Positions 1 through 64,000 of a DNA stretch of 64,000 bases are shown here, in pieces. A program made the translations under genes and the position numbers. The stretch is taken from positions 1,798,001-1,862,000 of the forward strand of contig NZ_VAWF01000001.1 of NCBI RefSeq assembly GCF_005869845.1. The letters are read 5' to 3'. This stretch comes from Fodinibius saliphilus (GTDB lineage Bacteria; Bacteroidota; Rhodothermia; Balneolales; Balneolaceae). The notes beneath the pieces are model-generated. The model saw only the letters and a list, made by a program, of their open reading frames with translations, made no database searches and was not told the origin of the DNA. Numbering within the stretch: the first letter of the stretch is position 1; every line of letters starts with the position of its first letter.

Positions 1-1170
1 ACTGCCTTTGATAAAAAATTGGAAAATGTGCGCTATGCCCACATGATTACCGGAAGTATTGGAAAAACAGCTGTACTCTGTAAAAACGATAGTTTAGACC
101 AAGCAACTTTTAAGCTGTTCCATCCTTTGTCATTTATGTTAGCTTCTCCTATCGAAAGCCGGAGTATCGATAACTTGCAACCCTACTTCGCAGAAGAAAA
201 GTTTGACGGCATGCGTGCCCAAGCACATATAAATGATCAACAAGTTGAGCTATATTCCCGCGACCTTAATGATATTACCCATTCATTTCCCGAAATTGTT
301 GACTTCTTTGCACAACGCAAACTACCCGGCACCGTACTGGATGGCGAAATCTGCGTATTTAAAGATGACGAAATTCTCCCCTTCCAACTGCTCCAGAAAC
401 GCATGGGGCGAAAAAAACCGACCCAAGAATTCATTGACCAATTTCCTGTACTATTTATCTCTTATGACTTACTCTTTAAAGAAGGTCAGCCACTTTTTGA
501 CAATTCATTTAACCAGCGAAGAGCAAAACTGGAATCGTTAGCAGATACACACACTCTACCTATTACCAACCAGTTCAAAGTTAACAACCATGAACATCTG
601 GAAAAGCTATTTAACAGGGCCCTCGCTCACGGTAATGAAGGATTAATGCTAAAGAAAAAAGAAAGCTCATATGAATACGGACAACGACGAAAGTCGTGGT
701 TAAAAGTTAAAAAACCTGCTGGTACTCTCGATACCATACTGATGTATGCCCATGCCGGCAGCGGCAAACGTGGTGGCTACTATTCTGATTTCACCCTAGG
801 TATTCGGGTAGCAGAAGATGAGCGATATGAAGAGGAGTTCATCCCAATTGGAAAAGCGTATGGGGGCTATACAGATAAAGAAATGAAGCGACTGAATAAA
901 AAAATTAAAGATTTAACAGTTGAAAAGTATGGACCTACCCTAGGTCTGATTCCCAAAATCGTAGTAGAGCTAGAATTTGATGACATCCAGATAAATAAAC
1001 GTACCAAAGCTAATTATACACTTCGGCTCCCGCGTTTTAAAGCTATACGCTGGGACCTCGCCCCCTCAGATACGGATACCCTTAAAGATGTAGAACGAAT
1101 GTATCAGAAAAAGATTGATCAAGACCGATTGAAGCAAAACGAAAACCCCTCATTCACATTCGAACAATGA
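1..1170 (+). CDS. ATP-dependent DNA ligase, ligase-associated DNA damage response type (5' truncated by window)
   Basis: This joins nicked DNA through a ligase-AMP intermediate. The reading frame is open to base 1, so the N-terminal part (probably about 150 residues) lies outside the window; the TTG at 19 is not a convincing start. Nucleotidyltransferase motifs are in order: motif I KFDGMR with the adenylated lysine near visible residue 67, DGEI (motif III), EGLM (motif IV) and WLKVKK (motif V), followed by an OB-fold region ending near the stop. The order and length fit the bacterial ligases that sit with an exonuclease, a Lhr-like helicase and the PdeM phosphoesterase. Here the helicase and PdeM are 31 kb away (32547-35773). 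The exonuclease may lie just upstream of the window. The stop codon lies inside a terminator hairpin (1143-1177). Confidence 0.93.
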   Translation, partial: TAFDKKLENVRYAHMITGSIGKTAVLCKNDSLDQATFKLFHPLSFMLASPIESRSIDNLQPYFAEEKFDGMRAQAHINDQQVELYSRDLNDITHSFPEIVDFFAQRKLPGTVLDGEICVFKDDEILPFQLLQKRMGRKKPTQEFIDQFPVLFISYDLLFKEGQPLFDNSFNQRRAKLESLADTHTLPITNQFKVNNHEHLEKLFNRALAHGNEGLMLKKKESSYEYGQRRKSWLKVKKPAGTLDTILMYAHAGSGKRGGYYSDFTLGIRVAEDERYEEEFIPIGKAYGGYTDKEMKRLNKKIKDLTVEKYGPTLGLIPKIVVELEFDDIQINKRTKANYTLRLPRFKAIRWDLAPSDTDTLKDVERMYQKKIDQDRLKQNENPSFTFEQ

Positions 1171-1177
1171 GGGGTTT
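1143..1177. terminator. Bidirectional terminator overlapping the ligase stop codon
   Basis: A perfect 12-bp inverted repeat (AAACCCCTCATT at 1143-1154 with AATGAGGGGTTT at 1166-1177) has an 11-base loop. The ligase stop TGA (1168-1170) lies in the right arm. Arms end in T runs on both strands, so it can serve both the ligase and the convergent lipoprotein gene ending at 1192. Confidence 0.8.
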
Positions 1178-1191
1178 GTTGTGTAAACACC

Positions 1192-1686
1192 TCAACCTTG
1201 AACCGTTAATTTACTTTCTATATTCTTTAAAATTGGCTGAATATGTTTTTGAGCAGTCTTTTTCTTGACGTCAAAGGTTCGCCACTGTGACATCTTAACC
1301 TGCTTTATTAATTGAATTGATACTTTAGAACCTGAATCAACTTCGATAACCCGTACACTTAACTTATAACGTTCGTCACTATCAGATCCCATAGTACGCC
1401 CGCCACTTACAGAAGCTGAACTGCCTGCTTGCCTCCAATCAGTTTTTATGGTACCTGCCTTCTTATTAGAAGAAGTGATTTCCCAACCGTCCTGTATAAG
1501 CATTTTTGACTTATAGTTTTTCACCTCCTCTTTGACTACATCAAAAGCCTGTTCTGGTGATTCTTGATAAGTTTGGAAAGTAAGTCCTTTTTGCTGGTTA
1601 TCAGGCAATTGATAAACAGACCCACTGCCTGCGCAGCTAACCATTAAAAATACAGCGATCAATAAATTTATAATGATTGATTTCAT
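1192..1686 (-). CDS. Lipoprotein of unknown function, weakly BamC-like
   Basis: A 164-residue protein with a hydrophobic signal (residues 4-17) and a lipobox VSC giving Cys18, so it is probably lipid-anchored. The mature part has an alpha/beta repeat pattern: a predicted helix (about 45-60), then strands with GWEI, GTIKTDW and a long VSIQLIKQ strand, then a terminal helix. This pattern recalls the NlpB/DapX (BamC) helix-grip fold, but I see no decisive motif, so the relation is only a suggestion. It is convergent with the ligase and shares its terminator. The start ATG (1686) directly precedes the signal peptide. Confidence 0.7.
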   Translation of the reverse strand: MKSIIINLLIAVFLMVSCAGSGSVYQLPDNQQKGLTFQTYQESPEQAFDVVKEEVKNYKSKMLIQDGWEITSSNKKAGTIKTDWRQAGSSASVSGGRTMGSDSDERYKLSVRVIEVDSGSKVSIQLIKQVKMSQWRTFDVKKKTAQKHIQPILKNIESKLTVQG

Positions 1687-1793
1687 ATGTACCCCTTATT
1701 TTTCTCTCGATAATTAATTCTCTTTTAATAATGGCATAATTTTATACATTATCAAAAGTATGTAGTTTTTTTAAACAATAACCTTTTCCTAAC

Positions 1794-2741
1794 ATGAGTA
1801 GTTGGACTCTCAAATCAATACCACCCCACGACTGGTTTTTATGCCTCGATATCGATCAATATTTTGATCACGAACATGATCCCGAAAAGACTTTTGAAGA
1901 GGGATTCACCCGCCCCATTCCTATTGGAGATCGTGACACTATAATTACCTCTTTTTTTAATGGTGACCCAGAAAATCCAGAGTTTCATTTTGAGAGCCCC
2001 GAATCACTTACCAAAGAAGAGATTGAAGAGGCAAACAAAAGCTTACGCCGTATCTTTGGCACCGATCTGGATCTACGCCCAATGTATGATACACTTGATG
2101 ATGATCCTGTTATCGGTCCTAAGTTAACAGAACTCTATGGATTAAAACGTATGTCCCGGGCAAACCTTTTTGAAGATACCATTAACCGTATTATTGAGAT
2201 GCGCCTGTCACACAAGCCCACAGCAAAAAAAATGGTCTACAAGATCAGAGAAAACTATGGTTCCCTTGTTACAACTAACGGCAACAGTTTACCCGCCTGG
2301 CCCAGACCACATCAATTGGTAAAAGCCAACCCTATTGCTATTCGCAAATTGGGACCTACAAAAAGGAAGGGAGAATTTATTATAGGTTTTGCCGAAGATA
2401 TTCTTTCAGGAGAGCAAAATTTAGAACAACTGGAAAACTGTGACCCACAAACATTTTACAATACCATTAAAGAAGTACGAGGGGTTGGTCCTACCTCAGC
2501 TCAACAACTTATGCTATTTAGGAACCATACCAATGCTTGTTTTCCCAGTAATAAAACATCGGGGGAAGAGAAAGGGCTTCGAAAATGGATTGTTATGAGC
2601 TATGGAGGAGATCCGGATACAATAACAGAAGATAACTTCCAGGATATGATCTCTAAATGGGAAGGCTATGAGGCGGCAGCATTGGAATTTATGTTTGTGA
2701 ATTGGATACTTAGCGAAAAAGAGAAAAAACAGAGAAAGTAA
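1794..2741 (+). CDS. HhH-GPD (AlkA/OGG-like) DNA glycosylase homologue, catalytic Asp apparently replaced
   Basis: A 315-residue protein whose second half matches the base-excision glycosylase fold: LFEDTINRIIEMRLS (about 125-139) corresponds to the AlkA helix before the lesion pocket, and KEVRGVGPTSAQQLM (226-240) is a clear helix-hairpin-helix with the GVGP turn. In active members an Asp lies about 20 residues after the hairpin in a P-x-D context; here the stretch reads FPSNKTSGEE, with Asn253 where Asp is expected. The first 90 residues are acidic and family-specific. It may be a weakly active or non-catalytic DNA-binding member, or another residue may take over. No partner gene is adjacent. 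The ATG at 1794 is the only start that keeps the whole N-terminal region. Confidence 0.72.
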   Translation: MSSWTLKSIPPHDWFLCLDIDQYFDHEHDPEKTFEEGFTRPIPIGDRDTIITSFFNGDPENPEFHFESPESLTKEEIEEANKSLRRIFGTDLDLRPMYDTLDDDPVIGPKLTELYGLKRMSRANLFEDTINRIIEMRLSHKPTAKKMVYKIRENYGSLVTTNGNSLPAWPRPHQLVKANPIAIRKLGPTKRKGEFIIGFAEDILSGEQNLEQLENCDPQTFYNTIKEVRGVGPTSAQQLMLFRNHTNACFPSNKTSGEEKGLRKWIVMSYGGDPDTITEDNFQDMISKWEGYEAAALEFMFVNWILSEKEKKQRK

Positions 2742-2892
2742 TTCACTTCTATGTCCGCTTTTTCTTTTACGAAAAAGGGTGATAGTTACTTCTATTATAA
2801 CCAAACAACCCTTTATTAAAATGTTCTAAACTACGTGTAAAAAGCACCTTAGAATATTACAATGTAGCTTTGAGAGTGGTTAATTATTTTTT

Positions 2893-2906
2893 TGAAACCG
2901 CTTCCA
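2893..2906. promoter_or_regulatory. LacI-type operator in front of the lacI-family gene
   Basis: TGAAACCGCTTCCA is an imperfect 14-bp palindrome around a central CG. It is 88 bases before the regulator's ATG and matches three other sites in the cluster (11256, 14740, 16882), suggesting autoregulation. Confidence 0.65.
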
Positions 2907-2993
2907 AATCTATTTTAATATGCATCACTTGTATACCTAGTAAAATCTATGTACCATAAAAAACAGGTTTTAACATAGTGTTAAGTATGTTTT

Positions 2994-4019
2994 ATGAAAA
3001 AGCTGAGTATTGACCAAGTTGCAGAATTAGCATATGTCTCTCGTTCGGTAGTTTCCCGTGTTCTAAATAATCACAAAAATGTAAGTGATGAAGCTCGAGA
3101 ACGTGTTATGAAAGTGGTAGAAGAGCATAACTACCAGCCAAGCTCTGTTGCAAGGGGACTTGCAACCAATAGAAATTATGAAATTGGTATTGTAGCCCCT
3201 CGCCGATGTGATGAAACTCTAGGAAATGGCTTTTGGTCTCTTTTACACCTTGGCATTTTTGAGGAATGTATTGATAATGGATATTTCGTGACCTTATCAC
3301 CCATCTCTACCGATAAAGGGGCTGACATTAATGAAAATATCTTGGACGAGAAGCGTCTGGATGGCTACATCCTATTGACCCAAGAGGTGACAGACTTTGT
3401 CATCAATAAACTCAAAGAACAAGATGTACCAATGGTAGTTGTGGGCCATGATGAACAAAACCATGAAATAACCTCTATTGATGTAAATAACTTTTCCGGT
3501 GTAAAAAAATCCACAACCCACTTAATTGAATTGGGGCATAAGCGTATTGGAGCTATCATGGCCAGTCCCAATATGAAAGAATCGGTTGATAGAATTAACG
3601 GTTATAAAGCAGCCCTGAATGAAGCCAATTTACCTATTACTGATAAATACATTGCTGTTGATGACTATTCGCAACGCCACGGCTATTCGACTATGAAAAA
3701 ATGGATTAAAGAAGGGCTGGATATTACAGGGGTTGTCTGCATGAGCGATACCTTGGCAATGGGGGCCCTGCTTGCTCTACATGAAGAAAGCATTCCAGTT
3801 CCAGAGGAATTTTCGGTTGTCGGTTTTGATGACCTACCCATTGCTCAATATACCATCCCCCCTCTTACCACAGTGCAACAACCAATCTATCAAAAAGGGC
3901 AACGAGCTGCTAACCTTCTTGTCAATCAAATTGAAAATAAGGAGGCGAATATTGTGCATGAAAATTTAGAGGCCGAACTAATAGTTCGCCAAAGCTCCGA
4001 TATTGCCCCACAAAAATAA
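2994..4019 (+). CDS. LacI-family transcriptional regulator of the amino-sugar cluster
   Basis: A 341-residue repressor-type protein. The N-terminal helix-turn-helix is SIDQVAELAYVSRSVVSRVLN with the LacI hinge motif SSVARGLA near residue 50-57, followed by a periplasmic-binding-protein-like effector domain (about 62-335, with GFDDLPIAQYTIPPLTTV near the C-terminus). It stands at the edge of an amino-sugar locus and has a matching operator upstream of its own start and of three further units. The likely effector is an amino-sugar or its phosphate, which is an inference from the neighbours. Note the unusual QVAELAYVSRSVV recognition helix: the site it should read has a CG centre like other LacI operators. 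It ends in a shared terminator (4073-4104) with the convergent nagB-like gene. Confidence 0.9.
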   Translation: MKKLSIDQVAELAYVSRSVVSRVLNNHKNVSDEARERVMKVVEEHNYQPSSVARGLATNRNYEIGIVAPRRCDETLGNGFWSLLHLGIFEECIDNGYFVTLSPISTDKGADINENILDEKRLDGYILLTQEVTDFVINKLKEQDVPMVVVGHDEQNHEITSIDVNNFSGVKKSTTHLIELGHKRIGAIMASPNMKESVDRINGYKAALNEANLPITDKYIAVDDYSQRHGYSTMKKWIKEGLDITGVVCMSDTLAMGALLALHEESIPVPEEFSVVGFDDLPIAQYTIPPLTTVQQPIYQKGQRAANLLVNQIENKEANIVHENLEAELIVRQSSDIAPQK

Positions 4020-4072
4020 TGGATTCCCCTACTTGGTATCTCTTCAACAATTTGTATTAAATAGAGTAAAAA

Positions 4073-4104
4073 AAAGGTGATGTACCAGTCGGCACACCAC
4101 CTTT
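4073..4104. terminator. Bidirectional terminator between lacI-family gene and nagB-like gene
   Basis: Stem AAAGGTGATGT (4073-4083) pairs with ACACCACCTTT (4094-4104) with one imperfect pair and a 10-base loop; it is flanked by A-rich and T-rich tracts so it can act in both directions. Confidence 0.7.
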
Positions 4105-4109
4105 TCTTT

Positions 4110-6035
4110 TTATTGATTCTTTCTATACTGAACAAATCCTTCAATAGCTTCGTATTCAGCAAAGCCAAGCTTATCATAGAGCTTTGCTGTTCCTCGATTA
4201 CGCTGTTCAGATCGCTGCCAAAATTCACGTTCATCAGGGCCGGGAAATAACGGGCGATCTTTTTGTGACTGGTGCTTAAAAATAGCACGGCGTTTTTTAG
4301 CTAACTCTTCTGGGCTTAACGGTACAGCCATCTCAATTTCGTTAATTTCCCACTCTTGCCATGCACCGCGATATAGCCACACATAACAATCTTGGTACCA
4401 ATCGTCGTCTAAACACTCTTCAAGAGCCGAGAATATTGCCTTAAGGCAAACACGATGTGTTCCATGCGGGTCTGACAGGTCTCCCGCTGCATATACCTGA
4501 TGGGGTTGAACTTCGCGTAAAAGATCAACAATAATATCCACATCGTCTTGCGACAACGGTTTCTTTTTTACACGGCCCGTCTCATAAAACGGCATATCAA
4601 GGAAGTGCAATTGATCTTCAGGTACTCCACAATACCGCGCTGCGGCTTTGGCTTCGCCTCGTCGGATAAGACCTTTGATCTCTTTTATTTCATCGGTATC
4701 AACTTGACCAGGCTCTTTGTCATTTAAGAACTGCTTAATCTCTTTCAGCATATTATTAGCTTCATCCTGCTCTATGCTAAACGTATCGTTATAATCAGAA
4801 ACAAAATCTACGAACCGCACAACATCATCATCAAAAACAGCGATATTACCAGATGTTTGGTAGGCAACATGTACTTCGTGGTCATGTTCTACAAGACGAA
4901 TCAACGTACCCCCCATCGATATTACATCATCATCAGGGTGGGGACTAAAGACGATAGCTCTTTTAGGAAACGGTTCGGCTCGCTCAGGTCGATTTTTATC
5001 CTCAGCATTGGGTTTACCACCGGGCCAACCGGTTATAGTATGCTGTAACTCATTAAATACTTTTAGATTGATATCATAGGCGGGGCCGTATTGCGTAAGC
5101 AAATCTCCCATGCCATGCTCATTATAGTCTTCATCCGTTAATTTGAGAACCGGTTTATCAACTTTCTGACACAGCCATACCACAGCTTTCCGTATCAGCT
5201 GATCGTCCCAGTCACAACTTCTTAGCAACCAGGGTGTTTTCTTACAAATCAGTTCATCCGCCGATGCAGTATCCAAAACTACTTCAGCATTATCATGTTT
5301 TTGTAGATAGGTGGCAGGAACACTTTCACGAACTTCCCCTTCTACCGTTTCTTTAATTATAGGAGCCTTCCCTTCGCCCCAAGCCATCATAATAATACGA
5401 TCAGAATCGAGAATAGTACCTACCCCCATTGTAATAGCTCGTCTTGGGACATACTCTTCACCGAAAAAGTCGCTTGCTGCATCTTTTCTAGTAATTTTAT
5501 CCAGCGTAATGAGGCGAGTCTTGGAATCTGGGCGTGAACCGGGCTCGTTAAAACCAATATGTCCTGTTCTACCAATACCCAGAAGTTGAATATCGATCCC
5601 CCCCACTTCAGCAATTTTCTGCTCATAATCTTTGCAATAATCCTCAATCTCCTCTTCTTTAATTGTCCCATCCGGAATATGAACCTGCTCTTCAGGAATA
5701 TCTACATGGTTAAAAAGCTGCTCATCCATAAACCGAACATAACTTTGCAACGAGTTCGGTTGCATCGGATAGTATTCATCCAAATTAAACGTAATTACAT
5801 TTTGAAAAGAAAGCCCCTCTTCTTGGTGCATACGAATGAGTTCAGCATATACATCAGTTGGGGTTGACCCGGTGGCTAAGCCCAATACCAATGAATCATT
5901 TTGCTCTTGCTTTCGACGTATTTCATCAGCAATAAGCTGAGCCACATATCTAGAACCTTGTATAGATTCATCAAAAATTTTAGTGGGTATATTTTCGTAA
6001 TAACTAAATCGCGTTTCTGAAGCTCGGTAATTCAT
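4110..6035 (-). CDS. nagB: Glucosamine-6-phosphate deaminase fused to a PIG-L/LmbE deacetylase-like domain
   Basis: A 641-residue fusion. Residues about 20-275 are NagB-like: FNLDEYYP with the general-base Asp86 and GIGRTGHIGFNEPGS with His159, which convert GlcN-6-P to fructose-6-P and ammonia. Residues about 358-600 are a PIG-L (LmbE) zinc deacetylase-like domain with HPDDD at 366-370 and a later DPHGTHR motif. Related long NagB proteins occur in Bacteroidota. No nagA is visible in the window, so the C-terminal domain might supply GlcNAc(-6-P) deacetylation; that is inference. It lies after susC-susD on the same strand with a 202-base gap that carries two hairpins (6132-6149, 6180-6212), so its expression may be partly uncoupled. 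Both active-site motif sets look intact. Confidence 0.9.
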   Translation of the reverse strand: MNYRASETRFSYYENIPTKIFDESIQGSRYVAQLIADEIRRKQEQNDSLVLGLATGSTPTDVYAELIRMHQEEGLSFQNVITFNLDEYYPMQPNSLQSYVRFMDEQLFNHVDIPEEQVHIPDGTIKEEEIEDYCKDYEQKIAEVGGIDIQLLGIGRTGHIGFNEPGSRPDSKTRLITLDKITRKDAASDFFGEEYVPRRAITMGVGTILDSDRIIMMAWGEGKAPIIKETVEGEVRESVPATYLQKHDNAEVVLDTASADELICKKTPWLLRSCDWDDQLIRKAVVWLCQKVDKPVLKLTDEDYNEHGMGDLLTQYGPAYDINLKVFNELQHTITGWPGGKPNAEDKNRPERAEPFPKRAIVFSPHPDDDVISMGGTLIRLVEHDHEVHVAYQTSGNIAVFDDDVVRFVDFVSDYNDTFSIEQDEANNMLKEIKQFLNDKEPGQVDTDEIKEIKGLIRRGEAKAAARYCGVPEDQLHFLDMPFYETGRVKKKPLSQDDVDIIVDLLREVQPHQVYAAGDLSDPHGTHRVCLKAIFSALEECLDDDWYQDCYVWLYRGAWQEWEINEIEMAVPLSPEELAKKRRAIFKHQSQKDRPLFPGPDEREFWQRSEQRNRGTAKLYDKLGFAEYEAIEGFVQYRKNQ

Positions 6036-6131
6036 TGTTAGTTTTTAGTTAAAATAATAGATCTCAACTCATTCAAATGATTGTAATGTCGCTGAACCTT
6101 AACAATCAGTTCGTGTTATCATAGGTTAAAA

Positions 6132-6149
6132 TCTGCTACACCTAGCAGA
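6132..6149 (-). terminator. Short hairpin before the nagB-like gene
   Basis: TCTGCTA (6132-6138) and TAGCAGA (6143-6149) form a perfect 7-bp stem with a 4-base loop. On the minus strand it is followed by TTTT, so it resembles a weak intrinsic terminator or leader hairpin. Confidence 0.4.
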
Positions 6150-6179
6150 CAAATGTTAATGTTATATTATAATGATCCC

Positions 6180-6212
6180 GCCGGGACCCTGTCTTACAAC
6201 AAAAGTCCCGGC
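6180..6212 (-). terminator. GC-rich hairpin after susD
   Basis: GCCGGGAC (6180-6187) and GTCCCGGC (6205-6212) form an 8-bp perfect stem with a 17-base loop, 26 bases past the susD-like stop. There is no strong T run, so it may stabilise the susCD transcript end or act as a partial terminator. Confidence 0.5.
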
Positions 6213-6237
6213 AGATCAATTAGGTTTAAGCATAAGG

Positions 6238-7833
6238 TTATTGCTTATCCCACCAAACACGGGTTACCATATCATTTGGTCCTTGTCGGCTTATTACTTC
6301 TTTATAATTCTTTGCATTGAGAACCGACTCTGTTCCTTGTGGATAGATCATTCGGCGTGGTATTTGTCCATTTGTTTGGTTACCGGCCGGTGGATTATTA
6401 CTGTCTACCATTGCTGGCTCCAAGTCAGGGTATCCACTGCGACGGAAGTTACTCCAGGCTTCATAACCATTGAGGAATACGGCTGCCCAGTATTGGGTAT
6501 TTATTTGTTCTAACTGTTGTGCTTCAGTACCACCTGTATTAAAGGGATTATTGGCCAGGTAATTGTTAATTTCTGCCGAAGCAATATCTGCCCCTCCATC
6601 AGCATCATAAAGTGATAGGTAGTTCATGGCAGCTCGAACCCCATCATTATAGTGTGTTTCGGCAGTACCCGAAACAGACCAACCACGAACAGCTACTTCT
6701 GCCAACATAAATTCTACTTCGGCATAAGTTTGGAAGAAAGTCGGATCATCACGATCTGCCAGCATAGGATTCACCCGCGAGTAGTCAGCCATATCTCCGG
6801 TATAGCTTGAATGACTCTGAACGGAAGTAGAAGTATATCCACTTGGGAATCCTAAAGGGGGCTTATTATCCTGAGCATAAATATCAATACGTGGATCATT
6901 GCGGTTATCTAACCAATCAATAAGCGTTTGTGCAACATATTCATGATCGCTACTGTGGCTTAATACTTCGCTAACAGGATTACTATTCATACCTGCCGGA
7001 CCATTATTTGGCCCATCTTGGTGTTTAACCATAGCAATATCCTCATTACTGGTCATGACACCACCAGGAGCCGAAATCGCAGCCTCTGCTTGGTTCTGGG
7101 CTTTACTGATATCTACCTTAACCAACCGAAGTGCCAGTCGCAGTCTCAGTGAGTTAGCAAACTTCTGCCACTTTGTGACATCCCCGTTATAAAGCAGATC
7201 ATTACTACCAAACGAAGATTTTGATCCATCCAACTGCTTTACTGCTGCATCCAGTTCAGAAAAGAAATCGTCATAGATATCTTTTTGGCGATCGTAAACC
7301 GGGGTAAACTCGCGATCAATAAACCCTTTGCCCGCTTCTGAATAAGGCATATCACCATATAGATCGGTAATACGATGGTATATAAACACCCTCATTATTC
7401 GTGCTATGGCGAGTTGATTATCGACGGTTTCTCCGGCCTCTTTCTTTTTCTTGAGCTGATAAACCAGATCCTCAACATTTTTGACCTGTGCCCTGCTGGA
7501 AATACCGGTTCCAGAAAATGCTGTATTCCAGAAAGACGTTAACCAGCCAACACTCTCAGTATAGTTATTGCCACCCCCAAACCATACATTCACAAGGTGT
7601 TGCACAATATTTTCACTATACAGAAGGTTTGCACGCCAGACCTCATAGCGTGTCCCTGCTGTAGCTAATTGAATGGTAGTAAGCTGCATCTCAGGGGCAA
7701 CCTGATTTACAGTTGTTGGATCTTCATTCATGTCTCCAAAATCACTGAAAGAGTCACAAGAAGTAACAAGCACTCCAACCAGTAACAAAGCAAATACTAT
7801 AGGTGTTATTTTAGATAAGTATGATGTACTCAT
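6238..7833 (-). CDS. SusD/RagB-family glycan-binding outer-membrane lipoprotein
   Basis: A 531-residue protein of the usual SusD length. It has a lipoprotein signal (residues 8-25) with lipobox VTSC giving Cys26. The body has the helical TPR-like SusD scaffold with late motifs ALRLVKVD, FMLAEVAVRGW and WAAVFLNGYEAWSNFRRSGYP (split by the family's typical FNGYEAW box). It should sit on the cell surface as a lid over the SusC-like transporter encoded immediately upstream (38-base gap) and bind the oligosaccharide. This subgroup (with DPTTVNQVAPE near the N-terminus) is often annotated SusD/RagB family or SusD-like 2. Context suggests amino-sugar oligomers as ligand. Confidence 0.93.
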   Translation of the reverse strand: MSTSYLSKITPIVFALLLVGVLVTSCDSFSDFGDMNEDPTTVNQVAPEMQLTTIQLATAGTRYEVWRANLLYSENIVQHLVNVWFGGGNNYTESVGWLTSFWNTAFSGTGISSRAQVKNVEDLVYQLKKKKEAGETVDNQLAIARIMRVFIYHRITDLYGDMPYSEAGKGFIDREFTPVYDRQKDIYDDFFSELDAAVKQLDGSKSSFGSNDLLYNGDVTKWQKFANSLRLRLALRLVKVDISKAQNQAEAAISAPGGVMTSNEDIAMVKHQDGPNNGPAGMNSNPVSEVLSHSSDHEYVAQTLIDWLDNRNDPRIDIYAQDNKPPLGFPSGYTSTSVQSHSSYTGDMADYSRVNPMLADRDDPTFFQTYAEVEFMLAEVAVRGWSVSGTAETHYNDGVRAAMNYLSLYDADGGADIASAEINNYLANNPFNTGGTEAQQLEQINTQYWAAVFLNGYEAWSNFRRSGYPDLEPAMVDSNNPPAGNQTNGQIPRRMIYPQGTESVLNAKNYKEVISRQGPNDMVTRVWWDKQ

Positions 7834-7871
7834 AATTGATAGAATTCATTTATTAGGTTTATGCAGTGCTT

Positions 7872-10800
7872 TTAAAAGCCAATATCGATGCTAAATCCGA
7901 ATGACCTTGCACCAGGTACTCCCGCCAGCTCCAAACCTTGGGAATTATTTCTGTTAATAGTTGCTTCTGGATCTACATTCGGTACTGAATTGTAGATGTA
8001 AAACAGATTTCGTCCTGTTGCAGAAAGTGTTGCAGTTCGAATTGGGAGTTTGGCAATCAATGATTGAGGCAGCTGGTAGCTTAATTGTAACTGCCGTAGC
8101 TTCACAAAGTTTGCATCATACACAAATTCCTCAGCTATATTTTGCTCGATATTGCCATAGTAAGCCGAAGGTAAAACAGCCGTATTGTTTTGACCTCCAT
8201 TAATATCTACTCCATCGGCAACGAAACAAGGGCTATAAGGGGTCCCTGCTTGATCACATCCAGCACGCCCTTCCAGGGTGTTCTTATGAAGTCCGGCACC
8301 GTAAGCATATGAGTTTGTTCCAGAGAATATTTGCCCGCCCCAATGAACACCTACTAAGGTATTCAAGCTCCAGGATTTATAAGAAACAGTATTGCTCCAG
8401 CCCAATGTCCAGTCAGGTGTACCTTTACCCAAGACAGCTTGCTCATCAGATTGAACCGGCAATCCGTTTTCATGAATAATATTACCGTCCGCATCTCGCT
8501 TATATTTATATCCTCTTATCGTTCCGTATTCCTCACCAACAGTTGCGGTAATAGTAGCGGTTTGGGTTCGGCTTTGTTCCATCAACAGGACTTCTTGTTC
8601 TCCCGCTAATTCTACTACTTCGCTTTTATTTTGAGCATAATTTAGACTGGTTTCCCAAAGAACATCCGTTGTATTAACCGGTATACCACTAAGTAATAAT
8701 TCAATACCACTATTATCTAACTGACCGGCATTAATCATTCGTTCACCAAAACCGCTAGTATTAGAAATAGTAGTTGATAAGATTTGATTTGTTGTTTGAC
8801 GATCATACCAGCTAGCATCAAGGCTCAGGCGATCATCAAAGAATCGCAGGTCAAACCCAAACTCCAGTTCTTTCGTTGAAGTAGGTTTTAATGTTGATAA
8901 TGGCACCACATCACCACCAACTGTAGCAGCAGATTGACTTTGATGGGTAAAGTTTAGGACAGCGTATGTAAGGTTTAACTGGTAGGCATCCGTATCACTT
9001 CCAACTTCGGCCCAAGATCCCCGCACTTTACCAAAGCTAAGCCAGGAAGGCATTGCAGAGGAAAATGCTTCAGAGAATACAAAACTTGTACTAATTGATG
9101 GATAAAAGAATGCATTTCCATCTTTAGGGAGTGTTGAAGACCAATCATTCCGTGCTGTTAAAGTAAGATATAGATAGTCGTTATAAGAGAAATCAAATGA
9201 ACCATAAACAGAGTTCACCTGCTTTTCAGAAAAGTCATAATTTGGTGTTACACTCGACATATTGGAGATAGTTCTAAATTTCGGAACTTTGAAGTCACTC
9301 CCTGAAACACCAACGGTTTCATTTTTCCTATAACTTATTGCTCCACCTGCAGTAGCTTTGACAGCGATATCAGAGGTTATCTGTCTATCAATTTTAACTA
9401 TTAAATCAGTAGTATTTTCCAGCACTCTGAATTCATTTTCTAACATATCGCCACCCATTCTATATGCAGTACCCCATGGGGTAAAACTCGTACGGCGCAG
9501 TGTATACCAATCTAACCCTGTTCTAGCTTGCAGAGAAGCCCAATCTGTCAAATCATAACTCAAGTCTACGTGCCCAATAATACGATCTTTGTTATCATCA
9601 GTATCGTACTGATTAACAACCCAATACGGATTATTTACATAGTCATTACTACTAAACGTCTGTTCGGTGCCATCTTCAGTCATGTAATTATTCTGAAGAG
9701 CATCTAAACCAATATTCGGCGGTAAGATAGCAACAGAGAAGTTTGCATTACCCGGACTATCAGAAAGCCAAGGCCTGTTGTTGGCAGTTTCATCAATATA
9801 GTTCGCTTTTACATCTGCTTTCAACTTTCCAACCGTCTGTGAACCACGTAACGTCAGTGATAACCGTTCTAAGCCTGAGTTAGGAACGATACTTTCTGAA
9901 TCAAAATAAGTAGTCGAAAAATAGTAAGTCGAGTTCTTGTCGCCGCCCGATAAAGACAAAGAGTTTTTACTGGAAACGCCGGTCTCATAAAATTGATTAA
10001 GCCTATCACCATGACTAACATACGGACGCTTCTGCCCGTCAAACTGGACTACAGAAGAACCATCTAAAGGGGCGCCCCAACTACTCAAACCGGTATTCCG
10101 TGCTTCAGTTTGATTTTGTGGCTTTTGCCCCTGGTTTCCTTGCCCATATTTACTTTGATAGTCAGCAAATCCAACCATAGCGTCATTCCAGGTAAAAGTA
10201 CTACTTACATTCAAAACAGGACCGCGTTCAAGCCCTTCACCAGACTTTGTTGTAATTACTATAACTCCATCACGAGCACGTGCACCATATAAAGCAGCGG
10301 CACCGGCTCCTTTTAAGACACTGATATTTTCAATATTCTCAGAGTTTATTGATGAGATACCATCTCCCCCATCGAAGCCACCCCACTTTCCGGCAGATCC
10401 AAAGTTTGTATTATCAATGGGTATACCATCAACAACATACAGCGGCTGGTTATTACCATTTAATGAAGAAGATCCACGAATAGTAACACGAGATGAAGAA
10501 CCTGGACCGCCCGAAGTCGGACTTACATTAACACCTGCTACCGTTCCCTGTAGTAGATTAGCCGTATTCGTTTCAGTTGCAGTAACTAAATCTTTTGACT
10601 CTACTTCTGAAACAGAATACCCCAACGATTTTGACTCTCTTTTAAGGCCGAGTGCTGTAACTACAACATCATCTAACGCTTCAGTCTGTGGTTCTAACGT
10701 TACTGATATTTGAGACCGACCATTGAGCTCAATAGTCTTCTTTCCAAAACCTACAAAGGAAAAACGTAATGAAGTATTTAAGTTCGATACATTAAGTGTA

Positions 10801-11042
10801 AACTCTCCATCGGCATCAGATGTTGTTCCTTGCTGAGTACCCACTTCTATAATATTTACTCCCGGAAGTGGACTTTGGTCATCAGCAGATAGAACTGTTC
10901 CCGAAACAGTACTGCTTTGTGCTATTGCGGGAACAGCACCTACCAGCAAGACGAACATGAAACAAATTACTGCCATGCCCCCCCTTACTAAGATGCTTTT
11001 CGCAAAGCAAGATGCAATTCGACTATCGTATTGATCTTTCAT
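7872..11042 (-). CDS. SusC/RagA-family TonB-dependent transporter
   Basis: A 1056-residue outer-membrane transporter that imports oligosaccharides using TonB energy. An N-terminal signal peptide ends near AIAQ (about residue 42), followed by a carboxypeptidase-D-regulatory-like domain (about 46-120), a TonB-box-like stretch DDVVVTALG (about 125-133), the plug with LQGTVAGVNV and the SusC signature PLYVVDGIPID (about 200-210), and a 22-strand barrel ending in the typical C-terminal Phe (GFSIDIGF). It heads the susC-susD-nagB run. A LacI-type operator sits 214 bases upstream of the start (11256-11269). The substrate is not readable from sequence; the operon points to GlcNAc-containing oligomers. 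Confidence 0.95.
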   Translation of the reverse strand: MKDQYDSRIASCFAKSILVRGGMAVICFMFVLLVGAVPAIAQSSTVSGTVLSADDQSPLPGVNIIEVGTQQGTTSDADGEFTLNVSNLNTSLRFSFVGFGKKTIELNGRSQISVTLEPQTEALDDVVVTALGLKRESKSLGYSVSEVESKDLVTATETNTANLLQGTVAGVNVSPTSGGPGSSSRVTIRGSSSLNGNNQPLYVVDGIPIDNTNFGSAGKWGGFDGGDGISSINSENIENISVLKGAGAAALYGARARDGVIVITTKSGEGLERGPVLNVSSTFTWNDAMVGFADYQSKYGQGNQGQKPQNQTEARNTGLSSWGAPLDGSSVVQFDGQKRPYVSHGDRLNQFYETGVSSKNSLSLSGGDKNSTYYFSTTYFDSESIVPNSGLERLSLTLRGSQTVGKLKADVKANYIDETANNRPWLSDSPGNANFSVAILPPNIGLDALQNNYMTEDGTEQTFSSNDYVNNPYWVVNQYDTDDNKDRIIGHVDLSYDLTDWASLQARTGLDWYTLRRTSFTPWGTAYRMGGDMLENEFRVLENTTDLIVKIDRQITSDIAVKATAGGAISYRKNETVGVSGSDFKVPKFRTISNMSSVTPNYDFSEKQVNSVYGSFDFSYNDYLYLTLTARNDWSSTLPKDGNAFFYPSISTSFVFSEAFSSAMPSWLSFGKVRGSWAEVGSDTDAYQLNLTYAVLNFTHQSQSAATVGGDVVPLSTLKPTSTKELEFGFDLRFFDDRLSLDASWYDRQTTNQILSTTISNTSGFGERMINAGQLDNSGIELLLSGIPVNTTDVLWETSLNYAQNKSEVVELAGEQEVLLMEQSRTQTATITATVGEEYGTIRGYKYKRDADGNIIHENGLPVQSDEQAVLGKGTPDWTLGWSNTVSYKSWSLNTLVGVHWGGQIFSGTNSYAYGAGLHKNTLEGRAGCDQAGTPYSPCFVADGVDINGGQNNTAVLPSAYYGNIEQNIAEEFVYDANFVKLRQLQLSYQLPQSLIAKLPIRTATLSATGRNLFYIYNSVPNVDPEATINRNNSQGLELAGVPGARSFGFSIDIGF

Positions 11043-11405
11043 AATTTTATCTTTTTAGTGTTAGATTGATTTTATAAGAAGACGTATCGAACTGAGTATC
11101 CGCGTCTAATACTATCCCCTATTTTTTTGTATGAATGATATCCTTCTCTGATTTACATGTGCCAATCTCTAATACATCAGATGCATAATCACATCGATGT
11201 TATACAATTCTAAAAAAACTAGGGTTCTGTCATATAGCAAGAATCCCCATTACTTTGGAACCGCTTCCACAACCGAAATGCATCTTTACGGTCTTTAAAT
11301 ACACTTTTAACAGATATACCTTTCCCATTGATGTTATACAGAAAAGTGAATCAGTTTCTTTTTTTTAAAGAATGTCCTTTTAACGTTTCATCTCAATGCT
11401 TTCTT
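11043..11405. other. Intergenic control region of susC
   Basis: This 363-base AT-rich region separates the end of the GHL10-like gene from the susC start. Its only clear element is the operator at 11256-11269; I could not pin a -33/-7 promoter with confidence. Confidence 0.6.
11256..11269. promoter_or_regulatory. LacI-type operator upstream of susC
   Basis: TGGAACCGCTTCCA pairs at six of seven positions around a central CG. It is the closest relative of the site in front of the lacI-family gene (2893) and of the perfect copy at 14740. Confidence 0.7.
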
Positions 11406-12512
11406 TTATGATCCCTTTTGGATAACACGTCGCAGGTTTTTCCAATGCTTTCCCTTCATTGCTGTATCAGTAAATAGTGATATACCATCGGCACCAGCAT
11501 CCATGGCATATTCGAAAGCTTGGGCCAACTCCTTTTCATCCATTGCAGGTACAAACAAACCACTATATAAAGCCGTTGTTTTAGGAAGTTCATTTCGAGC
11601 TTCCTTTACTGCTTCAGCAATCCATGAGAGGCCCTTATCGTAAAAGTTGTGATACATCATTGGTAAAACAGCATCGAGATCCCAGTCGGGCCAGTTCTGG
11701 CGGACTAAGGTACGTGCAATATCAGGGGTAGGAAATACGGCGGCAGTAAGCAATCGATTTTGTTCATGCACATCAAGAGCGATCTTATTCACCAAAGTAG
11801 TAACCTGGTTATACCGATAAAGCTTCCACTCCCGACTTTGAGCAGGATCTTTCAACTCCAGTGGATCTGTCCCATACTGTTCTTTAAATCGCTGTCGACA
11901 TACCGAACAGTAGCAGTAATCGTACTGGGAGTACTCTTTATCCTGTACAATATCATACTTGGGTTGTAAACTTATAGGTAAGATTACATCCGGATAACGA
12001 ATATAATCCAGGTGGATACTTTTAATTTCTGTATATGCCAACAGCTCAGACACTTCTTCGCGGAGATATTCATGTACAGGCTTACGCGACGGGCAAAACC
12101 ATTTATAGTAGTCTACATAGGCCGGATCTGATAATGAAGATTGCCCCTTCCGATTTACCATAAACCACTCGGGATGCTTTTGTTGAGCCTCCGTATCACT
12201 ACCGCGCTGTAGACTCACCAACCAGGCATGTACCTCGATCCCAACCTTCTCGGCAGCCGGAATAATGGTATCAAAATTTTTCTGCGGTAATATAGCATCG
12301 AAACCAGCCTTTTTTAATTTCTCCAAGCGGTATTTCCAATCATCAACCGACCCCTCTGTTTCTGTTATCCATGCCCAATTCTTTGACAGCTTATGATTTC
12401 GCAATCTAACTTTCTGACCACCAAATGCTTTTGATAGGTTAAAGCCACTGGCGACTCCTGCTAATGTAGAACTTGTATACTTCAAAAATGTCTTTCTATC
12501 CATAAATAACAC
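11406..12512 (-). CDS. GHL10/DUF187-like putative glycoside hydrolase
   Basis: A 368-residue TIM-barrel-type protein of the glycosyl-hydrolase-like 10 (YngK/DUF187) group. The N-terminus (MDRKTFLKYTSSTLAG) looks like an export signal of the family 'RKTFLK' Tat-like type, with Met4 (12503) the more natural start than Met1. HLDYIRYPD (167-175) is the family's barrel motif and GVEVHAW-like GIEVHAWLVS (91-100) another. A YCYCSVCRQRF cluster with Cys200, Cys202 and Cys205 may bind metal or be disulphide-linked. It is the last gene of the ROK kinase-CBM9-hydrolase run, 12 bases after the CBM9-like gene. It probably trims an amino-sugar glycan outside the cytoplasm; the exact bond is unknown. Confidence 0.8.
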   Translation of the reverse strand: MLFMDRKTFLKYTSSTLAGVASGFNLSKAFGGQKVRLRNHKLSKNWAWITETEGSVDDWKYRLEKLKKAGFDAILPQKNFDTIIPAAEKVGIEVHAWLVSLQRGSDTEAQQKHPEWFMVNRKGQSSLSDPAYVDYYKWFCPSRKPVHEYLREEVSELLAYTEIKSIHLDYIRYPDVILPISLQPKYDIVQDKEYSQYDYCYCSVCRQRFKEQYGTDPLELKDPAQSREWKLYRYNQVTTLVNKIALDVHEQNRLLTAAVFPTPDIARTLVRQNWPDWDLDAVLPMMYHNFYDKGLSWIAEAVKEARNELPKTTALYSGLFVPAMDEKELAQAFEYAMDAGADGISLFTDTAMKGKHWKNLRRVIQKGS

Positions 12513-12524
12513 TTCTTTTTACTG

Positions 12525-13679
12525 TTATAGTGCAGTGCTCCAAACCCTGCCATTCTCACGAATATACCAACGTTTCCCACTTTCCGGCTCTTTGATCTGT
12601 ATTTCAAAGGTGTGTATACTACTATTGATAGCCACAATCGAGAAGTCTGGAAACTGCTTCGTCAAACCAAGCTCATCTGCTATGAATTGACTTTTCAGGT
12701 GTTGCGGATCTGAAGTAAAAGAACCTTTATTTTTTTTATAACGATATTGCTGATAATACAATCTTCGCAAATACCACTTAATATTTTCTTCTTTATCCAA
12801 ACTGGAAGAATCTCCAACTTCTTTAGCAAACTGTATATAGCCCCACATCTCGGGATAATGCATATTTACAACCCCCTGCGGTGACCAAACCCAGTTATCC
12901 TCAGATAAAGGTTCGTTTGTATCAGGATCTGTCACCTTTCGATACGCCCCTTCTTCGGATTCAAGCTTCCACTCTACACGCGAAAAATTAATTCTCCACT
13001 GATCTCCAACAGATGGACGGTTTCCATCTTTAGAGGCTTCTTCCAGGTCTTTCCAGGGGATTGCAAGCTCTACTGTCCATCCCGAATCGATATCAGCAGG
13101 ATTGTTTAGCGTGCCCTGAATATCAATACCTATTTTTAGATCTCTCATATCCCAAGAATCTATAGCTTTCCCTCCTGTACGATAAGGCTCCGTAAGCATC
13201 AGGTCCCAAAAGGTACCCAAGGCATTCACTTCCAGCTCATAATACTGGTGGGTGTCTCCATCAGGATCTACAAACACCTCAAAATTATTATCATGAAATA
13301 TGACGGCATCTCTTTCTTTGAGTCTTGCCCAAACATGAGGTTCTTCCAGCTGAGCAGCTATATACAAATAGGTATCATCCCATAACATTTTAACGGTTGT
13401 ACGATATCTCGGCTTTGATGCACTCTCCCCTTCAATATCCAAAAACGGGTCGGTCCATATTGTCCGTTGCCACCCGTTCTCATTCAGGCTACCATCGATT
13501 GTCAACGGATTAGAAACCTTGGGCGCAACATATGTTTTGGGATTAAATTTGATAGCAGGAGCTTCATTTTGCGCTTTCCCGATCTCAACAAAGAGAAATA
13601 ACAAGATCACAAAAGCTACTATTGAGTCGCTTTTCAGTATAACATTCATTTTCTTGGTTGCTGGAATATTAACTTTCAT
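12525..13679 (-). CDS. CBM9-like carbohydrate-binding secreted protein
   Basis: A 384-residue exported protein: hydrophobic signal at about 18-35 ending near GKAQ, then a family-9 carbohydrate-binding-like (DOMON-like) beta sandwich from about 50 to 280, recognisable by TIDGSLNENGWQRT, WDDTYLYIAAQLEEPHVWA and NNFEVFVDPDGD, with the aromatic residues expected in a sugar site. The C-terminal 100 residues are a separate mixed region of unknown role. Its ATG overlaps the kinase stop as ATGA (13676-13679), so it is translationally coupled to the ROK gene. The family is common in polysaccharide loci and may act as a periplasmic or surface sugar-binding accessory. No catalytic motif is visible. Confidence 0.85.
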   Translation of the reverse strand: MKVNIPATKKMNVILKSDSIVAFVILLFLFVEIGKAQNEAPAIKFNPKTYVAPKVSNPLTIDGSLNENGWQRTIWTDPFLDIEGESASKPRYRTTVKMLWDDTYLYIAAQLEEPHVWARLKERDAVIFHDNNFEVFVDPDGDTHQYYELEVNALGTFWDLMLTEPYRTGGKAIDSWDMRDLKIGIDIQGTLNNPADIDSGWTVELAIPWKDLEEASKDGNRPSVGDQWRINFSRVEWKLESEEGAYRKVTDPDTNEPLSEDNWVWSPQGVVNMHYPEMWGYIQFAKEVGDSSSLDKEENIKWYLRRLYYQQYRYKKNKGSFTSDPQHLKSQFIADELGLTKQFPDFSIVAINSSIHTFEIQIKEPESGKRWYIRENGRVWSTAL

Positions 13680-14653
13680 GCATGATGAGTTTTTTTCTTT
13701 TTAATTTCTTGCCAGATTGAAGCAGCGGCACCTAAAATTGCAGCGTTCTTTTCAGTAAGGCTGGAAGGCAGGATATCTACTTCATTTTTAAATATCTCCA
13801 ACAGATGTTCTTCCATGTTTTCTTTTGCCGGTTCTAAGATAAGATCTCCTGCTTTTGCTAATCCCCCGGATACCACTATCGCTTCGGGATTCATACAAGC
13901 TACAATATCTGCTAGTTTCAATCCTAAAATTCTACCGGTATACTCAAAAGCCTCTAGTGCAACTACATCATCACAGCGTGCTGCTTCCGTAATCTTCCTT
14001 GCATCCATTTCTGCTGACGTAATATTTCGGAGTGTGCTTTTGTTTCCCTTTTCTGATAGTATTTTCTGTACCGTTCTTACTAAACCCGGAGCAGATACAT
14101 AGGTTTCCAAACAGCCCTGACGCCCACATGAACAAGTGCGTCCATCATAATATACAGTAGTGTGCCCAATCTCTCCGGCATGACCTCTCTTCCCCATTAC
14201 AAGCTTTCCATTGGCAACAATACCGCATCCCAGCCCAGTGCCCAATGTAATTGAAACAAAGTTTTCCATTCCACGTGCGGCACCATATAGCAGCTCTCCC
14301 ACTGCCGATGCATTCGCGTCATTGACTAAAAAAGCAGGCAAATTGGTATACTCTTCTAACACACTGACAACAGGAACATTGTCATTCCAATCTAAATTTG
14401 AAGCACTCTCTATAGTGCCCAGGCAAGAATTGCCTGTAGGAGCGCCAATACCAATTCCTTTTAAGTTTAATTCGACATCAAGTGATGATTTTAATTGAAT
14501 CACTTGATCGAATAAGTGCTTAAAAAAATGTTGATATGTTACTGATGAATTGGTCGGAATAGCATTATAAGCCAAAAGCCCCCCTTCTTCAGATACCAAT
14601 CCGAATTTTGTCCATGTTCCGCCCAAGTCTACGCCGACCACACCATCTTGCAT
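13676..14653 (-). CDS. ROK-family sugar kinase (GlcNAc/glucose kinase type)
   Basis: A 325-residue cytoplasmic kinase. The phosphate-binding motif DLGGTWTKFGLV lies at residues 8-19, and GHTTVYYDGRTCSCGRQGC (about 157-175) carries the ROK zinc ligands His and CxCGxxGC. NDANASAVGE and GTGLGCGIV complete the sugar and ATP sites. In this locus the likely substrate is GlcNAc or glucosamine, feeding the NagB-PIG-L enzyme; the family also includes glucokinases, so specificity is inferred. It is the first gene of the kinase-CBM9-hydrolase operon and has a perfect LacI-type palindrome 87 bases before its start (14740-14753). Confidence 0.9.
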   Translation of the reverse strand: MQDGVVGVDLGGTWTKFGLVSEEGGLLAYNAIPTNSSVTYQHFFKHLFDQVIQLKSSLDVELNLKGIGIGAPTGNSCLGTIESASNLDWNDNVPVVSVLEEYTNLPAFLVNDANASAVGELLYGAARGMENFVSITLGTGLGCGIVANGKLVMGKRGHAGEIGHTTVYYDGRTCSCGRQGCLETYVSAPGLVRTVQKILSEKGNKSTLRNITSAEMDARKITEAARCDDVVALEAFEYTGRILGLKLADIVACMNPEAIVVSGGLAKAGDLILEPAKENMEEHLLEIFKNEVDILPSSLTEKNAAILGAAASIWQEIKKKKTHHA

Positions 14654-14739
14654 TATAGCTTCTGTTTTACCTTAGTGTTAAAAAAAATTAACCCATATAT
14701 GTTACTATTTTCGATAATACTCTTCTAGAGTAAACCCAC

Positions 14740-14753
14740 TGGAAACGTTTCCA
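14740..14753. promoter_or_regulatory. Perfect LacI-type operator before the ROK kinase operon
   Basis: TGGAAACGTTTCCA is a perfect 14-bp palindrome with central CG, 87 bases upstream of the kinase ATG. It is the best of four related sites and defines the consensus. Confidence 0.75.
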
Positions 14754-14857
14754 AACTTCATATTTCATACTCTTTGGTTCTAATAAACCACCTAATGTGG
14801 TACAATACCTATCTCCAAATACTTTTAAGAAAGCCTGTACACTACCTCTAGTCAGTA

Positions 14858-16678
14858 TTATTCCTCAAATAACTCTTCGTCTTCCGGTCTTATTTGTATG
14901 AGTTTTCTCCATGATTTAAATAAATAAACACTTGCTGCTATCGAAACAATGGTAATAACACTGGCCAATGTCCAACGTCCGTATATCCAATACCCTGTAG
15001 CAAAGAGGGTTCCATAGATTGCAACAGATCCTAATGCCATGCATAAGATTCCTTGGGGCACCCGCCATGCTTCATCCTGAAGTGGTTCCAAATTGTTTTC
15101 CTCAGCTTCGGCTTCTTCAATAACTTTTTGCCAACCAGGTCCACCAGGTCGTGCAACCTCACAAAAATTAACCAACGTTTCTTTGTCCGTTGGCCGGGTA
15201 TATAACGTAACCAACACCCAACCGATCGTTGTAATAATCACACCTGCAATAAGCTCTTGCCAAGACGTTAAATCAGGCAACCCTGTATGAGTATGAGCAA
15301 ACTGAAAATACATAGCTACTAGAAAAGAGATCACCATCGCGGCAACCTCACTGGCCGCATTTATACGCCACCAAAACCAGCGTAGAATAAAGAGTAAGCC
15401 GGTTCCGGCCCCGATCTGCAAGATAATCTGAAAACTGTCCAGAGCATTACGCAGGAATAATGCCAATGACCCGGCAACAATCATAAGTACCGCTGTAGAA
15501 ATTCGTCCTACCCTAACTAATTCTTTTTCTGAGCTTTCCGGACGGACAAATCGTTTATAAAAATCGTTCACCAAATATGAGGACCCCCAATTGAGGTGAG
15601 TAGAAATTGTGGACATATAAGCTGCTGTTAGCGACGCAACCACAATCCCCAGCCATCCTGTAGGAATAAAAGTAAGCATTGCCGGATAGCCCATATCATT
15701 ATCGGCAACAGAAGCAGCATCTGGAAAGGCTTCTTTCATAGATGCAATATCAGGAAACACAATAATAGAACACAAACCTACAATAATCCATGGCCATGGG
15801 CGAAGCGCATAGTGTGCGGCGTTAAAGAAGAAAACAGCAGCAATCGAGTTATTTTCATCTTTGGCAGCAAACATTCGCTGAGCAATATATCCACCGCCAC
15901 CTGGCTCAGCTCCCGGGTAGTAAACGCTCCACCATTGAATAGCCAATGGGATAATAAAAATACCTATGGCCTGGGATGGATCTGAAAAATCAGGTAAAAT
16001 ATTAAGCTGGGTGATTACTTCTTTATGATTGAGCAATCCTTCAAGCCCCCCTACTTCGGGATGATCCAGCGCAACATAAGCAGCAATAAGACTACCCCCT
16101 ATTGCTAAAAAGAACTGAAAAAAATCGGTGAGTAACACTCCCTTCAACCCTCCAAGCGAACTGTAAATAACTGTAACAACCCCGGTAATTACCACTGTTT
16201 GCACAGGGGTAAGCCCCATCAGTACACCGCTAATCTTAATTGCTGCAAGTGATACGGTTGCCATCACCACAACATTAAAAAAGAATCCTAAATAGATCGA
16301 CCGGAACCCACGCAAGAAAGCCGCCATTTTACCACTATATCGCAGCTCATAGAACTCCACATCGGTAAGTACTCCCGACCGTTTCCACAAGTTTGCATAT
16401 ACAAAAACTGTAAGCATGCCTGTAAGCAAAAAAGCCCACCACACCCAGTTTCCTGATACGCCATCGGTTCTAACAATATTAGATACCAAATTAGGAGTGT
16501 CCGTAGAAAAAGTGGTGGCTACCATTGAGATCCCCAATAACCACCATGGCATATTTTTACCTGCAGCAAAAAACTGGGTGGAATTTTTGCCGGCCTGCCG
16601 GGCCACCCAAAGGCCGATGCATAGTGAAAAAAGTAAATAGGCACAAATAATGGCCCAATCTATAGGGGCTAATAGCAT
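14858..16678 (-). CDS. Sodium:solute symporter family (SSS) sugar transporter
   Basis: A 606-residue inner-membrane protein with about 13-14 predicted membrane segments, starting with a first helix at about 8-25 (WAIICAYLLFSLCIGLWVA) and containing the SSS motifs GGGYIAQRM, the long GLTPVQTVVITGVVTVIYS helix and STHLNWGSSYLVNDFY. It should import a monosaccharide or small oligomer with Na+. Its length fits the SGLT-like group found in Bacteroidota sugar loci. It is divergent from the GH20 gene, sharing the region with operator 16882-16895. An amino-sugar substrate is suggested by neighbours only. Confidence 0.9.
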   Translation of the reverse strand: MLLAPIDWAIICAYLLFSLCIGLWVARQAGKNSTQFFAAGKNMPWWLLGISMVATTFSTDTPNLVSNIVRTDGVSGNWVWWAFLLTGMLTVFVYANLWKRSGVLTDVEFYELRYSGKMAAFLRGFRSIYLGFFFNVVVMATVSLAAIKISGVLMGLTPVQTVVITGVVTVIYSSLGGLKGVLLTDFFQFFLAIGGSLIAAYVALDHPEVGGLEGLLNHKEVITQLNILPDFSDPSQAIGIFIIPLAIQWWSVYYPGAEPGGGGYIAQRMFAAKDENNSIAAVFFFNAAHYALRPWPWIIVGLCSIIVFPDIASMKEAFPDAASVADNDMGYPAMLTFIPTGWLGIVVASLTAAYMSTISTHLNWGSSYLVNDFYKRFVRPESSEKELVRVGRISTAVLMIVAGSLALFLRNALDSFQIILQIGAGTGLLFILRWFWWRINAASEVAAMVISFLVAMYFQFAHTHTGLPDLTSWQELIAGVIITTIGWVLVTLYTRPTDKETLVNFCEVARPGGPGWQKVIEEAEAEENNLEPLQDEAWRVPQGILCMALGSVAIYGTLFATGYWIYGRWTLASVITIVSIAASVYLFKSWRKLIQIRPEDEELFEE

Positions 16679-17044
16679 AAATGTAGACTCTAATTAAAAA
16701 GATCGTTTAATATGGCTGATACAATAATAATCTCCAAGGATAGCATGCTAATGTTTTGGTTGTAACTATCACCTAGCAATGGAAACCAACCTTCTTTCAA
16801 AGTTCATTCGCAGCCCTATTTTTATAAATAAGAGACAAAATATCTACTTCTAACTACCATTTATTTCCATTTCACAACCTTTGGGAGCGGTTCCAATATT
16901 TCGTCCACATACCGATATCTCATACAAAATAGGTTAAAATCCTGCCCAAAAGCTCGCCCATATACCTTCAAGTACATTTTTTTAGGGCTTCCGCAAACAA
17001 GCTCCCAAGCTTTTTTATCACAGGGCATTTTTTATTAATGTACG
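16679..17044. other. Divergent control region, symporter / GH20
   Basis: A 366-base AT-rich region between divergent starts. It contains the operator at 16882-16895 and an unpaired half-site (TGGAAACC at about 16790). No gene seen. Confidence 0.6.
16882..16895. promoter_or_regulatory. LacI-type operator between symporter and GH20 genes
   Basis: TGGGAGCGGTTCCA pairs at five of seven positions around a central CG. It could control both divergent genes (149 bases to GH20 ATG, 203 to the symporter ATG). Confidence 0.6.
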
Positions 17045-18745
17045 ATGGCAATTGTGAACCAAATCAATCTTATGATATTACGAATTCTACTTTTTGCATT
17101 TTCAGCTTTAATAGTTTGTGCCTGTCAACCGGTTGAACATACCCAAAAACAAGCCCCTCATATTATTCCCGAGCCAGCTACATTACAGTTAAAATCCGGT
17201 ACATTTCAAATTGATAGACAAACAACAATCTACGCCGACAAGTCTAATTCTACACTTCTCGATGTGGCTAAACAGCTAAAAGGTACCATCGATTCAGCGA
17301 CCGGTTTTGATCTCAGTATCCAAAATTCAAACTCTACTGCTTCAAACAGCATCTCATTTACGATTGATGACAATACCACCTCATATGAAAATGATGAGGC
17401 TTATCACCTATCAGTTACTCAGGAGTCGGTCAAATTATCGGCTCCCAACGCCACCGGATTGTTCTATGGAGTACAATCACTACTACAATTATTACCTCCA
17501 CAAATATACCAAACCGATTATACACTGGTATCCCAAGATACCGAATGGCATATTCCTGCAGTGGAGATTCACGATTATCCCCGTTTCGAGTATAGGGGGA
17601 TGCACCTCGACGTGGCACGCCACTTTTTCCCGGTCGAATTTGTAAAACGATATATCGACTTGATGGCCATGCACAAAATGAATCGCTTTCACTGGCACCT
17701 AACCGAGGACCAGGGGTGGCGTATAGAGATTAAGCAGTATCCTAAACTTACAGAAATAGGTGCATGGAGAGATTCAACACTTGTAGGCCATTACACTTCA
17801 AATGTATACGATACTACAACTTATGGCGGATACTACACTCAAGAAGAGGTTCGGGAAGTAGTTGCATATGCTCAAAAGAAGCATATTACGGTTATTCCTG
17901 AGATTGAGATGCCCGGACATGCTTCCGCTGCCCTTGCTTCCTATCCCCAGTACGGGTGTATAGAAGGCAAAGATTACCAGGTAAAAACAACATGGGGTAT
18001 TTTTGAAGATATCTACTGTCCGCGAGAAAAAACATTCACTTTTCTTAAAAATGTATTAACGGAAGTCATGGACCTATTCCCAAGCGAGTATATCCATATC
18101 GGGGGCGACGAAGCACCTAAAAAACAATGGGAGGAAAGTGAATTTGCTCAGCAGGTTATACAGCGCGAAGAGTTGGAGGATGAACACGAATTGCAAAGCT
18201 ATTTCATCACTCGTATTGAAAAATTCCTCAACAAAAATGGACGGCAGATTATCGGATGGGATGAAATCCTGGAAGGCGGCTTGGCCCCGAATGCTACCGT
18301 CATGAGCTGGCGCGGCATGGAAGGTGGTATTAAATCTGCCAAACAGAAACACGATGTGATCATGACGCCTACCAGCCATGTATACTTAGATTATTACCAG
18401 GCAGATGAAGAAACGGAGCCACTGGCTATTGGTGGATTTATCAGCCTTGAAAAAATATACAACTTCGATCCGGTACCAGAAGAGTTAAACGCTGAAGAAG
18501 CACAATATATCCTTGGAGCACAAGGGAATATCTGGACCGAATATATGCACAGTGGAGATAAAGTGGAATATATGGCCTATCCCCGTGCTTCTGCCCTTTC
18601 AGAAGTAGTTTGGTCCCCCCATAGTAAAAGAAACTGGACTGACTTCTGGCGACGTATGCATGTGCATTTTGATCGTTTTGATGTGTTGGGTGTTAATGCT
18701 GCCAAACATTATGAAAACAAGATACCTAAGTTTGATAATCAGTAA
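17045..18745 (+). CDS. GH20 beta-N-acetylhexosaminidase lipoprotein
   Basis: A 566-residue exo-hexosaminidase releasing terminal GlcNAc/GalNAc. The N-terminus has a hydrophobic signal and lipobox VCAC (Cys27), so it is probably membrane-anchored in the periplasm or on the surface. Residues about 38-165 form the GH20b domain, then the TIM barrel with GMHLDVARHFF, HWHLTEDQGWRIEI and the catalytic pair Asp355-Glu356 in HIGGDEAPK, which work by substrate-assisted catalysis. Met10 (17072) is an alternative start placing the signal right at the N-terminus. Divergent from the symporter, ending in a strong terminator (18761-18784). It provides the monosaccharide for the kinase and NagB route. Confidence 0.95.
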   Translation: MAIVNQINLMILRILLFAFSALIVCACQPVEHTQKQAPHIIPEPATLQLKSGTFQIDRQTTIYADKSNSTLLDVAKQLKGTIDSATGFDLSIQNSNSTASNSISFTIDDNTTSYENDEAYHLSVTQESVKLSAPNATGLFYGVQSLLQLLPPQIYQTDYTLVSQDTEWHIPAVEIHDYPRFEYRGMHLDVARHFFPVEFVKRYIDLMAMHKMNRFHWHLTEDQGWRIEIKQYPKLTEIGAWRDSTLVGHYTSNVYDTTTYGGYYTQEEVREVVAYAQKKHITVIPEIEMPGHASAALASYPQYGCIEGKDYQVKTTWGIFEDIYCPREKTFTFLKNVLTEVMDLFPSEYIHIGGDEAPKKQWEESEFAQQVIQREELEDEHELQSYFITRIEKFLNKNGRQIIGWDEILEGGLAPNATVMSWRGMEGGIKSAKQKHDVIMTPTSHVYLDYYQADEETEPLAIGGFISLEKIYNFDPVPEELNAEEAQYILGAQGNIWTEYMHSGDKVEYMAYPRASALSEVVWSPHSKRNWTDFWRRMHVHFDRFDVLGVNAAKHYENKIPKFDNQ

Positions 18746-18760
18746 ATGACTTCTAAAACA

Positions 18761-18784
18761 CCCGGCTATCAGAAGATAGCCGGG
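18761..18784 (+). terminator. Terminator of the GH20 gene
   Basis: CCCGGCTATC (18761-18770) and GATAGCCGGG (18775-18784) form a perfect 10-bp stem with an AGAA loop, followed by ATTTTCTTT. Confidence 0.85.
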
Positions 18785-19161
18785 ATTTTCTTTCGTCCAC
18801 TCTCCCGATTTTTTTTAATTTCAACTCCATCCCCACCCCTATTCTCTCCCTGCAAGCAAGAAGAAGAACGCTTATCTATGATAGGAGTTCATTTAAAAAG
18901 TCGGTATCCATCCCAAAAAATTAGCTGTGAAGAACAAAAAGGGTGCAGAGACCGGAAGGAGAAGGGAAGCCACTGGTACTCTTTTAAAACGGAATGGGGA
19001 AGATTGTGAGGCAGAGAAACATCCCCCTTTATCTTCGGCTGACGCCGAATTCATCATCCCCGCTTCGAAGGGGGAAGAAAGTGGATCTCTAATAACATCA
19101 GTAACAATTAACACCGGAATTAACAACGCTACAGCTACCTGCTCTTTGAGTCTGCTACTGA
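18785..19161. other. Non-coding stretch with nested inverted repeats
   Basis: No convincing gene. At 19023-19074 an outer stem CCCCCTT/AAGGGGG (19023-19029, 19068-19074) encloses a perfect inner hairpin TTCGGC-TGAC-GCCGAA (19034-19049). The composition and shape are like short dispersed palindromic elements of this phylum, but a second copy is not present here. Confidence 0.5.
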
Positions 19162-20436
19162 TTACTTTCTACTTGTTGATTCAGAATTAAACATCTTACC
19201 AAAAGAGCCATACTTCTCGAATGATTTCACAACATTGTTCTCGACAGGTGTTCGCAGAATAATCGGATTGTTTTTCCAAAATTCCGGATTATAATCAGCC
19301 TTATCAATCAAACGGTAATCTGAAGCATCAGTCTTTTCACCTTCAAAATAGTTCTCGGTTAAATATTGTGATAACCCATCTACTTCATAGTCATAAAAGA
19401 ACAGTAACGACCGTGAATGAATCCGCCGCTTGAAATCAGTCCTGCCAAATAATCCTTTCTTTTTGATATAATCATATGACAAGTCGACTTTTATCATATT
19501 TGGATACAAAATATCATTGCTTAATGTCGTTCTTGAAAATTCAATATTAAGAATTGAATTTCGCGTCTCCGCTTTTTGGGCAACGGGGTTAACCGGGTCA
19601 TAATCTTCATCATTAACTCGTACATTCAATTTTAAAATAGTGTGGCTGCTATCGGTAATTACCACTGTACCAGTGGAAGCTGGCCCCTCAATATTCTTTT
19701 TGGGTTCAAAGCGGAGTGCTATAGCATCCTCTGCCTCTTGGTGATATCTTTTCTCCACATAAAAGTTATAATAATCCCTTGAATCTACTCGAAGTGGCCA
19801 AATAAAAGTCGAAATAAATGGGTACTGATCAACAAGTTCCATTCTGGAAAAAATGGAAAAATTAGTATTGTACATTGTAGCCTTCAAACTATCATAAGGG
19901 ATGACTGCATATCTGCCATTTTCTACTTTTAAATGGTCAATTACATTCGAGGAGAGTTCAGCGTGATAAAACGTTTCTACAAATTCAGTATAAATCGAAT
20001 CACTCTGGGTAAGCTGCCGGTAAAAGGCGTGGCCGAATACCTGTTCTTTCCTCGATAACACCTTGTCTATCGCTTTCTCTACCAAATTGATCTCAAAATT
20101 ATCGGTAACCGTAATTTGCTCTGACCTAACTACTGTTGGTTTCAAGCTAATGACAAGTTCTCTGTGCTTTTTCTCTGTGACCTTCACTTTTTGTTCTTGG
20201 TACCCCACAAAACTTACAACCAAATCTAGCGGTAAGCTATCTGTTTTAAGTGAAAATGATCCCTGGCTGTTGGATGCCGTGCCATAACTACTGTCTTGAA
20301 CCATAATATTTGCAGCGGGAAGGGAACGACCGGTTTCCCGATCAACAACTTTGCCCGTAATCACTGATTGTCCATACAGTAATTCACCGGATAATGAAAA
20401 AGTGATCAATAATACAACAATTGTAAACTTGTGCAT
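19162..20436 (-). CDS. Exported carboxypeptidase-regulatory-like (CarboxypepD_reg) protein
   Basis: A 424-residue protein with a signal peptide (about 1-22, ending LLYGQ) and an N-terminal carboxypeptidase-D regulatory-like beta sandwich (about 25-105: VITGKVVDRETGRSLPAANIMV and GSFSLKTD). The rest (110-424) is a mixed-strand region resembling the periplasmic/outer-membrane DUF5686-type extension seen in Bacteroidota, but it is shorter and lacks an obvious barrel. The function is unknown. It follows the terpene-cyclase-like gene and a small secreted protein on the same strand, with a hairpin at 20472-20493 in between, so it may be partly independent of them. Confidence 0.75.
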   Translation of the reverse strand: MHKFTIVVLLITFSLSGELLYGQSVITGKVVDRETGRSLPAANIMVQDSSYGTASNSQGSFSLKTDSLPLDLVVSFVGYQEQKVKVTEKKHRELVISLKPTVVRSEQITVTDNFEINLVEKAIDKVLSRKEQVFGHAFYRQLTQSDSIYTEFVETFYHAELSSNVIDHLKVENGRYAVIPYDSLKATMYNTNFSIFSRMELVDQYPFISTFIWPLRVDSRDYYNFYVEKRYHQEAEDAIALRFEPKKNIEGPASTGTVVITDSSHTILKLNVRVNDEDYDPVNPVAQKAETRNSILNIEFSRTTLSNDILYPNMIKVDLSYDYIKKKGLFGRTDFKRRIHSRSLLFFYDYEVDGLSQYLTENYFEGEKTDASDYRLIDKADYNPEFWKNNPIILRTPVENNVVKSFEKYGSFGKMFNSESTSRK

Positions 20437-20471
20437 AACCGATAAGTGTTTGAAGTTGAAATAAAAACAGA

Positions 20472-20493
20472 GCCGGTCATTAAAAATACCGGC
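20472..20493 (-). terminator. Hairpin over the stop of the small secreted protein gene
   Basis: GCCGGT (20472-20477) and ACCGGC (20488-20493) form a 6-bp stem (8 of 9 pairs if extended), enclosing the stop codon at 20480-20482. On the minus strand it is followed by GTTTTTAT. Confidence 0.55.
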
Positions 20494-20941
20494 CCTGTAT
20501 TTCTTTTGTTAGAGTTCGAGTTTTACACCAGCTTCGCAACTGCTCCCTGCTGATAATCGGTATATCGAAGGCCTTGTAATGCCCAAATTCGAATCGGTTA
20601 TTCACAAAGGGGGCAACCAACATCAACAGTTGATAAAAGCCGGATGACCTTTTCACCTGGAAAGATTTATCTATAGCCTCTTCCAAACGACGATTAATAT
20701 TTACCTCAAAATTCTTGTATCCCTTTTTTCTACCTTCATAGGGCGTTTTGATTATGGGATAAGAGAGATCTCCCGAGAACCTAAAATCTGTTTGGTAGAC
20801 CGAATACCGATCCAGCTTGTACTCCATAGACTTTTCTTTGGTTAACCTCTCCCAATCCGGCTGCTGACCAACCACTGTTAACGGCAGCATGATACCGCAA
20901 AAAAATGCTAAGCTAATTTGTTTCCACTTTTTCATTCTCAC
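20480..20941 (-). CDS. Small secreted protein of unknown function
   Basis: A 153-residue protein with a signal peptide (MKKWKQISLAFFCGIMLPL... ending VVGQ, about residue 25). The start may be Met1 (20941) or Met3 (20935); both overlap the end of the upstream cyclase-like gene (20913), which suggests translational coupling. The mature part is basic and aromatic with no known motif (for example FRFSGDLSYPI and FVNNRFEFGHY). Not recognised. Its position ties it to the terpene gene, perhaps as a periplasmic partner, which is only context. Confidence 0.65.
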   Translation of the reverse strand: MRMKKWKQISLAFFCGIMLPLTVVGQQPDWERLTKEKSMEYKLDRYSVYQTDFRFSGDLSYPIIKTPYEGRKKGYKNFEVNINRRLEEAIDKSFQVKRSSGFYQLLMLVAPFVNNRFEFGHYKAFDIPIISREQLRSWCKTRTLTKEIQGRYF

Positions 20942-22915
20942 CCTCTATAGGTTCTAACTTTAGTTTTTGATAACAAGCAAGCATATTAACTACTGTTGCC
21001 GTTGAGAAATTACCGAGATGATCATCCACCAGAATATTGACTCCAAATGAACTTTTTCGCCAGCGTGCCACCGAAGACGGATCCTTTACATCAGGCGCCG
21101 GCAGCTTCAATATTCTTGAAACAGGCCAACTTCCATCTTCATACTGATGATTTAAAAGCCAATGTATTCCCCCTTCAATCTGCTGCTCATACTTTTCCGG
21201 GTAACTGAGGAGCAAAGCTTTTAATGCAAGTGCAGTGTAAAAGGCATTGGAATTTGCCCCTTCTATAGCAGAATCCCATCCTCCATCGGTCTCTTGATAT
21301 GCAGCCAGCCATTGCAGAGCCTGCTGCTGTTGCCTGGCATACTTATCAACCCCGGCAACAGCCATTACAAAAAAGGAAGTGGTATAAACAGGGCTTGTCC
21401 ACCAGTAAGCCGGCAGATATCCCTCGGCAGTCTGTTGCTCCGCCAACCATGATATTGTGTTAGCAAACTCGTCAGAATATTGATCCAAATCCTTTAGCAT
21501 GTAAGCTGCGACCGCCGCAACACAGGGGTGCGAAATCGTCCATCCTGATACGTCCTCATCCTCAGGGAGCTCAAGAGTTCTTCTTAACAAAACCGGATCA
21601 TTATATGTACCCCATCCCCCGTCTTCCCTTTGGAAGGTCAGCCAGCGTTCAACGAGCCGTTCTCGCTGTTCCTGCGGCAATAAAGGATTTATGCCAATAA
21701 TAAAATTAAGTGAATCGCCATCCCGGATCATAAAATCGTTATATCCGCCAAGCGACTCTTCATCTTCAATCAAAGAGCGGCTAACGTCTTCAACACACTT
21801 TTGGGCCAGTCCGGCTTCATGCAGCTGATAGCACACGTAGTTCGTAATCCAACCGCTTCCCAGGCCAGCATTTGTTAAAAAGTCAGACCACCGGTTAGAT
21901 TCATCAAGAGTCTCTTTTAAATATGTAACTCCATCCTCAATGGCATTTTCAATATCCTTTTCGTGAACCTTTTTAAGAGGAGAGTTATTCTTGAATGCCC
22001 CATTCCTGTTCGCCTTTTGCCGGGTTTTAAGTAAAAGCTGTTCAATTTCCCACAACAACTTATCACATCTCTCAATCTCACTCTTGATACGTGATTTATA
22101 CTTATCCACGGGGATCTTTTCAACCAGAGCCATTGCCTTCAGGTAGTAATCCTTGGCTTCATTCAGGAGCTTACTGGCAATCCCCGAGACAAACAGGTAC
22201 TTATTCTTTGTAGCGGGGGCAAGTATCTGATCATGTTCAATATTTTGCTCAATAAATTTTTCAACGCGGTAAATAGCATAGGTCCACTGCCCGCTCTTCA
22301 TATCCTGCTTAAAATCATCAATATCGTCAAAAAGCTGGAAGCCGGTATGAAAAGACAGCAACGAGCGTTCCAGTACTTCTCTGTATCAAAGTTGTTATTA
22401 ACCGAACACAGGGCTAACACCGAAGCAATACTTAATCCCGACTTGCCTTCGGCTAATTGCTCAAATAATTTTTCAGTAAAGAATTGCTGCTCTTTTGAGA
22501 GCTTCTTTTCAAGCATATTAGCTTCTAAATACCGTTTCTTAATAACATCAAACTCTTCCCAAAACGGGTGATTACTCTCAAATACTTGAGTTAACTCTTT
22601 AATAGACCGTTCATGATACGCCATACATAACATCATTCGCTTTATCGACGAAGTATTGGTGTTGTCAGAAACCGTATCAAACTGTTGGTCTAATAGTAAT
22701 GTTGTTCGAAAATATAGATAGCCTGCCAAAGACAAGCGCTCAACAACAACTTGGTCAACATTTGGAAAGGCCGGACTCAACATAGAAAAAAGATCCAAGT
22801 AGAATTGATGATCGACCTGTAACTTTTTATTTCCCTCTTGTTCTTTAATCGCTTCCGGGATATCTAAGCCAGATATAAATTTTGAAAATGCAGTCCATGT
22901 GTTACACTGTTTCAT
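20913..22915 (-). pseudogene. Frameshifted class I isoprenoid synthase / squalene-cyclase-repeat fusion
   Basis: Two frames join into one protein. The first (22915 to about 22384) holds the start of a class I isoprenoid synthase domain with an aspartate motif LLLDQQFD (Asp76, Asp80). The second frame is open from 22385 and begins YREVLERSLLSFHTGFQ, then LFDDIDDFKQD, the second aspartate-rich motif. It continues with squalene/prenyltransferase repeats (FQREDGGWGTY, YQETDGGWD, HQYEDGSWP). Restoring one base near 22384-22387 (GATAC to GATTAC on the minus strand) gives an unbroken 667-residue protein (2004 bases). The two halves of one active site lie on either side of the break, so each piece alone should be non-functional. 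The cyclase part shows DEDV where class II cyclases have DxDD. It could be a true frameshift or a sequencing error. Confidence 0.8.
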
Positions 22916-23081
22916 AAAGCTCCCCTAGCCAAATAGCGTAAATTTTTTTGATCGCTATATTCTGTTTTAATGAATTAACTACAAGAGAGGATTTTGTTTC
23001 CTAAATGTAAATAGGTCTAAAAGGCTCATTTTTATTGAGACTTAAGTAACAATATGTTTAAAATTTTGCCCATCCATTACA

Positions 23082-23732
23082 CTAAGTAGATAAATTCAAT
23101 GCTTTTTTATTTCTCAATATATAACGTAATAACTCCCCACGACCACTCAGACCCAACTTTTTACCAATGCGATATCTATGATTTTTAACTGTCTTATGGC
23201 TAATGGATAACGATTGGGCAATTTCTTCATTTGATTTCAACTTGGTCATCTCTTGTAATACTTCAACTTCTCTTGAAGTCAACTGTTGAATATCATTTAT
23301 ATTCCGTTCGTTCGCGAAATTGTTTGTATGCTCAAACTGCAGATAAGAGTTAAAATAAAACTCTCCCTTTGATACAGCATCCAAACACTTTAGCAGAGTA
23401 TCCTTATCATCATTTCTTAATAACACCCCGCTTATTCCGTCAGAGATTAAACTCTGAAGATTGGATAGCACCTCAAATCTATCCAAAATCACAAAAGCCG
23501 GTGAGTGCTTATCTTTAGCCGAAACCGTAATTGCACTAAAACTGCTATTCTGGTACTGTTGATACTCATCGATAATAATATCTGGTTTCAGATCAATAAT
23601 ATCTTGCTCAGAGACAGTATCTTCCTGACCTACTCCCAATACCCTAAAATCTTCATCTTTCAAATATGATGACATCAGATCTTGTATAAGTCTTTCATTT
23701 ATCCGAATGTAGATAGTTTGGTCATCCGACAT
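23082..23732 (-). CDS. LuxR-type regulator with atypical receiver-like domain
   Basis: A 216-residue protein. The C-terminal GerE/LuxR helix-turn-helix (about 150-210) is clear: LTSREVEVLQEM, SNEEIAQSLSISHKTVKNHRYRI. The N-terminal half has a receiver fold pattern with Asp55 in PDIIIDEYQ at the phosphorylation position, but the acidic pair normally near residues 8-10 is missing (IYIRINERL), so phosphorylation may not occur in the usual way. No kinase gene is adjacent. It lies between two damaged genes, the terpene synthase/cyclase and the barrel protein, and may have regulated the terpene unit. Confidence 0.8.
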   Translation of the reverse strand: MSDDQTIYIRINERLIQDLMSSYLKDEDFRVLGVGQEDTVSEQDIIDLKPDIIIDEYQQYQNSSFSAITVSAKDKHSPAFVILDRFEVLSNLQSLISDGISGVLLRNDDKDTLLKCLDAVSKGEFYFNSYLQFEHTNNFANERNINDIQQLTSREVEVLQEMTKLKSNEEIAQSLSISHKTVKNHRYRIGKKLGLSGRGELLRYILRNKKALNLST

Positions 23733-24104
23733 TTAAAACCCTCTGATTAATCCAATCCTAACTTTACTCATTTACAAGAGATATCTAGTCTACAAATGTT
23801 ACAGCTTTTATAGTTACTCCACTGAAAACAGCAATTCTACCAACAGGTTTAGCTTTTCAAGTTACGTTTATGACGCACTAAGCGGCTATATTCTTACTAA
23901 AGCTGATGTTATAGATTTTTCTAATAATGAGCTATAACTCAATAAAAAAAGTCTCGCCCAATAATGTCCGTTCGAATATACACAGCATTAAATTACTTTA
24001 GTGCACAATGGTACATATTGTAGCCAATATTAAACAATAGTTAGCAGTAGTCGTTGCCCTATTAGACATCATCAAGTATTGGTGTTGCCAAGTATAGCAC
24101 GGTA
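23733..24104. other. Intergenic region without visible gene
   Basis: 372 AT-rich bases between the LuxR-type gene and the broken barrel gene. I see no coding frame, hairpin or repeat that stands out. Confidence 0.5.
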
Positions 24105-24644
24105 TTACTTGACAAACCCAAAACTGAGACCAATATGAGGAAATATTAAATTATCATATAAAAGTGGTCCGGCTACCACCCTGAATACAAACCCTTTACC
24201 TGCTGGTTGACGTCTATATCCCACATGCAAAGAAGGTATTGCTTCAAAGTTGTTATATCGTTCTGATAATGTGTGCTTTTCTGATACCCACTGAAATGTA
24301 ACACCACCTCCGAGTTCTAAGAACTTCTTGTCTTTACCAACTAAGTAACTACTCATTACCGGCACCGAGATACCATATGTTTGCCAATGCACTTCATGTT
24401 GGCTAAAACGACTGAGTATTTCATCCTCACTTAAGTTTAATATGACACCAATTACTGTTCTAAAAACAAACTTTTCACTGTACATCCGGTCATAATTAAA
24501 ACTGATAGATGCCCCGGTTCCTCCCAGCTCTAAGTAAAACGTTTATCGTATTTCTTTCTCTTTATTTTTGGATTGTGCCATAACAACAGCAATAGAAACA
24601 GTTACAAAAAACAAAATTAGAATTACCCTCTTTAAGAATTCCAA
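24105..24644 (-). pseudogene. Outer-membrane beta-barrel-like protein interrupted by an in-frame stop
   Basis: Only a 126-residue tail (from 24485) is uninterrupted, but the same frame upstream continues a barrel strand (FYLELGGTGASISFNYDRM) and, past a TAA at 24543-24545, a signal peptide reading EFLKRVILILFFVTVSIAVV then MAQSKNKEKEIR. A TTG at 24642-24644 with GGAGG four bases before it is a likely start. The full product would be about 179 residues, with alternating strands (VPVMSSYL, LELGGGVTFQWV, SLHVGYR, HIGLSFGFV) typical of small Bacteroidota barrels. A single base change (CAA, GAA or AAA to TAA) would explain the stop. It may be a recent pseudogene or a base-call error. Confidence 0.7.
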
Positions 24645-24960
24645 AAAACCTCCACATTTAGTTCCAGTTTAAGGTATCAGGATCCCAACTTCTCAGAGGA
24701 ATCAACGTTGTAGTTTGATAAACAGTATTAAAGACGTTTTACATAGCATCTCTCTTAATCTTTTTTGCAATATTTACGGTCAAGAGAAACCAAACACCGT
24801 ACTGTTACCAACATTAATCCATTCTAATGCTATTGTATATATTGCATTACTGTCTAGCTCATCACATCGAGTACCTCATGAAAATAAAAAAGCCTCGCTC
24901 CCAACAGGGAGCGAGGCTTTAAATCGTCTAACGAAAGACGGTTGAGCGTAAACGGCTATT
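24645..24960. other. Intergenic region holding the groEL terminator
   Basis: 316 bases; apart from the terminator hairpin at 24892-24917 I see no gene. Confidence 0.6.
24892..24917 (-). terminator. groEL terminator
   Basis: GCCTCGCTCCC (24892-24902) and GGGAGCGAGGC (24907-24917) form a perfect 11-bp stem with a 4-base loop. The minus-strand side continues in TTTTTTATTTT. Confidence 0.9.
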
Positions 24961-26646
24961 TTACATCATGCCGCCCATGCCGCCCATTCCACCGGGCATA
25001 CCGCCTCCCATACCGCCGGGCATACCGCCGCCGGCTGGTCCGCCATCATCATCGTCTCCACCTTCAGAAGGCTTGTCAGAGATGAGTGCTTCCGTTGTCA
25101 GCATTAAGCCGGCAACAGATGCAGCGTTTTCAAGAGCGGTTCGAGTTACTTTCGTAGGATCGATTACGCCTGCTTCAACGAGATCTTCATACTCTTCGGT
25201 ACGAGCATTGTATCCGAAGGAACCTTCGCCTTCAAGAACTTTCTGTACAACGATAGAGCCTTCGGCACCAGCGTTGTTAGCAATAGTTCGAAGAGGAGCT
25301 TCGAGTGCACGGCGCACAATATCGAATCCAACTTCTTGATCAGGGTTTTCACCTTCAAGATCATTAAGAGCAGATTGAGCGCGCAGTAATGCAACACCAC
25401 CACCAGCTACGATGCCTTCTTCAACAGCGGCACGGGTAGCGTGGAGTGCATCTTCAACACGAGCTTTCTTCTCTTTCATTTCAACTTCAGAAGCAGCTCC
25501 GATGTTCAATACTGCAACACCACCGCTTAGCTTAGCAAGACGCTCTTGCAGCTTCTCGCGGTCATAGTCAGAAGTAGAAGATTCGATTTGACCTTTGATC
25601 TGGTTTACACGGGCAGTGATGTCATCATCTTCACCCTGTCCACCAACAAGTGTAGTATCATCCTTAGTGATATTCACACGATCAGCAGTACCTAAGAAAT
25701 CAAGCGTAGCATTTTCGAGCTTGTATCCACGCTCTTCTGAGATAACAGTACCGTTAGTGAGAATAGCAATGTCTTCCAACATCTGCTTACGACGATCACC
25801 GAATCCAGGTGCCTTAACAGCAGCAATCTTCAGCGACCCGCGCAGCTTGTTTACAACCAATGTAGCCAGTGCTTCGCCTTCAATATCTTCAGCGATGATA
25901 AGCAGCGGCTTACCGGTTTGAATAACTTTCTCAAGAATTGGTAGCAGATCTTTCATGTTAGAGATCTTGCTGTCGAAGATCAGGATATATGGCTCTTCCA
26001 TTTCAGCGACCATATTCTCAGAATCGGTCACAAAGTAAGGAGAGAGATATCCACGGTCGAACTGCATACCTTCAACGGTTTCGAGGTATGTTTCGGTACC
26101 TTTCGCTTCTTCAACAGTGATAACACCATCTTGACCAACTTTTTCCATTGCATCAGCAATATTTTGGCCAATTTCGTCATCTCCATTAGCAGAGATAGTA
26201 CCAATTTGCTTGATGCTATCCAAGCTGTCACCAACCGGGTTACTCATTTGACGCAGCTCTGCAACAATGGCTTTAACAGCGGTATCAATGCCTCGCTTCA
26301 GTTCCATTGGATTCGCTCCGGCAGTAACATTCTTAAGACCGGTTTGAATAATAGACTGAGCAAGAACAGTAGCTGTTGTAGTTCCGTCACCAGCATTGTC
26401 GCTAGTTTTAGACGCAACTTCTTTCACCATCTGAGCGCCCATGTTTTCGCGCTTGTTGGACAGCTCGATCTCTTTTGCTACTGTAACACCATCTTTAGTA
26501 ACTGTTGGTGCTCCAAATGATTTTTCAATTACTACGTTTCGTCCACGCGGTCCCAAAGTGACCTTGACAGCATTTGCAAGCTTGTCAACGCCTTGCTTGA
26601 GAGCATCGCGCGCTTCCATATCATAATGAACTAGTTTTGCAGACAT
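24961..26646 (-). CDS. groEL: Chaperonin GroEL (60 kDa)
   Basis: A 561-residue subunit of the GroEL double ring that folds proteins with ATP and GroES. Landmarks: [18 protein letters not shown] at the N-terminus, the ATP-loop [12 protein letters not shown] (about 86-97), [10 protein letters not shown] in the apical domain, [13 protein letters not shown] in the equatorial domain, and a Gly-Met tail (GGMGGMM). The C-terminal tail is longer and richer in GGMP than in E. coli. It is second in the groES-groEL operon with a 54-base gap. Codon use is visibly more GC-rich than in neighbouring genes, as expected for high expression. I found no CIRCE operator upstream of groES. Confidence 0.99.
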
Positions 26647-26700
26647 AGTTCCTCTATTAATTTTTTGAGTTTATATTTAAAAAATGTGTAAAGAATTGCT

Positions 26701-26994
26701 TTAGGAAACGATTCCAAGAATGTCAGTTTCACGCATGATCAGGTACTCTTCACCTTCAAGCGTAACTTCAGTGCCTGAATACTTTCCGTAGAGTACTTTA
26801 TCTCCTTCAGCAACTGACATATCAATCTTAGTTCCGTTTTCCACTTTGCCGGGCCCTGCAGCAACAACAGTTCCTTCCTGAGGCTTTTCTTTAGCCGAAT
26901 CAGGAATAATAATGCCGGATTCTGTTTTCTCGTCCGCAGGTTCTGGCTGAACCAAAACGCGATCGCTTAACGGTTTGATTTTAGATTTAGCCAT
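26701..26994 (-). CDS. groES: Co-chaperonin GroES
   Basis: A 97-residue co-chaperonin that caps GroEL. The sequence shows the usual [18 protein letters not shown] start, the mobile loop [15 protein letters not shown] and [14 protein letters not shown] near the C-terminus. It opens the groESL operon; the start ATG is at 26994 with an AGGAGT-like ribosome site about 9 bases before. The 260 bases upstream, toward rsmA, contain no gene and no CIRCE-type inverted repeat, so heat control may use another system. Confidence 0.98.
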
Positions 26995-27255
26995 AAGTAA
27001 TGACTCCTAGTTTAAGTTATTAGTTGACATTTGAAATTCTTTATCTACAGCAGTATCTGCTGGAAATACTTAAAAAATCTTGTAATGAGATCACATCCCA
27101 TTTCAACAGGGTTATAGTTGAGCAAGTACCATACCAAACTTTAAGGGTTCAGTATAAAGATCTGTCAAAATGGGCTAGAAAGGCTAAGAACTGGGTATTT
27201 ATAATTTTTTTTTTTAAAAAAAACTGACAGGCACTATTTATGGCTAGTCGAAATT

Positions 27256-28032
27256 TCAGGTCAAAATGCCATCTTCTACAAATTGTGCTGTCAACTTTTC
27301 ATACAATGGTGGCTCCCAAGCTTCTGCTCGTTTATCAAAATCAAAACCATCGGGCAGTTTCTCTTTACTAATGATAGGCTTTAGTGCATTACTTAACTTT
27401 TTACGACGTTGATTAAAAGCAGTTCGGACGACCGTTTTCAAATTCTTGTCAGAACACTCCATGGCTCCTTTATCAAAAGTCAGCTTCATAACTGCACTTT
27501 CCACATTGGGTTGGGGACTGAAACAGTGGCGCGATACCGGAAACAGGATCTCGGGCGTTGCCATCAACTGCGTTTGTACACTTAAAATACCGTAATCTTT
27601 GGTTCGGATATCTGCAACAATCCGTTCCGCCACCTCTTTCTGCATCATAAGTAATGCTGTAGAAAGTACTTCTCTGTGCTCAAGCAGAGAAAATAAGATC
27701 TGGCTGGTTATGTAATAGGGTAAATTCCCGACTACATGGGTTTTCTCTTTACCTATAGAAAGTTCCTCCCAATCTATGTCAAGCACATTTTCATGACGAA
27801 TCTCAAGATCATCAAACTTTTGCTCTAGTATTTCAATAGCACGCTGGTCTAACTCAACAGCTATTATATCTTTATATTGATCGACCAGCGATTCGGTAAG
27901 TGCTCCCGTTCCCGGACCAATCTCAACCACTCGATCGCCTTCCCGCGCAGGTATGGCATCCGCAATTTTTGCAATAATATTGTCATCGGTAAGAAAGTGT
28001 TGCCCTAAACTCTTTTTTGGCTTTATACTCAT
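27256..28032 (-). CDS. rsmA: 16S rRNA (adenine1518-N6/adenine1519-N6)-dimethyltransferase
   Basis: A 258-residue SAM-dependent enzyme (KsgA) that dimethylates two adjacent adenines in helix 45 of 16S rRNA. SAM motif I is VVEIGPGTGALTESL (about 34-48), the adenine-pocket motif is NLPYYITSQI (about 103-112), and QPNVESAVMKL plus the C-terminal FNQRRKKLSNAL match the family. Length is normal. It is a single gene between groES and a divergent alanine dehydrogenase. Confidence 0.98.
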   Translation of the reverse strand: MSIKPKKSLGQHFLTDDNIIAKIADAIPAREGDRVVEIGPGTGALTESLVDQYKDIIAVELDQRAIEILEQKFDDLEIRHENVLDIDWEELSIGKEKTHVVGNLPYYITSQILFSLLEHREVLSTALLMMQKEVAERIVADIRTKDYGILSVQTQLMATPEILFPVSRHCFSPQPNVESAVMKLTFDKGAMECSDKNLKTVVRTAFNQRRKKLSNALKPIISKEKLPDGFDFDKRAEAWEPPLYEKLTAQFVEDGILT

Positions 28033-28197
28033 TTTAAAATCTATAATGACTCACAGCGAACCTTTAGAAAGCATCGATATTTCTCAAAAACAATCGTTTT
28101 AGCCGGTATAAGTCTTTTATATGTTCTATTGAAAATGTTGCTAAGTGGTACTTAGTAAAGTAAATTATCCTAAATAACCCTTAGAAATAATTATTTT

Positions 28198-29412
28198 ATG
28201 GATATTAACCCACTTGATACGGAAAAAATTGGTATTCAGACGCTTGAAAAACAGCTTATGAAATCCGAATCAGAAATCTCCTTAAAGATAGGGTTACCAA
28301 GGGAGGTCTCCAATGATGAACGACGAATGTGTCTAACTCCAGGAGGCACATCGGTATTAACATCAAACGGACACGAAGTTTATGTAGAACAAGATGCCGG
28401 AGCTGAAGCTCACTTTACAGATCAGGAATATGCCGATGCCGGAGCTGAAATAGCCTTTAGCATCGATGAGGTGTATAAAAAGTCGGAATTGATCGTTAAA
28501 GTAGCTCCCCCTTCAGAATCAGAACTTGAACTACTGGAGCAAGACCATATCCTGCTTTCAGCCCTGCACTTGGGCAACACTACAGAAGAGTTTATTGATA
28601 CCCTTATCAATAAAAACATATCGGCTATTGGCTTTGAATTTATCAAAGGCGACGACAAAGAGTTTCCCATTGTGCGCATGATGCATGAAATTACCGGTTC
28701 AATGTCAGTGCAAATTGGAGCCCACTACCTCGAAAAGGCCGACGGAGGACAAGGAATCATGCTGGGAGGTATTTCAGGAATCCCCCCTGCGACTGTCGTT
28801 ATCCTTGGGGCCGGTATTACTGCAGAATATGCTGCACGAACAGCCTTGGGTTACGGTGCCCAAGTTTTTGTGATGGATAATGACTTAGCCCGGCTCCGCC
28901 ATCTTGAGAATGCCCTTGATCGACGAATCATCACAGCCACTGCTAATTACCAGTACTTATCTTCAGCCCTTCAATATGCCGATGTGGTAATTGGTGCTGC
29001 CATGTTTGAAGGAAAGCGATCCCCCTGCCTAGTAACAGAACCGATGGTCACCAGCATGAAGCCTGGCAGCGTTATAGTCGACACGGTTATTGACCAAGGC
29101 GGCTGTATTGCAACGAGCAAGGCAACAACTCATTCTAAGCCCACCTTTATAAAACACGATATCATTCACTATTGTGTACCTAATATCCCTTCGAATGTAG
29201 CTCGTACAGCCACCTACGCTCTTAATAACGTCATTGTACCTTACCTTCTCGCTATTGGCGATGCTGGTGGAATACGAGAATGTCTCTGGACAAATACAGC
29301 CCTCCGAAACGGCACATATGTTTATAAAAAGCATTTGACAAAAAAATCTTTGTCAAAAATATTTGATATGCCATATCGGGAAATCGAGATGCTTATTGCC
29401 AGTCAAATCTAG
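28198..29412 (+). CDS. ald: Alanine dehydrogenase
   Basis: A 404-residue NAD-dependent enzyme interconverting alanine and pyruvate plus ammonia. The N-terminal catalytic half has IGLPREVSNDERRMCLTP and VKVAPP with the substrate-binding Lys, then ALHLG with the catalytic His; the Rossmann half has VVILGAGITAEYAAR (about 202-216) and the usual NIPSNVARTATYALNN. The first 25 residues extend beyond the typical start; the internal Met21 is a possible alternative. Compared with transhydrogenase PntA-like relatives the motif set fits alanine dehydrogenase best. It is followed 18 bases later by a small membrane-protein gene. Confidence 0.9.
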   Translation: MDINPLDTEKIGIQTLEKQLMKSESEISLKIGLPREVSNDERRMCLTPGGTSVLTSNGHEVYVEQDAGAEAHFTDQEYADAGAEIAFSIDEVYKKSELIVKVAPPSESELELLEQDHILLSALHLGNTTEEFIDTLINKNISAIGFEFIKGDDKEFPIVRMMHEITGSMSVQIGAHYLEKADGGQGIMLGGISGIPPATVVILGAGITAEYAARTALGYGAQVFVMDNDLARLRHLENALDRRIITATANYQYLSSALQYADVVIGAAMFEGKRSPCLVTEPMVTSMKPGSVIVDTVIDQGGCIATSKATTHSKPTFIKHDIIHYCVPNIPSNVARTATYALNNVIVPYLLAIGDAGGIRECLWTNTALRNGTYVYKKHLTKKSLSKIFDMPYREIEMLIASQI

Positions 29413-29430
29413 CTTAAATGAAAATTCTCC

Positions 29431-29760
29431 ATGAACAAAACTACTCAAATTTTTCTGGGTGTCCTTACTTTCCTTCCGTTTCTAATCATATTGTCTAGTA
29501 TTGGGTGGGGCATGTACACAATCATTGAGACGGTGCTATCTCCTGAAGCCGTTAATCCCCTCATGTATTTATCATACCTTGGATACGTAATACCGTTTCT
29601 TTTTTTCTATACTCTTTTCTATTTAGCTCTCGGAATCTTTTATCTCGCTCATATTATTCGAAATCCTTTTTTGGATACTGAAAAGAAAGGACTTTGGTTC
29701 GTCGTACTCATTGTATTAAATGGTCTTTCAATGCCATTTTATTGGTATCTGCACATTTAG
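29431..29760 (+). CDS. Small three-helix membrane protein
   Basis: A 109-residue protein made of three hydrophobic segments (about 7-30, 43-71 and 88-106), with a Trp/Tyr-rich loop. No known motif. It starts 18 bases after the alanine dehydrogenase stop and is followed by a second small membrane-protein gene, so the three may be one transcript. Function unknown. Confidence 0.7.
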   Translation: MNKTTQIFLGVLTFLPFLIILSSIGWGMYTIIETVLSPEAVNPLMYLSYLGYVIPFLFFYTLFYLALGIFYLAHIIRNPFLDTEKKGLWFVVLIVLNGLSMPFYWYLHI

Positions 29761-29800
29761 AATACCGATTCTGCCCCAAACCCCAACCACTATACTAATT

Positions 29801-30163
29801 ATGAATCAGGAGTTAAATCCCAAGAACTTTAAGAAAATAAGTATCATCAACTGGGTATTGACTATACCTTTTTTCATTCTCTTTTCTTGGCCCTACCTGT
29901 ATTTTGCTAATATATTCAGTATCGAAAAGCCGATGGCTTATATTGGATGCATATTCTTTTCGGTTCCCTTCATGATTACCATTATACACGGGCACGTTAC
30001 AATGGCGCTGGGCGAAGCACATCGTCACCATTACTACGATTGGCTAAATGAGCGCCCTCTCACTTTTGGGTTACTCTATCATCCCATGTTAGTTCGAACC
30101 CGTTTTCGTCTAATCCTCCTTGTTACCAGCGTACTGCTTTTTATTGTAGGGCTTATCTTATAG
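29801..30163 (+). CDS. Small membrane protein of unknown function
   Basis: A 120-residue protein from the ATG at 29801; the frame is open further upstream but that part is overlap with the previous gene. Three hydrophobic segments lie at about 14-35, 42-60 and 98-119. Between them HGHVTMALGEAHRHHYYDWL is rich in His and could bind metal or haem, which is speculation. It appears to be co-transcribed with the preceding membrane protein. Confidence 0.7.
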   Translation: MNQELNPKNFKKISIINWVLTIPFFILFSWPYLYFANIFSIEKPMAYIGCIFFSVPFMITIIHGHVTMALGEAHRHHYYDWLNERPLTFGLLYHPMLVRTRFRLILLVTSVLLFIVGLIL

Positions 30164-30173
30164 ATATTAAAAA

Positions 30174-30198
30174 GGGATGCGACATAGCCGCATCCCTG
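30174..30198. terminator. Convergent terminator before acs
   Basis: AGGGATGCG (30174-30182) and CGCATCCCT (30190-30198) form a perfect 9-bp stem with a 7-base loop; an A run before it gives a T run on the minus strand, so it serves acs and perhaps the plus-strand genes. Confidence 0.75.
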
Positions 30199-30225
30199 AG
30201 AAATAAACGAATCCATTTTTAGTTT

Positions 30226-32124
30226 TTAATAGGCCGTTCCCTCTTTTATCCCATCAACTACCGAAGGATCAAGTAAGGTAGAGGTATCTCCCATATCATC
30301 CGTTTCACCAGCTGCTACCTTGCGTAAAATACGCCGCATTATCTTACCAGACCGTGTTTTCGGGAGTCCTTCCACGATCTGAATTTTCTCTGGCTTGGCA
30401 ATAGGACTAATTACTTTTGAGACCAGCTTATTTATCTCTTCTTTAAAAGACGCCGGATCACTAATCTCTTCATCGCATGTCATAAAGGCAAAAACTGCTT
30501 CCCCTTTTACATCATGCGGGTAGCCAACAATAGCGGCCTCTACCACTTTTGGATGTTCATCAATTGCATTTTCAATTTCTGCTGTGCCCAGTCGGTGGCC
30601 CGAGACATTCAACACATCATCCACCCTACCGGTAATTCGATAATAACCATCCTCATCGCGACGGCATCCGTCACCTGTAAAATAGTATCCCGGATAGTCT
30701 TCAAAATATGTTTCCATATACCGTTCCTGATTGCCCCATATCCCACGTGTCATACCGGGCCAAGGGTACTTGATTACCAAGTTCCCCTGCACACCATTTC
30801 CTTCAATCTCTTTTCCGTTTTCATCCATTAACGCCGGCTGTATTCCTGGCAGTGGCAATGTAGCAAATCCGGGTTTCGTAGGAGTTACACCGGCCAAGGG
30901 TGAAATCATGATCCCCCCTGTTTCGGTTTGCCACCAAGTATCAACAATAGGACATTGCCCGTTCCCAATGTTGTCGTGGTACCAATGCCAAGCTTCCTCG
31001 TTGATAGGCTCGCCCACTGTACCGAGAACCTTTAGTGAACTCAAATCATATTTATTAACATAGTCAATATCTTCTTTCATCAATGCCCGGATAGCTGTCG
31101 GTGATGTATAGAAATGAGTTACATTGTATTTCTCACAAACTTCCCACAGACGGCCCGGATCAGGATACGTTGGTGTTCCCTCAAAGATAATACCGGATGC
31201 GCCATTTAGCAGTGGCCCATACAGAATATACGAGTGACCGGTTATCCATCCGGCATCAGCGGTACACCAATAAACATCTTCCTCCTCAACCTGGAATACA
31301 TTCCGGAAGGTATAGCTGGTATAAACCATATATCCTCCACAGGTATGAACCTGCCCTTTGGGCTTGCCAGTAGAACCAGAGGTATAGAGTATAAAAAGTG
31401 GATCCTCCGCATCCATCTCCACCGCTTCATGTTCTTTGGATGCGTTACGAATTAACAAGTGCCACCATTCATCCCGTCCTTCAACCCAATTGATATCACG
31501 ATTGGTTCGCTGACATACAATAACCTTATCAACTGTAGGACAGTCTTCAAGCGCTTCATCAGAAATATCTTTCAGGGGAACATGCTTTTCTCCACGTCGA
31601 AGACCATCATTGGTAATCAACATCTTGGCATCACAATCCTGGATACGTTCTGCCAGTGACTGTGCCGAAAAACCTGCAAATACAATAGAGTGAACCGCTC
31701 CAATTCGGGCGCATGCCAATGCTGCAATCATTAGCTCTGGCGTCATTGCCATATAAATTGCTACACGATCGCCCTTCTCAATCCCTTTTGATTCCAGAAC
31801 ATTGGCAAAACGACATACATCCTCGTGAAGTTGCCGATAGGTAATTGTGCGCCGAAATGAGTCGGGATGATTGGGCTCAAAAATAAATGCTGTTTTATTG
31901 CCAATAGTGTTGAGGTGTCGATCGAGGCAGTTTTCTGTAATGTTTAACTTTCCTCCTTCAAACCATTTTACATCACCACTTTCAAAATCCCCACTGAAAG
32001 TTTCATCCCAACTTTCTCGCCAATAGAATGTACCGGCCTCATGCTCCCAAAACTTTTCGGGTTTATTAACACTTTCATTATAGACTTTTTTATACTCTTC
32101 AAATGATTCAATATTTAACCACAT
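30226..32124 (-). CDS. acs: Acetyl-CoA synthetase
   Basis: A 632-residue AMP-forming enzyme making acetyl-CoA from acetate, ATP and CoA. It has the P-loop-like YTSGSTGKPKG (about 248-258), the WWQTETGG motif, the hinge YYFTGDGCRRDEDGYY and the C-terminal PKTRSGKIMRR with the lysine that is acetylated in regulated Acs enzymes. Length is normal. It is a single gene ending in a convergent terminator. It would assimilate acetate, including that released by GlcNAc deacetylation in the nag locus. Confidence 0.97.
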   Translation of the reverse strand: MWLNIESFEEYKKVYNESVNKPEKFWEHEAGTFYWRESWDETFSGDFESGDVKWFEGGKLNITENCLDRHLNTIGNKTAFIFEPNHPDSFRRTITYRQLHEDVCRFANVLESKGIEKGDRVAIYMAMTPELMIAALACARIGAVHSIVFAGFSAQSLAERIQDCDAKMLITNDGLRRGEKHVPLKDISDEALEDCPTVDKVIVCQRTNRDINWVEGRDEWWHLLIRNASKEHEAVEMDAEDPLFILYTSGSTGKPKGQVHTCGGYMVYTSYTFRNVFQVEEEDVYWCTADAGWITGHSYILYGPLLNGASGIIFEGTPTYPDPGRLWEVCEKYNVTHFYTSPTAIRALMKEDIDYVNKYDLSSLKVLGTVGEPINEEAWHWYHDNIGNGQCPIVDTWWQTETGGIMISPLAGVTPTKPGFATLPLPGIQPALMDENGKEIEGNGVQGNLVIKYPWPGMTRGIWGNQERYMETYFEDYPGYYFTGDGCRRDEDGYYRITGRVDDVLNVSGHRLGTAEIENAIDEHPKVVEAAIVGYPHDVKGEAVFAFMTCDEEISDPASFKEEINKLVSKVISPIAKPEKIQIVEGLPKTRSGKIMRRILRKVAAGETDDMGDTSTLLDPSVVDGIKEGTAY

Positions 32125-32546
32125 AATAATCGAATTTGGGTTGGGAATATTTGTTTGCGGACAATCTCATATTAAATAATTTATGCAGATAATCAAGCCA
32201 ACAGAAGAAACCAATCGTTTTACTTCTGTATTCATAATTTTTTTACCTGTTTTGCAATAAACAAGATTTCACCCTCAATGAAAAGTGACGGAATGTATAA
32301 AATTGTGAAATGGTATCTTCCATCTATGGAAGCCCTTCCAAAATCAGTGTTATCTATAACAAAGATATGGGAAACCTCATCAATTCGGGCAGCATAACTC
32401 CAAATATATTTTGAGAACACTAGACACTTGTGGGCCAGTTAAACAAAGACTGGCTCATATTTTGAACCTGAACAAATGGTAACAAGAAACAGATAAATTA
32501 TATTGCTTGCTCTGACGTTTACACTTTTTGTAGTCAGAAATTCACA
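32125..32546. other. Intergenic region upstream of the helicase gene
   Basis: 422 AT-rich bases. A minus-strand frame of 62 codons (32232-32420) is present but has no family features. A short stem, GGCCAGT/ACTGGCT around 32434-32454, is visible. No gene is claimed. Confidence 0.5.
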
Positions 32547-35048
32547 ATGCTATTACTGGTAACTAAGAGGATTAATTTGCAACCAACGAAACAGATAGGC
32601 CTGGAACTAATTGAAGAATGGTTTGAACAACAACAATGGCAACCCTTTGAATACCAACGAGAGGTATGGGATGCATATCTTTCAGGCAAAAACGGCCTCC
32701 TTAATGCTCCTACCGGAACTGGAAAAACCTATGCATTGTGGATGCCCGTGCTTATCAACTGGATTAATAGACATCCCAAAACCTATAAAGAATTAACAGA
32801 TAATGGCCTCCAACTATTATGGATTACCCCGCTTAGGGCCTTAGCACGTGATCTTGAGCAAGCCCTTCAGAAGGTAGTTGATGATCTGGATATTCCTTGG
32901 CAAATCGCTCGGCGTACCGGTGATGTCTCCTCCTACAAAAAGAAGAAAATGAAAGAGCAGATGCCGGAAGTACTAATCACAACACCGGAAAGCCTGCATA
33001 TTTTGATGGCCCAAAAAGGATATCGAGACTATTTTTCGGATCTTAATGCTGTTATTGTGGATGAGTGGCATGAATTGATCGGCACTAAACGGGGAACACA
33101 AACCGAACTGGGACTATCCCGACTCAAACACTTGCAACCCAACATAAATATTTGGGGAATTTCAGCAACAATTGGAAATTTACAGGAAGCCAAACAGGTT
33201 CTGCTGGGAAACAATTATAAATCGAATGAAGCAGTCACCATTAAAGCTAATATTGAGAAGTCCCTAAGTATTCAGTCGGTATTGCCCGATGATGTAGAAA
33301 AATTTCCTTGGTCAGGTCACCTGGGCACTAAACTATTGCCAAAAGTATTACCGATTATCGAAGAAAGTCGATCTACACTTATTTTTACCAATACGCGATC
33401 ACAATCCGAGGTTTGGTTCCAACAATTGCTTGATGCCAAACCGGAGCTTGCAGGCACTATTGCCCTGCATCATGGTTCGTTAAGCAAAAAAATTCGGCGA
33501 TGGGTAGAACAAACCCTTCACGAAGGTAAACTTAAAGCTGTAGTTTGCACCTCAAGCCTCGATTTAGGAGTCGACTTCACACCCGTTGAAACCGTAATAC
33601 AGGTAGGGAGCCCTAAGGGAGTAGCCCGCTTTATGCAACGTGCAGGTAGAAGCGGACATCAACCGGGTTCCACGAGCCGTATCTATTTTGTGCCTACCAA
33701 TGCCTTGGAACTGATAGAAGCAGCTGCACTAAAAACAGCAGCTACCCAAGAAGTTGCTGTGGAGAACCGAATACCTGTCTTAAAACCTTATGATGTACTG
33801 ATTCAGTATGTCATCACCCTAGCCGTTTCCAACGGCTTTAAACCGGACCAACTCTATGAGGAAGTTAGATCGACTTTTGCCTACCAAACACTGAGCCGGA
33901 AAGAATGGAACTGGATCATGAATTTTATAACAACCGGTGGGCAATCACTACAAGCTTATGACGAATATTCTAAAGTAATAGAAGAAGGTGGCCTCTATAA
34001 GGTTACCGATCACAAAATAAAACGACGTCATCGAATGTCGATTGGTACTATTGCCAGTGACACCATGATGAGTGTCAAATACCTTAATGGTGGACACTTA
34101 GGGAGTATTGAAGAGTGGTTCATTGCTTCATTAAAGAAGGGGGATAAATTTTGGTTTGCCGGACGTAGTCTCGAACTGGTTCGCACAAAACAAATGACCG
34201 CTTATGTACGTCGTTCTAATACATCAAAAGCAAAAGTTCCCAGCTGGATGGGCGGCCGGATGTCTCTCTCCTCAAACATGTCTGCATTACTTCGCCATAA
34301 ACTGCACGAGGCTATCGAGGAGACTTCAAATGACATTGAACTTAAGACGATTCAACCTATATTAAATGTGCAAGAGAACTGGTCTACCCTACCCGACCAA
34401 GATGAACTACTCATTGAACAGACAACTTCAAACGAAGGCCATCACCTATTTTTTTATCCTTTTGAGGGACGGTATGTTCATGAAGGCATGTCAGCACTGA
34501 TAGCCTATCGCATATCACAGCTCAAACCTATTACCTTTTCTATTGCCATGAATGATTATGGCTTTGAGCTCTTGTCAGATAAGGAGATTCCATTAAAAAA
34601 AGCTTTGGCAAACGATCTGTTTTCTGATAACAATTTAGTTGAAGATATCTTTTCCAGCCTGAATGATACTGAACTCGCCAAGCGACGCTTTCGTGGAATC
34701 TGTCACATTGCCGGCCTTATTTTTAAGGGTTTTCCCGGACAACGCAAAGCCAGCCGTCACCTACAATCCTCCTCAAGCTTATTTTTTGATGTTTTTGACC
34801 AATATGAACCGGATAATCTGCTACTTCAACAAGCCTACGATGAGGTGCTTTCATACCAACTGGATGAAGTGAGACTTCGAAAAGTCCTCAAGCGCATACA
34901 ATCTCAACAAATAACTCTCAAAGAAACAGAACGTTTTACGCCTTTTGCCTTTCCTATCATGGTAGATCGTCTGCGCGAACGCCTTAGCTCAGAGAGTTTG
35001 ACCAATCGCGTGCAGCGCATGCAACTAAAGCTCGAAAAACAAACCTAG
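32547..35048 (+). CDS. Ligase-associated DEXH-box DNA helicase (Lhr-like)
   Basis: An 833-residue superfamily 2 helicase. Walker A is APTGTGKT (54-61), motif II is DEWH (172-175), motif III SATIGN, motif V-VI region SPKGVARFMQRAGRSGHQ. The remaining C-terminal half (about 400-833) is the Lhr-type winged-helix and DUF-like extension seen in the ligase-associated helicase family. In many bacteria it sits with the ATP-dependent ligase, a beta-CASP-like exonuclease and PdeM; here PdeM follows after 62 bases, while the ligase is at the far left of the window. The group is thought to act in repair of DNA breaks. Confidence 0.95.
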   Translation: MLLLVTKRINLQPTKQIGLELIEEWFEQQQWQPFEYQREVWDAYLSGKNGLLNAPTGTGKTYALWMPVLINWINRHPKTYKELTDNGLQLLWITPLRALARDLEQALQKVVDDLDIPWQIARRTGDVSSYKKKKMKEQMPEVLITTPESLHILMAQKGYRDYFSDLNAVIVDEWHELIGTKRGTQTELGLSRLKHLQPNINIWGISATIGNLQEAKQVLLGNNYKSNEAVTIKANIEKSLSIQSVLPDDVEKFPWSGHLGTKLLPKVLPIIEESRSTLIFTNTRSQSEVWFQQLLDAKPELAGTIALHHGSLSKKIRRWVEQTLHEGKLKAVVCTSSLDLGVDFTPVETVIQVGSPKGVARFMQRAGRSGHQPGSTSRIYFVPTNALELIEAAALKTAATQEVAVENRIPVLKPYDVLIQYVITLAVSNGFKPDQLYEEVRSTFAYQTLSRKEWNWIMNFITTGGQSLQAYDEYSKVIEEGGLYKVTDHKIKRRHRMSIGTIASDTMMSVKYLNGGHLGSIEEWFIASLKKGDKFWFAGRSLELVRTKQMTAYVRRSNTSKAKVPSWMGGRMSLSSNMSALLRHKLHEAIEETSNDIELKTIQPILNVQENWSTLPDQDELLIEQTTSNEGHHLFFYPFEGRYVHEGMSALIAYRISQLKPITFSIAMNDYGFELLSDKEIPLKKALANDLFSDNNLVEDIFSSLNDTELAKRRFRGICHIAGLIFKGFPGQRKASRHLQSSSSLFFDVFDQYEPDNLLLQQAYDEVLSYQLDEVRLRKVLKRIQSQQITLKETERFTPFAFPIMVDRLRERLSSESLTNRVQRMQLKLEKQT

Positions 35049-35110
35049 ATTTCTCTTAAGAACTGCCGAAAAACTTTGAATCGTGTAACAGCTATTTTTA
35101 GATTCATTCT

Positions 35111-35773
35111 ATGATTCAAAACGCTACGACATTCAACCTTAAAGGTAATCGTTTTTGGCTGCTGCCAGAACGGGCCATTTATTGGCAAAAAGAGAAAATC
35201 CTTCTCATTGCCGACCTACATATAGGCAAATCAACCCATTTCCGAAAACATGGTATCGCTGTACCAAAGCAGGTGAACGAATCTAACCTTCATCGCTTAG
35301 AACATCTGGTTGAAAAAACAGAACCCGACCATCTGATAATATTGGGAGATCTTTTCCACAGTAACCTCAATCATGAGTGGCAGCAATTTATAAAGTGGCG
35401 TAAGAGATACTGTCAGATTGAAGTAAGCCTTGTTGTTGGTAATCATGATATTCTAAGTACAGATAAGTACCATACTGGTTTTATCAACATTTTTAAAAAA
35501 ATGAAGATAGGAGCCTTTTTGTTTGTTCATGATAAAGACCCTCACACTCCTTCTGACAAAACTGAAGCTTATTTACTGAGTGGCCATGTACATCCTGCAG
35601 CAAAATTAAATGGAAAAGGGCGTCAGGCCATGACGTTTCCCTGCTTTTATTTTGGACAAAGATATGGAATATTGCCAGCCTTCGGTGCATTTACCGGAAC
35701 CCATACAGTTACTCCCCAAAAAAATGATAGCGTTTTTATTATCGTGGAAGGACAAGTTATACCAGCATATTAA
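35111..35773 (+). CDS. pdeM: Ligase-associated metallophosphoesterase PdeM
   Basis: A 220-residue calcineurin-like phosphoesterase. Metal-binding motifs are ADLHIGK (about 34-40), GDLFHS (about 82-87), VGNHDI (about 114-119) and SGHVHP (about 157-162). This matches the endonuclease/phosphoesterase that accompanies the Lhr-like helicase, to which it is linked by a 62-base gap. It would process DNA ends in the same repair set. Confidence 0.92.
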   Translation: MIQNATTFNLKGNRFWLLPERAIYWQKEKILLIADLHIGKSTHFRKHGIAVPKQVNESNLHRLEHLVEKTEPDHLIILGDLFHSNLNHEWQQFIKWRKRYCQIEVSLVVGNHDILSTDKYHTGFINIFKKMKIGAFLFVHDKDPHTPSDKTEAYLLSGHVHPAAKLNGKGRQAMTFPCFYFGQRYGILPAFGAFTGTHTVTPQKNDSVFIIVEGQVIPAY

Positions 35774-35824
35774 TAACAGATACTCAAAATGCTATTGTTC
35801 AGAAACATTCTCTGTCAATACCAC

Positions 35825-36391
35825 CTATTGTCGCCATTTCCTCTTAAAACAATGATGTAGACGATTCAATATTCGAGACTTCTTTGTTCTCACATTCGCT
35901 CCGGATATATCAAAATGGGCACTTGCCTCTTTTGTTGTTGTATCCGGTTCATCAATAAAATATTCGATAAACTTACGTGAGCTCTCCCGCAACTCATCCA
36001 AACAAGCCTCTAAAATTTCTTGCCGATCCTTATCCATCAAGTTTGTGAACTGTTCTGCGGGATCAACCAGATGCTCTTGATGATCCTCCATTGGGTTATT
36101 AAAACGGTGCTGCTCTTTGGAATGGCGGAAGTATTCATGCCGGCAAGCGCGAATCATATAACTGAAAATATACTTTTCTTCCCGGATATTGTCTTTTTTG
36201 ATCTGCTCAAAAACGTCCAGAAAAGCTTGTTGGGTACACTCTTCAGCTTCGCGCTCAGTGGCATTGAGAACAACCTGCAGATAGTCCTTAAGGCGATATA
36301 GCAGCTCCTCGAGCAATTCATTGGCTTTGCCCTGTTTATTTTCTTGGAGAGCATGAACTAGCTCTGAATAATCAACTCTGGAGTTATTCAA
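35825..36391 (-). CDS. ECF (extracytoplasmic function) RNA polymerase sigma factor
   Basis: A 188-residue sigma-70-family protein with region 2 (about 25-95: AEECTQQAFLDVFEQI and SYMIRACRHEYFRH) and region 4 (about 130-185: FIEYFIDEPDTTTKEASAHFDISGANVRTKKSRILNRL). The 3' end is convergent with pdeM; the 5' end faces the lipoprotein pair. It is flanked on one side by its apparent targets: three promoters of one architecture (36555, 36686, 41608) precede the lipoprotein genes and the anti-sigma-like gene. I see no copy of that promoter before the sigma gene itself, so it may be made from a different promoter and held by the anti-sigma. Confidence 0.9.
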   Translation of the reverse strand: MNNSRVDYSELVHALQENKQGKANELLEELLYRLKDYLQVVLNATEREAEECTQQAFLDVFEQIKKDNIREEKYIFSYMIRACRHEYFRHSKEQHRFNNPMEDHQEHLVDPAEQFTNLMDKDRQEILEACLDELRESSRKFIEYFIDEPDTTTKEASAHFDISGANVRTKKSRILNRLHHCFKRKWRQ

Positions 36392-36554
36392 GGTAATAAA
36401 AAAAGCCTTATTAGCTAATCAATTTGCTGAAAAATGATACATGAAGAAGCCACGTACTATGGTTTAATCATTCAAATATATAACTATTCAATAATCATAC
36501 AAATGAAAACTCATACAATCATTGTAATTAAATTTTTTGTCTTCTGATATTTTT

Positions 36555-36585
36555 TGTAACAAACGAATGTCTAAATACTCTTGTA
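36555..36585 (+). promoter_or_regulatory. ECF-type promoter 1 (distal)
   Basis: TGTAACAAAC (36555-36564), an 11-base spacer and TACTCTTGTA (36576-36585). It points to the lipoprotein genes. Sequence and spacing are the same as in promoter 2 and the minus-strand copy at 41608-41638. Confidence 0.75.
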
Positions 36586-36685
36586 TCATAGAGTATACTG
36601 AATTATAGTCACTAAAATTTATCTTAAAATAGACTACTGTTACAAATAATTATATGTGGTAATATTACAGAAATATTGACTTTCT

Positions 36686-36716
36686 TGTAACAAACTCCCC
36701 ATTCGCTACTCTTGTA
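36686..36716 (+). promoter_or_regulatory. ECF-type promoter 2 (proximal)
   Basis: TGTAACAAAC (36686-36695), an 11-base spacer and TACTCTTGTA (36707-36716), both boxes identical to promoter 1. It ends 100 bases before the first lipoprotein ATG, leaving a 5' leader of about 90 bases. Confidence 0.8.
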
Positions 36717-36816
36717 GTCGAGAATTGGTATGTTTAATAACATTTATACTTAAGGCTTTTAGGTACAACAATTCATACTCGTTACAATTTAACCAAGAAT
36801 AAAACCAAGGATCACT

Positions 36817-37014
36817 ATGAAATCTCTCGCTAAAAAACTACTCGCTGTCACTTTCGCTTTTGCCCTGTTCACCGGTTGTGCTTCCGTTACCGACCCCGGC
36901 CTCGATACCACACCTGAGCAGAACAACTCCGAAGTCACCCAGGATACCCCTGATCGCGACGGCTTCGACTCCGACTCCGACATGAGCACCATCTACGACA
37001 AGCCCGAACTGTAA
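36817..37014 (+). CDS. Tiny acidic lipoprotein, copy 1
   Basis: A 65-residue protein: basic start (MKSLAKKLL), hydrophobic signal and lipobox FTGC (Cys21), leaving a 45-residue mature tail rich in Asp, Glu, Thr and Ser with no hydrophobic core (for example DRDGFDSDSDMSTIYD). It is probably a small membrane-anchored, disordered protein. It is GC-rich with codons (GAC, CTC, CGC, ACC) unlike its AT-rich surroundings, similar to groEL here, which suggests very high expression. It is the first gene after two ECF promoters. I do not recognise a family. Confidence 0.8.
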   Translation: MKSLAKKLLAVTFAFALFTGCASVTDPGLDTTPEQNNSEVTQDTPDRDGFDSDSDMSTIYDKPEL

Positions 37015-37308
37015 TCACTGCCTGACGTTACCTTTTTAACTCAAAACACTTTTATCATTATGAAAACGCTCGCTAAAAAACTACTCGCTGTCACTTTCGC
37101 TTTTGCCCTGTTCACCGGTTGTGCTTCCGTTACCGACCCCGGCCTCGATACCACACCTGAGCAGAACAACTCCGAAGTCACCCAGGATACCCCTGATCGC
37201 GACGGCTTCGACTCCGACTCCGACATGAGCACCATCTACGACAAGCCCGAACTGTAATCACTGCCTGACGTTACCTTTTTAACTCAAAACACTTTTATCA
37301 TTATGAAA
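36826..37308 (+). repeat. Tandem 243-base duplication of the lipoprotein gene
   Basis: The block 36826-37065 is repeated at 37069-37308 with no difference that I can see. Copy starts are 243 bases apart and only codon 3 differs (TCT against ACG). The unit covers most of the gene plus a 45-base spacer and ends in TATGAAA, so a third copy begins at 37303 but diverges after two codons. Confidence 0.95.
37060..37257 (+). CDS. Tiny acidic lipoprotein, copy 2
   Basis: A 65-residue near-copy of the lipoprotein at 36817; only residue 3 differs (Thr for Ser). Signal peptide, lipobox Cys21 and acidic tail are identical, as is the 3' flanking sequence. Perfect identity even at silent positions points to a recent duplication or ongoing gene conversion, and to selection for gene dosage. 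It is probably co-transcribed with copy 1 (45-base gap). Confidence 0.8.
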   Translation: MKTLAKKLLAVTFAFALFTGCASVTDPGLDTTPEQNNSEVTQDTPDRDGFDSDSDMSTIYDKPEL

Positions 37309-37439
37309 GTGACAGTCTGCCTTAGCTAGGCTAAGATCTATATTTTTAACAAAAATTTTGCTTTACTGTAATAGTACCATAGATTTAATCTAGAACGACC
37401 AAAAGAAATGGCATATCAATCCTAGCTAAGATCTATCTG
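37303..37439 (+). other. Truncated third repeat start and leader of the CHAT gene
   Basis: ATGAAA at 37303 begins a third lipoprotein start that runs only eight codons to TAG. A short hairpin CTTAGC-TAG-GCTAAG (37321-37335) follows. The sequence CTAAGATCTAT occurs at 37331-37341 and again at 37426-37436, just before the CHAT gene. Confidence 0.7.
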
Positions 37440-40400
37440 ATGTTGTTAGTTATTCTATTCAGCTTCTTTCAAATTGTTGCGGGGTCTGATAGCTCTGAGC
37501 TATTACATAACTCAAAACAACAAGCCAAACACTATGCAAAACAGATAGAAAACGGAATAAACACCGACGAGAACCTGTGGGCACTCAGCTTATTAGCCAG
37601 TGAAAAAGATGAGCTGAGAGACTTTATTGAACAACTTAATCGAAAGAAAAATTTCCATCCATCTTTTGATGAGGTCAACAAAAATTTTCATCAGCAGTTA
37701 AAAAAAGTAGTCTGGCATACAGGCTCTGTAGATCTATTTATCGGACTGCTTCTCCGCACCGAAACTATTCAAAGAAAGAAGAATCTCTATACTGATTTTA
37801 TATCACGCTTTACCCTCCCTTCTACTAGTAATATCCAATATGAAAAACTAGTACAAACTATTGTTCAAAACAAAACAATAGACCGAGAGAGTCTGAATCC
37901 GAATAAGTTTGTTCTTCCTCACTTTTTCCTGTTGTTTAGCAGTAGTCAAAATGATCTATTGAGTAAATCCTACCGAGAAAAGATAATACAAAGCTGGAAC
38001 ACAAGCATTTCAGACGAAAAGGACCTAAAAAAAACGCTGGCCCAATTTAGTTACTTCAGAACCCTCTACCTTGAAGACCAATATTCCAACACCTCCTCCC
38101 TTTATAATACACTGATTAATAACAAACTCTTTCCCAATTCCTCCCTTAAGCTGCGCACATTCCGCCTCCTCGACTACTCAATGTATCGACTAGGTTTCTA
38201 TGACCGTAATCTGGAAATTGCTCGAAATATTACGCTCCCATTAGCAGATTACTTAAATCGCAAAAAACTAAAACAGCAGATTAAATATTCCACTGGAATC
38301 AATCTATATAATATTGGTAAAATTAAGGCTGCAAATAAAGTCTATTTGGAGATACTTAAACAAATAGAAAAAAACAATCCTCCGATTAAATTCTCAGCGC
38401 TCTATAATAACTTAGCGTTAACTCACTACAAACTAGGACAGTATGCAAGATATTTGGATCTACAATTTCAGGCTTTAGAAACAGCCAAAAATAAGGAGAA
38501 CTACGACCACCAAATTGAAATCCTAAATAATCTTTTTATTTACCATCGAAAAACTAATGATCAGGAGAATGCCTTAGCATACCTGCAAACAGCAAGAAAA
38601 TTGGCGCAGAAAAAAAATAACAGCTCAGATTTGGGAACATTGTATATGCTGAATGGTTCTTTTTATCGGAAATTCAGGAATGATTTTCAGAAAGCCCATA
38701 TTTTTTTCAACAAGGCTGAAGAGCATCTATCCTCTTCAACTGATACCAAAGCATATATAGAGTTATTAAATGAACAAGCAGAAACTTATTCTGAGCAAAG
38801 AAAGTTTAAAAAAGCAATCGAAAAACAAGATAAGATTCTCAAATTAGCTCCCAATAAAAATAACCCAAACTTTATTGAAGCTACTATAAACAAAGCCTTA
38901 AACTACCTTAACAGTGAACAGAAAGGTAAAGCTGGCTCTCTAATCACAGAGTTTAAAAACAAAAACCTTAAGCTTCTTGATTTTGAACAAATCATAAAAG
39001 CAAAAACTATTGAAGCAAACTATCTATACCTAACTGGGAAACCTCATAAAGCACTCGCCATTCTTAATCCCGCTCTTGAGCAGGTAATTGTTAGAGCCAG
39101 AAGCAGCGCAGATCTAAAATCTGGTTTTTGGCATATCGAAGATGAGTATTTAGATGCTTTTGAGTTGGCCGTATCTATTTATTTAAAAGAAGACCAGCCG
39201 GACAAAGCAACACAAGTACTAGACCAACTTAAGACTATCAATGATTCCCGTTATTATCAGAACCCTCTTGTTAAATCGAGTTTATTGAATGAGTCCGAGC
39301 TGACCCAATATAAGAAGCTGACCAAACAGCTGGATGCCAATCGAAAAAGATTACTGACTGCTCCAGAGGATGAACAGTTTCAAATTCGCCAGCGCATAAG
39401 CAAACTTAACCTCAAAAAACGGAAGCTGGATAAAAAACTTACTAGAAAAGAAGGATCAGAAACAGTTTCAATACATAAAATCCAAAGTCAACTCTCTGCC
39501 CGTGAAATGATCATGCATGTGACTGAGCTGAAAAATAAATATTACATTGCTAAAATCAGTCGGTCGGATGTAGAAATGCAAACTGTTTCACTAGATTCAA
39601 CACTTCGCAATCTATTTTCAAATTCTGTTACACAAGTAGCTACCCATAAAACAAATCTCGACTCCTTATATACAGTCACAAAGCTACTTGGTATTAATGA
39701 TATACCTGGGCACATTGAACAGATAACCATTATCCCTGACAGTTATTTATACCAGCTTCCTATTGATATTCTACCTCTCGCGAAACCAACACACAACTAC
39801 AGTTATGGGGAAGCTACATACCTTATTGAAAAGTATAACACACAGTACCTTACTTCTCTTGACGAAGTAATTAATAAAAATAATGAACCGTCTAATATTC
39901 AAAACCCCTTGAGTTATGTTGGTTACGGTGTCTCCGAATTTAATTCTTACAAAGAAAAAAAACTTGTACCATTACCCTTTGCCCAAAAAGAAGTGACTTC
40001 CATAGCGAATAGGTTAACAAATCTATCTGAAGTACAAACTTTTATTAACCAGAACTCTACCAAAGAAACGTTTAAACGCACAGCACCAAAGGCACGTATC
40101 TTACATATGGCTACTCATAGTTCTGTCTCTGAACGCGATCCTATGTTCTCTACGATGTATATGAGCAAACAGCAGGCAGCTGCAGATACCACTTTTGAAG
40201 ACCAAATATTTGCTTATGAACTTTTTGAACTGAACCTTAACAGCGATATGATTATGCTAAACTCGTGTGAGTCTGGGTCAGGGTCATATATACAGGGAAC
40301 AGGAGTCATGGGCATTAGTCGGGCCCTTCGTTATGCCGGTGCAGAGTCGCTAGTCTTGAATTTATGGTCGGTAAATGACATGCTGGCTTCTGATTTTGCA

Positions 40401-40679
40401 GTCCATTTTTATGAACAATTAAATGAAGGAAAATCGAAAGCTGAAGCCCTACAAGCGACAAAACGGTATTTCCTCGAGAATAAAAATGCCAGCCCTCATT
40501 TTTGGGGTCCCTATATGTTAATAGGGGATTCACAACCTATTGTAAGGCCCGATTACAACAAAAATATGGCTTTAGCCGGCACCTTCGTTTTTTATTTCTT
40601 GTTGATGGTAGGTCTATCTTACATGGCAGAACAGGGAATCTTTTTTAACAATAATGGGAATAAGCAGCATAACATCTAG
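37440..40679 (+). CDS. TPR-CHAT protein (caspase-like protease), membrane-anchored
   Basis: A 1079-residue protein. A hydrophobic start (about 3-15) suggests export or anchoring. Residues about 230-620 are helical TPR-type repeats (for example NNLALTHYKLGQYARYLDLQ). The C-terminal CHAT caspase-like domain has the dyad His893 (HMATHSS) and Cys943 (LNSCESGSG), then GVMGISRALRYAGAESLV. A C-terminal membrane helix lies at about 1043-1061. The frame is open back to 37389 without an ATG, so a non-ATG start adding Lys residues before the signal is possible. It lies between the sigma factor's targets and the anti-sigma-like gene and ends in a strong terminator (40692-40719). Proteolysis of a regulator or of the lipoproteins is an inference from CHAT systems such as Csx29. 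Confidence 0.92.
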   Translation: MLLVILFSFFQIVAGSDSSELLHNSKQQAKHYAKQIENGINTDENLWALSLLASEKDELRDFIEQLNRKKNFHPSFDEVNKNFHQQLKKVVWHTGSVDLFIGLLLRTETIQRKKNLYTDFISRFTLPSTSNIQYEKLVQTIVQNKTIDRESLNPNKFVLPHFFLLFSSSQNDLLSKSYREKIIQSWNTSISDEKDLKKTLAQFSYFRTLYLEDQYSNTSSLYNTLINNKLFPNSSLKLRTFRLLDYSMYRLGFYDRNLEIARNITLPLADYLNRKKLKQQIKYSTGINLYNIGKIKAANKVYLEILKQIEKNNPPIKFSALYNNLALTHYKLGQYARYLDLQFQALETAKNKENYDHQIEILNNLFIYHRKTNDQENALAYLQTARKLAQKKNNSSDLGTLYMLNGSFYRKFRNDFQKAHIFFNKAEEHLSSSTDTKAYIELLNEQAETYSEQRKFKKAIEKQDKILKLAPNKNNPNFIEATINKALNYLNSEQKGKAGSLITEFKNKNLKLLDFEQIIKAKTIEANYLYLTGKPHKALAILNPALEQVIVRARSSADLKSGFWHIEDEYLDAFELAVSIYLKEDQPDKATQVLDQLKTINDSRYYQNPLVKSSLLNESELTQYKKLTKQLDANRKRLLTAPEDEQFQIRQRISKLNLKKRKLDKKLTRKEGSETVSIHKIQSQLSAREMIMHVTELKNKYYIAKISRSDVEMQTVSLDSTLRNLFSNSVTQVATHKTNLDSLYTVTKLLGINDIPGHIEQITIIPDSYLYQLPIDILPLAKPTHNYSYGEATYLIEKYNTQYLTSLDEVINKNNEPSNIQNPLSYVGYGVSEFNSYKEKKLVPLPFAQKEVTSIANRLTNLSEVQTFINQNSTKETFKRTAPKARILHMATHSSVSERDPMFSTMYMSKQQAAADTTFEDQIFAYELFELNLNSDMIMLNSCESGSGSYIQGTGVMGISRALRYAGAESLVLNLWSVNDMLASDFAVHFYEQLNEGKSKAEALQATKRYFLENKNASPHFWGPYMLIGDSQPIVRPDYNKNMALAGTFVFYFLLMVGLSYMAEQGIFFNNNGNKQHNI

Positions 40680-40691
40680 CAAAAATAGAAT

Positions 40692-40719
40692 AGGCCGGAA
40701 GGATATTTCCTTCCGGCCT
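40692..40719. terminator. Terminator between the CHAT and anti-sigma-like genes
   Basis: AGGCCGGAAGG (40692-40702) and CCTTCCGGCCT (40709-40719) form a perfect 11-bp stem with a 6-base loop followed by TTTATT; it can serve both convergent genes. Confidence 0.9.
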
Positions 40720-40758
40720 TTTATTCATTTCCTGATACTAGAAGAGTTGCTTTTTTCT

Positions 40759-41490
40759 TTAGTCAGAAAGGGCGTCAAGATAACTTTTAGAAACTCTGCG
40801 GTAAGCCCCATTTAAATCATACGCTTTTTCAATATGCGTTCGTGCCTTCACAAGCTGATCTATATGGAAGTAGGCGTTACCCACATACCAATATGCCTTT
40901 TCTAACATAAGAAGATCCACTTTCTCTTTGTGTTCTATCACTCGCTCATAATGATTAATGGATTCTCGATAATTACCCTCATTATAATAGAGAGATCCTA
41001 AGTTTAAACTTAATTCAGCAATCCAGGAAGGTTTTGACGCCTTTTCCAACTCACTATCTAATAAATTAATGGCTTCAGTGACTGCCCCTGTATTGGCTAG
41101 ACGTATTGCATCCCGAATAACCTTAGAGTCATCCTGAGCCATATTACCATCTTCAGAACGATAATAATCAAGCTCAATACTAGAGATTGGTTCTAAAGAT
41201 CGTGTGTTATTTTGGTTATAAATATTCATATAACCTACTACGCCAACTAAAAAGATAACTATGGCTGCAGCAGCATAAAACCATTTTTTTCTTCTTTTCT
41301 GAATTTGACGTTCTTCCTTCTTCTTTTCAATAACAGCCTTCACATTTGCAACACTTTTCATATAGTCCAGATGGTAACCATCCTGGATCAATTCTGCCCA
41401 TAGCTCGTCTGTCTCTCTTGGCGAAAGCTCTCCATTGACATACTTGTCAATTTTTTCTTCCAACTGCTTTTCATTATAGCTCTCAATCAT
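40759..41490 (-). CDS. Membrane anti-sigma-like protein with extracytoplasmic TPRs
   Basis: A 243-residue single-pass protein. The first 60 residues (LEEKIDKYVNGELSPRETDE...) look like the cytoplasmic helical part of anti-sigma factors (the 'YxxGELSPxE' pattern), followed by a basic stretch, a membrane helix (about 70-88) and a C-terminal region (about 120-243) with TPR-like repeats (SLNLGSLYYNEGNYRESINHYERVI and AYWYVGNAYFHIDQLVKARTHIEKAY in shorter segments). It should hold the ECF sigma factor at the membrane and sense an outside or CHAT-linked signal. A minus-strand copy of the ECF promoter lies 118 bases before its start, which fits negative feedback. The anti-sigma assignment is by pattern and context, not by a zinc motif. 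Confidence 0.8.
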   Translation of the reverse strand: MIESYNEKQLEEKIDKYVNGELSPRETDELWAELIQDGYHLDYMKSVANVKAVIEKKKEERQIQKRRKKWFYAAAAIVIFLVGVVGYMNIYNQNNTRSLEPISSIELDYYRSEDGNMAQDDSKVIRDAIRLANTGAVTEAINLLDSELEKASKPSWIAELSLNLGSLYYNEGNYRESINHYERVIEHKEKVDLLMLEKAYWYVGNAYFHIDQLVKARTHIEKAYDLNGAYRRVSKSYLDALSD

Positions 41491-41607
41491 GATTCTTCAC
41501 GTTTAAATTTTACTTAAATATATCTTACAATACCCTCAAAGGATAATGTCTGCAGCAACCCAACATAATGACTATCGTAATCCAATTATGTTTTCATCAA
41601 TTCATGT

Positions 41608-41638
41608 AACAAGAGTATTTTAAATCCCATTTGTTACA
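41608..41638 (-). promoter_or_regulatory. ECF-type promoter 3, before the anti-sigma-like gene
   Basis: On the minus strand, TGTAACAAAT (41638-41629), an 11-base spacer and TACTCTTGTT (41617-41608). It is one base different in each box from promoters 1 and 2 and is 118 bases before the anti-sigma-like ATG. Confidence 0.75.
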
Positions 41639-41728
41639 AAATATTTTTGCATTTAGGATTAAAGCCAAATACTAATTAGCTTTGAACAGCTTTAAAAGTA
41701 CTTTAATCTTAAATATTAAAATTTTCTA

Positions 41729-43195
41729 ATGTTTTCCGGATTAAAATCTATGTCTAAATTAAATGGCCTATCAACACTAATCATTTTCCTCATAGTGTTA
41801 TCCGGGTGTCAAACAGAATATACTTCTACCATTTCAGGCAGTATTGACTACGTTGGCTCCGCAGATATTTTCATCTCAAAACAACCGGTTCACTATAAGT
41901 ATGCTCCCAAAAAACATTTCCCGGTGACTGTAAATGAGGAGGGGAATTTCTCACTTTCCCTACCAATTGATTCTACACAACTCATTAAGTTTAATGTTAA
42001 TGAACAAACTTATCCAGTTGTAGCTGAACCGGCACAACCCCTTAAGCTCAATATATCTTTTTCTCACTTCCCTGATTCTGTATCTGTTAGTGGATATCCT
42101 AAACCATGGGACCAAAGCTACTCAGATTATCGTAATAAACTTAAGCCCATACAACAAAAAATTAACAATGCTATCCCTGATTTTCGGGAAGGGAAACAAA
42201 CGAATATCACCGACTTATACAAAAAACGATATCAAATAGCGAAAAAACATTTATTTAACACGCCGCTGGTAGATATATACTATAAAGCAGTGGGTGAATA
42301 TTTAGTGAAAGAATTAGAGGAAGTTACCTATCAACGCACAAAACCAGACATCTCTCCAAAATCCAGACGAAAGCAAATCCTTGAAGAAGCCCAAGAGCTT
42401 AACTTCTTCACCTTTGAATCATTGCATTCACAACGTGCAGGTATTCGTGATTTCACCAATGCCTTTGCAAACACCTTTGGAGTTGAGGATAGCCTGGAAG
42501 AAAAATATGGTCAGGAACTGATGCAATACGACATTAAACGACTGGGATACGAAACCCTTGATTCAGCTCGCAGATCTGTACTCCAATATATCGATCAGAG
42601 AAAAGCTAAAGCATATGCAAAAATGTATCTCGTAGCTGAACGCATCGGAGAAATGTCTTTAGAAGTTGCAACGCCTAGCTACAAAAACTATTTAAAAAAG
42701 TACGAAAACTATCCTAAATACACATCATTTCTAAAATCATTCTATAGTCAGATTAAAAAGGTCTCACCCGGACAACCGGCAGTACCTTTTACCCTTCCTA
42801 ATAAAAATGAAGAGATGGTGAGTATGGAAGACTACGAAGGACGATATGTACTTCTCGATTTTTGGGCCAGCTGGTGTATTCCGTGCCTCGATGAATTTCC
42901 ACACATGAAGGATCTGTATAATAAATATTCTCGTGATCAATTTGAGATATTGGCGATTTCCATTGAAGAAGATAGTGTACGCTGGCGACAATCACTGCAA
43001 CAATTTAAGAATCCTTGGCCACAACTGTATGGCGGAAATGGCTTTCAGCAAGAAACATTTCGAACTTACCGGGGCGGCGGTATTCCTTTTTATATCCTCG
43101 TAGGCCCCGATGGAAAGATCGTTCGTTATAATGATGCGCGCCCTTCATTTAATCTCCCCAAACTACTAGACAGTTTAATTACACCGAAACAATAA
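41729..43195 (+). CDS. TlpA-family thioredoxin-like lipoprotein
   Basis: A 488-residue exported protein with lipobox LSGC (after MSKLNGLSTLIIFLIV) and an alternative start at Met8 (41750) that fits the signal better. Residues about 30-340 are the DUF4369-like region common in Bacteroidota TlpA proteins (TISGSIDYVGSADIFISK). Residues about 345-485 are the thioredoxin domain with the redox motif CIPC (Cys383, Cys386) in FWASWCIPC and the cis-Pro loop GGGIPFY. It would reduce disulphides in the periplasm. It overlaps none of its neighbours but the next gene (GH3) starts 3 bases later, so they are coupled. It is divergent from the anti-sigma-like gene. Confidence 0.9.
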   Translation: MFSGLKSMSKLNGLSTLIIFLIVLSGCQTEYTSTISGSIDYVGSADIFISKQPVHYKYAPKKHFPVTVNEEGNFSLSLPIDSTQLIKFNVNEQTYPVVAEPAQPLKLNISFSHFPDSVSVSGYPKPWDQSYSDYRNKLKPIQQKINNAIPDFREGKQTNITDLYKKRYQIAKKHLFNTPLVDIYYKAVGEYLVKELEEVTYQRTKPDISPKSRRKQILEEAQELNFFTFESLHSQRAGIRDFTNAFANTFGVEDSLEEKYGQELMQYDIKRLGYETLDSARRSVLQYIDQRKAKAYAKMYLVAERIGEMSLEVATPSYKNYLKKYENYPKYTSFLKSFYSQIKKVSPGQPAVPFTLPNKNEEMVSMEDYEGRYVLLDFWASWCIPCLDEFPHMKDLYNKYSRDQFEILAISIEEDSVRWRQSLQQFKNPWPQLYGGNGFQQETFRTYRGGGIPFYILVGPDGKIVRYNDARPSFNLPKLLDSLITPKQ

Positions 43196-43198
43196 AAG

Positions 43199-44317
43199 AT
43201 GGCTCGCTTACTACTATTTTTTTTAGTTTTCTCATTTCTTTCAGGCAATATAAATGGTCAATCCTTATCAAAAACCCTTGACGAAATACCGCTGAATAAA
43301 AAAATTGGTCAAATGTTGACCATTGGATTTCGTGGCATGACCATAGCTGACACCAATCATATAGTCCGCGATATACAAAAGTATCACTTGGGAGGAGTCA
43401 TACTCTTTGACTATGATGTACCTCGGGGCCAAGCCAAAAGAAATATACGATCATCCGAACAACTTAAAACCTTGGTGAAAAAGCTTAAGGCGTTATCTTA
43501 TTCTCCCCTAATTGTTTCAATAGATCAGGAAGGAGGAAAGGTGAATCGCCTTAAACCTAAATACGGATTCCCTCCATCGGTTTCAGCACAATATTTGGGA
43601 GAACTAAATAATATTGATAGTACCAGAAAGTATGCACGACGCACTGCGCATACCCTTTCCAAAATTGGTATTAACGTTGATTTTGCACCTGTCGTGGATC
43701 TAAATGTAAATCCGGACAATCCCATTATTGGAAAACTTGGTCGCAGTTATTCTTCCAAACCTACAACTGTTGTAAAGCATGCCGGTACATTTATACAAAC
43801 CTTAAATGAATACGATATACAAACCGTCTTAAAACATTTTCCGGGCCATGGCAGCTCAAAAAAAGACTCTCACCTCGGGGTTGTTGATGTAACTGATACA
43901 TGGTCAGAGAAAGAACTTATTCCTTACCGGCAGCTCATTAATACTGGTAAAGCTGATGCTATTATGACGGCCCATATTTTCAATGCACAAATTGACTCCA
44001 GCTATCCTGCTACTTTATCAAAACCTACAATCACAGGCCTTTTGAGAAACAAGTTGGAATATGATGGGGTGATATTTTCAGATGATATGATGATGGGAGC
44101 AATCCGCAAAGAGTACGGCTTACAAACAGCTATTAAACAAGCTATTATGGCCGGCGTCGATATCCTCGCCTTTGGAAATAATTCGATTTATGATCCGAAT
44201 ATCGTACCAAAAGCCCATCGCATAATAACTGAACTTGTAGATAAGGGAGTTATTAATGAAGAACAAATTGATCAGTCTTATAAACGTATTATAAGATTTA
44301 AAACACAGTTAAAATAA
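43199..44317 (+). CDS. Secreted GH3 beta-N-acetylhexosaminidase (NagZ-like)
   Basis: A 372-residue single-domain GH3 enzyme with an N-terminal signal (about 1-20, ending INGQS). SIDQEGGKVNRL, the NagZ-type His/Asp loop in KHFPGHGSSKKDSH, and the nucleophile Asp in FSDDMMMGAI are present. The family removes GlcNAc from peptidoglycan or chitin fragments. NagZ is usually cytoplasmic, whereas this copy is exported. It is tightly coupled to the TlpA-like gene (3-base gap) and next to the ECF cluster rather than to the GlcNAc locus. The gene ends in a convergent terminator. Confidence 0.92.
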   Translation: MARLLLFFLVFSFLSGNINGQSLSKTLDEIPLNKKIGQMLTIGFRGMTIADTNHIVRDIQKYHLGGVILFDYDVPRGQAKRNIRSSEQLKTLVKKLKALSYSPLIVSIDQEGGKVNRLKPKYGFPPSVSAQYLGELNNIDSTRKYARRTAHTLSKIGINVDFAPVVDLNVNPDNPIIGKLGRSYSSKPTTVVKHAGTFIQTLNEYDIQTVLKHFPGHGSSKKDSHLGVVDVTDTWSEKELIPYRQLINTGKADAIMTAHIFNAQIDSSYPATLSKPTITGLLRNKLEYDGVIFSDDMMMGAIRKEYGLQTAIKQAIMAGVDILAFGNNSIYDPNIVPKAHRIITELVDKGVINEEQIDQSYKRIIRFKTQLK

Positions 44318-44319
44318 CA

Positions 44320-44343
44320 GGCAGTGGCTTTTTCACCACTGCC
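44320..44343. terminator. Convergent terminator GH3 / S9 peptidase
   Basis: GGCAGTGG (44320-44327) and CCACTGCC (44336-44343) form an 8-bp perfect stem; it lies between the stops of two convergent genes. Confidence 0.7.
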
Positions 44344-44351
44344 CGGATAAT

Positions 44352-47114
44352 TTATTCCCCTCGGTATGGCACTCCGTCGGTAATCCATTCAGGAGCTTCC
44401 TCTCCCCGCAGATAGTGATCAAAATACTCTTTCATTTTGATTGCATAGTCTAACTTGTTGGCATACTTTTGCAAGTGATGCGGCTCATCACGGTATTGTA
44501 AAAAGACAGCATCCTTATCGAGTCTACGCATTGCCAAGTACATTTCTATTCCCTGATACCATGGCACCGCGGTATCTTCATCTCCAAACATCATCAACAA
44601 GGGAGTATTAATGCGGTCTGCATAAAATACCGGCGAATTTTCAATATAACGCTCGGGATACTCCCACAAGCTTCCCCCGATACGACTTTGGGTTTGCTCA
44701 TATTGAAATTGACGGGCAAGTCCCGATCCCCATCGAATACCACTATAAGCACTCGTCATGTTTGAAACAGGTGCACCGGCAATTGCTGCATCAAATATAT
44801 CGGTCTGGGTAATCATGAAAGCCGTTTGATACCCGCTCCAGGAATGTCCGTGTAGGCCTAATTTGTCAGGGTGTGCAATCCCCATTTCAATTAGCTTTTG
44901 CACACCGGGCACCAAGCTCTTGGTTGATGCAAAACCAGGCGTGCCCACTTCAAAACGGATATCCGGTAGAAACACCACATAGTTATCACTCACCCATTGT
45001 GGGAGCGTAGGACGGTCGTCGGTCGTAATGTTATTAAACTCATACGCCCGTTGCGAAAAGAATCGGTAGTAATAGATCAATACCGGGTATTTTTTATCCG
45101 GATCATAATTATCCGGTTTTATCAAAGCCCCGCGAATAGTTTGTCCGTCATCCATATCCGACCATTCAATAAGCTCAGCCGTTCCCCAATTATAGGTATC
45201 ATGGAGATTTAAATGCAGCCCTGTTAGTCGTTCGGTATCCCCAAACGAAAGATCGTTGCTAACCCACAAGTTTGGATACTCATCATATTTTTCACGGCTA
45301 TAGATAATACGATCTGAATCTTCAGCAGAAGTCACGAAATTGTACTTATGGTCTGTCTCCAATTTTTTTTCTGTTCCAGGCTCATCCAGCTTCAGGGTAT
45401 AAAAACCATAGTTTTTTTTATGGTCATAAAATCCCCGAACTAAGACTTCATCGCTGGGATCAAAAGTTTTGCGATCCTTCTCAGTGCGCTCAATACGATA
45501 TATTATATCCCGGTCACGGCCATCTTCAGTGAGGTTTACGGCTTTACCCTCATCTGTAAAAAACTTCCATACATCGTACTTATCATAGATCATAACGGCT
45601 TTATCTCCCTTCATCCACCCAGCGATTCCATATCCCTGTACCGGATAGGGATAATCATGATCTTCATTATAAAAGGGCGTATCCAGATGCTTTGTGAGAT
45701 TACGATACAGTTCTTCTTCCACATTATACAGATGCCAATCTTTGTCTTGATAAAAAACTACATAATTTCCTTTGGGGGACAGAACGGCGTCAGATCTTAG
45801 CTTCTCAATAACCTTTGTGCGCCCACCTGTTTTCAAGTCAATAATGTAGTAATCGCTGAAAAACCCGTCCCAAGTCATCTCTTGCAGATATGGCACCCGG
45901 GATTGTCCCAACACATAATCAGGATTCTGGCTGACTTCTACATTCGGCACCTTGTGGTCAGCCAGTTGTACCCATTGGGCATTATCCATATGATAAACCG
46001 CTCGATATGTTCGTTTTTTGCGCCAAGTCCATGATTCCTTCTCATGAGTTTTAATCCGGGGATCATCATAATGCCATACATCCATCTCTTTTTTATCCAG
46101 AATCTGTTCCCGACTGTAAATATCTACAGAGTCTGCTTTTTCCTCTTTTTTCTTCTGATTGACTTCAGCCATTTCCCGTGACATTAATCCGAAAAATAAG
46201 CGCTCTCCATTTTCTGTCCATTCCAGGTCGTTATTGGTGCGCAGCGCCCATTCCTTATCAACATCTCCAGCTTCAACCAATGTACGTACACCCTCATCAT
46301 TAACCTGCCAAATCCTCAGGTCTGCATCATCTGTTTCAAACGTAGTATCCAGACTGGCTTGAGTAAAAGCAAGCTTTTCGTCGTTATGATCCCACTCCAG
46401 GTTGGCAAACAGCTGGTTTCCTGCCTTAACTACCGTCTGCTTTTCTGATGAGGACGATTCCAGGTCACGATAAAATAGCCCATTATTAGCCCCATTGGTA
46501 TCAACGACTGAATATGCTAAATGATGAGAAGTACTGTCAAAGGCAACTTCTTTTACAAAAGGGACGCTATACTCTTGACCTGATTCCAAGTTACGCAATA
46601 TCATTTTGGTACCCAGATAATCATTTTTACTCTTTTTATCCTTAATACTTTTAGATTGATAAAAGTGAACTACAGCCCATTTCCCATCATTAGAAAACTC
46701 AAACGATTTTACACTATCCTTTTCAATTGTAGTACCGTTAGCGGTATTTAATAAAGCCAACCCCTGTTTAGGTTTATCCTTTTCAGCTTTTATCTGATCG
46801 ATGAGTTTAGGTTTTAGATAAGCTCCTACCCAATTTCCATTGCGAGTTATCCTAGGATCATCTCCCATCTTGACGGTAAAAATTTTATCCTCTTCCAGGC
46901 TACGAATACGCACTTCACCATCTCCTCTGTCTGGCCAGACACTATATACCAGCCATTCCCCATTGTCTGAAAAGTGAGAGTCTGAAATATCCTCCCATTT
47001 CATCACATCCTCAAAAGTAAGCTTTTTATTTTGTGCCGTGGACAAAAGCGGTATAGCTATTACTACCGTAATCCACATTACAAAAGAACGCAGTACCCAT
47101 TTCATACTAATCAT
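44352..47114 (-). CDS. S9 family peptidase (DPP4/prolyl oligopeptidase-like)
   Basis: A 920-residue exported peptidase with a signal peptide (about 8-27, ending STAQ). Residues about 30-640 are a beta-propeller-like region. The alpha/beta-hydrolase domain carries the catalytic Ser758 (HGHSWSG), Asp847 (GDEDTAVP) and His879 or 880 (EPHHL). This places it with dipeptidyl-peptidase or acylaminoacyl-peptidase-like S9 enzymes that cut peptides in the periplasm. The length is greater than the 700-800 residues usual for S9C, mainly in the propeller. It is a single gene. Confidence 0.93.
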   Translation of the reverse strand: MISMKWVLRSFVMWITVVIAIPLLSTAQNKKLTFEDVMKWEDISDSHFSDNGEWLVYSVWPDRGDGEVRIRSLEEDKIFTVKMGDDPRITRNGNWVGAYLKPKLIDQIKAEKDKPKQGLALLNTANGTTIEKDSVKSFEFSNDGKWAVVHFYQSKSIKDKKSKNDYLGTKMILRNLESGQEYSVPFVKEVAFDSTSHHLAYSVVDTNGANNGLFYRDLESSSSEKQTVVKAGNQLFANLEWDHNDEKLAFTQASLDTTFETDDADLRIWQVNDEGVRTLVEAGDVDKEWALRTNNDLEWTENGERLFFGLMSREMAEVNQKKKEEKADSVDIYSREQILDKKEMDVWHYDDPRIKTHEKESWTWRKKRTYRAVYHMDNAQWVQLADHKVPNVEVSQNPDYVLGQSRVPYLQEMTWDGFFSDYYIIDLKTGGRTKVIEKLRSDAVLSPKGNYVVFYQDKDWHLYNVEEELYRNLTKHLDTPFYNEDHDYPYPVQGYGIAGWMKGDKAVMIYDKYDVWKFFTDEGKAVNLTEDGRDRDIIYRIERTEKDRKTFDPSDEVLVRGFYDHKKNYGFYTLKLDEPGTEKKLETDHKYNFVTSAEDSDRIIYSREKYDEYPNLWVSNDLSFGDTERLTGLHLNLHDTYNWGTAELIEWSDMDDGQTIRGALIKPDNYDPDKKYPVLIYYYRFFSQRAYEFNNITTDDRPTLPQWVSDNYVVFLPDIRFEVGTPGFASTKSLVPGVQKLIEMGIAHPDKLGLHGHSWSGYQTAFMITQTDIFDAAIAGAPVSNMTSAYSGIRWGSGLARQFQYEQTQSRIGGSLWEYPERYIENSPVFYADRINTPLLMMFGDEDTAVPWYQGIEMYLAMRRLDKDAVFLQYRDEPHHLQKYANKLDYAIKMKEYFDHYLRGEEAPEWITDGVPYRGE

Positions 47115-47376
47115 AATGTCTGACTTTTTTTTCGATTACCATAACTATTGTATCTGCTGATTCCTACCACCTGTACAATAGAAAAACTTTGTTTACACAA
47201 TGAGAAGAAATAATATTGTTATTGCAACTCTTTCACTCCCTTTTTTGTATAGTTTTACGAACTTCTACCAAGACCAAATATTTAGTCACAAATTACATTA
47301 TACTTTCGATTGATTAACCTGAATATCTTGTATTTTTTAAAATTAGTTTTTAAACGGATTATCAAAATTGCTCCTT

Positions 47377-47943
47377 ATGGAACAGCCCTATAGTTATTCT
47401 TGGTATATTGAACAATTCGAAAAAACTAAAAAAGACGCTGAGAGTTTTATCTTGTCGGTTGATGAAGTACAACTTTTTCAACCCCCTTCAAAGGGTACAT
47501 GGTGTATTGCAGAATGTTTTAGCCATTTAATCAATTATGGGAACCTATATTTCAATGATTTAGCGGCCAGTATCTCGAACCCTTCGGCGACAACTAAGAA
47601 TATCCAGCGTCCTTTTCCGCCCCGTTGGCTAGTAAGAAAACTAGTAACATGGTTCGAACCCCCATACAAGATCAAATTAAAAACAGTACCTCAAATGAAA
47701 CCGGATCCTGTTTCCGGCTATAATCGCATGAATTTACTTAATGATTATATTTCTCTGCAAGATCAATTTATTGCTCAACTGGAGAAAGGCCGTCATCACC
47801 ATGCAGACCTGGGACGAATAAAGATGAAACATCCTTTAATTTCATTAATCAAGATGACACTGACAGAAACGTTCGCCCTTGCCGAAGCCCATCAAAGAAG
47901 ACACTTCTGGCAAGCTGAACAAATACTGCATACACTTCAATAG
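47377..47943 (+). CDS. DinB-family protein
   Basis: An approximately 188-residue four-helix-bundle protein of the DinB/YfiT superfamily. Start chosen at ATG 47377 (MEQPYSYSW) instead of the TTG at 47368. GTWCIAECFSHLINYG provides the first metal-binding His and EAHQRRHFWQAEQILH the second and third. Such proteins bind a divalent metal and may be thiol-dependent transferases; the substrate here is unknown. Convergent with crtZ. Confidence 0.85.
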   Translation: MEQPYSYSWYIEQFEKTKKDAESFILSVDEVQLFQPPSKGTWCIAECFSHLINYGNLYFNDLAASISNPSATTKNIQRPFPPRWLVRKLVTWFEPPYKIKLKTVPQMKPDPVSGYNRMNLLNDYISLQDQFIAQLEKGRHHHADLGRIKMKHPLISLIKMTLTETFALAEAHQRRHFWQAEQILHTLQ

Positions 47944-47949
47944 CAGCCG

Positions 47950-48396
47950 TCATTCTTTATATTTGTCATATGGAAATAAGAATAACCCATAAGGCTCCTG
48001 CCCTTTTTTATCGATAGACTGGTGATGGCGCTGATGGGCATATCTTATTAGTCGCATAATTTTACTATCACTTTTGAACGGCATAAAGCGCTTGTGTGCG
48101 AAGAGATCGTGAATTATAAAGTATAGCACCCCATAAATGGCAATACCGCTGCCTATCGCAAAATTCACGGAAGTAAGAGGGGAATCAATACCAACATAAA
48201 TGAGGTATAAAGAGATACCTGCGAAGAAGAGAGAAAAAAGATCATTCATCTCAAATAAACCGTGTGTGGATTCATGATGTGAACGATGAACCTGCCAAAG
48301 TAGTCCATGAAAAATAAATCGATGGACCAGGTATGAAATGATCTCCATCCCTGCAAAGCCCAACAAAATCCATCCTGTAAAAATCAATATATCCAT
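47950..48396 (-). CDS. crtZ: Beta-carotene hydroxylase (fatty acid hydroxylase superfamily)
   Basis: A 148-residue membrane di-iron enzyme. The His boxes HRFIFH, HRSHH, HDLFAHKRF and HQRHHQS are all present with the CrtZ spacing, so it should hydroxylate C-3 of carotenoid rings (for example beta-carotene to zeaxanthin). Length is normal for CrtZ. Its promoter region holds a perfect 14-bp palindrome (48500-48513). No other carotenoid gene is in the window. Carotenoid pigments are common in this phylum. Confidence 0.93.
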   Translation of the reverse strand: MDILIFTGWILLGFAGMEIISYLVHRFIFHGLLWQVHRSHHESTHGLFEMNDLFSLFFAGISLYLIYVGIDSPLTSVNFAIGSGIAIYGVLYFIIHDLFAHKRFMPFKSDSKIMRLIRYAHQRHHQSIDKKGQEPYGLFLFPYDKYKE

Positions 48397-48856
48397 ACTT
48401 ATATCTTTTATTATTATTTAATAACGACCTTATCTAAAATCATATTTAATAGGTGTCGAACAATAATGATAACATTGACTTCTGCATCCTCGTTTAGATA
48501 GTACTTAAGTACTTTGACAATCTCAGTGATTAACTCTCAGATTATATAAGAGGCTCATTACCTATTAACGGGAGTATATTTTTTCAAAGCTGTGGGCGTT
48601 TAGGTTTTGCAAAGCCGCCTATGAGTAAAATGAAAAACTAAAACAGTAATAGATATCAGCAATCTACCTTATAGAAAATTAACTTATAAAATGGGGAATG
48701 TTTTCAGGGGGCATCAGCGTTATTAACCGCTCGATATGTTATATTATAAAAAATATCGACTCACGGTGTTACAATATTAAAGATACATAACAGTTGATAA
48801 AACAAAGCCTTGAAGCTATAAGAAAAACAGTTCTATAACACTATCTACCAATCATT
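48397..48856. other. Divergent control region, crtZ / TetR
   Basis: 460 AT-rich bases without a gene; contains the palindrome AGTACTTAAGTACT at 48500-48513. Confidence 0.6.
48500..48513. promoter_or_regulatory. Perfect palindrome upstream of crtZ
   Basis: AGTACTTAAGTACT is self-complementary, 104 bases upstream of the crtZ ATG. It could be an operator (for example for the TetR-type neighbour); only one copy is visible. Confidence 0.3.
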
Positions 48857-49558
48857 ATGGATGATACTTTTGATCCTGAAATTTTTGAATTAAAGTTCCA
48901 ATTAGCTGATGTCGCAACGGACCTGTATATAGAGGGCGATGGCGACTTTTTAATTAAAGAAGTGGCACAAGCAGCAGATCTCACTCCCGCTGAAGTCTTC
49001 AACTATTTTGCGAATAAAAAGTCGATTCTGGAATTCTATTATGCTTCCTTAGTCATTCGCTATGAAATGATGATTAGTGAGATAGATAGCTTTGAATCGT
49101 ATACAATTAAAGAAAAGCTTTCAAACTTTATCTTCACTAATTTTGATCTACTAAGCGAAAAAGAAGCATTTGTTGAAGATACATTCAAAGAATATATCAT
49201 CCATAGTTATTCTAAAACGGATTATGAAAAAGAGGTAGAACGATTAACCAAGCAGTTTCTTGAAAATGATGATCAAATATCTATAACCTCTACCCTGGCC
49301 CTCAATTCTTATGCTTACTCTTTTTTAAGACGCCAATACCTTGAGCTGATCCGGTTTTGGTTGAATGACACAAGTGACGATAAAGAATTAACAATGGAGT
49401 TAACAGATAAGCTCACCGGGGTTCTCGAAGAAATGCTCTACAATCCCGTTCTTGACAAAAGCTTTGATCTACTAAAATTCATAAATGCCAATCGGAAAGA
49501 ATTTTTCAAAAATATTCCTGTTGTAAAACAAGTTTGTTCTAAAATTGAAATCAAATAA
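48857..49558 (+). CDS. TetR-family regulator
   Basis: A 233-residue protein with an N-terminal helix-turn-helix (about 15-58: KEVAQAADLTPAEVFNYFANKKSILEFYYASL) and a ligand domain of low similarity. It begins an operon with an ABC1 kinase 3 bases downstream, a pairing seen in related bacteria. The regulator may control the kinase and lipid-related genes. Ligand unknown. Confidence 0.85.
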   Translation: MDDTFDPEIFELKFQLADVATDLYIEGDGDFLIKEVAQAADLTPAEVFNYFANKKSILEFYYASLVIRYEMMISEIDSFESYTIKEKLSNFIFTNFDLLSEKEAFVEDTFKEYIIHSYSKTDYEKEVERLTKQFLENDDQISITSTLALNSYAYSFLRRQYLELIRFWLNDTSDDKELTMELTDKLTGVLEEMLYNPVLDKSFDLLKFINANRKEFFKNIPVVKQVCSKIEIK

Positions 49559-49561
49559 ACT

Positions 49562-50890
49562 ATGAGCAACGATTTTCCATCATCAAAGCTTGAGCGCGGT
49601 AAAATTTTTGCTAAAACCGGGCTTAAGGTAGGTACCAACTATGCTAAACGATACCTCAAAAAATCAGTTGGTAAAAAAGAATCCGAAGAAGAAGGCAAAG
49701 AGTTCCATACTAAAAATGCACGGCACGTATTTAATGAATTCACCAAGCTTCGCGGTACAGCACTTAAGATAGCTCAATCATTGAGTATGGACGATGGTAT
49801 GCTCCCTGAAGAGTTTGCTGAAGTAATGAGCGAATCCCAATACAGTGTCCCGCCTATTAATAAAGCCCTTGCACGCTCTATTATTCGAAAAGAACTCGGT
49901 GATTATCCTGAAAAACTTTTTGCTGAATTTAACCCTGAAGCTTTTGCAGCCGCTTCTATTGGACAAGTGCATGAAGCACGACTAAAAAATGGACAAAAGG
50001 TAGCAGTAAAAATCCAATATCCAAATGTGAAGAATACCATTCATTCTGATATGGCGATGGCCAAAACGTTAGTGAACAGGGTTATTAGTGGAAATGGTTC
50101 TTTTGATGAGTATTTTGAAGAAATTGAAGAGACACTGATGGAAGAAACAGATTACCATCAAGAGGCCGAATACCTGGAATATTTCCATAACCGATTTTCG
50201 GAGGGAGCGGTCATTACTCCTGAATATATTAAGGAGTTATCCACGGAAAAAGTATTAACCATGTCTTTTATTGAGGGGCATCACCTAAAAGAGTTTTTAG
50301 CTGACAATCCCAGCCAAGAAAAGAAAAACCACTTTGGACAATTGCTCTGGGATTTTTTCCATGATCAAGTGGAACAACGAGATTTTATTCATGCCGACAC
50401 ACATCCGGGCAATTTTTTCTTTCGGGAAGATAACAAACTTGGGGTCATCGACTTTGGCTGTGTCAAAAAGTTCTCAGAAGAGTTTACGCACAACTACATG
50501 AAACTTTTGCCCACACACTTGGAACAAGATGAGCAAAAGATTCGCAAACTCTATAAGCAGTTGGATATCATCAAAGAAAACCCTAAAAATCCAGCAAAGG
50601 AAGAGGAATTTTTCCAGTTCTGTAAGGCCTATGGAGATATCTTTGCCCAACCGTACATGGGAAATGAATTTGATTTTGGTGATCGCGAATTCAAAGAAAA
50701 TTTAACACGATTTGCCAAAGAGCTGCCTATTAAAAACGAACCGCGAGGTGACAAGAACTTTATCTACAGCACCAAGGTACATATGGGACTTTATAACATC
50801 TTAATGAAATTACAGGCGCAAATAGATACAGAACGGAGCAAAAAATTAACCCATACCATGATTGATGTGATGGAGCAAGAAGCGGCATAA
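49562..50890 (+). CDS. ABC1/UbiB (AarF) family atypical kinase
   Basis: A 442-residue protein kinase-like enzyme with the family's A-rich loop AAASIGQVHEARL (about 120-132, replacing a Gly-rich loop), VAVKIQYPNV with the ATP-binding Lys, HADTHPGNFFF (catalytic loop) and IDFGCVKKF (DFG). UbiB proteins support quinone biosynthesis or lipid transport as ATPases. It is coupled to the TetR-family gene (3-base gap) and followed by a terminator at 50895-50925. Confidence 0.92.
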   Translation: MSNDFPSSKLERGKIFAKTGLKVGTNYAKRYLKKSVGKKESEEEGKEFHTKNARHVFNEFTKLRGTALKIAQSLSMDDGMLPEEFAEVMSESQYSVPPINKALARSIIRKELGDYPEKLFAEFNPEAFAAASIGQVHEARLKNGQKVAVKIQYPNVKNTIHSDMAMAKTLVNRVISGNGSFDEYFEEIEETLMEETDYHQEAEYLEYFHNRFSEGAVITPEYIKELSTEKVLTMSFIEGHHLKEFLADNPSQEKKNHFGQLLWDFFHDQVEQRDFIHADTHPGNFFFREDNKLGVIDFGCVKKFSEEFTHNYMKLLPTHLEQDEQKIRKLYKQLDIIKENPKNPAKEEEFFQFCKAYGDIFAQPYMGNEFDFGDREFKENLTRFAKELPIKNEPRGDKNFIYSTKVHMGLYNILMKLQAQIDTERSKKLTHTMIDVMEQEAA

Positions 50891-50894
50891 AAAA

Positions 50895-50925
50895 AGCCCG
50901 CAACGTTTTCATCAACGTGCGGGCT
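50895..50925. terminator. Bidirectional terminator, ABC1 kinase / hflC
   Basis: AGCCCGCAACGTT (50895-50907) pairs with AACGTGCGGGCT (50914-50925) with a one-base bulge and 6-base loop; between convergent genes with A and T tracts. Confidence 0.8.
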
Positions 50926-50946
50926 CAATGCTAGTTCGTTTCCAGA

Positions 50947-51894
50947 TCAGTCTTGAATACTATTTAGATACTCATAGAACTCGCTTTCTGTAGAAAGAAT
51001 AATTGACGTTTGCTCATCAAAGACCTTCCCATATGATTCCATAGTTCGAGTAAAGTTGTACAGTTCGCGCGCCGCCCGGGATTGATCATACGCTTCTGCA
51101 TAAATTGCAGTTGCTTCCGCATCCGCTTTTCCCCGTATCTCTTCTGCCTCACGAAATGCCTCTGACTGAATTGATTTCAGCTCACGTTCTTTTTCACCGT
51201 TGATGCGGGCAGCTTCTCCCTGTCCTTCAGATCGAAATTTATCCGCGATACGATTCCGTTCACTGATCATACGATCGTATACTGTTTTTCGGACCTCCTC
51301 AACGTAATTAATGCGTTTGAATCGGAAGTCCAGAACTTCCAGACCTAAATCGGAAGCACGTTTATTTGCCAGCTGCTGAATAGCTGTCTGAATGGAATCT
51401 CGTCCTACCACGATGTCTGCCAGTGAGTCTTCCACAATCTCTGTTATTGTAGCTCCTGTTTCAGGATCACGATTGGTCGATCGTACGACTTCTACCAAAT
51501 CATGAGAAGCAATGGCATTACGTGTTTCCCCATCCAGGATGTCATCGAGGCGAGATTGCGCTCCACGCTCATCCCGTAATCGTTTGAAGAACTGCAGGGG
51601 ATCGGTAATCTGCCATCGAGCATATGTATCAACAAAAATAAACTTTTTGTCTTTGGTCGGCACTTGGTTTCGATCACCATCCCACTCTAGGTAACGTTTA
51701 TCAAAGAAGTTAGCTGTTTGTACAAAAGGAATTTTCATCTTCATTCCCGGTTCGGTAATCGTTTCGCCCACGGGATCACCGAACTGTGTTATGACAACCT
51801 GCTCAGTCTCATCAACGATATAGAAACCATCAAGTCCAATGAGAACAAGTAGGCCAAGAACAATAAATAATGTAATACTTTTCCAATTCTTCAT
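50947..51894 (-). CDS. hflC: Protease modulator HflC
   Basis: A 315-residue SPFH/band-7 membrane protein with an N-terminal membrane helix (about 5-22) and the stomatin-like domain (VDETEQVVITQFGDPVGE to about 200), then a long coiled coil (about 210-280). With HflK it forms a periplasmic ring complex that restrains FtsH. It starts 2 bases after hflK's stop and is therefore coupled. Length normal. Confidence 0.95.
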   Translation of the reverse strand: MKNWKSITLFIVLGLLVLIGLDGFYIVDETEQVVITQFGDPVGETITEPGMKMKIPFVQTANFFDKRYLEWDGDRNQVPTKDKKFIFVDTYARWQITDPLQFFKRLRDERGAQSRLDDILDGETRNAIASHDLVEVVRSTNRDPETGATITEIVEDSLADIVVGRDSIQTAIQQLANKRASDLGLEVLDFRFKRINYVEEVRKTVYDRMISERNRIADKFRSEGQGEAARINGEKERELKSIQSEAFREAEEIRGKADAEATAIYAEAYDQSRAARELYNFTRTMESYGKVFDEQTSIILSTESEFYEYLNSIQD

Positions 51895-51896
51895 AG

Positions 51897-52907
51897 TTAG
51901 TTACCCTGTGCGTTTGTATTTGAATTATTCGCCTTTACGCCATCCATCTGCATTTGTAACAGTGGCAGTACGCTGTTGCCATTTTGGTCCGTCACGATCT
52001 TATTACCCATCTTCGGGATAATATCTTCGAGCGTCTCCAAATAAATTCGGCGCTTGGTAACTTCTGGGGCTTTAACATATTCACGATAGAGTTGATTAAA
52101 ACGTGAAGCCTCACCCTCTGCCCGGTTTATTCTGTCAATAGAATAACCTTCAGCTTTTTGGATTGTTTCCTGGGCCTGTCCCCTTGCTTTGGGAATCACT
52201 TTGTTATACTCCGATTTCGCCTGATTGATCAGCGTCTCTTTTTGTTGCTGTGCTTCGTTTACAGCATTAAAAGATGGTTTCACCGGATCCGGCGGATTAA
52301 TATCCTGAAGTACAATTTGTTCAATTTGCAATCCTGCCTCATACTCATCACAGATCTCTTGAATCAACTGTTGTGCTTCTAAAGTAACCTCGGCACGTCC
52401 TACTGTTAGCACCTCATTCACTGTACGGTCTCCAACAATTTGACGCATTGCCGACTCAGAGATATCGCGCAGTGTTTGTTCCGGATTTCGAATTTTAAAT
52501 AAGAAATTATACGGATCTGAAACCCGGTACTGTACAACCCATTCTACGTCAGCAAGATTAAGGTCACCGGTAAGCATAAGTGATTCATCCGTATATCCAG
52601 CTTTCTGATAGCTTGATCGAACGTTTGCACTCGTCGTTCGATAACCAAACTCATGCTTTAGCTGACGTTCAACAGGCACATAGCGAACTTCTTCAATAAA
52701 AGGCGCTTTAAAATTCAAACCAGGCTGTGCTGTACGTGTAAATTCACCAAATCGTGTTACAATGCCTACTTCTTCAGGATTAACCGTAAAAAAGGAGGCA
52801 AAAATCACGATAAAAACTAAAACACCCAGAATAATAAACCGGATGTTTTTGCTCAAACTTTTGAGCTGTGGCGGCATATCCATGCCAGAAAAATTATCTT
52901 GAGCCAT
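51897..52907 (-). CDS. hflK: FtsH protease activity modulator HflK
   Basis: A 336-residue SPFH-domain protein with a membrane helix at about 24-42, band-7 region (NPEEVGIVTRFGEF... GDLNLADVEWVVQYRV) and a coiled coil (about 220-290). The N-terminal cytoplasmic part is short compared with E. coli HflK, which has a Gly-rich start. It is the first gene of hflKC and is preceded by a SpoIIE-type phosphatase gene on the same strand with a 75-base gap. Confidence 0.95.
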   Translation of the reverse strand: MAQDNFSGMDMPPQLKSLSKNIRFIILGVLVFIVIFASFFTVNPEEVGIVTRFGEFTRTAQPGLNFKAPFIEEVRYVPVERQLKHEFGYRTTSANVRSSYQKAGYTDESLMLTGDLNLADVEWVVQYRVSDPYNFLFKIRNPEQTLRDISESAMRQIVGDRTVNEVLTVGRAEVTLEAQQLIQEICDEYEAGLQIEQIVLQDINPPDPVKPSFNAVNEAQQQKETLINQAKSEYNKVIPKARGQAQETIQKAEGYSIDRINRAEGEASRFNQLYREYVKAPEVTKRRIYLETLEDIIPKMGNKIVTDQNGNSVLPLLQMQMDGVKANNSNTNAQGN

Positions 52908-52982
52908 TAGTACTATGTTTTCAGATTAGAGAGAATAGAGATGAAAATAAAAAATAAACCAACAATGTTAAGAAACTGCATT

Positions 52983-55520
52983 TTAAATTTTAAGACATAT
53001 GATAGTGGTATCATCTGCCAATTGATAGTCGCTAAATTTTTGAACCCGCCGTTTAATATCCATTGATATTTCATTACTTGGACGGTTTTCTGTATCCAAG
53101 GATTCAACCAGTGACATTAGGTTTTCAAAACCAAAACGCTCTCCTTCCGAATTCACTGCCTCTGGTAATCCATCGGAGTAAAGTAATAAAAAGTCATTTT
53201 CTTGCATCTGCATTTCCCGGGCTTGATAATCAACCGTATCCTGTATGCCCAGCGGATATTTAGGAGCTGGCGTACTAACGAATTCGGCCTTCCCGTTGCG
53301 CTTTAGAATTGGCAAACAGTGACCTGCATTTGCCAACATTAATTTTCTGCTTTTTAAATGAAATTGTGCAATAATGCAGGTAATAAAGGTCTGAGGATCG
53401 GTACGGCTGTGCAGTGTTGGAGTAATTTCGCGAAGGATTTCCTCGGGCCGGTCGCGATGAAGCCGTGATAGTAACAATCCACTGGTGAATACCGCATGCA
53501 TCGCCGCCTTCATTGCCTTCCCTGAGACATCTACGATAGTCATATTAAGCACTTTGCTATTTTCTGAACTGTTATGCCCAACAATGTAATCGAAGTAGTC
53601 TCCTCCCACTTCAAATGAAGGCATAAAGAATCCGTAAACATCAACACCATCCAGAGATGGAGGCTTCAACGGCATTAACTTAAATTGGCTTTCCCGTGCA
53701 ATTTCTATCTCTTTTTCTACCCTTAAATGATTCGCCATACGCTGTTGATAAGCAGGAATATATCCACTCAATTCGTGAATAGAATTGCCATACTTAAATG
53801 CAATAAGTCCATAAATAAGAGGTAAGCCTAGAATCGCAAACTGTGTCCATGATATATAAGCGACATCTAAACTTGAAGATCCCCAATACGGCATAATCAT
53901 AATGATAGCAACAAAGCCCCACCACCCTGTGGCAAATGACACCAAGCCAGCCTTCTCTATCACATATAAAACAACGGCTCCAATTAATGTAAAAATAATA
54001 ACATCATACCATCCCGGTCCAACGATACCAATGAGTATAGCAGATCCTGCAAAGAGGAAGCCCAGCAAAACCATACCGAGCCCATAATAGAGCCATTTAC
54101 TTTCAACTTTTGAGGATAAAAAACCTGTGACAACCCCAACATGACCCAATGACACAAGTACCACATTAACCCATATAGATATATTTATAGTTAATAACTT
54201 GGGCTGCATGCTCGCCTCTGCAAAACCAAATTGACTGTCAGCCTGAAAATATTGCGTACCAAATACATATACCCCCGCAGCAAAAATTCCCAGCATTACT
54301 CCTGTAACAGCATACCCTCGTAATAGCCCTTCGCCAGTTTCCCGGAAAAAAAACTGTTTTTGCCAAAAAGCATCTACTAATTGAAGCTGTACTTGATCTT
54401 TTGATCGTGCCAGTACTTCCCAACCGATGTATGCCATTGCTGCATACAACCCCATTACAGCTGCAAATAATAAATTATTAAGCAGGTACACCGCCTCACT
54501 TGTAGCATGCAAAAATACGTCTATGGTATTGAACATATACAAAACACGCCATAGCATAACTGCAATTGTTACACTCACCATAATAACTATTGCCCGACGC
54601 CATTCTACCTGTCCTTTGTTAATATACTTAATACCTAAAAAGAAGATCAGGAAGGCTAAAATCCCACTAGACAAAAAAGTGACCGTAAGATCAAAATTGC
54701 TAATTGTTTGAAATGAGCCTAGTTGCTCAGGCTCATACTTTTCCAATGCCTCAAAATTATCTATCGCAACCCCATACCGGATATTAGCAATATTAGAAAC
54801 ATTAGACTCCCTGATCATTGGTGTCACTTCCAAAGAAATATTCTCAGGCCCGGGCGTACCTATCTGCTTTTTAGTCCAGCTAAAGACCATATTATTGCCC
54901 ACACTACTGTTAGACATATTAAGAGGCTGAGTTTTGGGGCCGGGCTCTGAACTCATCAACGTATCTTGAACATCTACATATTTTAGTGCGTACCGATCTA
55001 AATCATAGCCAAATATATTACGTACAATACGATCAGCTATGGCAAATAAAGAGTCTCCTGCTACAAAGGTGGGATTAAGATTTTGTGGATACGAAGATAT
55101 GCGTCGTACTTTGCCTTGCTGGTCATATCTAATATCTAACTGGCCCAACTCAGACATAAAGCTGGTCTTATCATAAACGACTCTGTCACCCGGACTTTGT
55201 TCAACACCAATTTGTACAAGCCACCCAGTAAGGTTAACCCCCTTTTTATTTAACACCCCCGCTGACGACAGATTGTTCTCAGTAGAATCTTGAAGTATTT
55301 TATAGTAATTCAAATGTTGAGTGCGTGTAGCCATCATGGCAAGACTATCAACAGAAAATCCCAACTGAGTTGCCAACTGCTGCGTTTTACCCTCAATAGC
55401 CAACTTACTGTGATCAACAGGAGCATTGGCATTAAATGAAATAGAAGAGTGCAACAAGAAAAAAGCTGCAAAACCCATCACTCCAAGAAAAACCCAGTAT
55501 GTTAATCGCTGCCCCATCAA
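52983..55520 (-). CDS. Membrane PP2C (SpoIIE/RsbU) phosphatase
   Basis: An 845-residue sensor phosphatase. A first membrane helix (about 8-25) is followed by an extracytoplasmic region (about 26-270), then about 8-10 membrane segments (about 275-590) and a cytoplasmic SpoIIE domain (about 620-845): FMPSFEVGGDYFDY, VDVSGKAMKAAM, LMLANAGHCLPIL and LLLYSDGLPEA contain the acidic metal ligands. Such RsbU-type enzymes dephosphorylate anti-sigma antagonists. I see no anti-sigma/STAS pair next to it. It is on the same strand as and upstream of hflKC. Confidence 0.9.
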   Translation of the reverse strand: MMGQRLTYWVFLGVMGFAAFFLLHSSISFNANAPVDHSKLAIEGKTQQLATQLGFSVDSLAMMATRTQHLNYYKILQDSTENNLSSAGVLNKKGVNLTGWLVQIGVEQSPGDRVVYDKTSFMSELGQLDIRYDQQGKVRRISSYPQNLNPTFVAGDSLFAIADRIVRNIFGYDLDRYALKYVDVQDTLMSSEPGPKTQPLNMSNSSVGNNMVFSWTKKQIGTPGPENISLEVTPMIRESNVSNIANIRYGVAIDNFEALEKYEPEQLGSFQTISNFDLTVTFLSSGILAFLIFFLGIKYINKGQVEWRRAIVIMVSVTIAVMLWRVLYMFNTIDVFLHATSEAVYLLNNLLFAAVMGLYAAMAYIGWEVLARSKDQVQLQLVDAFWQKQFFFRETGEGLLRGYAVTGVMLGIFAAGVYVFGTQYFQADSQFGFAEASMQPKLLTINISIWVNVVLVSLGHVGVVTGFLSSKVESKWLYYGLGMVLLGFLFAGSAILIGIVGPGWYDVIIFTLIGAVVLYVIEKAGLVSFATGWWGFVAIIMIMPYWGSSSLDVAYISWTQFAILGLPLIYGLIAFKYGNSIHELSGYIPAYQQRMANHLRVEKEIEIARESQFKLMPLKPPSLDGVDVYGFFMPSFEVGGDYFDYIVGHNSSENSKVLNMTIVDVSGKAMKAAMHAVFTSGLLLSRLHRDRPEEILREITPTLHSRTDPQTFITCIIAQFHLKSRKLMLANAGHCLPILKRNGKAEFVSTPAPKYPLGIQDTVDYQAREMQMQENDFLLLYSDGLPEAVNSEGERFGFENLMSLVESLDTENRPSNEISMDIKRRVQKFSDYQLADDTTIICLKI

Positions 55521-55757
55521 TTCAGTATTAATTATCAGTATTTACTACCAACTGAGATTTATTGTAAAACATCCCATTCATTTATGAGTATCGCCTAATT
55601 AAATCACACTCAAATATACATCTTGTATAGGAAAACCTTACGTTTTTTTAAGCTTATTTGTTATCTGTATTGCAATTTTCTAATTCAAATCTGTACTTTA
55701 TCTGAGATTGCCAATACATACTAAATACAGAAAGTTCTTTACTAAGATCATAAAAAA

Positions 55758-55784
55758 AGCCGATGGACAAGCTGCCCATCGGCT
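55758..55784 (-). terminator. Terminator of the bacilliredoxin gene
   Basis: AGCCGATGG (55758-55766) and CCATCGGCT (55776-55784) make a 9-bp perfect stem; the minus-strand side runs into TTTTTTTAT. Confidence 0.8.
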
Positions 55785-55818
55785 CTAAAATTATTTATCA
55801 GAAAAGAACGGTTGGTAA

Positions 55819-56274
55819 TTAACTCTCTGCTTCTTCCGTCTCTCCGTCAAACGCTTCGAACACCATCTTTAGGTCATCAGCAATCTCCACTTTTGTGCGA
55901 CCTTCGATACGGTGACGGGGTATCATTGCTTTTATTTCTCCATCTTTAAAATATGCGAAAGCCGGAGACGATGGAGGATACTCACTAAAGTATTCACGTG
56001 CGCGTGCTGTTGCTTCTTTATCTTGACCTGCAAACACAGTAACCATATGATCAGGCTGCACCTCCGATTCATTAAGTGCGATCTTTACTCCCGGGCGTGC
56101 ATTTCCAGCAGCACATCCACAAACCGAATTAATTACCATTAGCATCGTGCCTTCATTATATTCTTTCATAGCACGATCTACATCTTCAACCGTCTCCAAT
56201 TCTTCAATTCCAAGTTCTGTTAACTCTTCTCGCATCCATGAGACATCGGGGCCTGCTCCTAGTCCAAATTGCAT
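55819..56274 (-). CDS. BrxA/BrxB-family bacilliredoxin
   Basis: A 151-residue cytoplasmic thiol protein with the CGC motif (Cys52, Cys54) in NSVCGCAAGNARP, typical of YphP/YqiW bacilliredoxins that remove bacillithiol from proteins. It is a single gene beside superoxide dismutase, fitting an oxidative-stress group. Bacillithiol is made by some Bacteroidota; its synthesis genes are not in this window. Confidence 0.93.
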   Translation of the reverse strand: MQFGLGAGPDVSWMREELTELGIEELETVEDVDRAMKEYNEGTMLMVINSVCGCAAGNARPGVKIALNESEVQPDHMVTVFAGQDKEATARAREYFSEYPPSSPAFAYFKDGEIKAMIPRHRIEGRTKVEIADDLKMVFEAFDGETEEAES

Positions 56275-56347
56275 AAGTAATCGTATTTATTTCTGCTTAG
56301 TATTCAAAAAACAAATATAACATTCTAATATGAAGTATTGAAGAAGA

Positions 56348-56379
56348 AAAAGCACTCCATGAGAACATGAAGTGCTTTT
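56348..56379 (-). terminator. Terminator of the sod gene
   Basis: AAAAGCACT pairs with AGTGCTTTT across a stem extended by CATG pairs (56348-56379); T run on the minus strand. Confidence 0.7.
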
Positions 56380-56408
56380 CCACTTTTCGCTAAAATATGC
56401 TCTTAATA

Positions 56409-57017
56409 TTATCGAGCATCATTATAATATTCATTCACTTGATCCCAGTTGACCAAGTTCCAGAAGTTATTAACATAAGTTCCACGCTCGTTCTGATAAT
56501 TTAGATAATAGGCGTGTTCCCAAACATCAACACCGAGGATTGGTGTTAAGCCATTCATATACGGGCTATTTTGGTTCGCAGTAGAAAGCACTTCTAAGCT
56601 GCTATCCTTCTTAACGCACAACCAACCCCATCCAGAACCAAACTGTCCTGTTGCGGCATTATTAAACGCTTCTTTGAATGAAGCAAAATCACCGAACTCT
56701 TCATTAATTGCTCCTGCAATATCACCGGTTGGTTCACCGCCACCATTAGGAGAAAGAATAGTCCAAAATAATTTGTGGTTCGCATAACCACCGCCATTGT
56801 TGATTACTGCCTGACGAATATTTTCAGGTACTTCAGTAATACGCTGTAAGACTTCTTCAATAGGCAATTCAGCAAATTCATGCCCTTCAAGAGCAGCATT
56901 TACCTTATTTGTATATCCTTGGTGGTGTTTACCATGATGAATTCTCATGGTTTGTTCATCAATATGCGGTGCCAATGCATCGTAATCGTACGGTAGGTCA
57001 GGTAATTCGTAAGCCAT
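56409..57017 (-). CDS. sodA: Superoxide dismutase (Fe/Mn)
   Basis: A 202-residue enzyme converting superoxide to hydrogen peroxide and oxygen. The metal ligands are in the expected places: first His in MRIHHGKHH, a second His in NHKLFW, then the Asp and last His in [18 protein letters not shown] and [10 protein letters not shown] are family motifs. Metal preference (Fe or Mn) cannot be decided reliably by eye. Single gene with its own terminator. Confidence 0.97.
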
Positions 57018-57260
57018 AGTTATTTTTTAGTTTTAAATTTCAAATAGTTGTTAATAATATAATAATGAATAATGTTAACTCATTACGCTGCAATGCCTTA
57101 AATTTAGCATCTAAGATTCATACTCCCAATCAAAAAACTATATCTTATCGTTCCATTAGTTTTTCGAGAAATAATCCCTCGAAAAAAGCAGAAATCATGA
57201 TGATTTTATCCTATTTTAGGGACTTAACTAAAATATCGCTGTTAGCTTTTATATTCTAAT

Positions 57261-58721
57261 ATGAGCCAAGATTACGACGTTATTATTATTGGATCCGGCC
57301 CAGCCGGCTTTTCATGTGCTATGCAAAGTTCAAAGTTTGATAAAAAAGCCCTGGTGGTTGAAGCACATAAAGAATATCTCGGGGGAACCTGGATTAATAC
57401 TGGCACCGTGCCTAGCAAAGCTCTTCGTGAAGCAGCTAAAACAATTCTGGAATTTAACAATCAATTTGGAGATCACGAGAATAAGAAGCCTTATGAACGC
57501 TTCCGCATGGCAGACCTGCTGCAATACAAACAGGAGATTCTGGAAAAGGAAAACCGCAAGGTCAAAAACGACCTAATCAAGAACAAAATTGATGTAGCAA
57601 GAGGATCAGGGAGACTTGTAGATGAACACACTGTAGAAGTAGAAACCCATTTTGGATCTACCGAAAAATATACTGCCGATTATATCCTAGTTTGCACTGG
57701 CAGTAATCCGGTAGAACCCAAGGAGTTTGAGATTGACCACAAGAAAGTTCTAGATTACAGATCAATTCTCGAACTAACACATATACCGCGACGACTAACG
57801 GTTATAGGTTCAGGGGTTAATGCAATTGAATATGCAACTACTTTTGCTGCCTTGGGTACTCGTGTAACAATACTTAACGACCGCGAAGAATATCTCACTT
57901 TTCTGGATCATGAAATAAAAGAACATATTGAACATCATTTTGATGAGAAAGGAATCAATATTAAAAATGATGTTGCTATACAAGAGGTAGCATTTAACTC
58001 ACTGCGAAACCATACTGAAGTAAAATTCAATAAAAAATCCGGCGATCAGCGATTGCAGGTCATTGAAACCGAACACGTGCTTTTTCTCGGTGGAAGGCAA
58101 CCTAACACTAACGGGCTTAACCTGGAAGCGGTACAAGTAGAAACCGATAACAATGATTTCATCACCACTGATGATTCGTTTAAAACCAATGTTGATAGTA
58201 TTTATGCTGCTGGTGATGTGATAGGCTTTCCTCGTCTTGCCTCTGCTTCCTTCTCACAGGGGCGCCTTGCCGCATGTAATATGTTTGGGATTCCAGCTCT
58301 TAAAGTGCCTGACCAAATTCCATACGGTATCTATGCAATTCCTGAAATCTCAAATATTGGCCTTACCGAAGAGCAGGCAAAAGAGATGGATATTAATGTA
58401 TCAGTGGGTCGCGCCTATTTTAAAAACATTGCCAAAGCTGATATGACAAACCATACCGATGGGATTCTCAAACTTGTTTTTAACAGCAATAATTTCAAGC
58501 TGCTGGGAGTTCATATTTTTGGTGATGAGGCCGCAAACCTTATTCACTTGGGCCAATCGGTTATGGCAAACGATGGGGATATCCGATACTTCATAAATCA
58601 CGTCATGAACTATCCTACATTAAGTGAGGCCTACCGTATTGCAGCATTTAATGGAGTAAACCGGGTATATAAAGCCGGCGTAAAATATAAAAACATCCTT
58701 GAAAATAAGGACAATAACTAA
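57261..58721 (+). CDS. sthA: Soluble pyridine nucleotide transhydrogenase-like flavoprotein
   Basis: A 486-residue FAD protein of the dihydrolipoamide dehydrogenase family: GSGPAG (11-16) binds FAD, a second GSGVNAIEYA binds NAD(P), and YAAGDVIGFP lies near the C-terminal FAD site. The redox disulphide CxxxxC is missing: the positions hold Trp44 and Thr49 (GGTWINTGTVPSK). Absence of the second Cys is typical of SthA, but SthA keeps the first. It therefore fits a transhydrogenase-like (Si-specific) enzyme moving hydride between NADH and NADPH rather than a disulphide reductase. The enzyme may connect with redox genes nearby (sod, bacilliredoxin). Confidence 0.85.
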   Translation: MSQDYDVIIIGSGPAGFSCAMQSSKFDKKALVVEAHKEYLGGTWINTGTVPSKALREAAKTILEFNNQFGDHENKKPYERFRMADLLQYKQEILEKENRKVKNDLIKNKIDVARGSGRLVDEHTVEVETHFGSTEKYTADYILVCTGSNPVEPKEFEIDHKKVLDYRSILELTHIPRRLTVIGSGVNAIEYATTFAALGTRVTILNDREEYLTFLDHEIKEHIEHHFDEKGINIKNDVAIQEVAFNSLRNHTEVKFNKKSGDQRLQVIETEHVLFLGGRQPNTNGLNLEAVQVETDNNDFITTDDSFKTNVDSIYAAGDVIGFPRLASASFSQGRLAACNMFGIPALKVPDQIPYGIYAIPEISNIGLTEEQAKEMDINVSVGRAYFKNIAKADMTNHTDGILKLVFNSNNFKLLGVHIFGDEAANLIHLGQSVMANDGDIRYFINHVMNYPTLSEAYRIAAFNGVNRVYKAGVKYKNILENKDNN

Positions 58722-58756
58722 TCAAAGAAGATGACGGACTAAAACGGCCGCTTAAC

Positions 58757-59467
58757 TTAAACGTAATATATTGCCATTGGCAGTCCTGTTTCATCTTTCG
58801 GAGGATTATCAGGCAATGTTTTCATCTCCTTCTCAGTTGATTTTAGGGCAAACAAGGCCAATGCCATAGCATCAACGATATCATCTTCATCAACTTGGTT
58901 ACGCCGGTACTCTTCTTTGATATCCCGAAAAAAGTCATCTGCAAACTTGCTGCGATCTTTCAACAGCTTAAGACGATGGCGAAGTCCCTTCTTTGTAGCT
59001 TTTTTCTGGAGTATAGAATTGTCTCCATTTAAGATCCGAAAAAGAAGCTCGGGATGACTTTCAAAAACTTTATCTCTTAAATCTTCACTATTTTGCAGAA
59101 ACTGATCTACCGTTCGAATATTCGGCGTAATATTCCAGGCCTGAATCGATATTTTCTTTCCCGTTTCTTCATAGCTGGTCATAGATGCCTCGGCATAAGT
59201 GGGCGCATGCAAAGCCGGACGTATGGGCGGGTTAAAAACACTGGCCTGGTAATCAGGGCCCAAAACATCCCGGAGTTTATCATCACACTTTCGTACATAA
59301 TCAGATGCTGATAGGCCAATGGGCACATCAATAAAAGTGCGATCAAATTTTTCTAAAAACTCCTTAAGTTCCTGGTCCGACTCTAGTAGCCAATAGCCTG
59401 CATGTTCCTCATCCAAACTTATTGCTATCCAACCAGCCCGACAGCCGTCAATTCCTAATGTTTTCAC
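58757..59467 (-). CDS. DUF429 domain protein
   Basis: A 236-residue protein of unknown function with the RNase H-like DUF429 features: GIDGCRAGWIAI at the start and IDVPIGL, AWNITPNIRTVD and ESHPELLFRIL in order, then DDIVDAMALALFA near the C-terminus. It is 11 bases after the aspS stop on the same strand. Function unknown; the fold suggests a nuclease-like or predicted kinase-like role. Confidence 0.88.
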   Translation of the reverse strand: MKTLGIDGCRAGWIAISLDEEHAGYWLLESDQELKEFLEKFDRTFIDVPIGLSASDYVRKCDDKLRDVLGPDYQASVFNPPIRPALHAPTYAEASMTSYEETGKKISIQAWNITPNIRTVDQFLQNSEDLRDKVFESHPELLFRILNGDNSILQKKATKKGLRHRLKLLKDRSKFADDFFRDIKEEYRRNQVDEDDIVDAMALALFALKSTEKEMKTLPDNPPKDETGLPMAIYYV

Positions 59468-59478
59468 CGCAAATAATT

Positions 59479-61275
59479 TTAGTGTTGTTCTTGCTGTTCC
59501 TCTTTCGCGTACTCTTTTAGAGTAATATGCAAATCATCCAGTTGTTCTTGATCTACATAATCAGGGCTACTATCCATCAAGCTCTGAGCTTTCTGATTTT
59601 TGGGAAAAGCGATAACATCCCGAAGGCTTGTTCCGCCCGTTAAGATCATAACAATGCGATCTACCCCGAATGCAATACCACCATGAGGGGGTGCGCCATA
59701 CTTAAATGCTTCAAGCAAAAAGCCAAACCTCTTCTCAGCTTCTTCTTTATCAATACCTAATAAATCAAACATTTTAGTTTGTAGTTCCCGATCATGTATG
59801 CGGATTGAACCTCCACCAATTTCATACCCATTAAGTACTAAATCGTATGCTCGAGAACGTACATCATCAGGATTATCATTCAGCGTTTCTAAATCGTCAG
59901 GGTGAGGTGATGTAAACGGATGGTGCAATGCATGATAGCGATGATCCTCTTTGCTGTATTCAACCAGCGGGAAATCAGTGACCCACAGAAATTCATATGC
60001 ATCCTCATTAATAAGATTATACTCTTCGGCCATCATTAAACGAAGCTGGCCTAATTGCTTGTGGACTTCAGGGGCAGGACCTGCTAAGATCAATACGAGA
60101 TCTCCCATTTCTGCCTCAGCAGTCTCGACCATTGCATCAACAGTTTTTTCTTCAAGAAACTTACCTACACTGCACTTTACTCCGTCGTCTTCATTTAACT
60201 TAATATAAATGAGTCCTGCAGCACCTGTTTCATGCTGTACCCGTTCGGTTAAGCGATCGATTGCACCACGTCCCATATCGCCTTGTCCGGGAACCGTGAT
60301 ACCGAGTACCGCACCACCTTTTTCGACAGTACTTGAAAATATCTTAAACTCAGAATCCTCAACCAGCTCAGAAAAATCAGCAAATTCTAACCCAAATCTC
60401 GTGTCCGGTTTATCGGTACCATAGGTTTCAATTGCCTCTTTATAGGTCATGCGACTAAAAGGGGCAGACACCTCTTCATCAATCGTATCTTTCAGTAACT
60501 TTTTCATCAGCCCTTCCGTCATCTCCATGACGTCATCCTCATCCACAAACGACATCTCAACATCGATTTGTGTAAACTCAGGTTGACGATCTGCGCGCAG
60601 ATCTTCGTCCCTAAAGCACTTTACAATCTGAAAATAACGATCAAAACCTGAAACCATTAGCAACTGTTTGTAGGTCTGCGGACTCTGGGGTAGTGCAAAA
60701 AACCTACCTGGATTCACCCTACTGGGGACCAAGTAATCGCGAGCTCCTTCAGGGGTACTCTTCATAAGTACAGGCGTTTCAACCTCTAAGAATTCATTGT
60801 TATGAAAGTACGCCCGAGTAGACTGATAAAAATCAGACCGTAACTTCATATTTTCTTGAATATCAGGACGTCGTAGATCTAGATACCGATATTTAAGACG
60901 AGTCTCCTCATTTGTAGCAATATCTTCTTTTATTTCAAAAGGTGTTGTTTCTGCCTCTGAGTAAATCTTAAGATCCGTCACACGAATCTCCACACCGCCG
61001 GTAGTAAGTTCCTCATTAATATTCTCTTCACCTCGTTTCTCAACAACACCTTTAATACCAATTACGTACTCGCTTCGAAGCTGTTCGGCTTTTTGATGCA
61101 GGTTTTCATCTGTTTCATAAAAAACAATCTGCGTGATTCCATTTCGATCTCGGAGATCAATGAAAATCACCCCACCCAGATCGCGCCGAGTGGCTACCCA
61201 TCCATTGAGTATGACTTCTTCGCCTGTATTTTCAGTTGTAAGTTCAGAACAATGATGACTTCGTTTCCAGGTCAT
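59479..61275 (-). CDS. aspS: Aspartyl-tRNA synthetase
   Basis: A 598-residue class II synthetase of the bacterial type. OB-fold at the N-terminus (VILNGWVATRRDLGG), motif 2 in FRDEDLRADRQPEFTQIDVEM, a bacterial GAD insertion domain (about 280-420), and motif 3 GGIAFGVDRIVMI. Length is normal. It is followed by the DUF429 gene in the same direction. Confidence 0.98.
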   Translation of the reverse strand: MTWKRSHHCSELTTENTGEEVILNGWVATRRDLGGVIFIDLRDRNGITQIVFYETDENLHQKAEQLRSEYVIGIKGVVEKRGEENINEELTTGGVEIRVTDLKIYSEAETTPFEIKEDIATNEETRLKYRYLDLRRPDIQENMKLRSDFYQSTRAYFHNNEFLEVETPVLMKSTPEGARDYLVPSRVNPGRFFALPQSPQTYKQLLMVSGFDRYFQIVKCFRDEDLRADRQPEFTQIDVEMSFVDEDDVMEMTEGLMKKLLKDTIDEEVSAPFSRMTYKEAIETYGTDKPDTRFGLEFADFSELVEDSEFKIFSSTVEKGGAVLGITVPGQGDMGRGAIDRLTERVQHETGAAGLIYIKLNEDDGVKCSVGKFLEEKTVDAMVETAEAEMGDLVLILAGPAPEVHKQLGQLRLMMAEEYNLINEDAYEFLWVTDFPLVEYSKEDHRYHALHHPFTSPHPDDLETLNDNPDDVRSRAYDLVLNGYEIGGGSIRIHDRELQTKMFDLLGIDKEEAEKRFGFLLEAFKYGAPPHGGIAFGVDRIVMILTGGTSLRDVIAFPKNQKAQSLMDSSPDYVDQEQLDDLHITLKEYAKEEQQEQH

Positions 61276-61907
61276 ATGAGCTACTATTAATACTAATAAA
61301 TTTAAAATGCGTTTTTAGAAATGTTGAAAATAAGTATTATGAAGACCAATCGCTTACTGATATTGTGATAATTTATGTTTGAGCTTCTTCTTGTTTCAAA
61401 TATTACATCTTCCCTTTTTAAGACCAAACTCACCTAGTATATCCAGCTTGTTCATTATACCTATTTACTGGTTTTAGGCGACGACAACCTATTTTTATAT
61501 CATAAAAATCATATTAGGTGAACAACCTTTGTGGCTATCCCTCCCATGCTTCTTGAGCTTGAAACATCAGTTTGCTTGGTAATAATATTCGAATCCTTAT
61601 GGTATTCTAATGTTACCGGGCTCATCGTGGTAGTAGTTATTTTGATTTCCACCTTTGCACCTCAGACTCCTATACATCAATACCTTCAAAAACATTTCAC
61701 CCAGAGCCTGTAAAAAAGTTAATTCACAGCAAGTGGATACGAACTGTTATATGAACTTTTAAATCATTACTTGGTCCATATATAGCTTTATTTGAGATTG
61801 ACTTAAAAAACACTTCCCACTTTACTGTGCTTTCGTTACATTATTAGTTCTAAACTTCCAGACTTAATTGACTTTTGCAGATCTGGATCGCTAAAAGAGG
61901 GATATCT
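61276..61907. other. Long intergenic region before the response regulator
   Basis: 632 AT-rich bases. The only frame is a GTG-started 60-codon one (61531-61713) with a hydrophobic middle; it lacks any supporting feature. No repeat or RNA structure recognised. Confidence 0.5.
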
Positions 61908-62561
61908 ATGACATCTATCTCCGTTCTTATTGCTGATGATCATGAGATTGTTCGATATGGTATCAGTACATATTTATCATCTGCTAAAGACATTGACATT
62001 GTAGGGAAAGCTTCAAGTGGAGAAGAATGCCTAAACCTTTTTCAAAAGGAAAAGCCGGATGTATGCCTGCTCGACATCAGTATGCCCAAGAAAAATGGTA
62101 TAGAAACCGCCAAAAGCATTCGAAGCCTCAATGATGAAACAAAAATCATTATACTCTCAATGCATATTGATAAGCAGATGCTCAATGACGCTCTGGAAGC
62201 AGATATAAACGGCTATCTTTTGAAAAACACCGAAAAGTCTGACCTTTTGCACGGCATTCGTGCTGTTATGAAGGGACAACAAATTTTTAGTGACCCAATC
62301 TCTGAGCTTATCAAAAAATCATTTCTAAATAGCAACAATAGTAAAAAGAATCGCACGAACCACTCTATTACAGATCGTGAACAAGAAATATTACAATTCA
62401 TAGTAGACGGTTTCACAAGTAAAGAAATCGCCCAAAAACTATACATCAGTCCCCGTACTGTCGATACCCATAGAGCCAATCTGATGGAAAAATTGGAACT
62501 GAAAAATATTGCTGAACTTGTACGCTATGCTATTGAACACGATCTGGTTTCTATAGGTTGA
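61908..62561 (+). CDS. NarL/FixJ-family response regulator
   Basis: A 217-residue two-component regulator. Start set at ATG 61908, 7 bases after GAGG; an upstream TTG (61875) is less likely. Receiver domain: Asp10-Asp11 in LIADDHEI, phospho-acceptor Asp56 in CLLDISMP, Lys near 105. Output: LuxR helix-turn-helix TDREQEILQFI... SKEIAQKLYISPRTVDTHRANL. The next gene, convergent, is a PAS-type histidine kinase; they may form a pair. Confidence 0.93.
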   Translation: MTSISVLIADDHEIVRYGISTYLSSAKDIDIVGKASSGEECLNLFQKEKPDVCLLDISMPKKNGIETAKSIRSLNDETKIIILSMHIDKQMLNDALEADINGYLLKNTEKSDLLHGIRAVMKGQQIFSDPISELIKKSFLNSNNSKKNRTNHSITDREQEILQFIVDGFTSKEIAQKLYISPRTVDTHRANLMEKLELKNIAELVRYAIEHDLVSIG

Positions 62562-62623
62562 TTTTCAATACGTAAAAATACGTACCCTAAAATACATACT
62601 ATCTCTATTGATGCTAAAAGCTT

Positions 62624-62661
62624 CGGCTATTACATTGTAAGTGCAAATGGGGTAATAGCCG
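62624..62661 (+). other. Hairpin after the response regulator
   Basis: CGGCTATTAC (62624-62633) and GTAATAGCCG (62652-62661) form a perfect 10-bp stem with an 18-base loop. No T run directly follows; the second hairpin at 62676 does have one. Confidence 0.55.
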
Positions 62662-62675
62662 TCTGTAGATGATAT

Positions 62676-62707
62676 TTAGCAGCTATCTGTGACAGGATAG
62701 CTGCTAA
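62676..62707 (+). terminator. Terminator of the response regulator
   Basis: TTAGCAGCTATC (62676-62687) and GATAGCTGCTAA (62696-62707) make a perfect 12-bp stem with an 8-base loop followed by TTTTTT. Confidence 0.85.
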
Positions 62708-62843
62708 TTTTTTGCCTTTCACTAAATATTTATATCTGCACCGTTCTTATAACTAGCATTGAAAATAAGTTAGATTTTTTTTGCTCTCGAATATTTCTTT
62801 CAAATCAAAAAAAACTGAGAATACGTTCTAAAAACGGTAAAAC

Positions 62844-63992
62844 TTAAACTTGGAAAGAGATCTCAAATTTTGTCCACTTATCCTCTGAAATATTGATTTC
62901 CCCTTCAAGTTGTTGAGTTAACGTTTTAACAAGAGTCATCCCCAAAGAATTACTTTCGGCAATTGTAAAACCTTCAGGCAGCCCCTTACCATTATCTTTT
63001 ACTGAAAACTGTACCGTACCATCTGTCTCTTCAAGTGCAACTACGATCTCCCCATCATTGACATCCTCAAAACCGTGCTTAAAAGCATTATTTAGCAGCT
63101 CATTTACAATAAGCCCCAAGGGAACTGCTTTTGTTATATCCAGATCAAAACTCTCAACCTTATTTTTAATTGTTATATTTTTTTGCTCAGAATTAAAAGC
63201 ATCAGAAATCATTCCGGCAAAATCTTCGATATATTCTTGAATATCGATTGCAGACAGCGTCTCATTCTGATACAACTTCTCATGGATCATTGCAATTGAC
63301 CTGATCCGCGACTGGGTATCTTCAAAAACAGTAACCAGCGGCTCTTCAGATTCATGCTTCTGCAATTCTAATAAACTTGAAATAACGGCAAGGTTATTTT
63401 TTACCCGGTGGTGAATTTCCTCTAAAAGAGTTTGTTTCTCTTTTAAAGACCGTTCAATCTCCACTTCATATTTCTTTCGATCTGATATATCTCTTACGCT
63501 TCCCACGATAGCCACGGCAGTCCCATTCTTACCCTTCACCAATGCCCGCTGATTATTCACCCAAATATAATTTCCATTATTGGTCCTAATTCTAAACTCC
63601 GTCTCATCTGCAAAATAGTCGTAATGACCTTTCTCTTCCATGCTCTCGATTTCCTGTTTCATTTTCTCCAAATCTTCCGGATGGACGTGCCCCAATACAA
63701 ATGACCTGCCTTTATTTAAGAAATCATCAGTCGGATATCCCAGCATCTCTTCTACATAAGGACTTATGTATTCATACTGTCCCGATTTAATATCTAACTG
63801 ATAAACGATATCACGGGAATGCTGCAATACCTTTTTAAATTTTGACTCACTTCTGGAAAGCTTTTCATTTAAATTATTTATCTCTCTGAAAAAAGAGTTG
63901 ACTACCAAATAACCAATTATTAGAAGTGTTATCCCTACAATAATAATTGTCCAGAAAATAAACGATTTAACCCAACTTGCCATGCTCCCCAT
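62844..63992 (-). CDS. PAS histidine kinase (HisKA_2/HWE type), possibly N-terminally incomplete
   Basis: A 382-residue (minimum) kinase. A membrane helix at about 12-30 is followed by a coiled linker (38-50), a PAS domain (about 48-165: IVYQLDIKSGQYEYISPYVEEMLGYP and FRIRTNNGNYIWVN), a HisKA_2 phospho-acceptor region (HHRVKNNLAVISSLLELQKHE, His near 193) and an ATPase domain (LIVNELLNNAFKHGF, FSVKDNGKGLP). The frame stays open to the end of the window, so the start at 63992 is uncertain and an extracytoplasmic sensor could lie beyond it. The convergent NarL-type regulator is the likely partner. Confidence 0.88.
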   Translation of the reverse strand: MGSMASWVKSFIFWTIIIVGITLLIIGYLVVNSFFREINNLNEKLSRSESKFKKVLQHSRDIVYQLDIKSGQYEYISPYVEEMLGYPTDDFLNKGRSFVLGHVHPEDLEKMKQEIESMEEKGHYDYFADETEFRIRTNNGNYIWVNNQRALVKGKNGTAVAIVGSVRDISDRKKYEVEIERSLKEKQTLLEEIHHRVKNNLAVISSLLELQKHESEEPLVTVFEDTQSRIRSIAMIHEKLYQNETLSAIDIQEYIEDFAGMISDAFNSEQKNITIKNKVESFDLDITKAVPLGLIVNELLNNAFKHGFEDVNDGEIVVALEETDGTVQFSVKDNGKGLPEGFTIAESNSLGMTLVKTLTQQLEGEINISEDKWTKFEISFQV

Positions 63993-64000
63993 GGTATGTG

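Follow-up and report, generated by a model that had tools for sequence, protein, structure and literature searches.

A predicted regulated-proteolysis circuit of Balneolales that pairs a TPR-CHAT protein with an ECF-like sigma factor and a TPR anti-sigma factor

Introduction

The closest known systems to the locus described here are DdvA-DdvS of Myxococcus and Csx29-Csx30. In DdvA, the CHAT domain and the anti-sigma factor are part of one polypeptide, for which autoproteolysis by the CHAT domain in trans, with a subsequent RseP step, has reportedly been proposed. According to the accessible part of PMC4374960, the ECF sigma factor DdvS is active once DdvA has been inactivated, and its target is given in the accessible part of PMC12288465 as a defence island with CBASS and CRISPR. 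In the Csx29-Csx30-CASP-sigma system (type III-E CRISPR, Craspase), a TPR-CHAT protease acts on the inhibitor of a sigma factor, and the sigma motif occurs at the system's own locus (PMC10028731, accessible part); Csx29 is triggered by RNA and is tied to Cas7-11. Separase is eukaryotic, has cohesin as its substrate and works without a sigma factor. In outline, a membrane anti-sigma factor, a periplasmic site-1 cut and an envelope regulon are also the elements of DegS-RseA-RseP/sigma-E in E. coli (for the proteolysis, PMC10028731, accessible part), in which the site-1 protease DegS is a PDZ serine protease.

Here, we analysed a stretch of 64,000 nt from Fodinibius saliphilus (Balneolaceae; GCF_005869845.1, NZ_VAWF01000001.1, positions 1,798,001-1,862,000, forward strand), which is referred to as the window. 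On balance, we lean towards the interpretation that its sigma factor locus encodes a Balneolales circuit for envelope stress that works by regulated proteolysis, in which a CHAT protein would be the site-1 protease for the anti-sigma factor, whose cleavage would release the sigma factor to its regulon. To our knowledge, the stress responses of this branch of bacteria have been little studied.

Results and Discussion

The gene set that an earlier note on this DNA had claimed was found in the window: a sigma factor, two near-identical tiny lipoproteins, a TPR-CHAT protein with the His893/Cys943 pair and a single-pass TPR anti-sigma-like protein. The features are as follows.

35825..36391, minus strand: ECF-like sigma factor gene (TTG start, 188 aa)
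36555..36584, plus strand: predicted sigma-dependent promoter 1 of the lipoprotein array, TGTAACAAA-N12-TACTCTTGT (motif scan)
36686..36715, plus strand: predicted sigma-dependent promoter 2 of the lipoprotein array (motif scan)
36811..37053, plus strand: tandem repeat unit 1 (243 nt) with lipoprotein gene 1 (36817-37014, 65 aa)
37054..37296, plus strand: tandem repeat unit 2 (243 nt, 99% identical to unit 1) with lipoprotein gene 2 (37060-37257, 65 aa)
37440..40679, plus strand: TPR-CHAT protein gene (1079 aa)
40116..40118, plus strand: codon of the catalytic His893 (reads His)
40266..40268, plus strand: codon of the catalytic Cys943 (reads Cys)
40377..40379, plus strand: codon of the invariant Asp980 (LWSVND), candidate P1-Arg-binding residue by comparison with separase D2151 (PMC9729208, accessible part)
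40692..40722, no strand: terminator-like hairpin (12-bp stem, TATT loop, T-run; read from the sequence) that separates the convergent CHAT and anti-sigma genes
40759..41490, minus strand: predicted anti-sigma factor gene (243 aa, single-pass TPR protein)
41158..41160, minus strand: codon of the invariant Arg111 in the anti-sigma linker, predicted site-1 cleavage point
41609..41638, minus strand: predicted sigma-dependent promoter of the anti-sigma gene (motif scan)

For the comparison with relatives, one sigma locus per genome was picked from the better matches, which gave 34 mapped loci; any sigma match was present in 88 genomes of the family. The conservation of the gene order in related genomes, which had been named beforehand as a check, was borne out, as the full set is kept in all of the 27 uninterrupted loci, while in the remaining seven of the 34 a contig ends at or near the lipoprotein array. 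The CHAT and anti-sigma genes are separate and convergent in the window and in these 27 loci. In L051, the anti-sigma gene was missed by the ORF picker and recovered by tblastn, and the CHAT frame is in three pieces. That unrelated genes were clustered by chance, to which their distribution over both strands might point, is hardly credible, because the layout is conserved, the promoters are shared and the controls gave zero matches; the conservation already contradicts it. At E 1e-10, the anti-sigma profile had matches in 52 of 395 genomes of the phylum, and because all 52 belong to the order Balneolales, the system looks restricted to this order as far as profile matches can tell, with weaker relatives that could be missed. 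A gene of about 195 aa that adjoins the anti-sigma gene in distant relatives was considered as a second sigma factor and rejected, as it encodes a response regulator.

The three flanking genes that were identified using profile searches, a Lhr-type helicase, PdeM and a thioredoxin-like lipoprotein, are of housekeeping types with no cas gene among them, and the cluster adjoins the same neighbours in many relatives. Both observations speak against an anti-phage system comparable to DdvS with its CBASS and CRISPR island or to Csx29-Csx30 of type III-E CRISPR. The closest solved relatives do serve defence; PADLOC, however, matched neither the sigma factor nor the CHAT protein, and the anti-sigma factor just weakly through its TPRs, so that a defence role, which we regard as very improbable, was rejected. 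Whereas the target of DdvS is a defence island, the predicted outputs here are the lipoprotein array and a small RNA, and none of the flanking genes that were searched is a defence gene.

The sigma protein scored below the cut-off for Pfam Sigma70_r4 (16.2 vs 24.1 bits) and slightly below that for TIGR02937 sigma70-ECF (40.6 vs 42.9 bits), and the profile of its family led to the ECF factor SigE in the PDB (E 0.0021). The visible promoters reported earlier held up: the pattern has three exact copies within the window, where shuffles give 0.06 expected at ≤3 mismatches, and it is kept upstream of both the lipoproteins (30/35 loci, absent in 5) and the anti-sigma gene (20/27, absent in 7), with 0 matches of the reversed-pattern control at the loci. 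In none of 35 loci is such a promoter directed at the sigma gene, and sigma autoregulation via the same promoter was therefore rejected; in this the circuit differs from that of sigma-E. Genome-wide, there are five exact copies and eight with ≤1 mismatch, the window copies included. The description of the circuit as self-contained was thus wrong, since the promoter recurs elsewhere in the genome and a wider regulon with a small RNA is predicted. The genes 3' of the other promoter sites encode M23, C10 and S8 peptidases, and the motif also precedes a conserved small RNA (alignment of 30 of the 39 matching genomes), for which no match was found in Rfam. The E. coli sigma-E regulon includes small RNAs as well. 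In genome G012, the sole match of the small RNA search was the terminator hairpin.

These peptidase genes, and the fact that the CHAT gene follows the lipoprotein array with its promoters, would also suit a different role for the TPR-CHAT protein, i.e., that of a sigma-dependent effector rather than the switch, with another protease releasing the sigma factor and the CHAT protein cutting envelope substrates, perhaps the lipoproteins. We consider this unlikely: the CHAT gene adjoins the anti-sigma gene even in L292 and L293, in which no sigma gene was recognised and the lipoprotein match is weak or absent, respectively, and the invariant linker arginine described below is found in the anti-sigma factor, whereas the aligned lipoproteins have no invariant Arg in common.

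The TPR-CHAT protein has a hydrophobic N-terminus, a helical TPR part that extends to about residue 667, a CHAT domain at 757-1030 (Pfam PF12770; 2.9e-51, 175.1 bits vs a cut-off of 24) and a C-terminal membrane helix at about 1039-1064. Its domain and His-Cys pair mark it as a predicted CHAT peptidase. Its export was judged by eye, and it is a candidate for export only in that sense because the N-terminal hydrophobic stretch is below the hydropathy threshold. Pfam matched TPRs in both this protein and the anti-sigma factor, which would permit a non-proteolytic role in which the CHAT protein binds the anti-sigma factor by TPR-TPR contacts and serves as a sensor or co-inhibitor, and complexes are known to keep Csx29 and separase inactive (PMC9729208, accessible part). 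This is improbable in our judgement, because His893 and Cys943 are invariant in 28/28 aligned orthologues despite an identity to the window's protein of down to about 31%. In L056, the CHAT frame is shorter (927 aa) and lies beside a 148-aa ORF.

In the structural comparison, the best match of the TPR-CHAT model was Csx29 (Z 22.0); separase, over its TPR part and protease domain, and DdvA followed at about Z 17. The value for DdvA (8rot_A; Z 17.2, 515 aligned, rmsd 11.1) is to be read with the scores of TPR-only proteins such as kinesin light chains and LGN, which reach the same range (Z 17-20). Foldseek likewise found Csx29 (E 3.4e-10) and DdvA (E 8.4e-10). Among PDB sequences, DdvA was the sole match of the CHAT-domain profile (E 0.0021); a search with the single CHAT domain gave no match and the full-length profile was swamped by TPRs. 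The earlier note knew of no described system with this set. This holds insofar as no title or abstract opening in our literature searches, with subscription papers outside their reach, names the gene set, but it needs qualifying because DdvA, whose structures carry the name 'CHAT domain-containing protein' (PDB 8rot/8rw5), is a transmembrane anti-sigma factor with a CHAT domain. DdvS-DdvA of Myxococcus xanthus thus shares the ECF sigma factor, the transmembrane anti-sigma factor and the TPR-CHAT module with this locus, where the CHAT and anti-sigma parts are two proteins. Unlike Csx29, the TPR-CHAT protein is membrane-anchored according to its predicted helix.

Asp980 is invariant in 23/23 CHAT sequences and is plausibly equivalent to the Arg-binding Asp of separase (D2151), the pairing being made by motif position and not by residue-level superposition. 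Csx29 has a Lys at that position (PMC9729208, accessible part), and since it nevertheless cuts a sigma inhibitor, the fold alone has no power to fix the specificity.

The anti-sigma factor consists of a helical N-terminus (predicted cytoplasmic), a membrane helix (71-93), a disordered linker (94-118) and TPRs (predicted periplasmic). In its AF2 model, residues 110-117, between the membrane helix and the TPRs, have a pLDDT <50. Arg111 is the sole invariant residue of the linker (27/27; mean of the other columns 0.49), with Asp/Glu at P4 in 24/27 and S/D/G/N at P1' in 27/27 sequences of the linker alignment. It is kept in 39/39 distinct orthologues, a count in which L297 and L298, duplicates of L208 and L207, were counted once and L064par, L209par and L301 were left out as being of the paralogous type. 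The (D/E)xxR motif at Arg111 was found in 30 of these 39, including distant members, and the acidic P4 is absent in nine. It is of the separase type and is predicted from the sequence to be a cleavage site, so that the presumed substrate, like the protease fold, recalls separase; Arg111 could also be a binding rather than a cut residue. In a paralogous anti-sigma family, from whose alignment L222 was left out as too short, an Arg is present in the linker in 20/20 sequences, mostly without the acidic P4, and a TPR-CHAT gene is present in 16 of 20 fetched loci.

In the proteolytic circuit that we favour, the ECF-like sigma factor would be held at the inner membrane by the cytoplasmic N-terminus of the TPR anti-sigma factor. 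An envelope signal would trigger the exported, tail-anchored TPR-CHAT protein as the site-1 protease, a cysteine protease in the place of DegS, which would cut the flexible periplasmic linker of the anti-sigma factor on the C-terminal side of Arg111. As the next step, the sigma factor would be freed by an M50 (RseP-type) protease, and a gene for an M50 site-2 protease is present in the genome (C1:586793-588046, E 4.8e-66). Transcription by the freed sigma factor would cover the lipoprotein array, the small RNA and envelope genes, with negative feedback through the anti-sigma gene and, as the CHAT gene 3' of the array is probably included, positive feedback as well. If this is true, a caspase/separase-like protease would gain a signal-transducing role outside of defence, and the locus would correspond to DdvA split into two proteins, so that the protease and its substrate are separately testable, with Arg111 as the single residue to mutate. 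A small RNA would also be added to the stress responses of this branch.

More tentatively, and at somewhat less than even probability, we suggest an envelope stress response with a membrane-tethered, separase-like TPR-CHAT site-1 protease that cuts at the invariant linker Arg (mostly (D/E)xxR). It would come in two paralogous versions, found in the genome of the window and in many relatives, and would have as outputs the tiny lipoproteins, whose tandem array is homogenised, and a small RNA that depends on the sigma factor and has no match in Rfam; the lipoproteins, with their tails, may act back on the TPR domain as its ligands. These C-terminal tails, which are PI(V/I)x(K/R)P-like, were found in 29/29 sequences, a count that is partly circular because a prior filter required PI or T in the tail; it dropped L050 and L081 (tails PMVDKP and PVIEKP) as well as L046, L052 and L076. 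That the lipoproteins are codon-optimised and highly expressed was not supported, as their CAI is 0.57 vs a window mean of 0.71. In the window, the gap between the second lipoprotein gene and the CHAT gene is 182 nt, and the GC content of the lipoprotein genes is 0.54-0.55 vs 0.40.

Conservation of the gene set

The five genes that were named in the earlier note, which encode an ECF-like sigma factor, two tiny lipoproteins, a TPR-CHAT protein and a TPR anti-sigma, were all found at their positions in the window, and their order, for which a search in relatives had been proposed, proved to be conserved. Pfam assigned a CHAT domain (2.9e-51) and TPRs to the 1079-aa protein and TPRs to the 243-aa protein, and the sigma protein is of the ECF type with a score slightly below the curated cut-off. 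The family mapping yielded 34 sigma loci, seven of which lie on contigs that stop at or near the lipoprotein array; all 27 uninterrupted loci carry the whole set, i.e., sigma, at least one small lipoprotein, TPR-CHAT and the anti-sigma on the strand opposite CHAT. This count includes L051 (genome G037), whose anti-sigma was located by tblastn. At this locus the TPR-CHAT frame is split into three pieces, reflecting either decay or a sequencing error, whereas the anti-sigma gene is whole and retains its Arg. The same layout was kept in the more distant loci L205, L207, L208, L296 and L299, with no lipoprotein recognised in L299, where the rest is present. In L292 and L293, CHAT adjoins the anti-sigma and the sigma was not recognised at either locus. 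Matches to the anti-sigma profile were found in 52 of the 395 genomes of the phylum, every one from a single order. Several distant members have a further neighbour.

Response regulator genes directly adjoining the anti-sigma gene in distant members
L207:4672-5250, response regulator gene
L205:3538-4125, response regulator gene
L295:7564-8166, response regulator gene
L296:11174-11761, response regulator gene
L299:6801-7391, response regulator gene
L302:4307-4888, response regulator gene

Candidate proteolytic control of the sigma factor

In the model of the anti-sigma (mean pLDDT 78.8), the N-terminal helices (to residue 64) are followed by a membrane helix at 71-93, a linker at 94-118 that is disordered, and the TPRs. 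In the linker, Arg111 is present in 27/27 aligned sequences, while the conservation of the other columns averages 0.49; over all of the distinct orthologues it is kept in 39/39. Relative to this residue, P4 is Asp or Glu in 24/27 (30/39 over all orthologues); in 27/27, P2 is one of Tyr, Val, Ile and Met, and P1' one of Ser, Asp, Gly and Asn. According to PMC9729208, separase cleaves after ExxR, its D2151 reads the Arg and Csx29 has Lys there. In the TPR-CHAT protein, H893 and C943 are invariant among 28 aligned CHAT sequences, and Asp980, which lies in an LWSVND motif 37 residues C-terminal of the Cys, is invariant in 23/23 CHAT domains; we infer from its position that it is the Arg-binding Asp. 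The AF2 model of this protein (mean pLDDT 80.2; below 50 at residues 945-956 and 973-977) shows a long helical TPR part followed by CHAT, with residues 1039-1064 forming a C-terminal helix. Its top structural matches were Csx29 structures (Z 22.0, rmsd 5.0, 443 residues). Separases and DdvA came next at Z values near 17 (rmsd mostly 5-19), and TPR-only proteins also reached Z 17-20. The C-terminal membrane helix and an N-terminus that is hydrophobic by eye, with a value below the hydropathy threshold used, suggest that the enzyme lies in the periplasm, anchored to the inner membrane. We lean slightly towards a mechanism in which the TPR-CHAT protein would act as the site-1 protease that cuts the anti-sigma.

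Among described systems, DdvA and Csx29-Csx30 (PMC10028731) come closest. In DdvA, for which an autoproteolysis model has reportedly been proposed, the TPR-CHAT part is fused to the anti-sigma, whereas here they are two separate proteins. The present system is set apart by its split arrangement, candidate cleavage site, lipoprotein array and candidate small RNA, and the titles and opening abstract lines listed by the literature searches do not mention its gene set.

The anti-sigma assignment of the 243-aa protein is supported by a second pair in the same genome, since the paralogous sigma and anti-sigma genes are adjacent.

Paralogous pair
L064 = G000:C2:340000-359900, paralogous sigma/TPR-anti-sigma pair of the window's genome (relatives, L211-L230)

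These two genes adjoin in the same orientation and lie beside scpA, often ruvB as well. Adjacency was found in 19 of the 20 fetched loci of relatives (the sigma was not called in L217 and the anti-sigma is fragmentary in L222). Two TPR-CHAT genes, both without a C-terminal membrane helix, lie near the C2 pair; a TPR-CHAT gene falls within the fetched stretch at 16/20 loci and is about 25 kb from the pair in G012 and G013. The linker of the 20 aligned paralogous anti-sigmas also has one invariant Arg, preceding Ser in 14/20 and Ala in 3/20, and the acidic P4 is mostly absent.

Predicted regulon, lipoprotein array and small RNA

The promoter motif TGTAACAAA-N12-TACTCTTGT has three exact copies in the window (0.06 expected), two upstream of the lipoproteins and one upstream of the anti-sigma. 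With up to two mismatches, it precedes the lipoproteins at 30/35 loci (window included), the anti-sigma at 20/27 and the sigma gene at 0/35; a reversed-pattern control gave 0 everywhere. Genome-wide, there were 25 sites versus 7 control sites in the window's genome (up to three mismatches) and 86 versus 10 in ten relatives (two mismatches), with the control above the real count in G040 (4 versus 3). Judged by gene annotation, the predicted regulon leans towards the envelope: downstream genes include those for S8, C10 and M23 peptidases, a pilin-like protein (called by eye, without a Pfam match) followed by GspF, an RND transporter, MacB/FtsX and response regulators. Some of these, namely MacB/FtsX and a response regulator, depend in the window's genome on three-mismatch sites, a level at which chance matches are frequent. 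Four genomes also have the motif in front of a parA-like gene (L067:6171-6200, minus strand), which would link the response to chromosome segregation.

The lipoprotein genes of the window are two 243-nt tandem units that are 99% identical, with a predicted mature part of 45 residues. Copies within one array share at least 0.95 DNA identity in 13/18 arrays, the lowest pair being at 0.72. When genomes are compared with each other, their first copies have a median of only 0.60 (n = 406 pairs), a pattern consistent with frequent duplication or gene conversion. Most carry a P-I-(V/I)-x-(K/R)-P-like C-terminal tail, the 29/29 count being partly circular. The genes (window 36817-37257) have a GC of 0.54-0.55 versus 0.40 in the window and atypical codon use, with no codon optimisation by CAI (0.57). 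Because contigs end at or near the array (equivalent of window 36811-37296) in 7/34 loci (L045, L046, L049, L052, L053, L057 and L083) and several other family contigs have runs of N there, copy numbers are probably underestimated.

One exact promoter sits between an MFS gene and a methyltransferase gene, with no conserved reading frame behind it in this gap.

Candidate small RNA
L065:6405-6540 = G000:C1:1281404-1281539, minus strand, candidate small RNA of about 105-120 nt behind the exact sigma promoter (relatives, L262-L291)

The stretch behind the promoter is near-identical in two species and ends in a terminator. Its folding beats 200/200 shuffles (z -3.1), and Rfam gave no match at E up to 1. 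Matches were found in 39/89 family genomes, that of G012 being the terminator alone. In this candidate RNA, an ACTCCT stretch is invariant and a ACCTAAAGC stretch is conserved. Among the aligned loci, the promoter is present at 18/30 with up to two mismatches and at 27/30 with up to four (reversed pattern, 0; expected from shuffles, 0 and 0.15 loci), and 8/11 predicted pairs of the terminator are changed on both sides.
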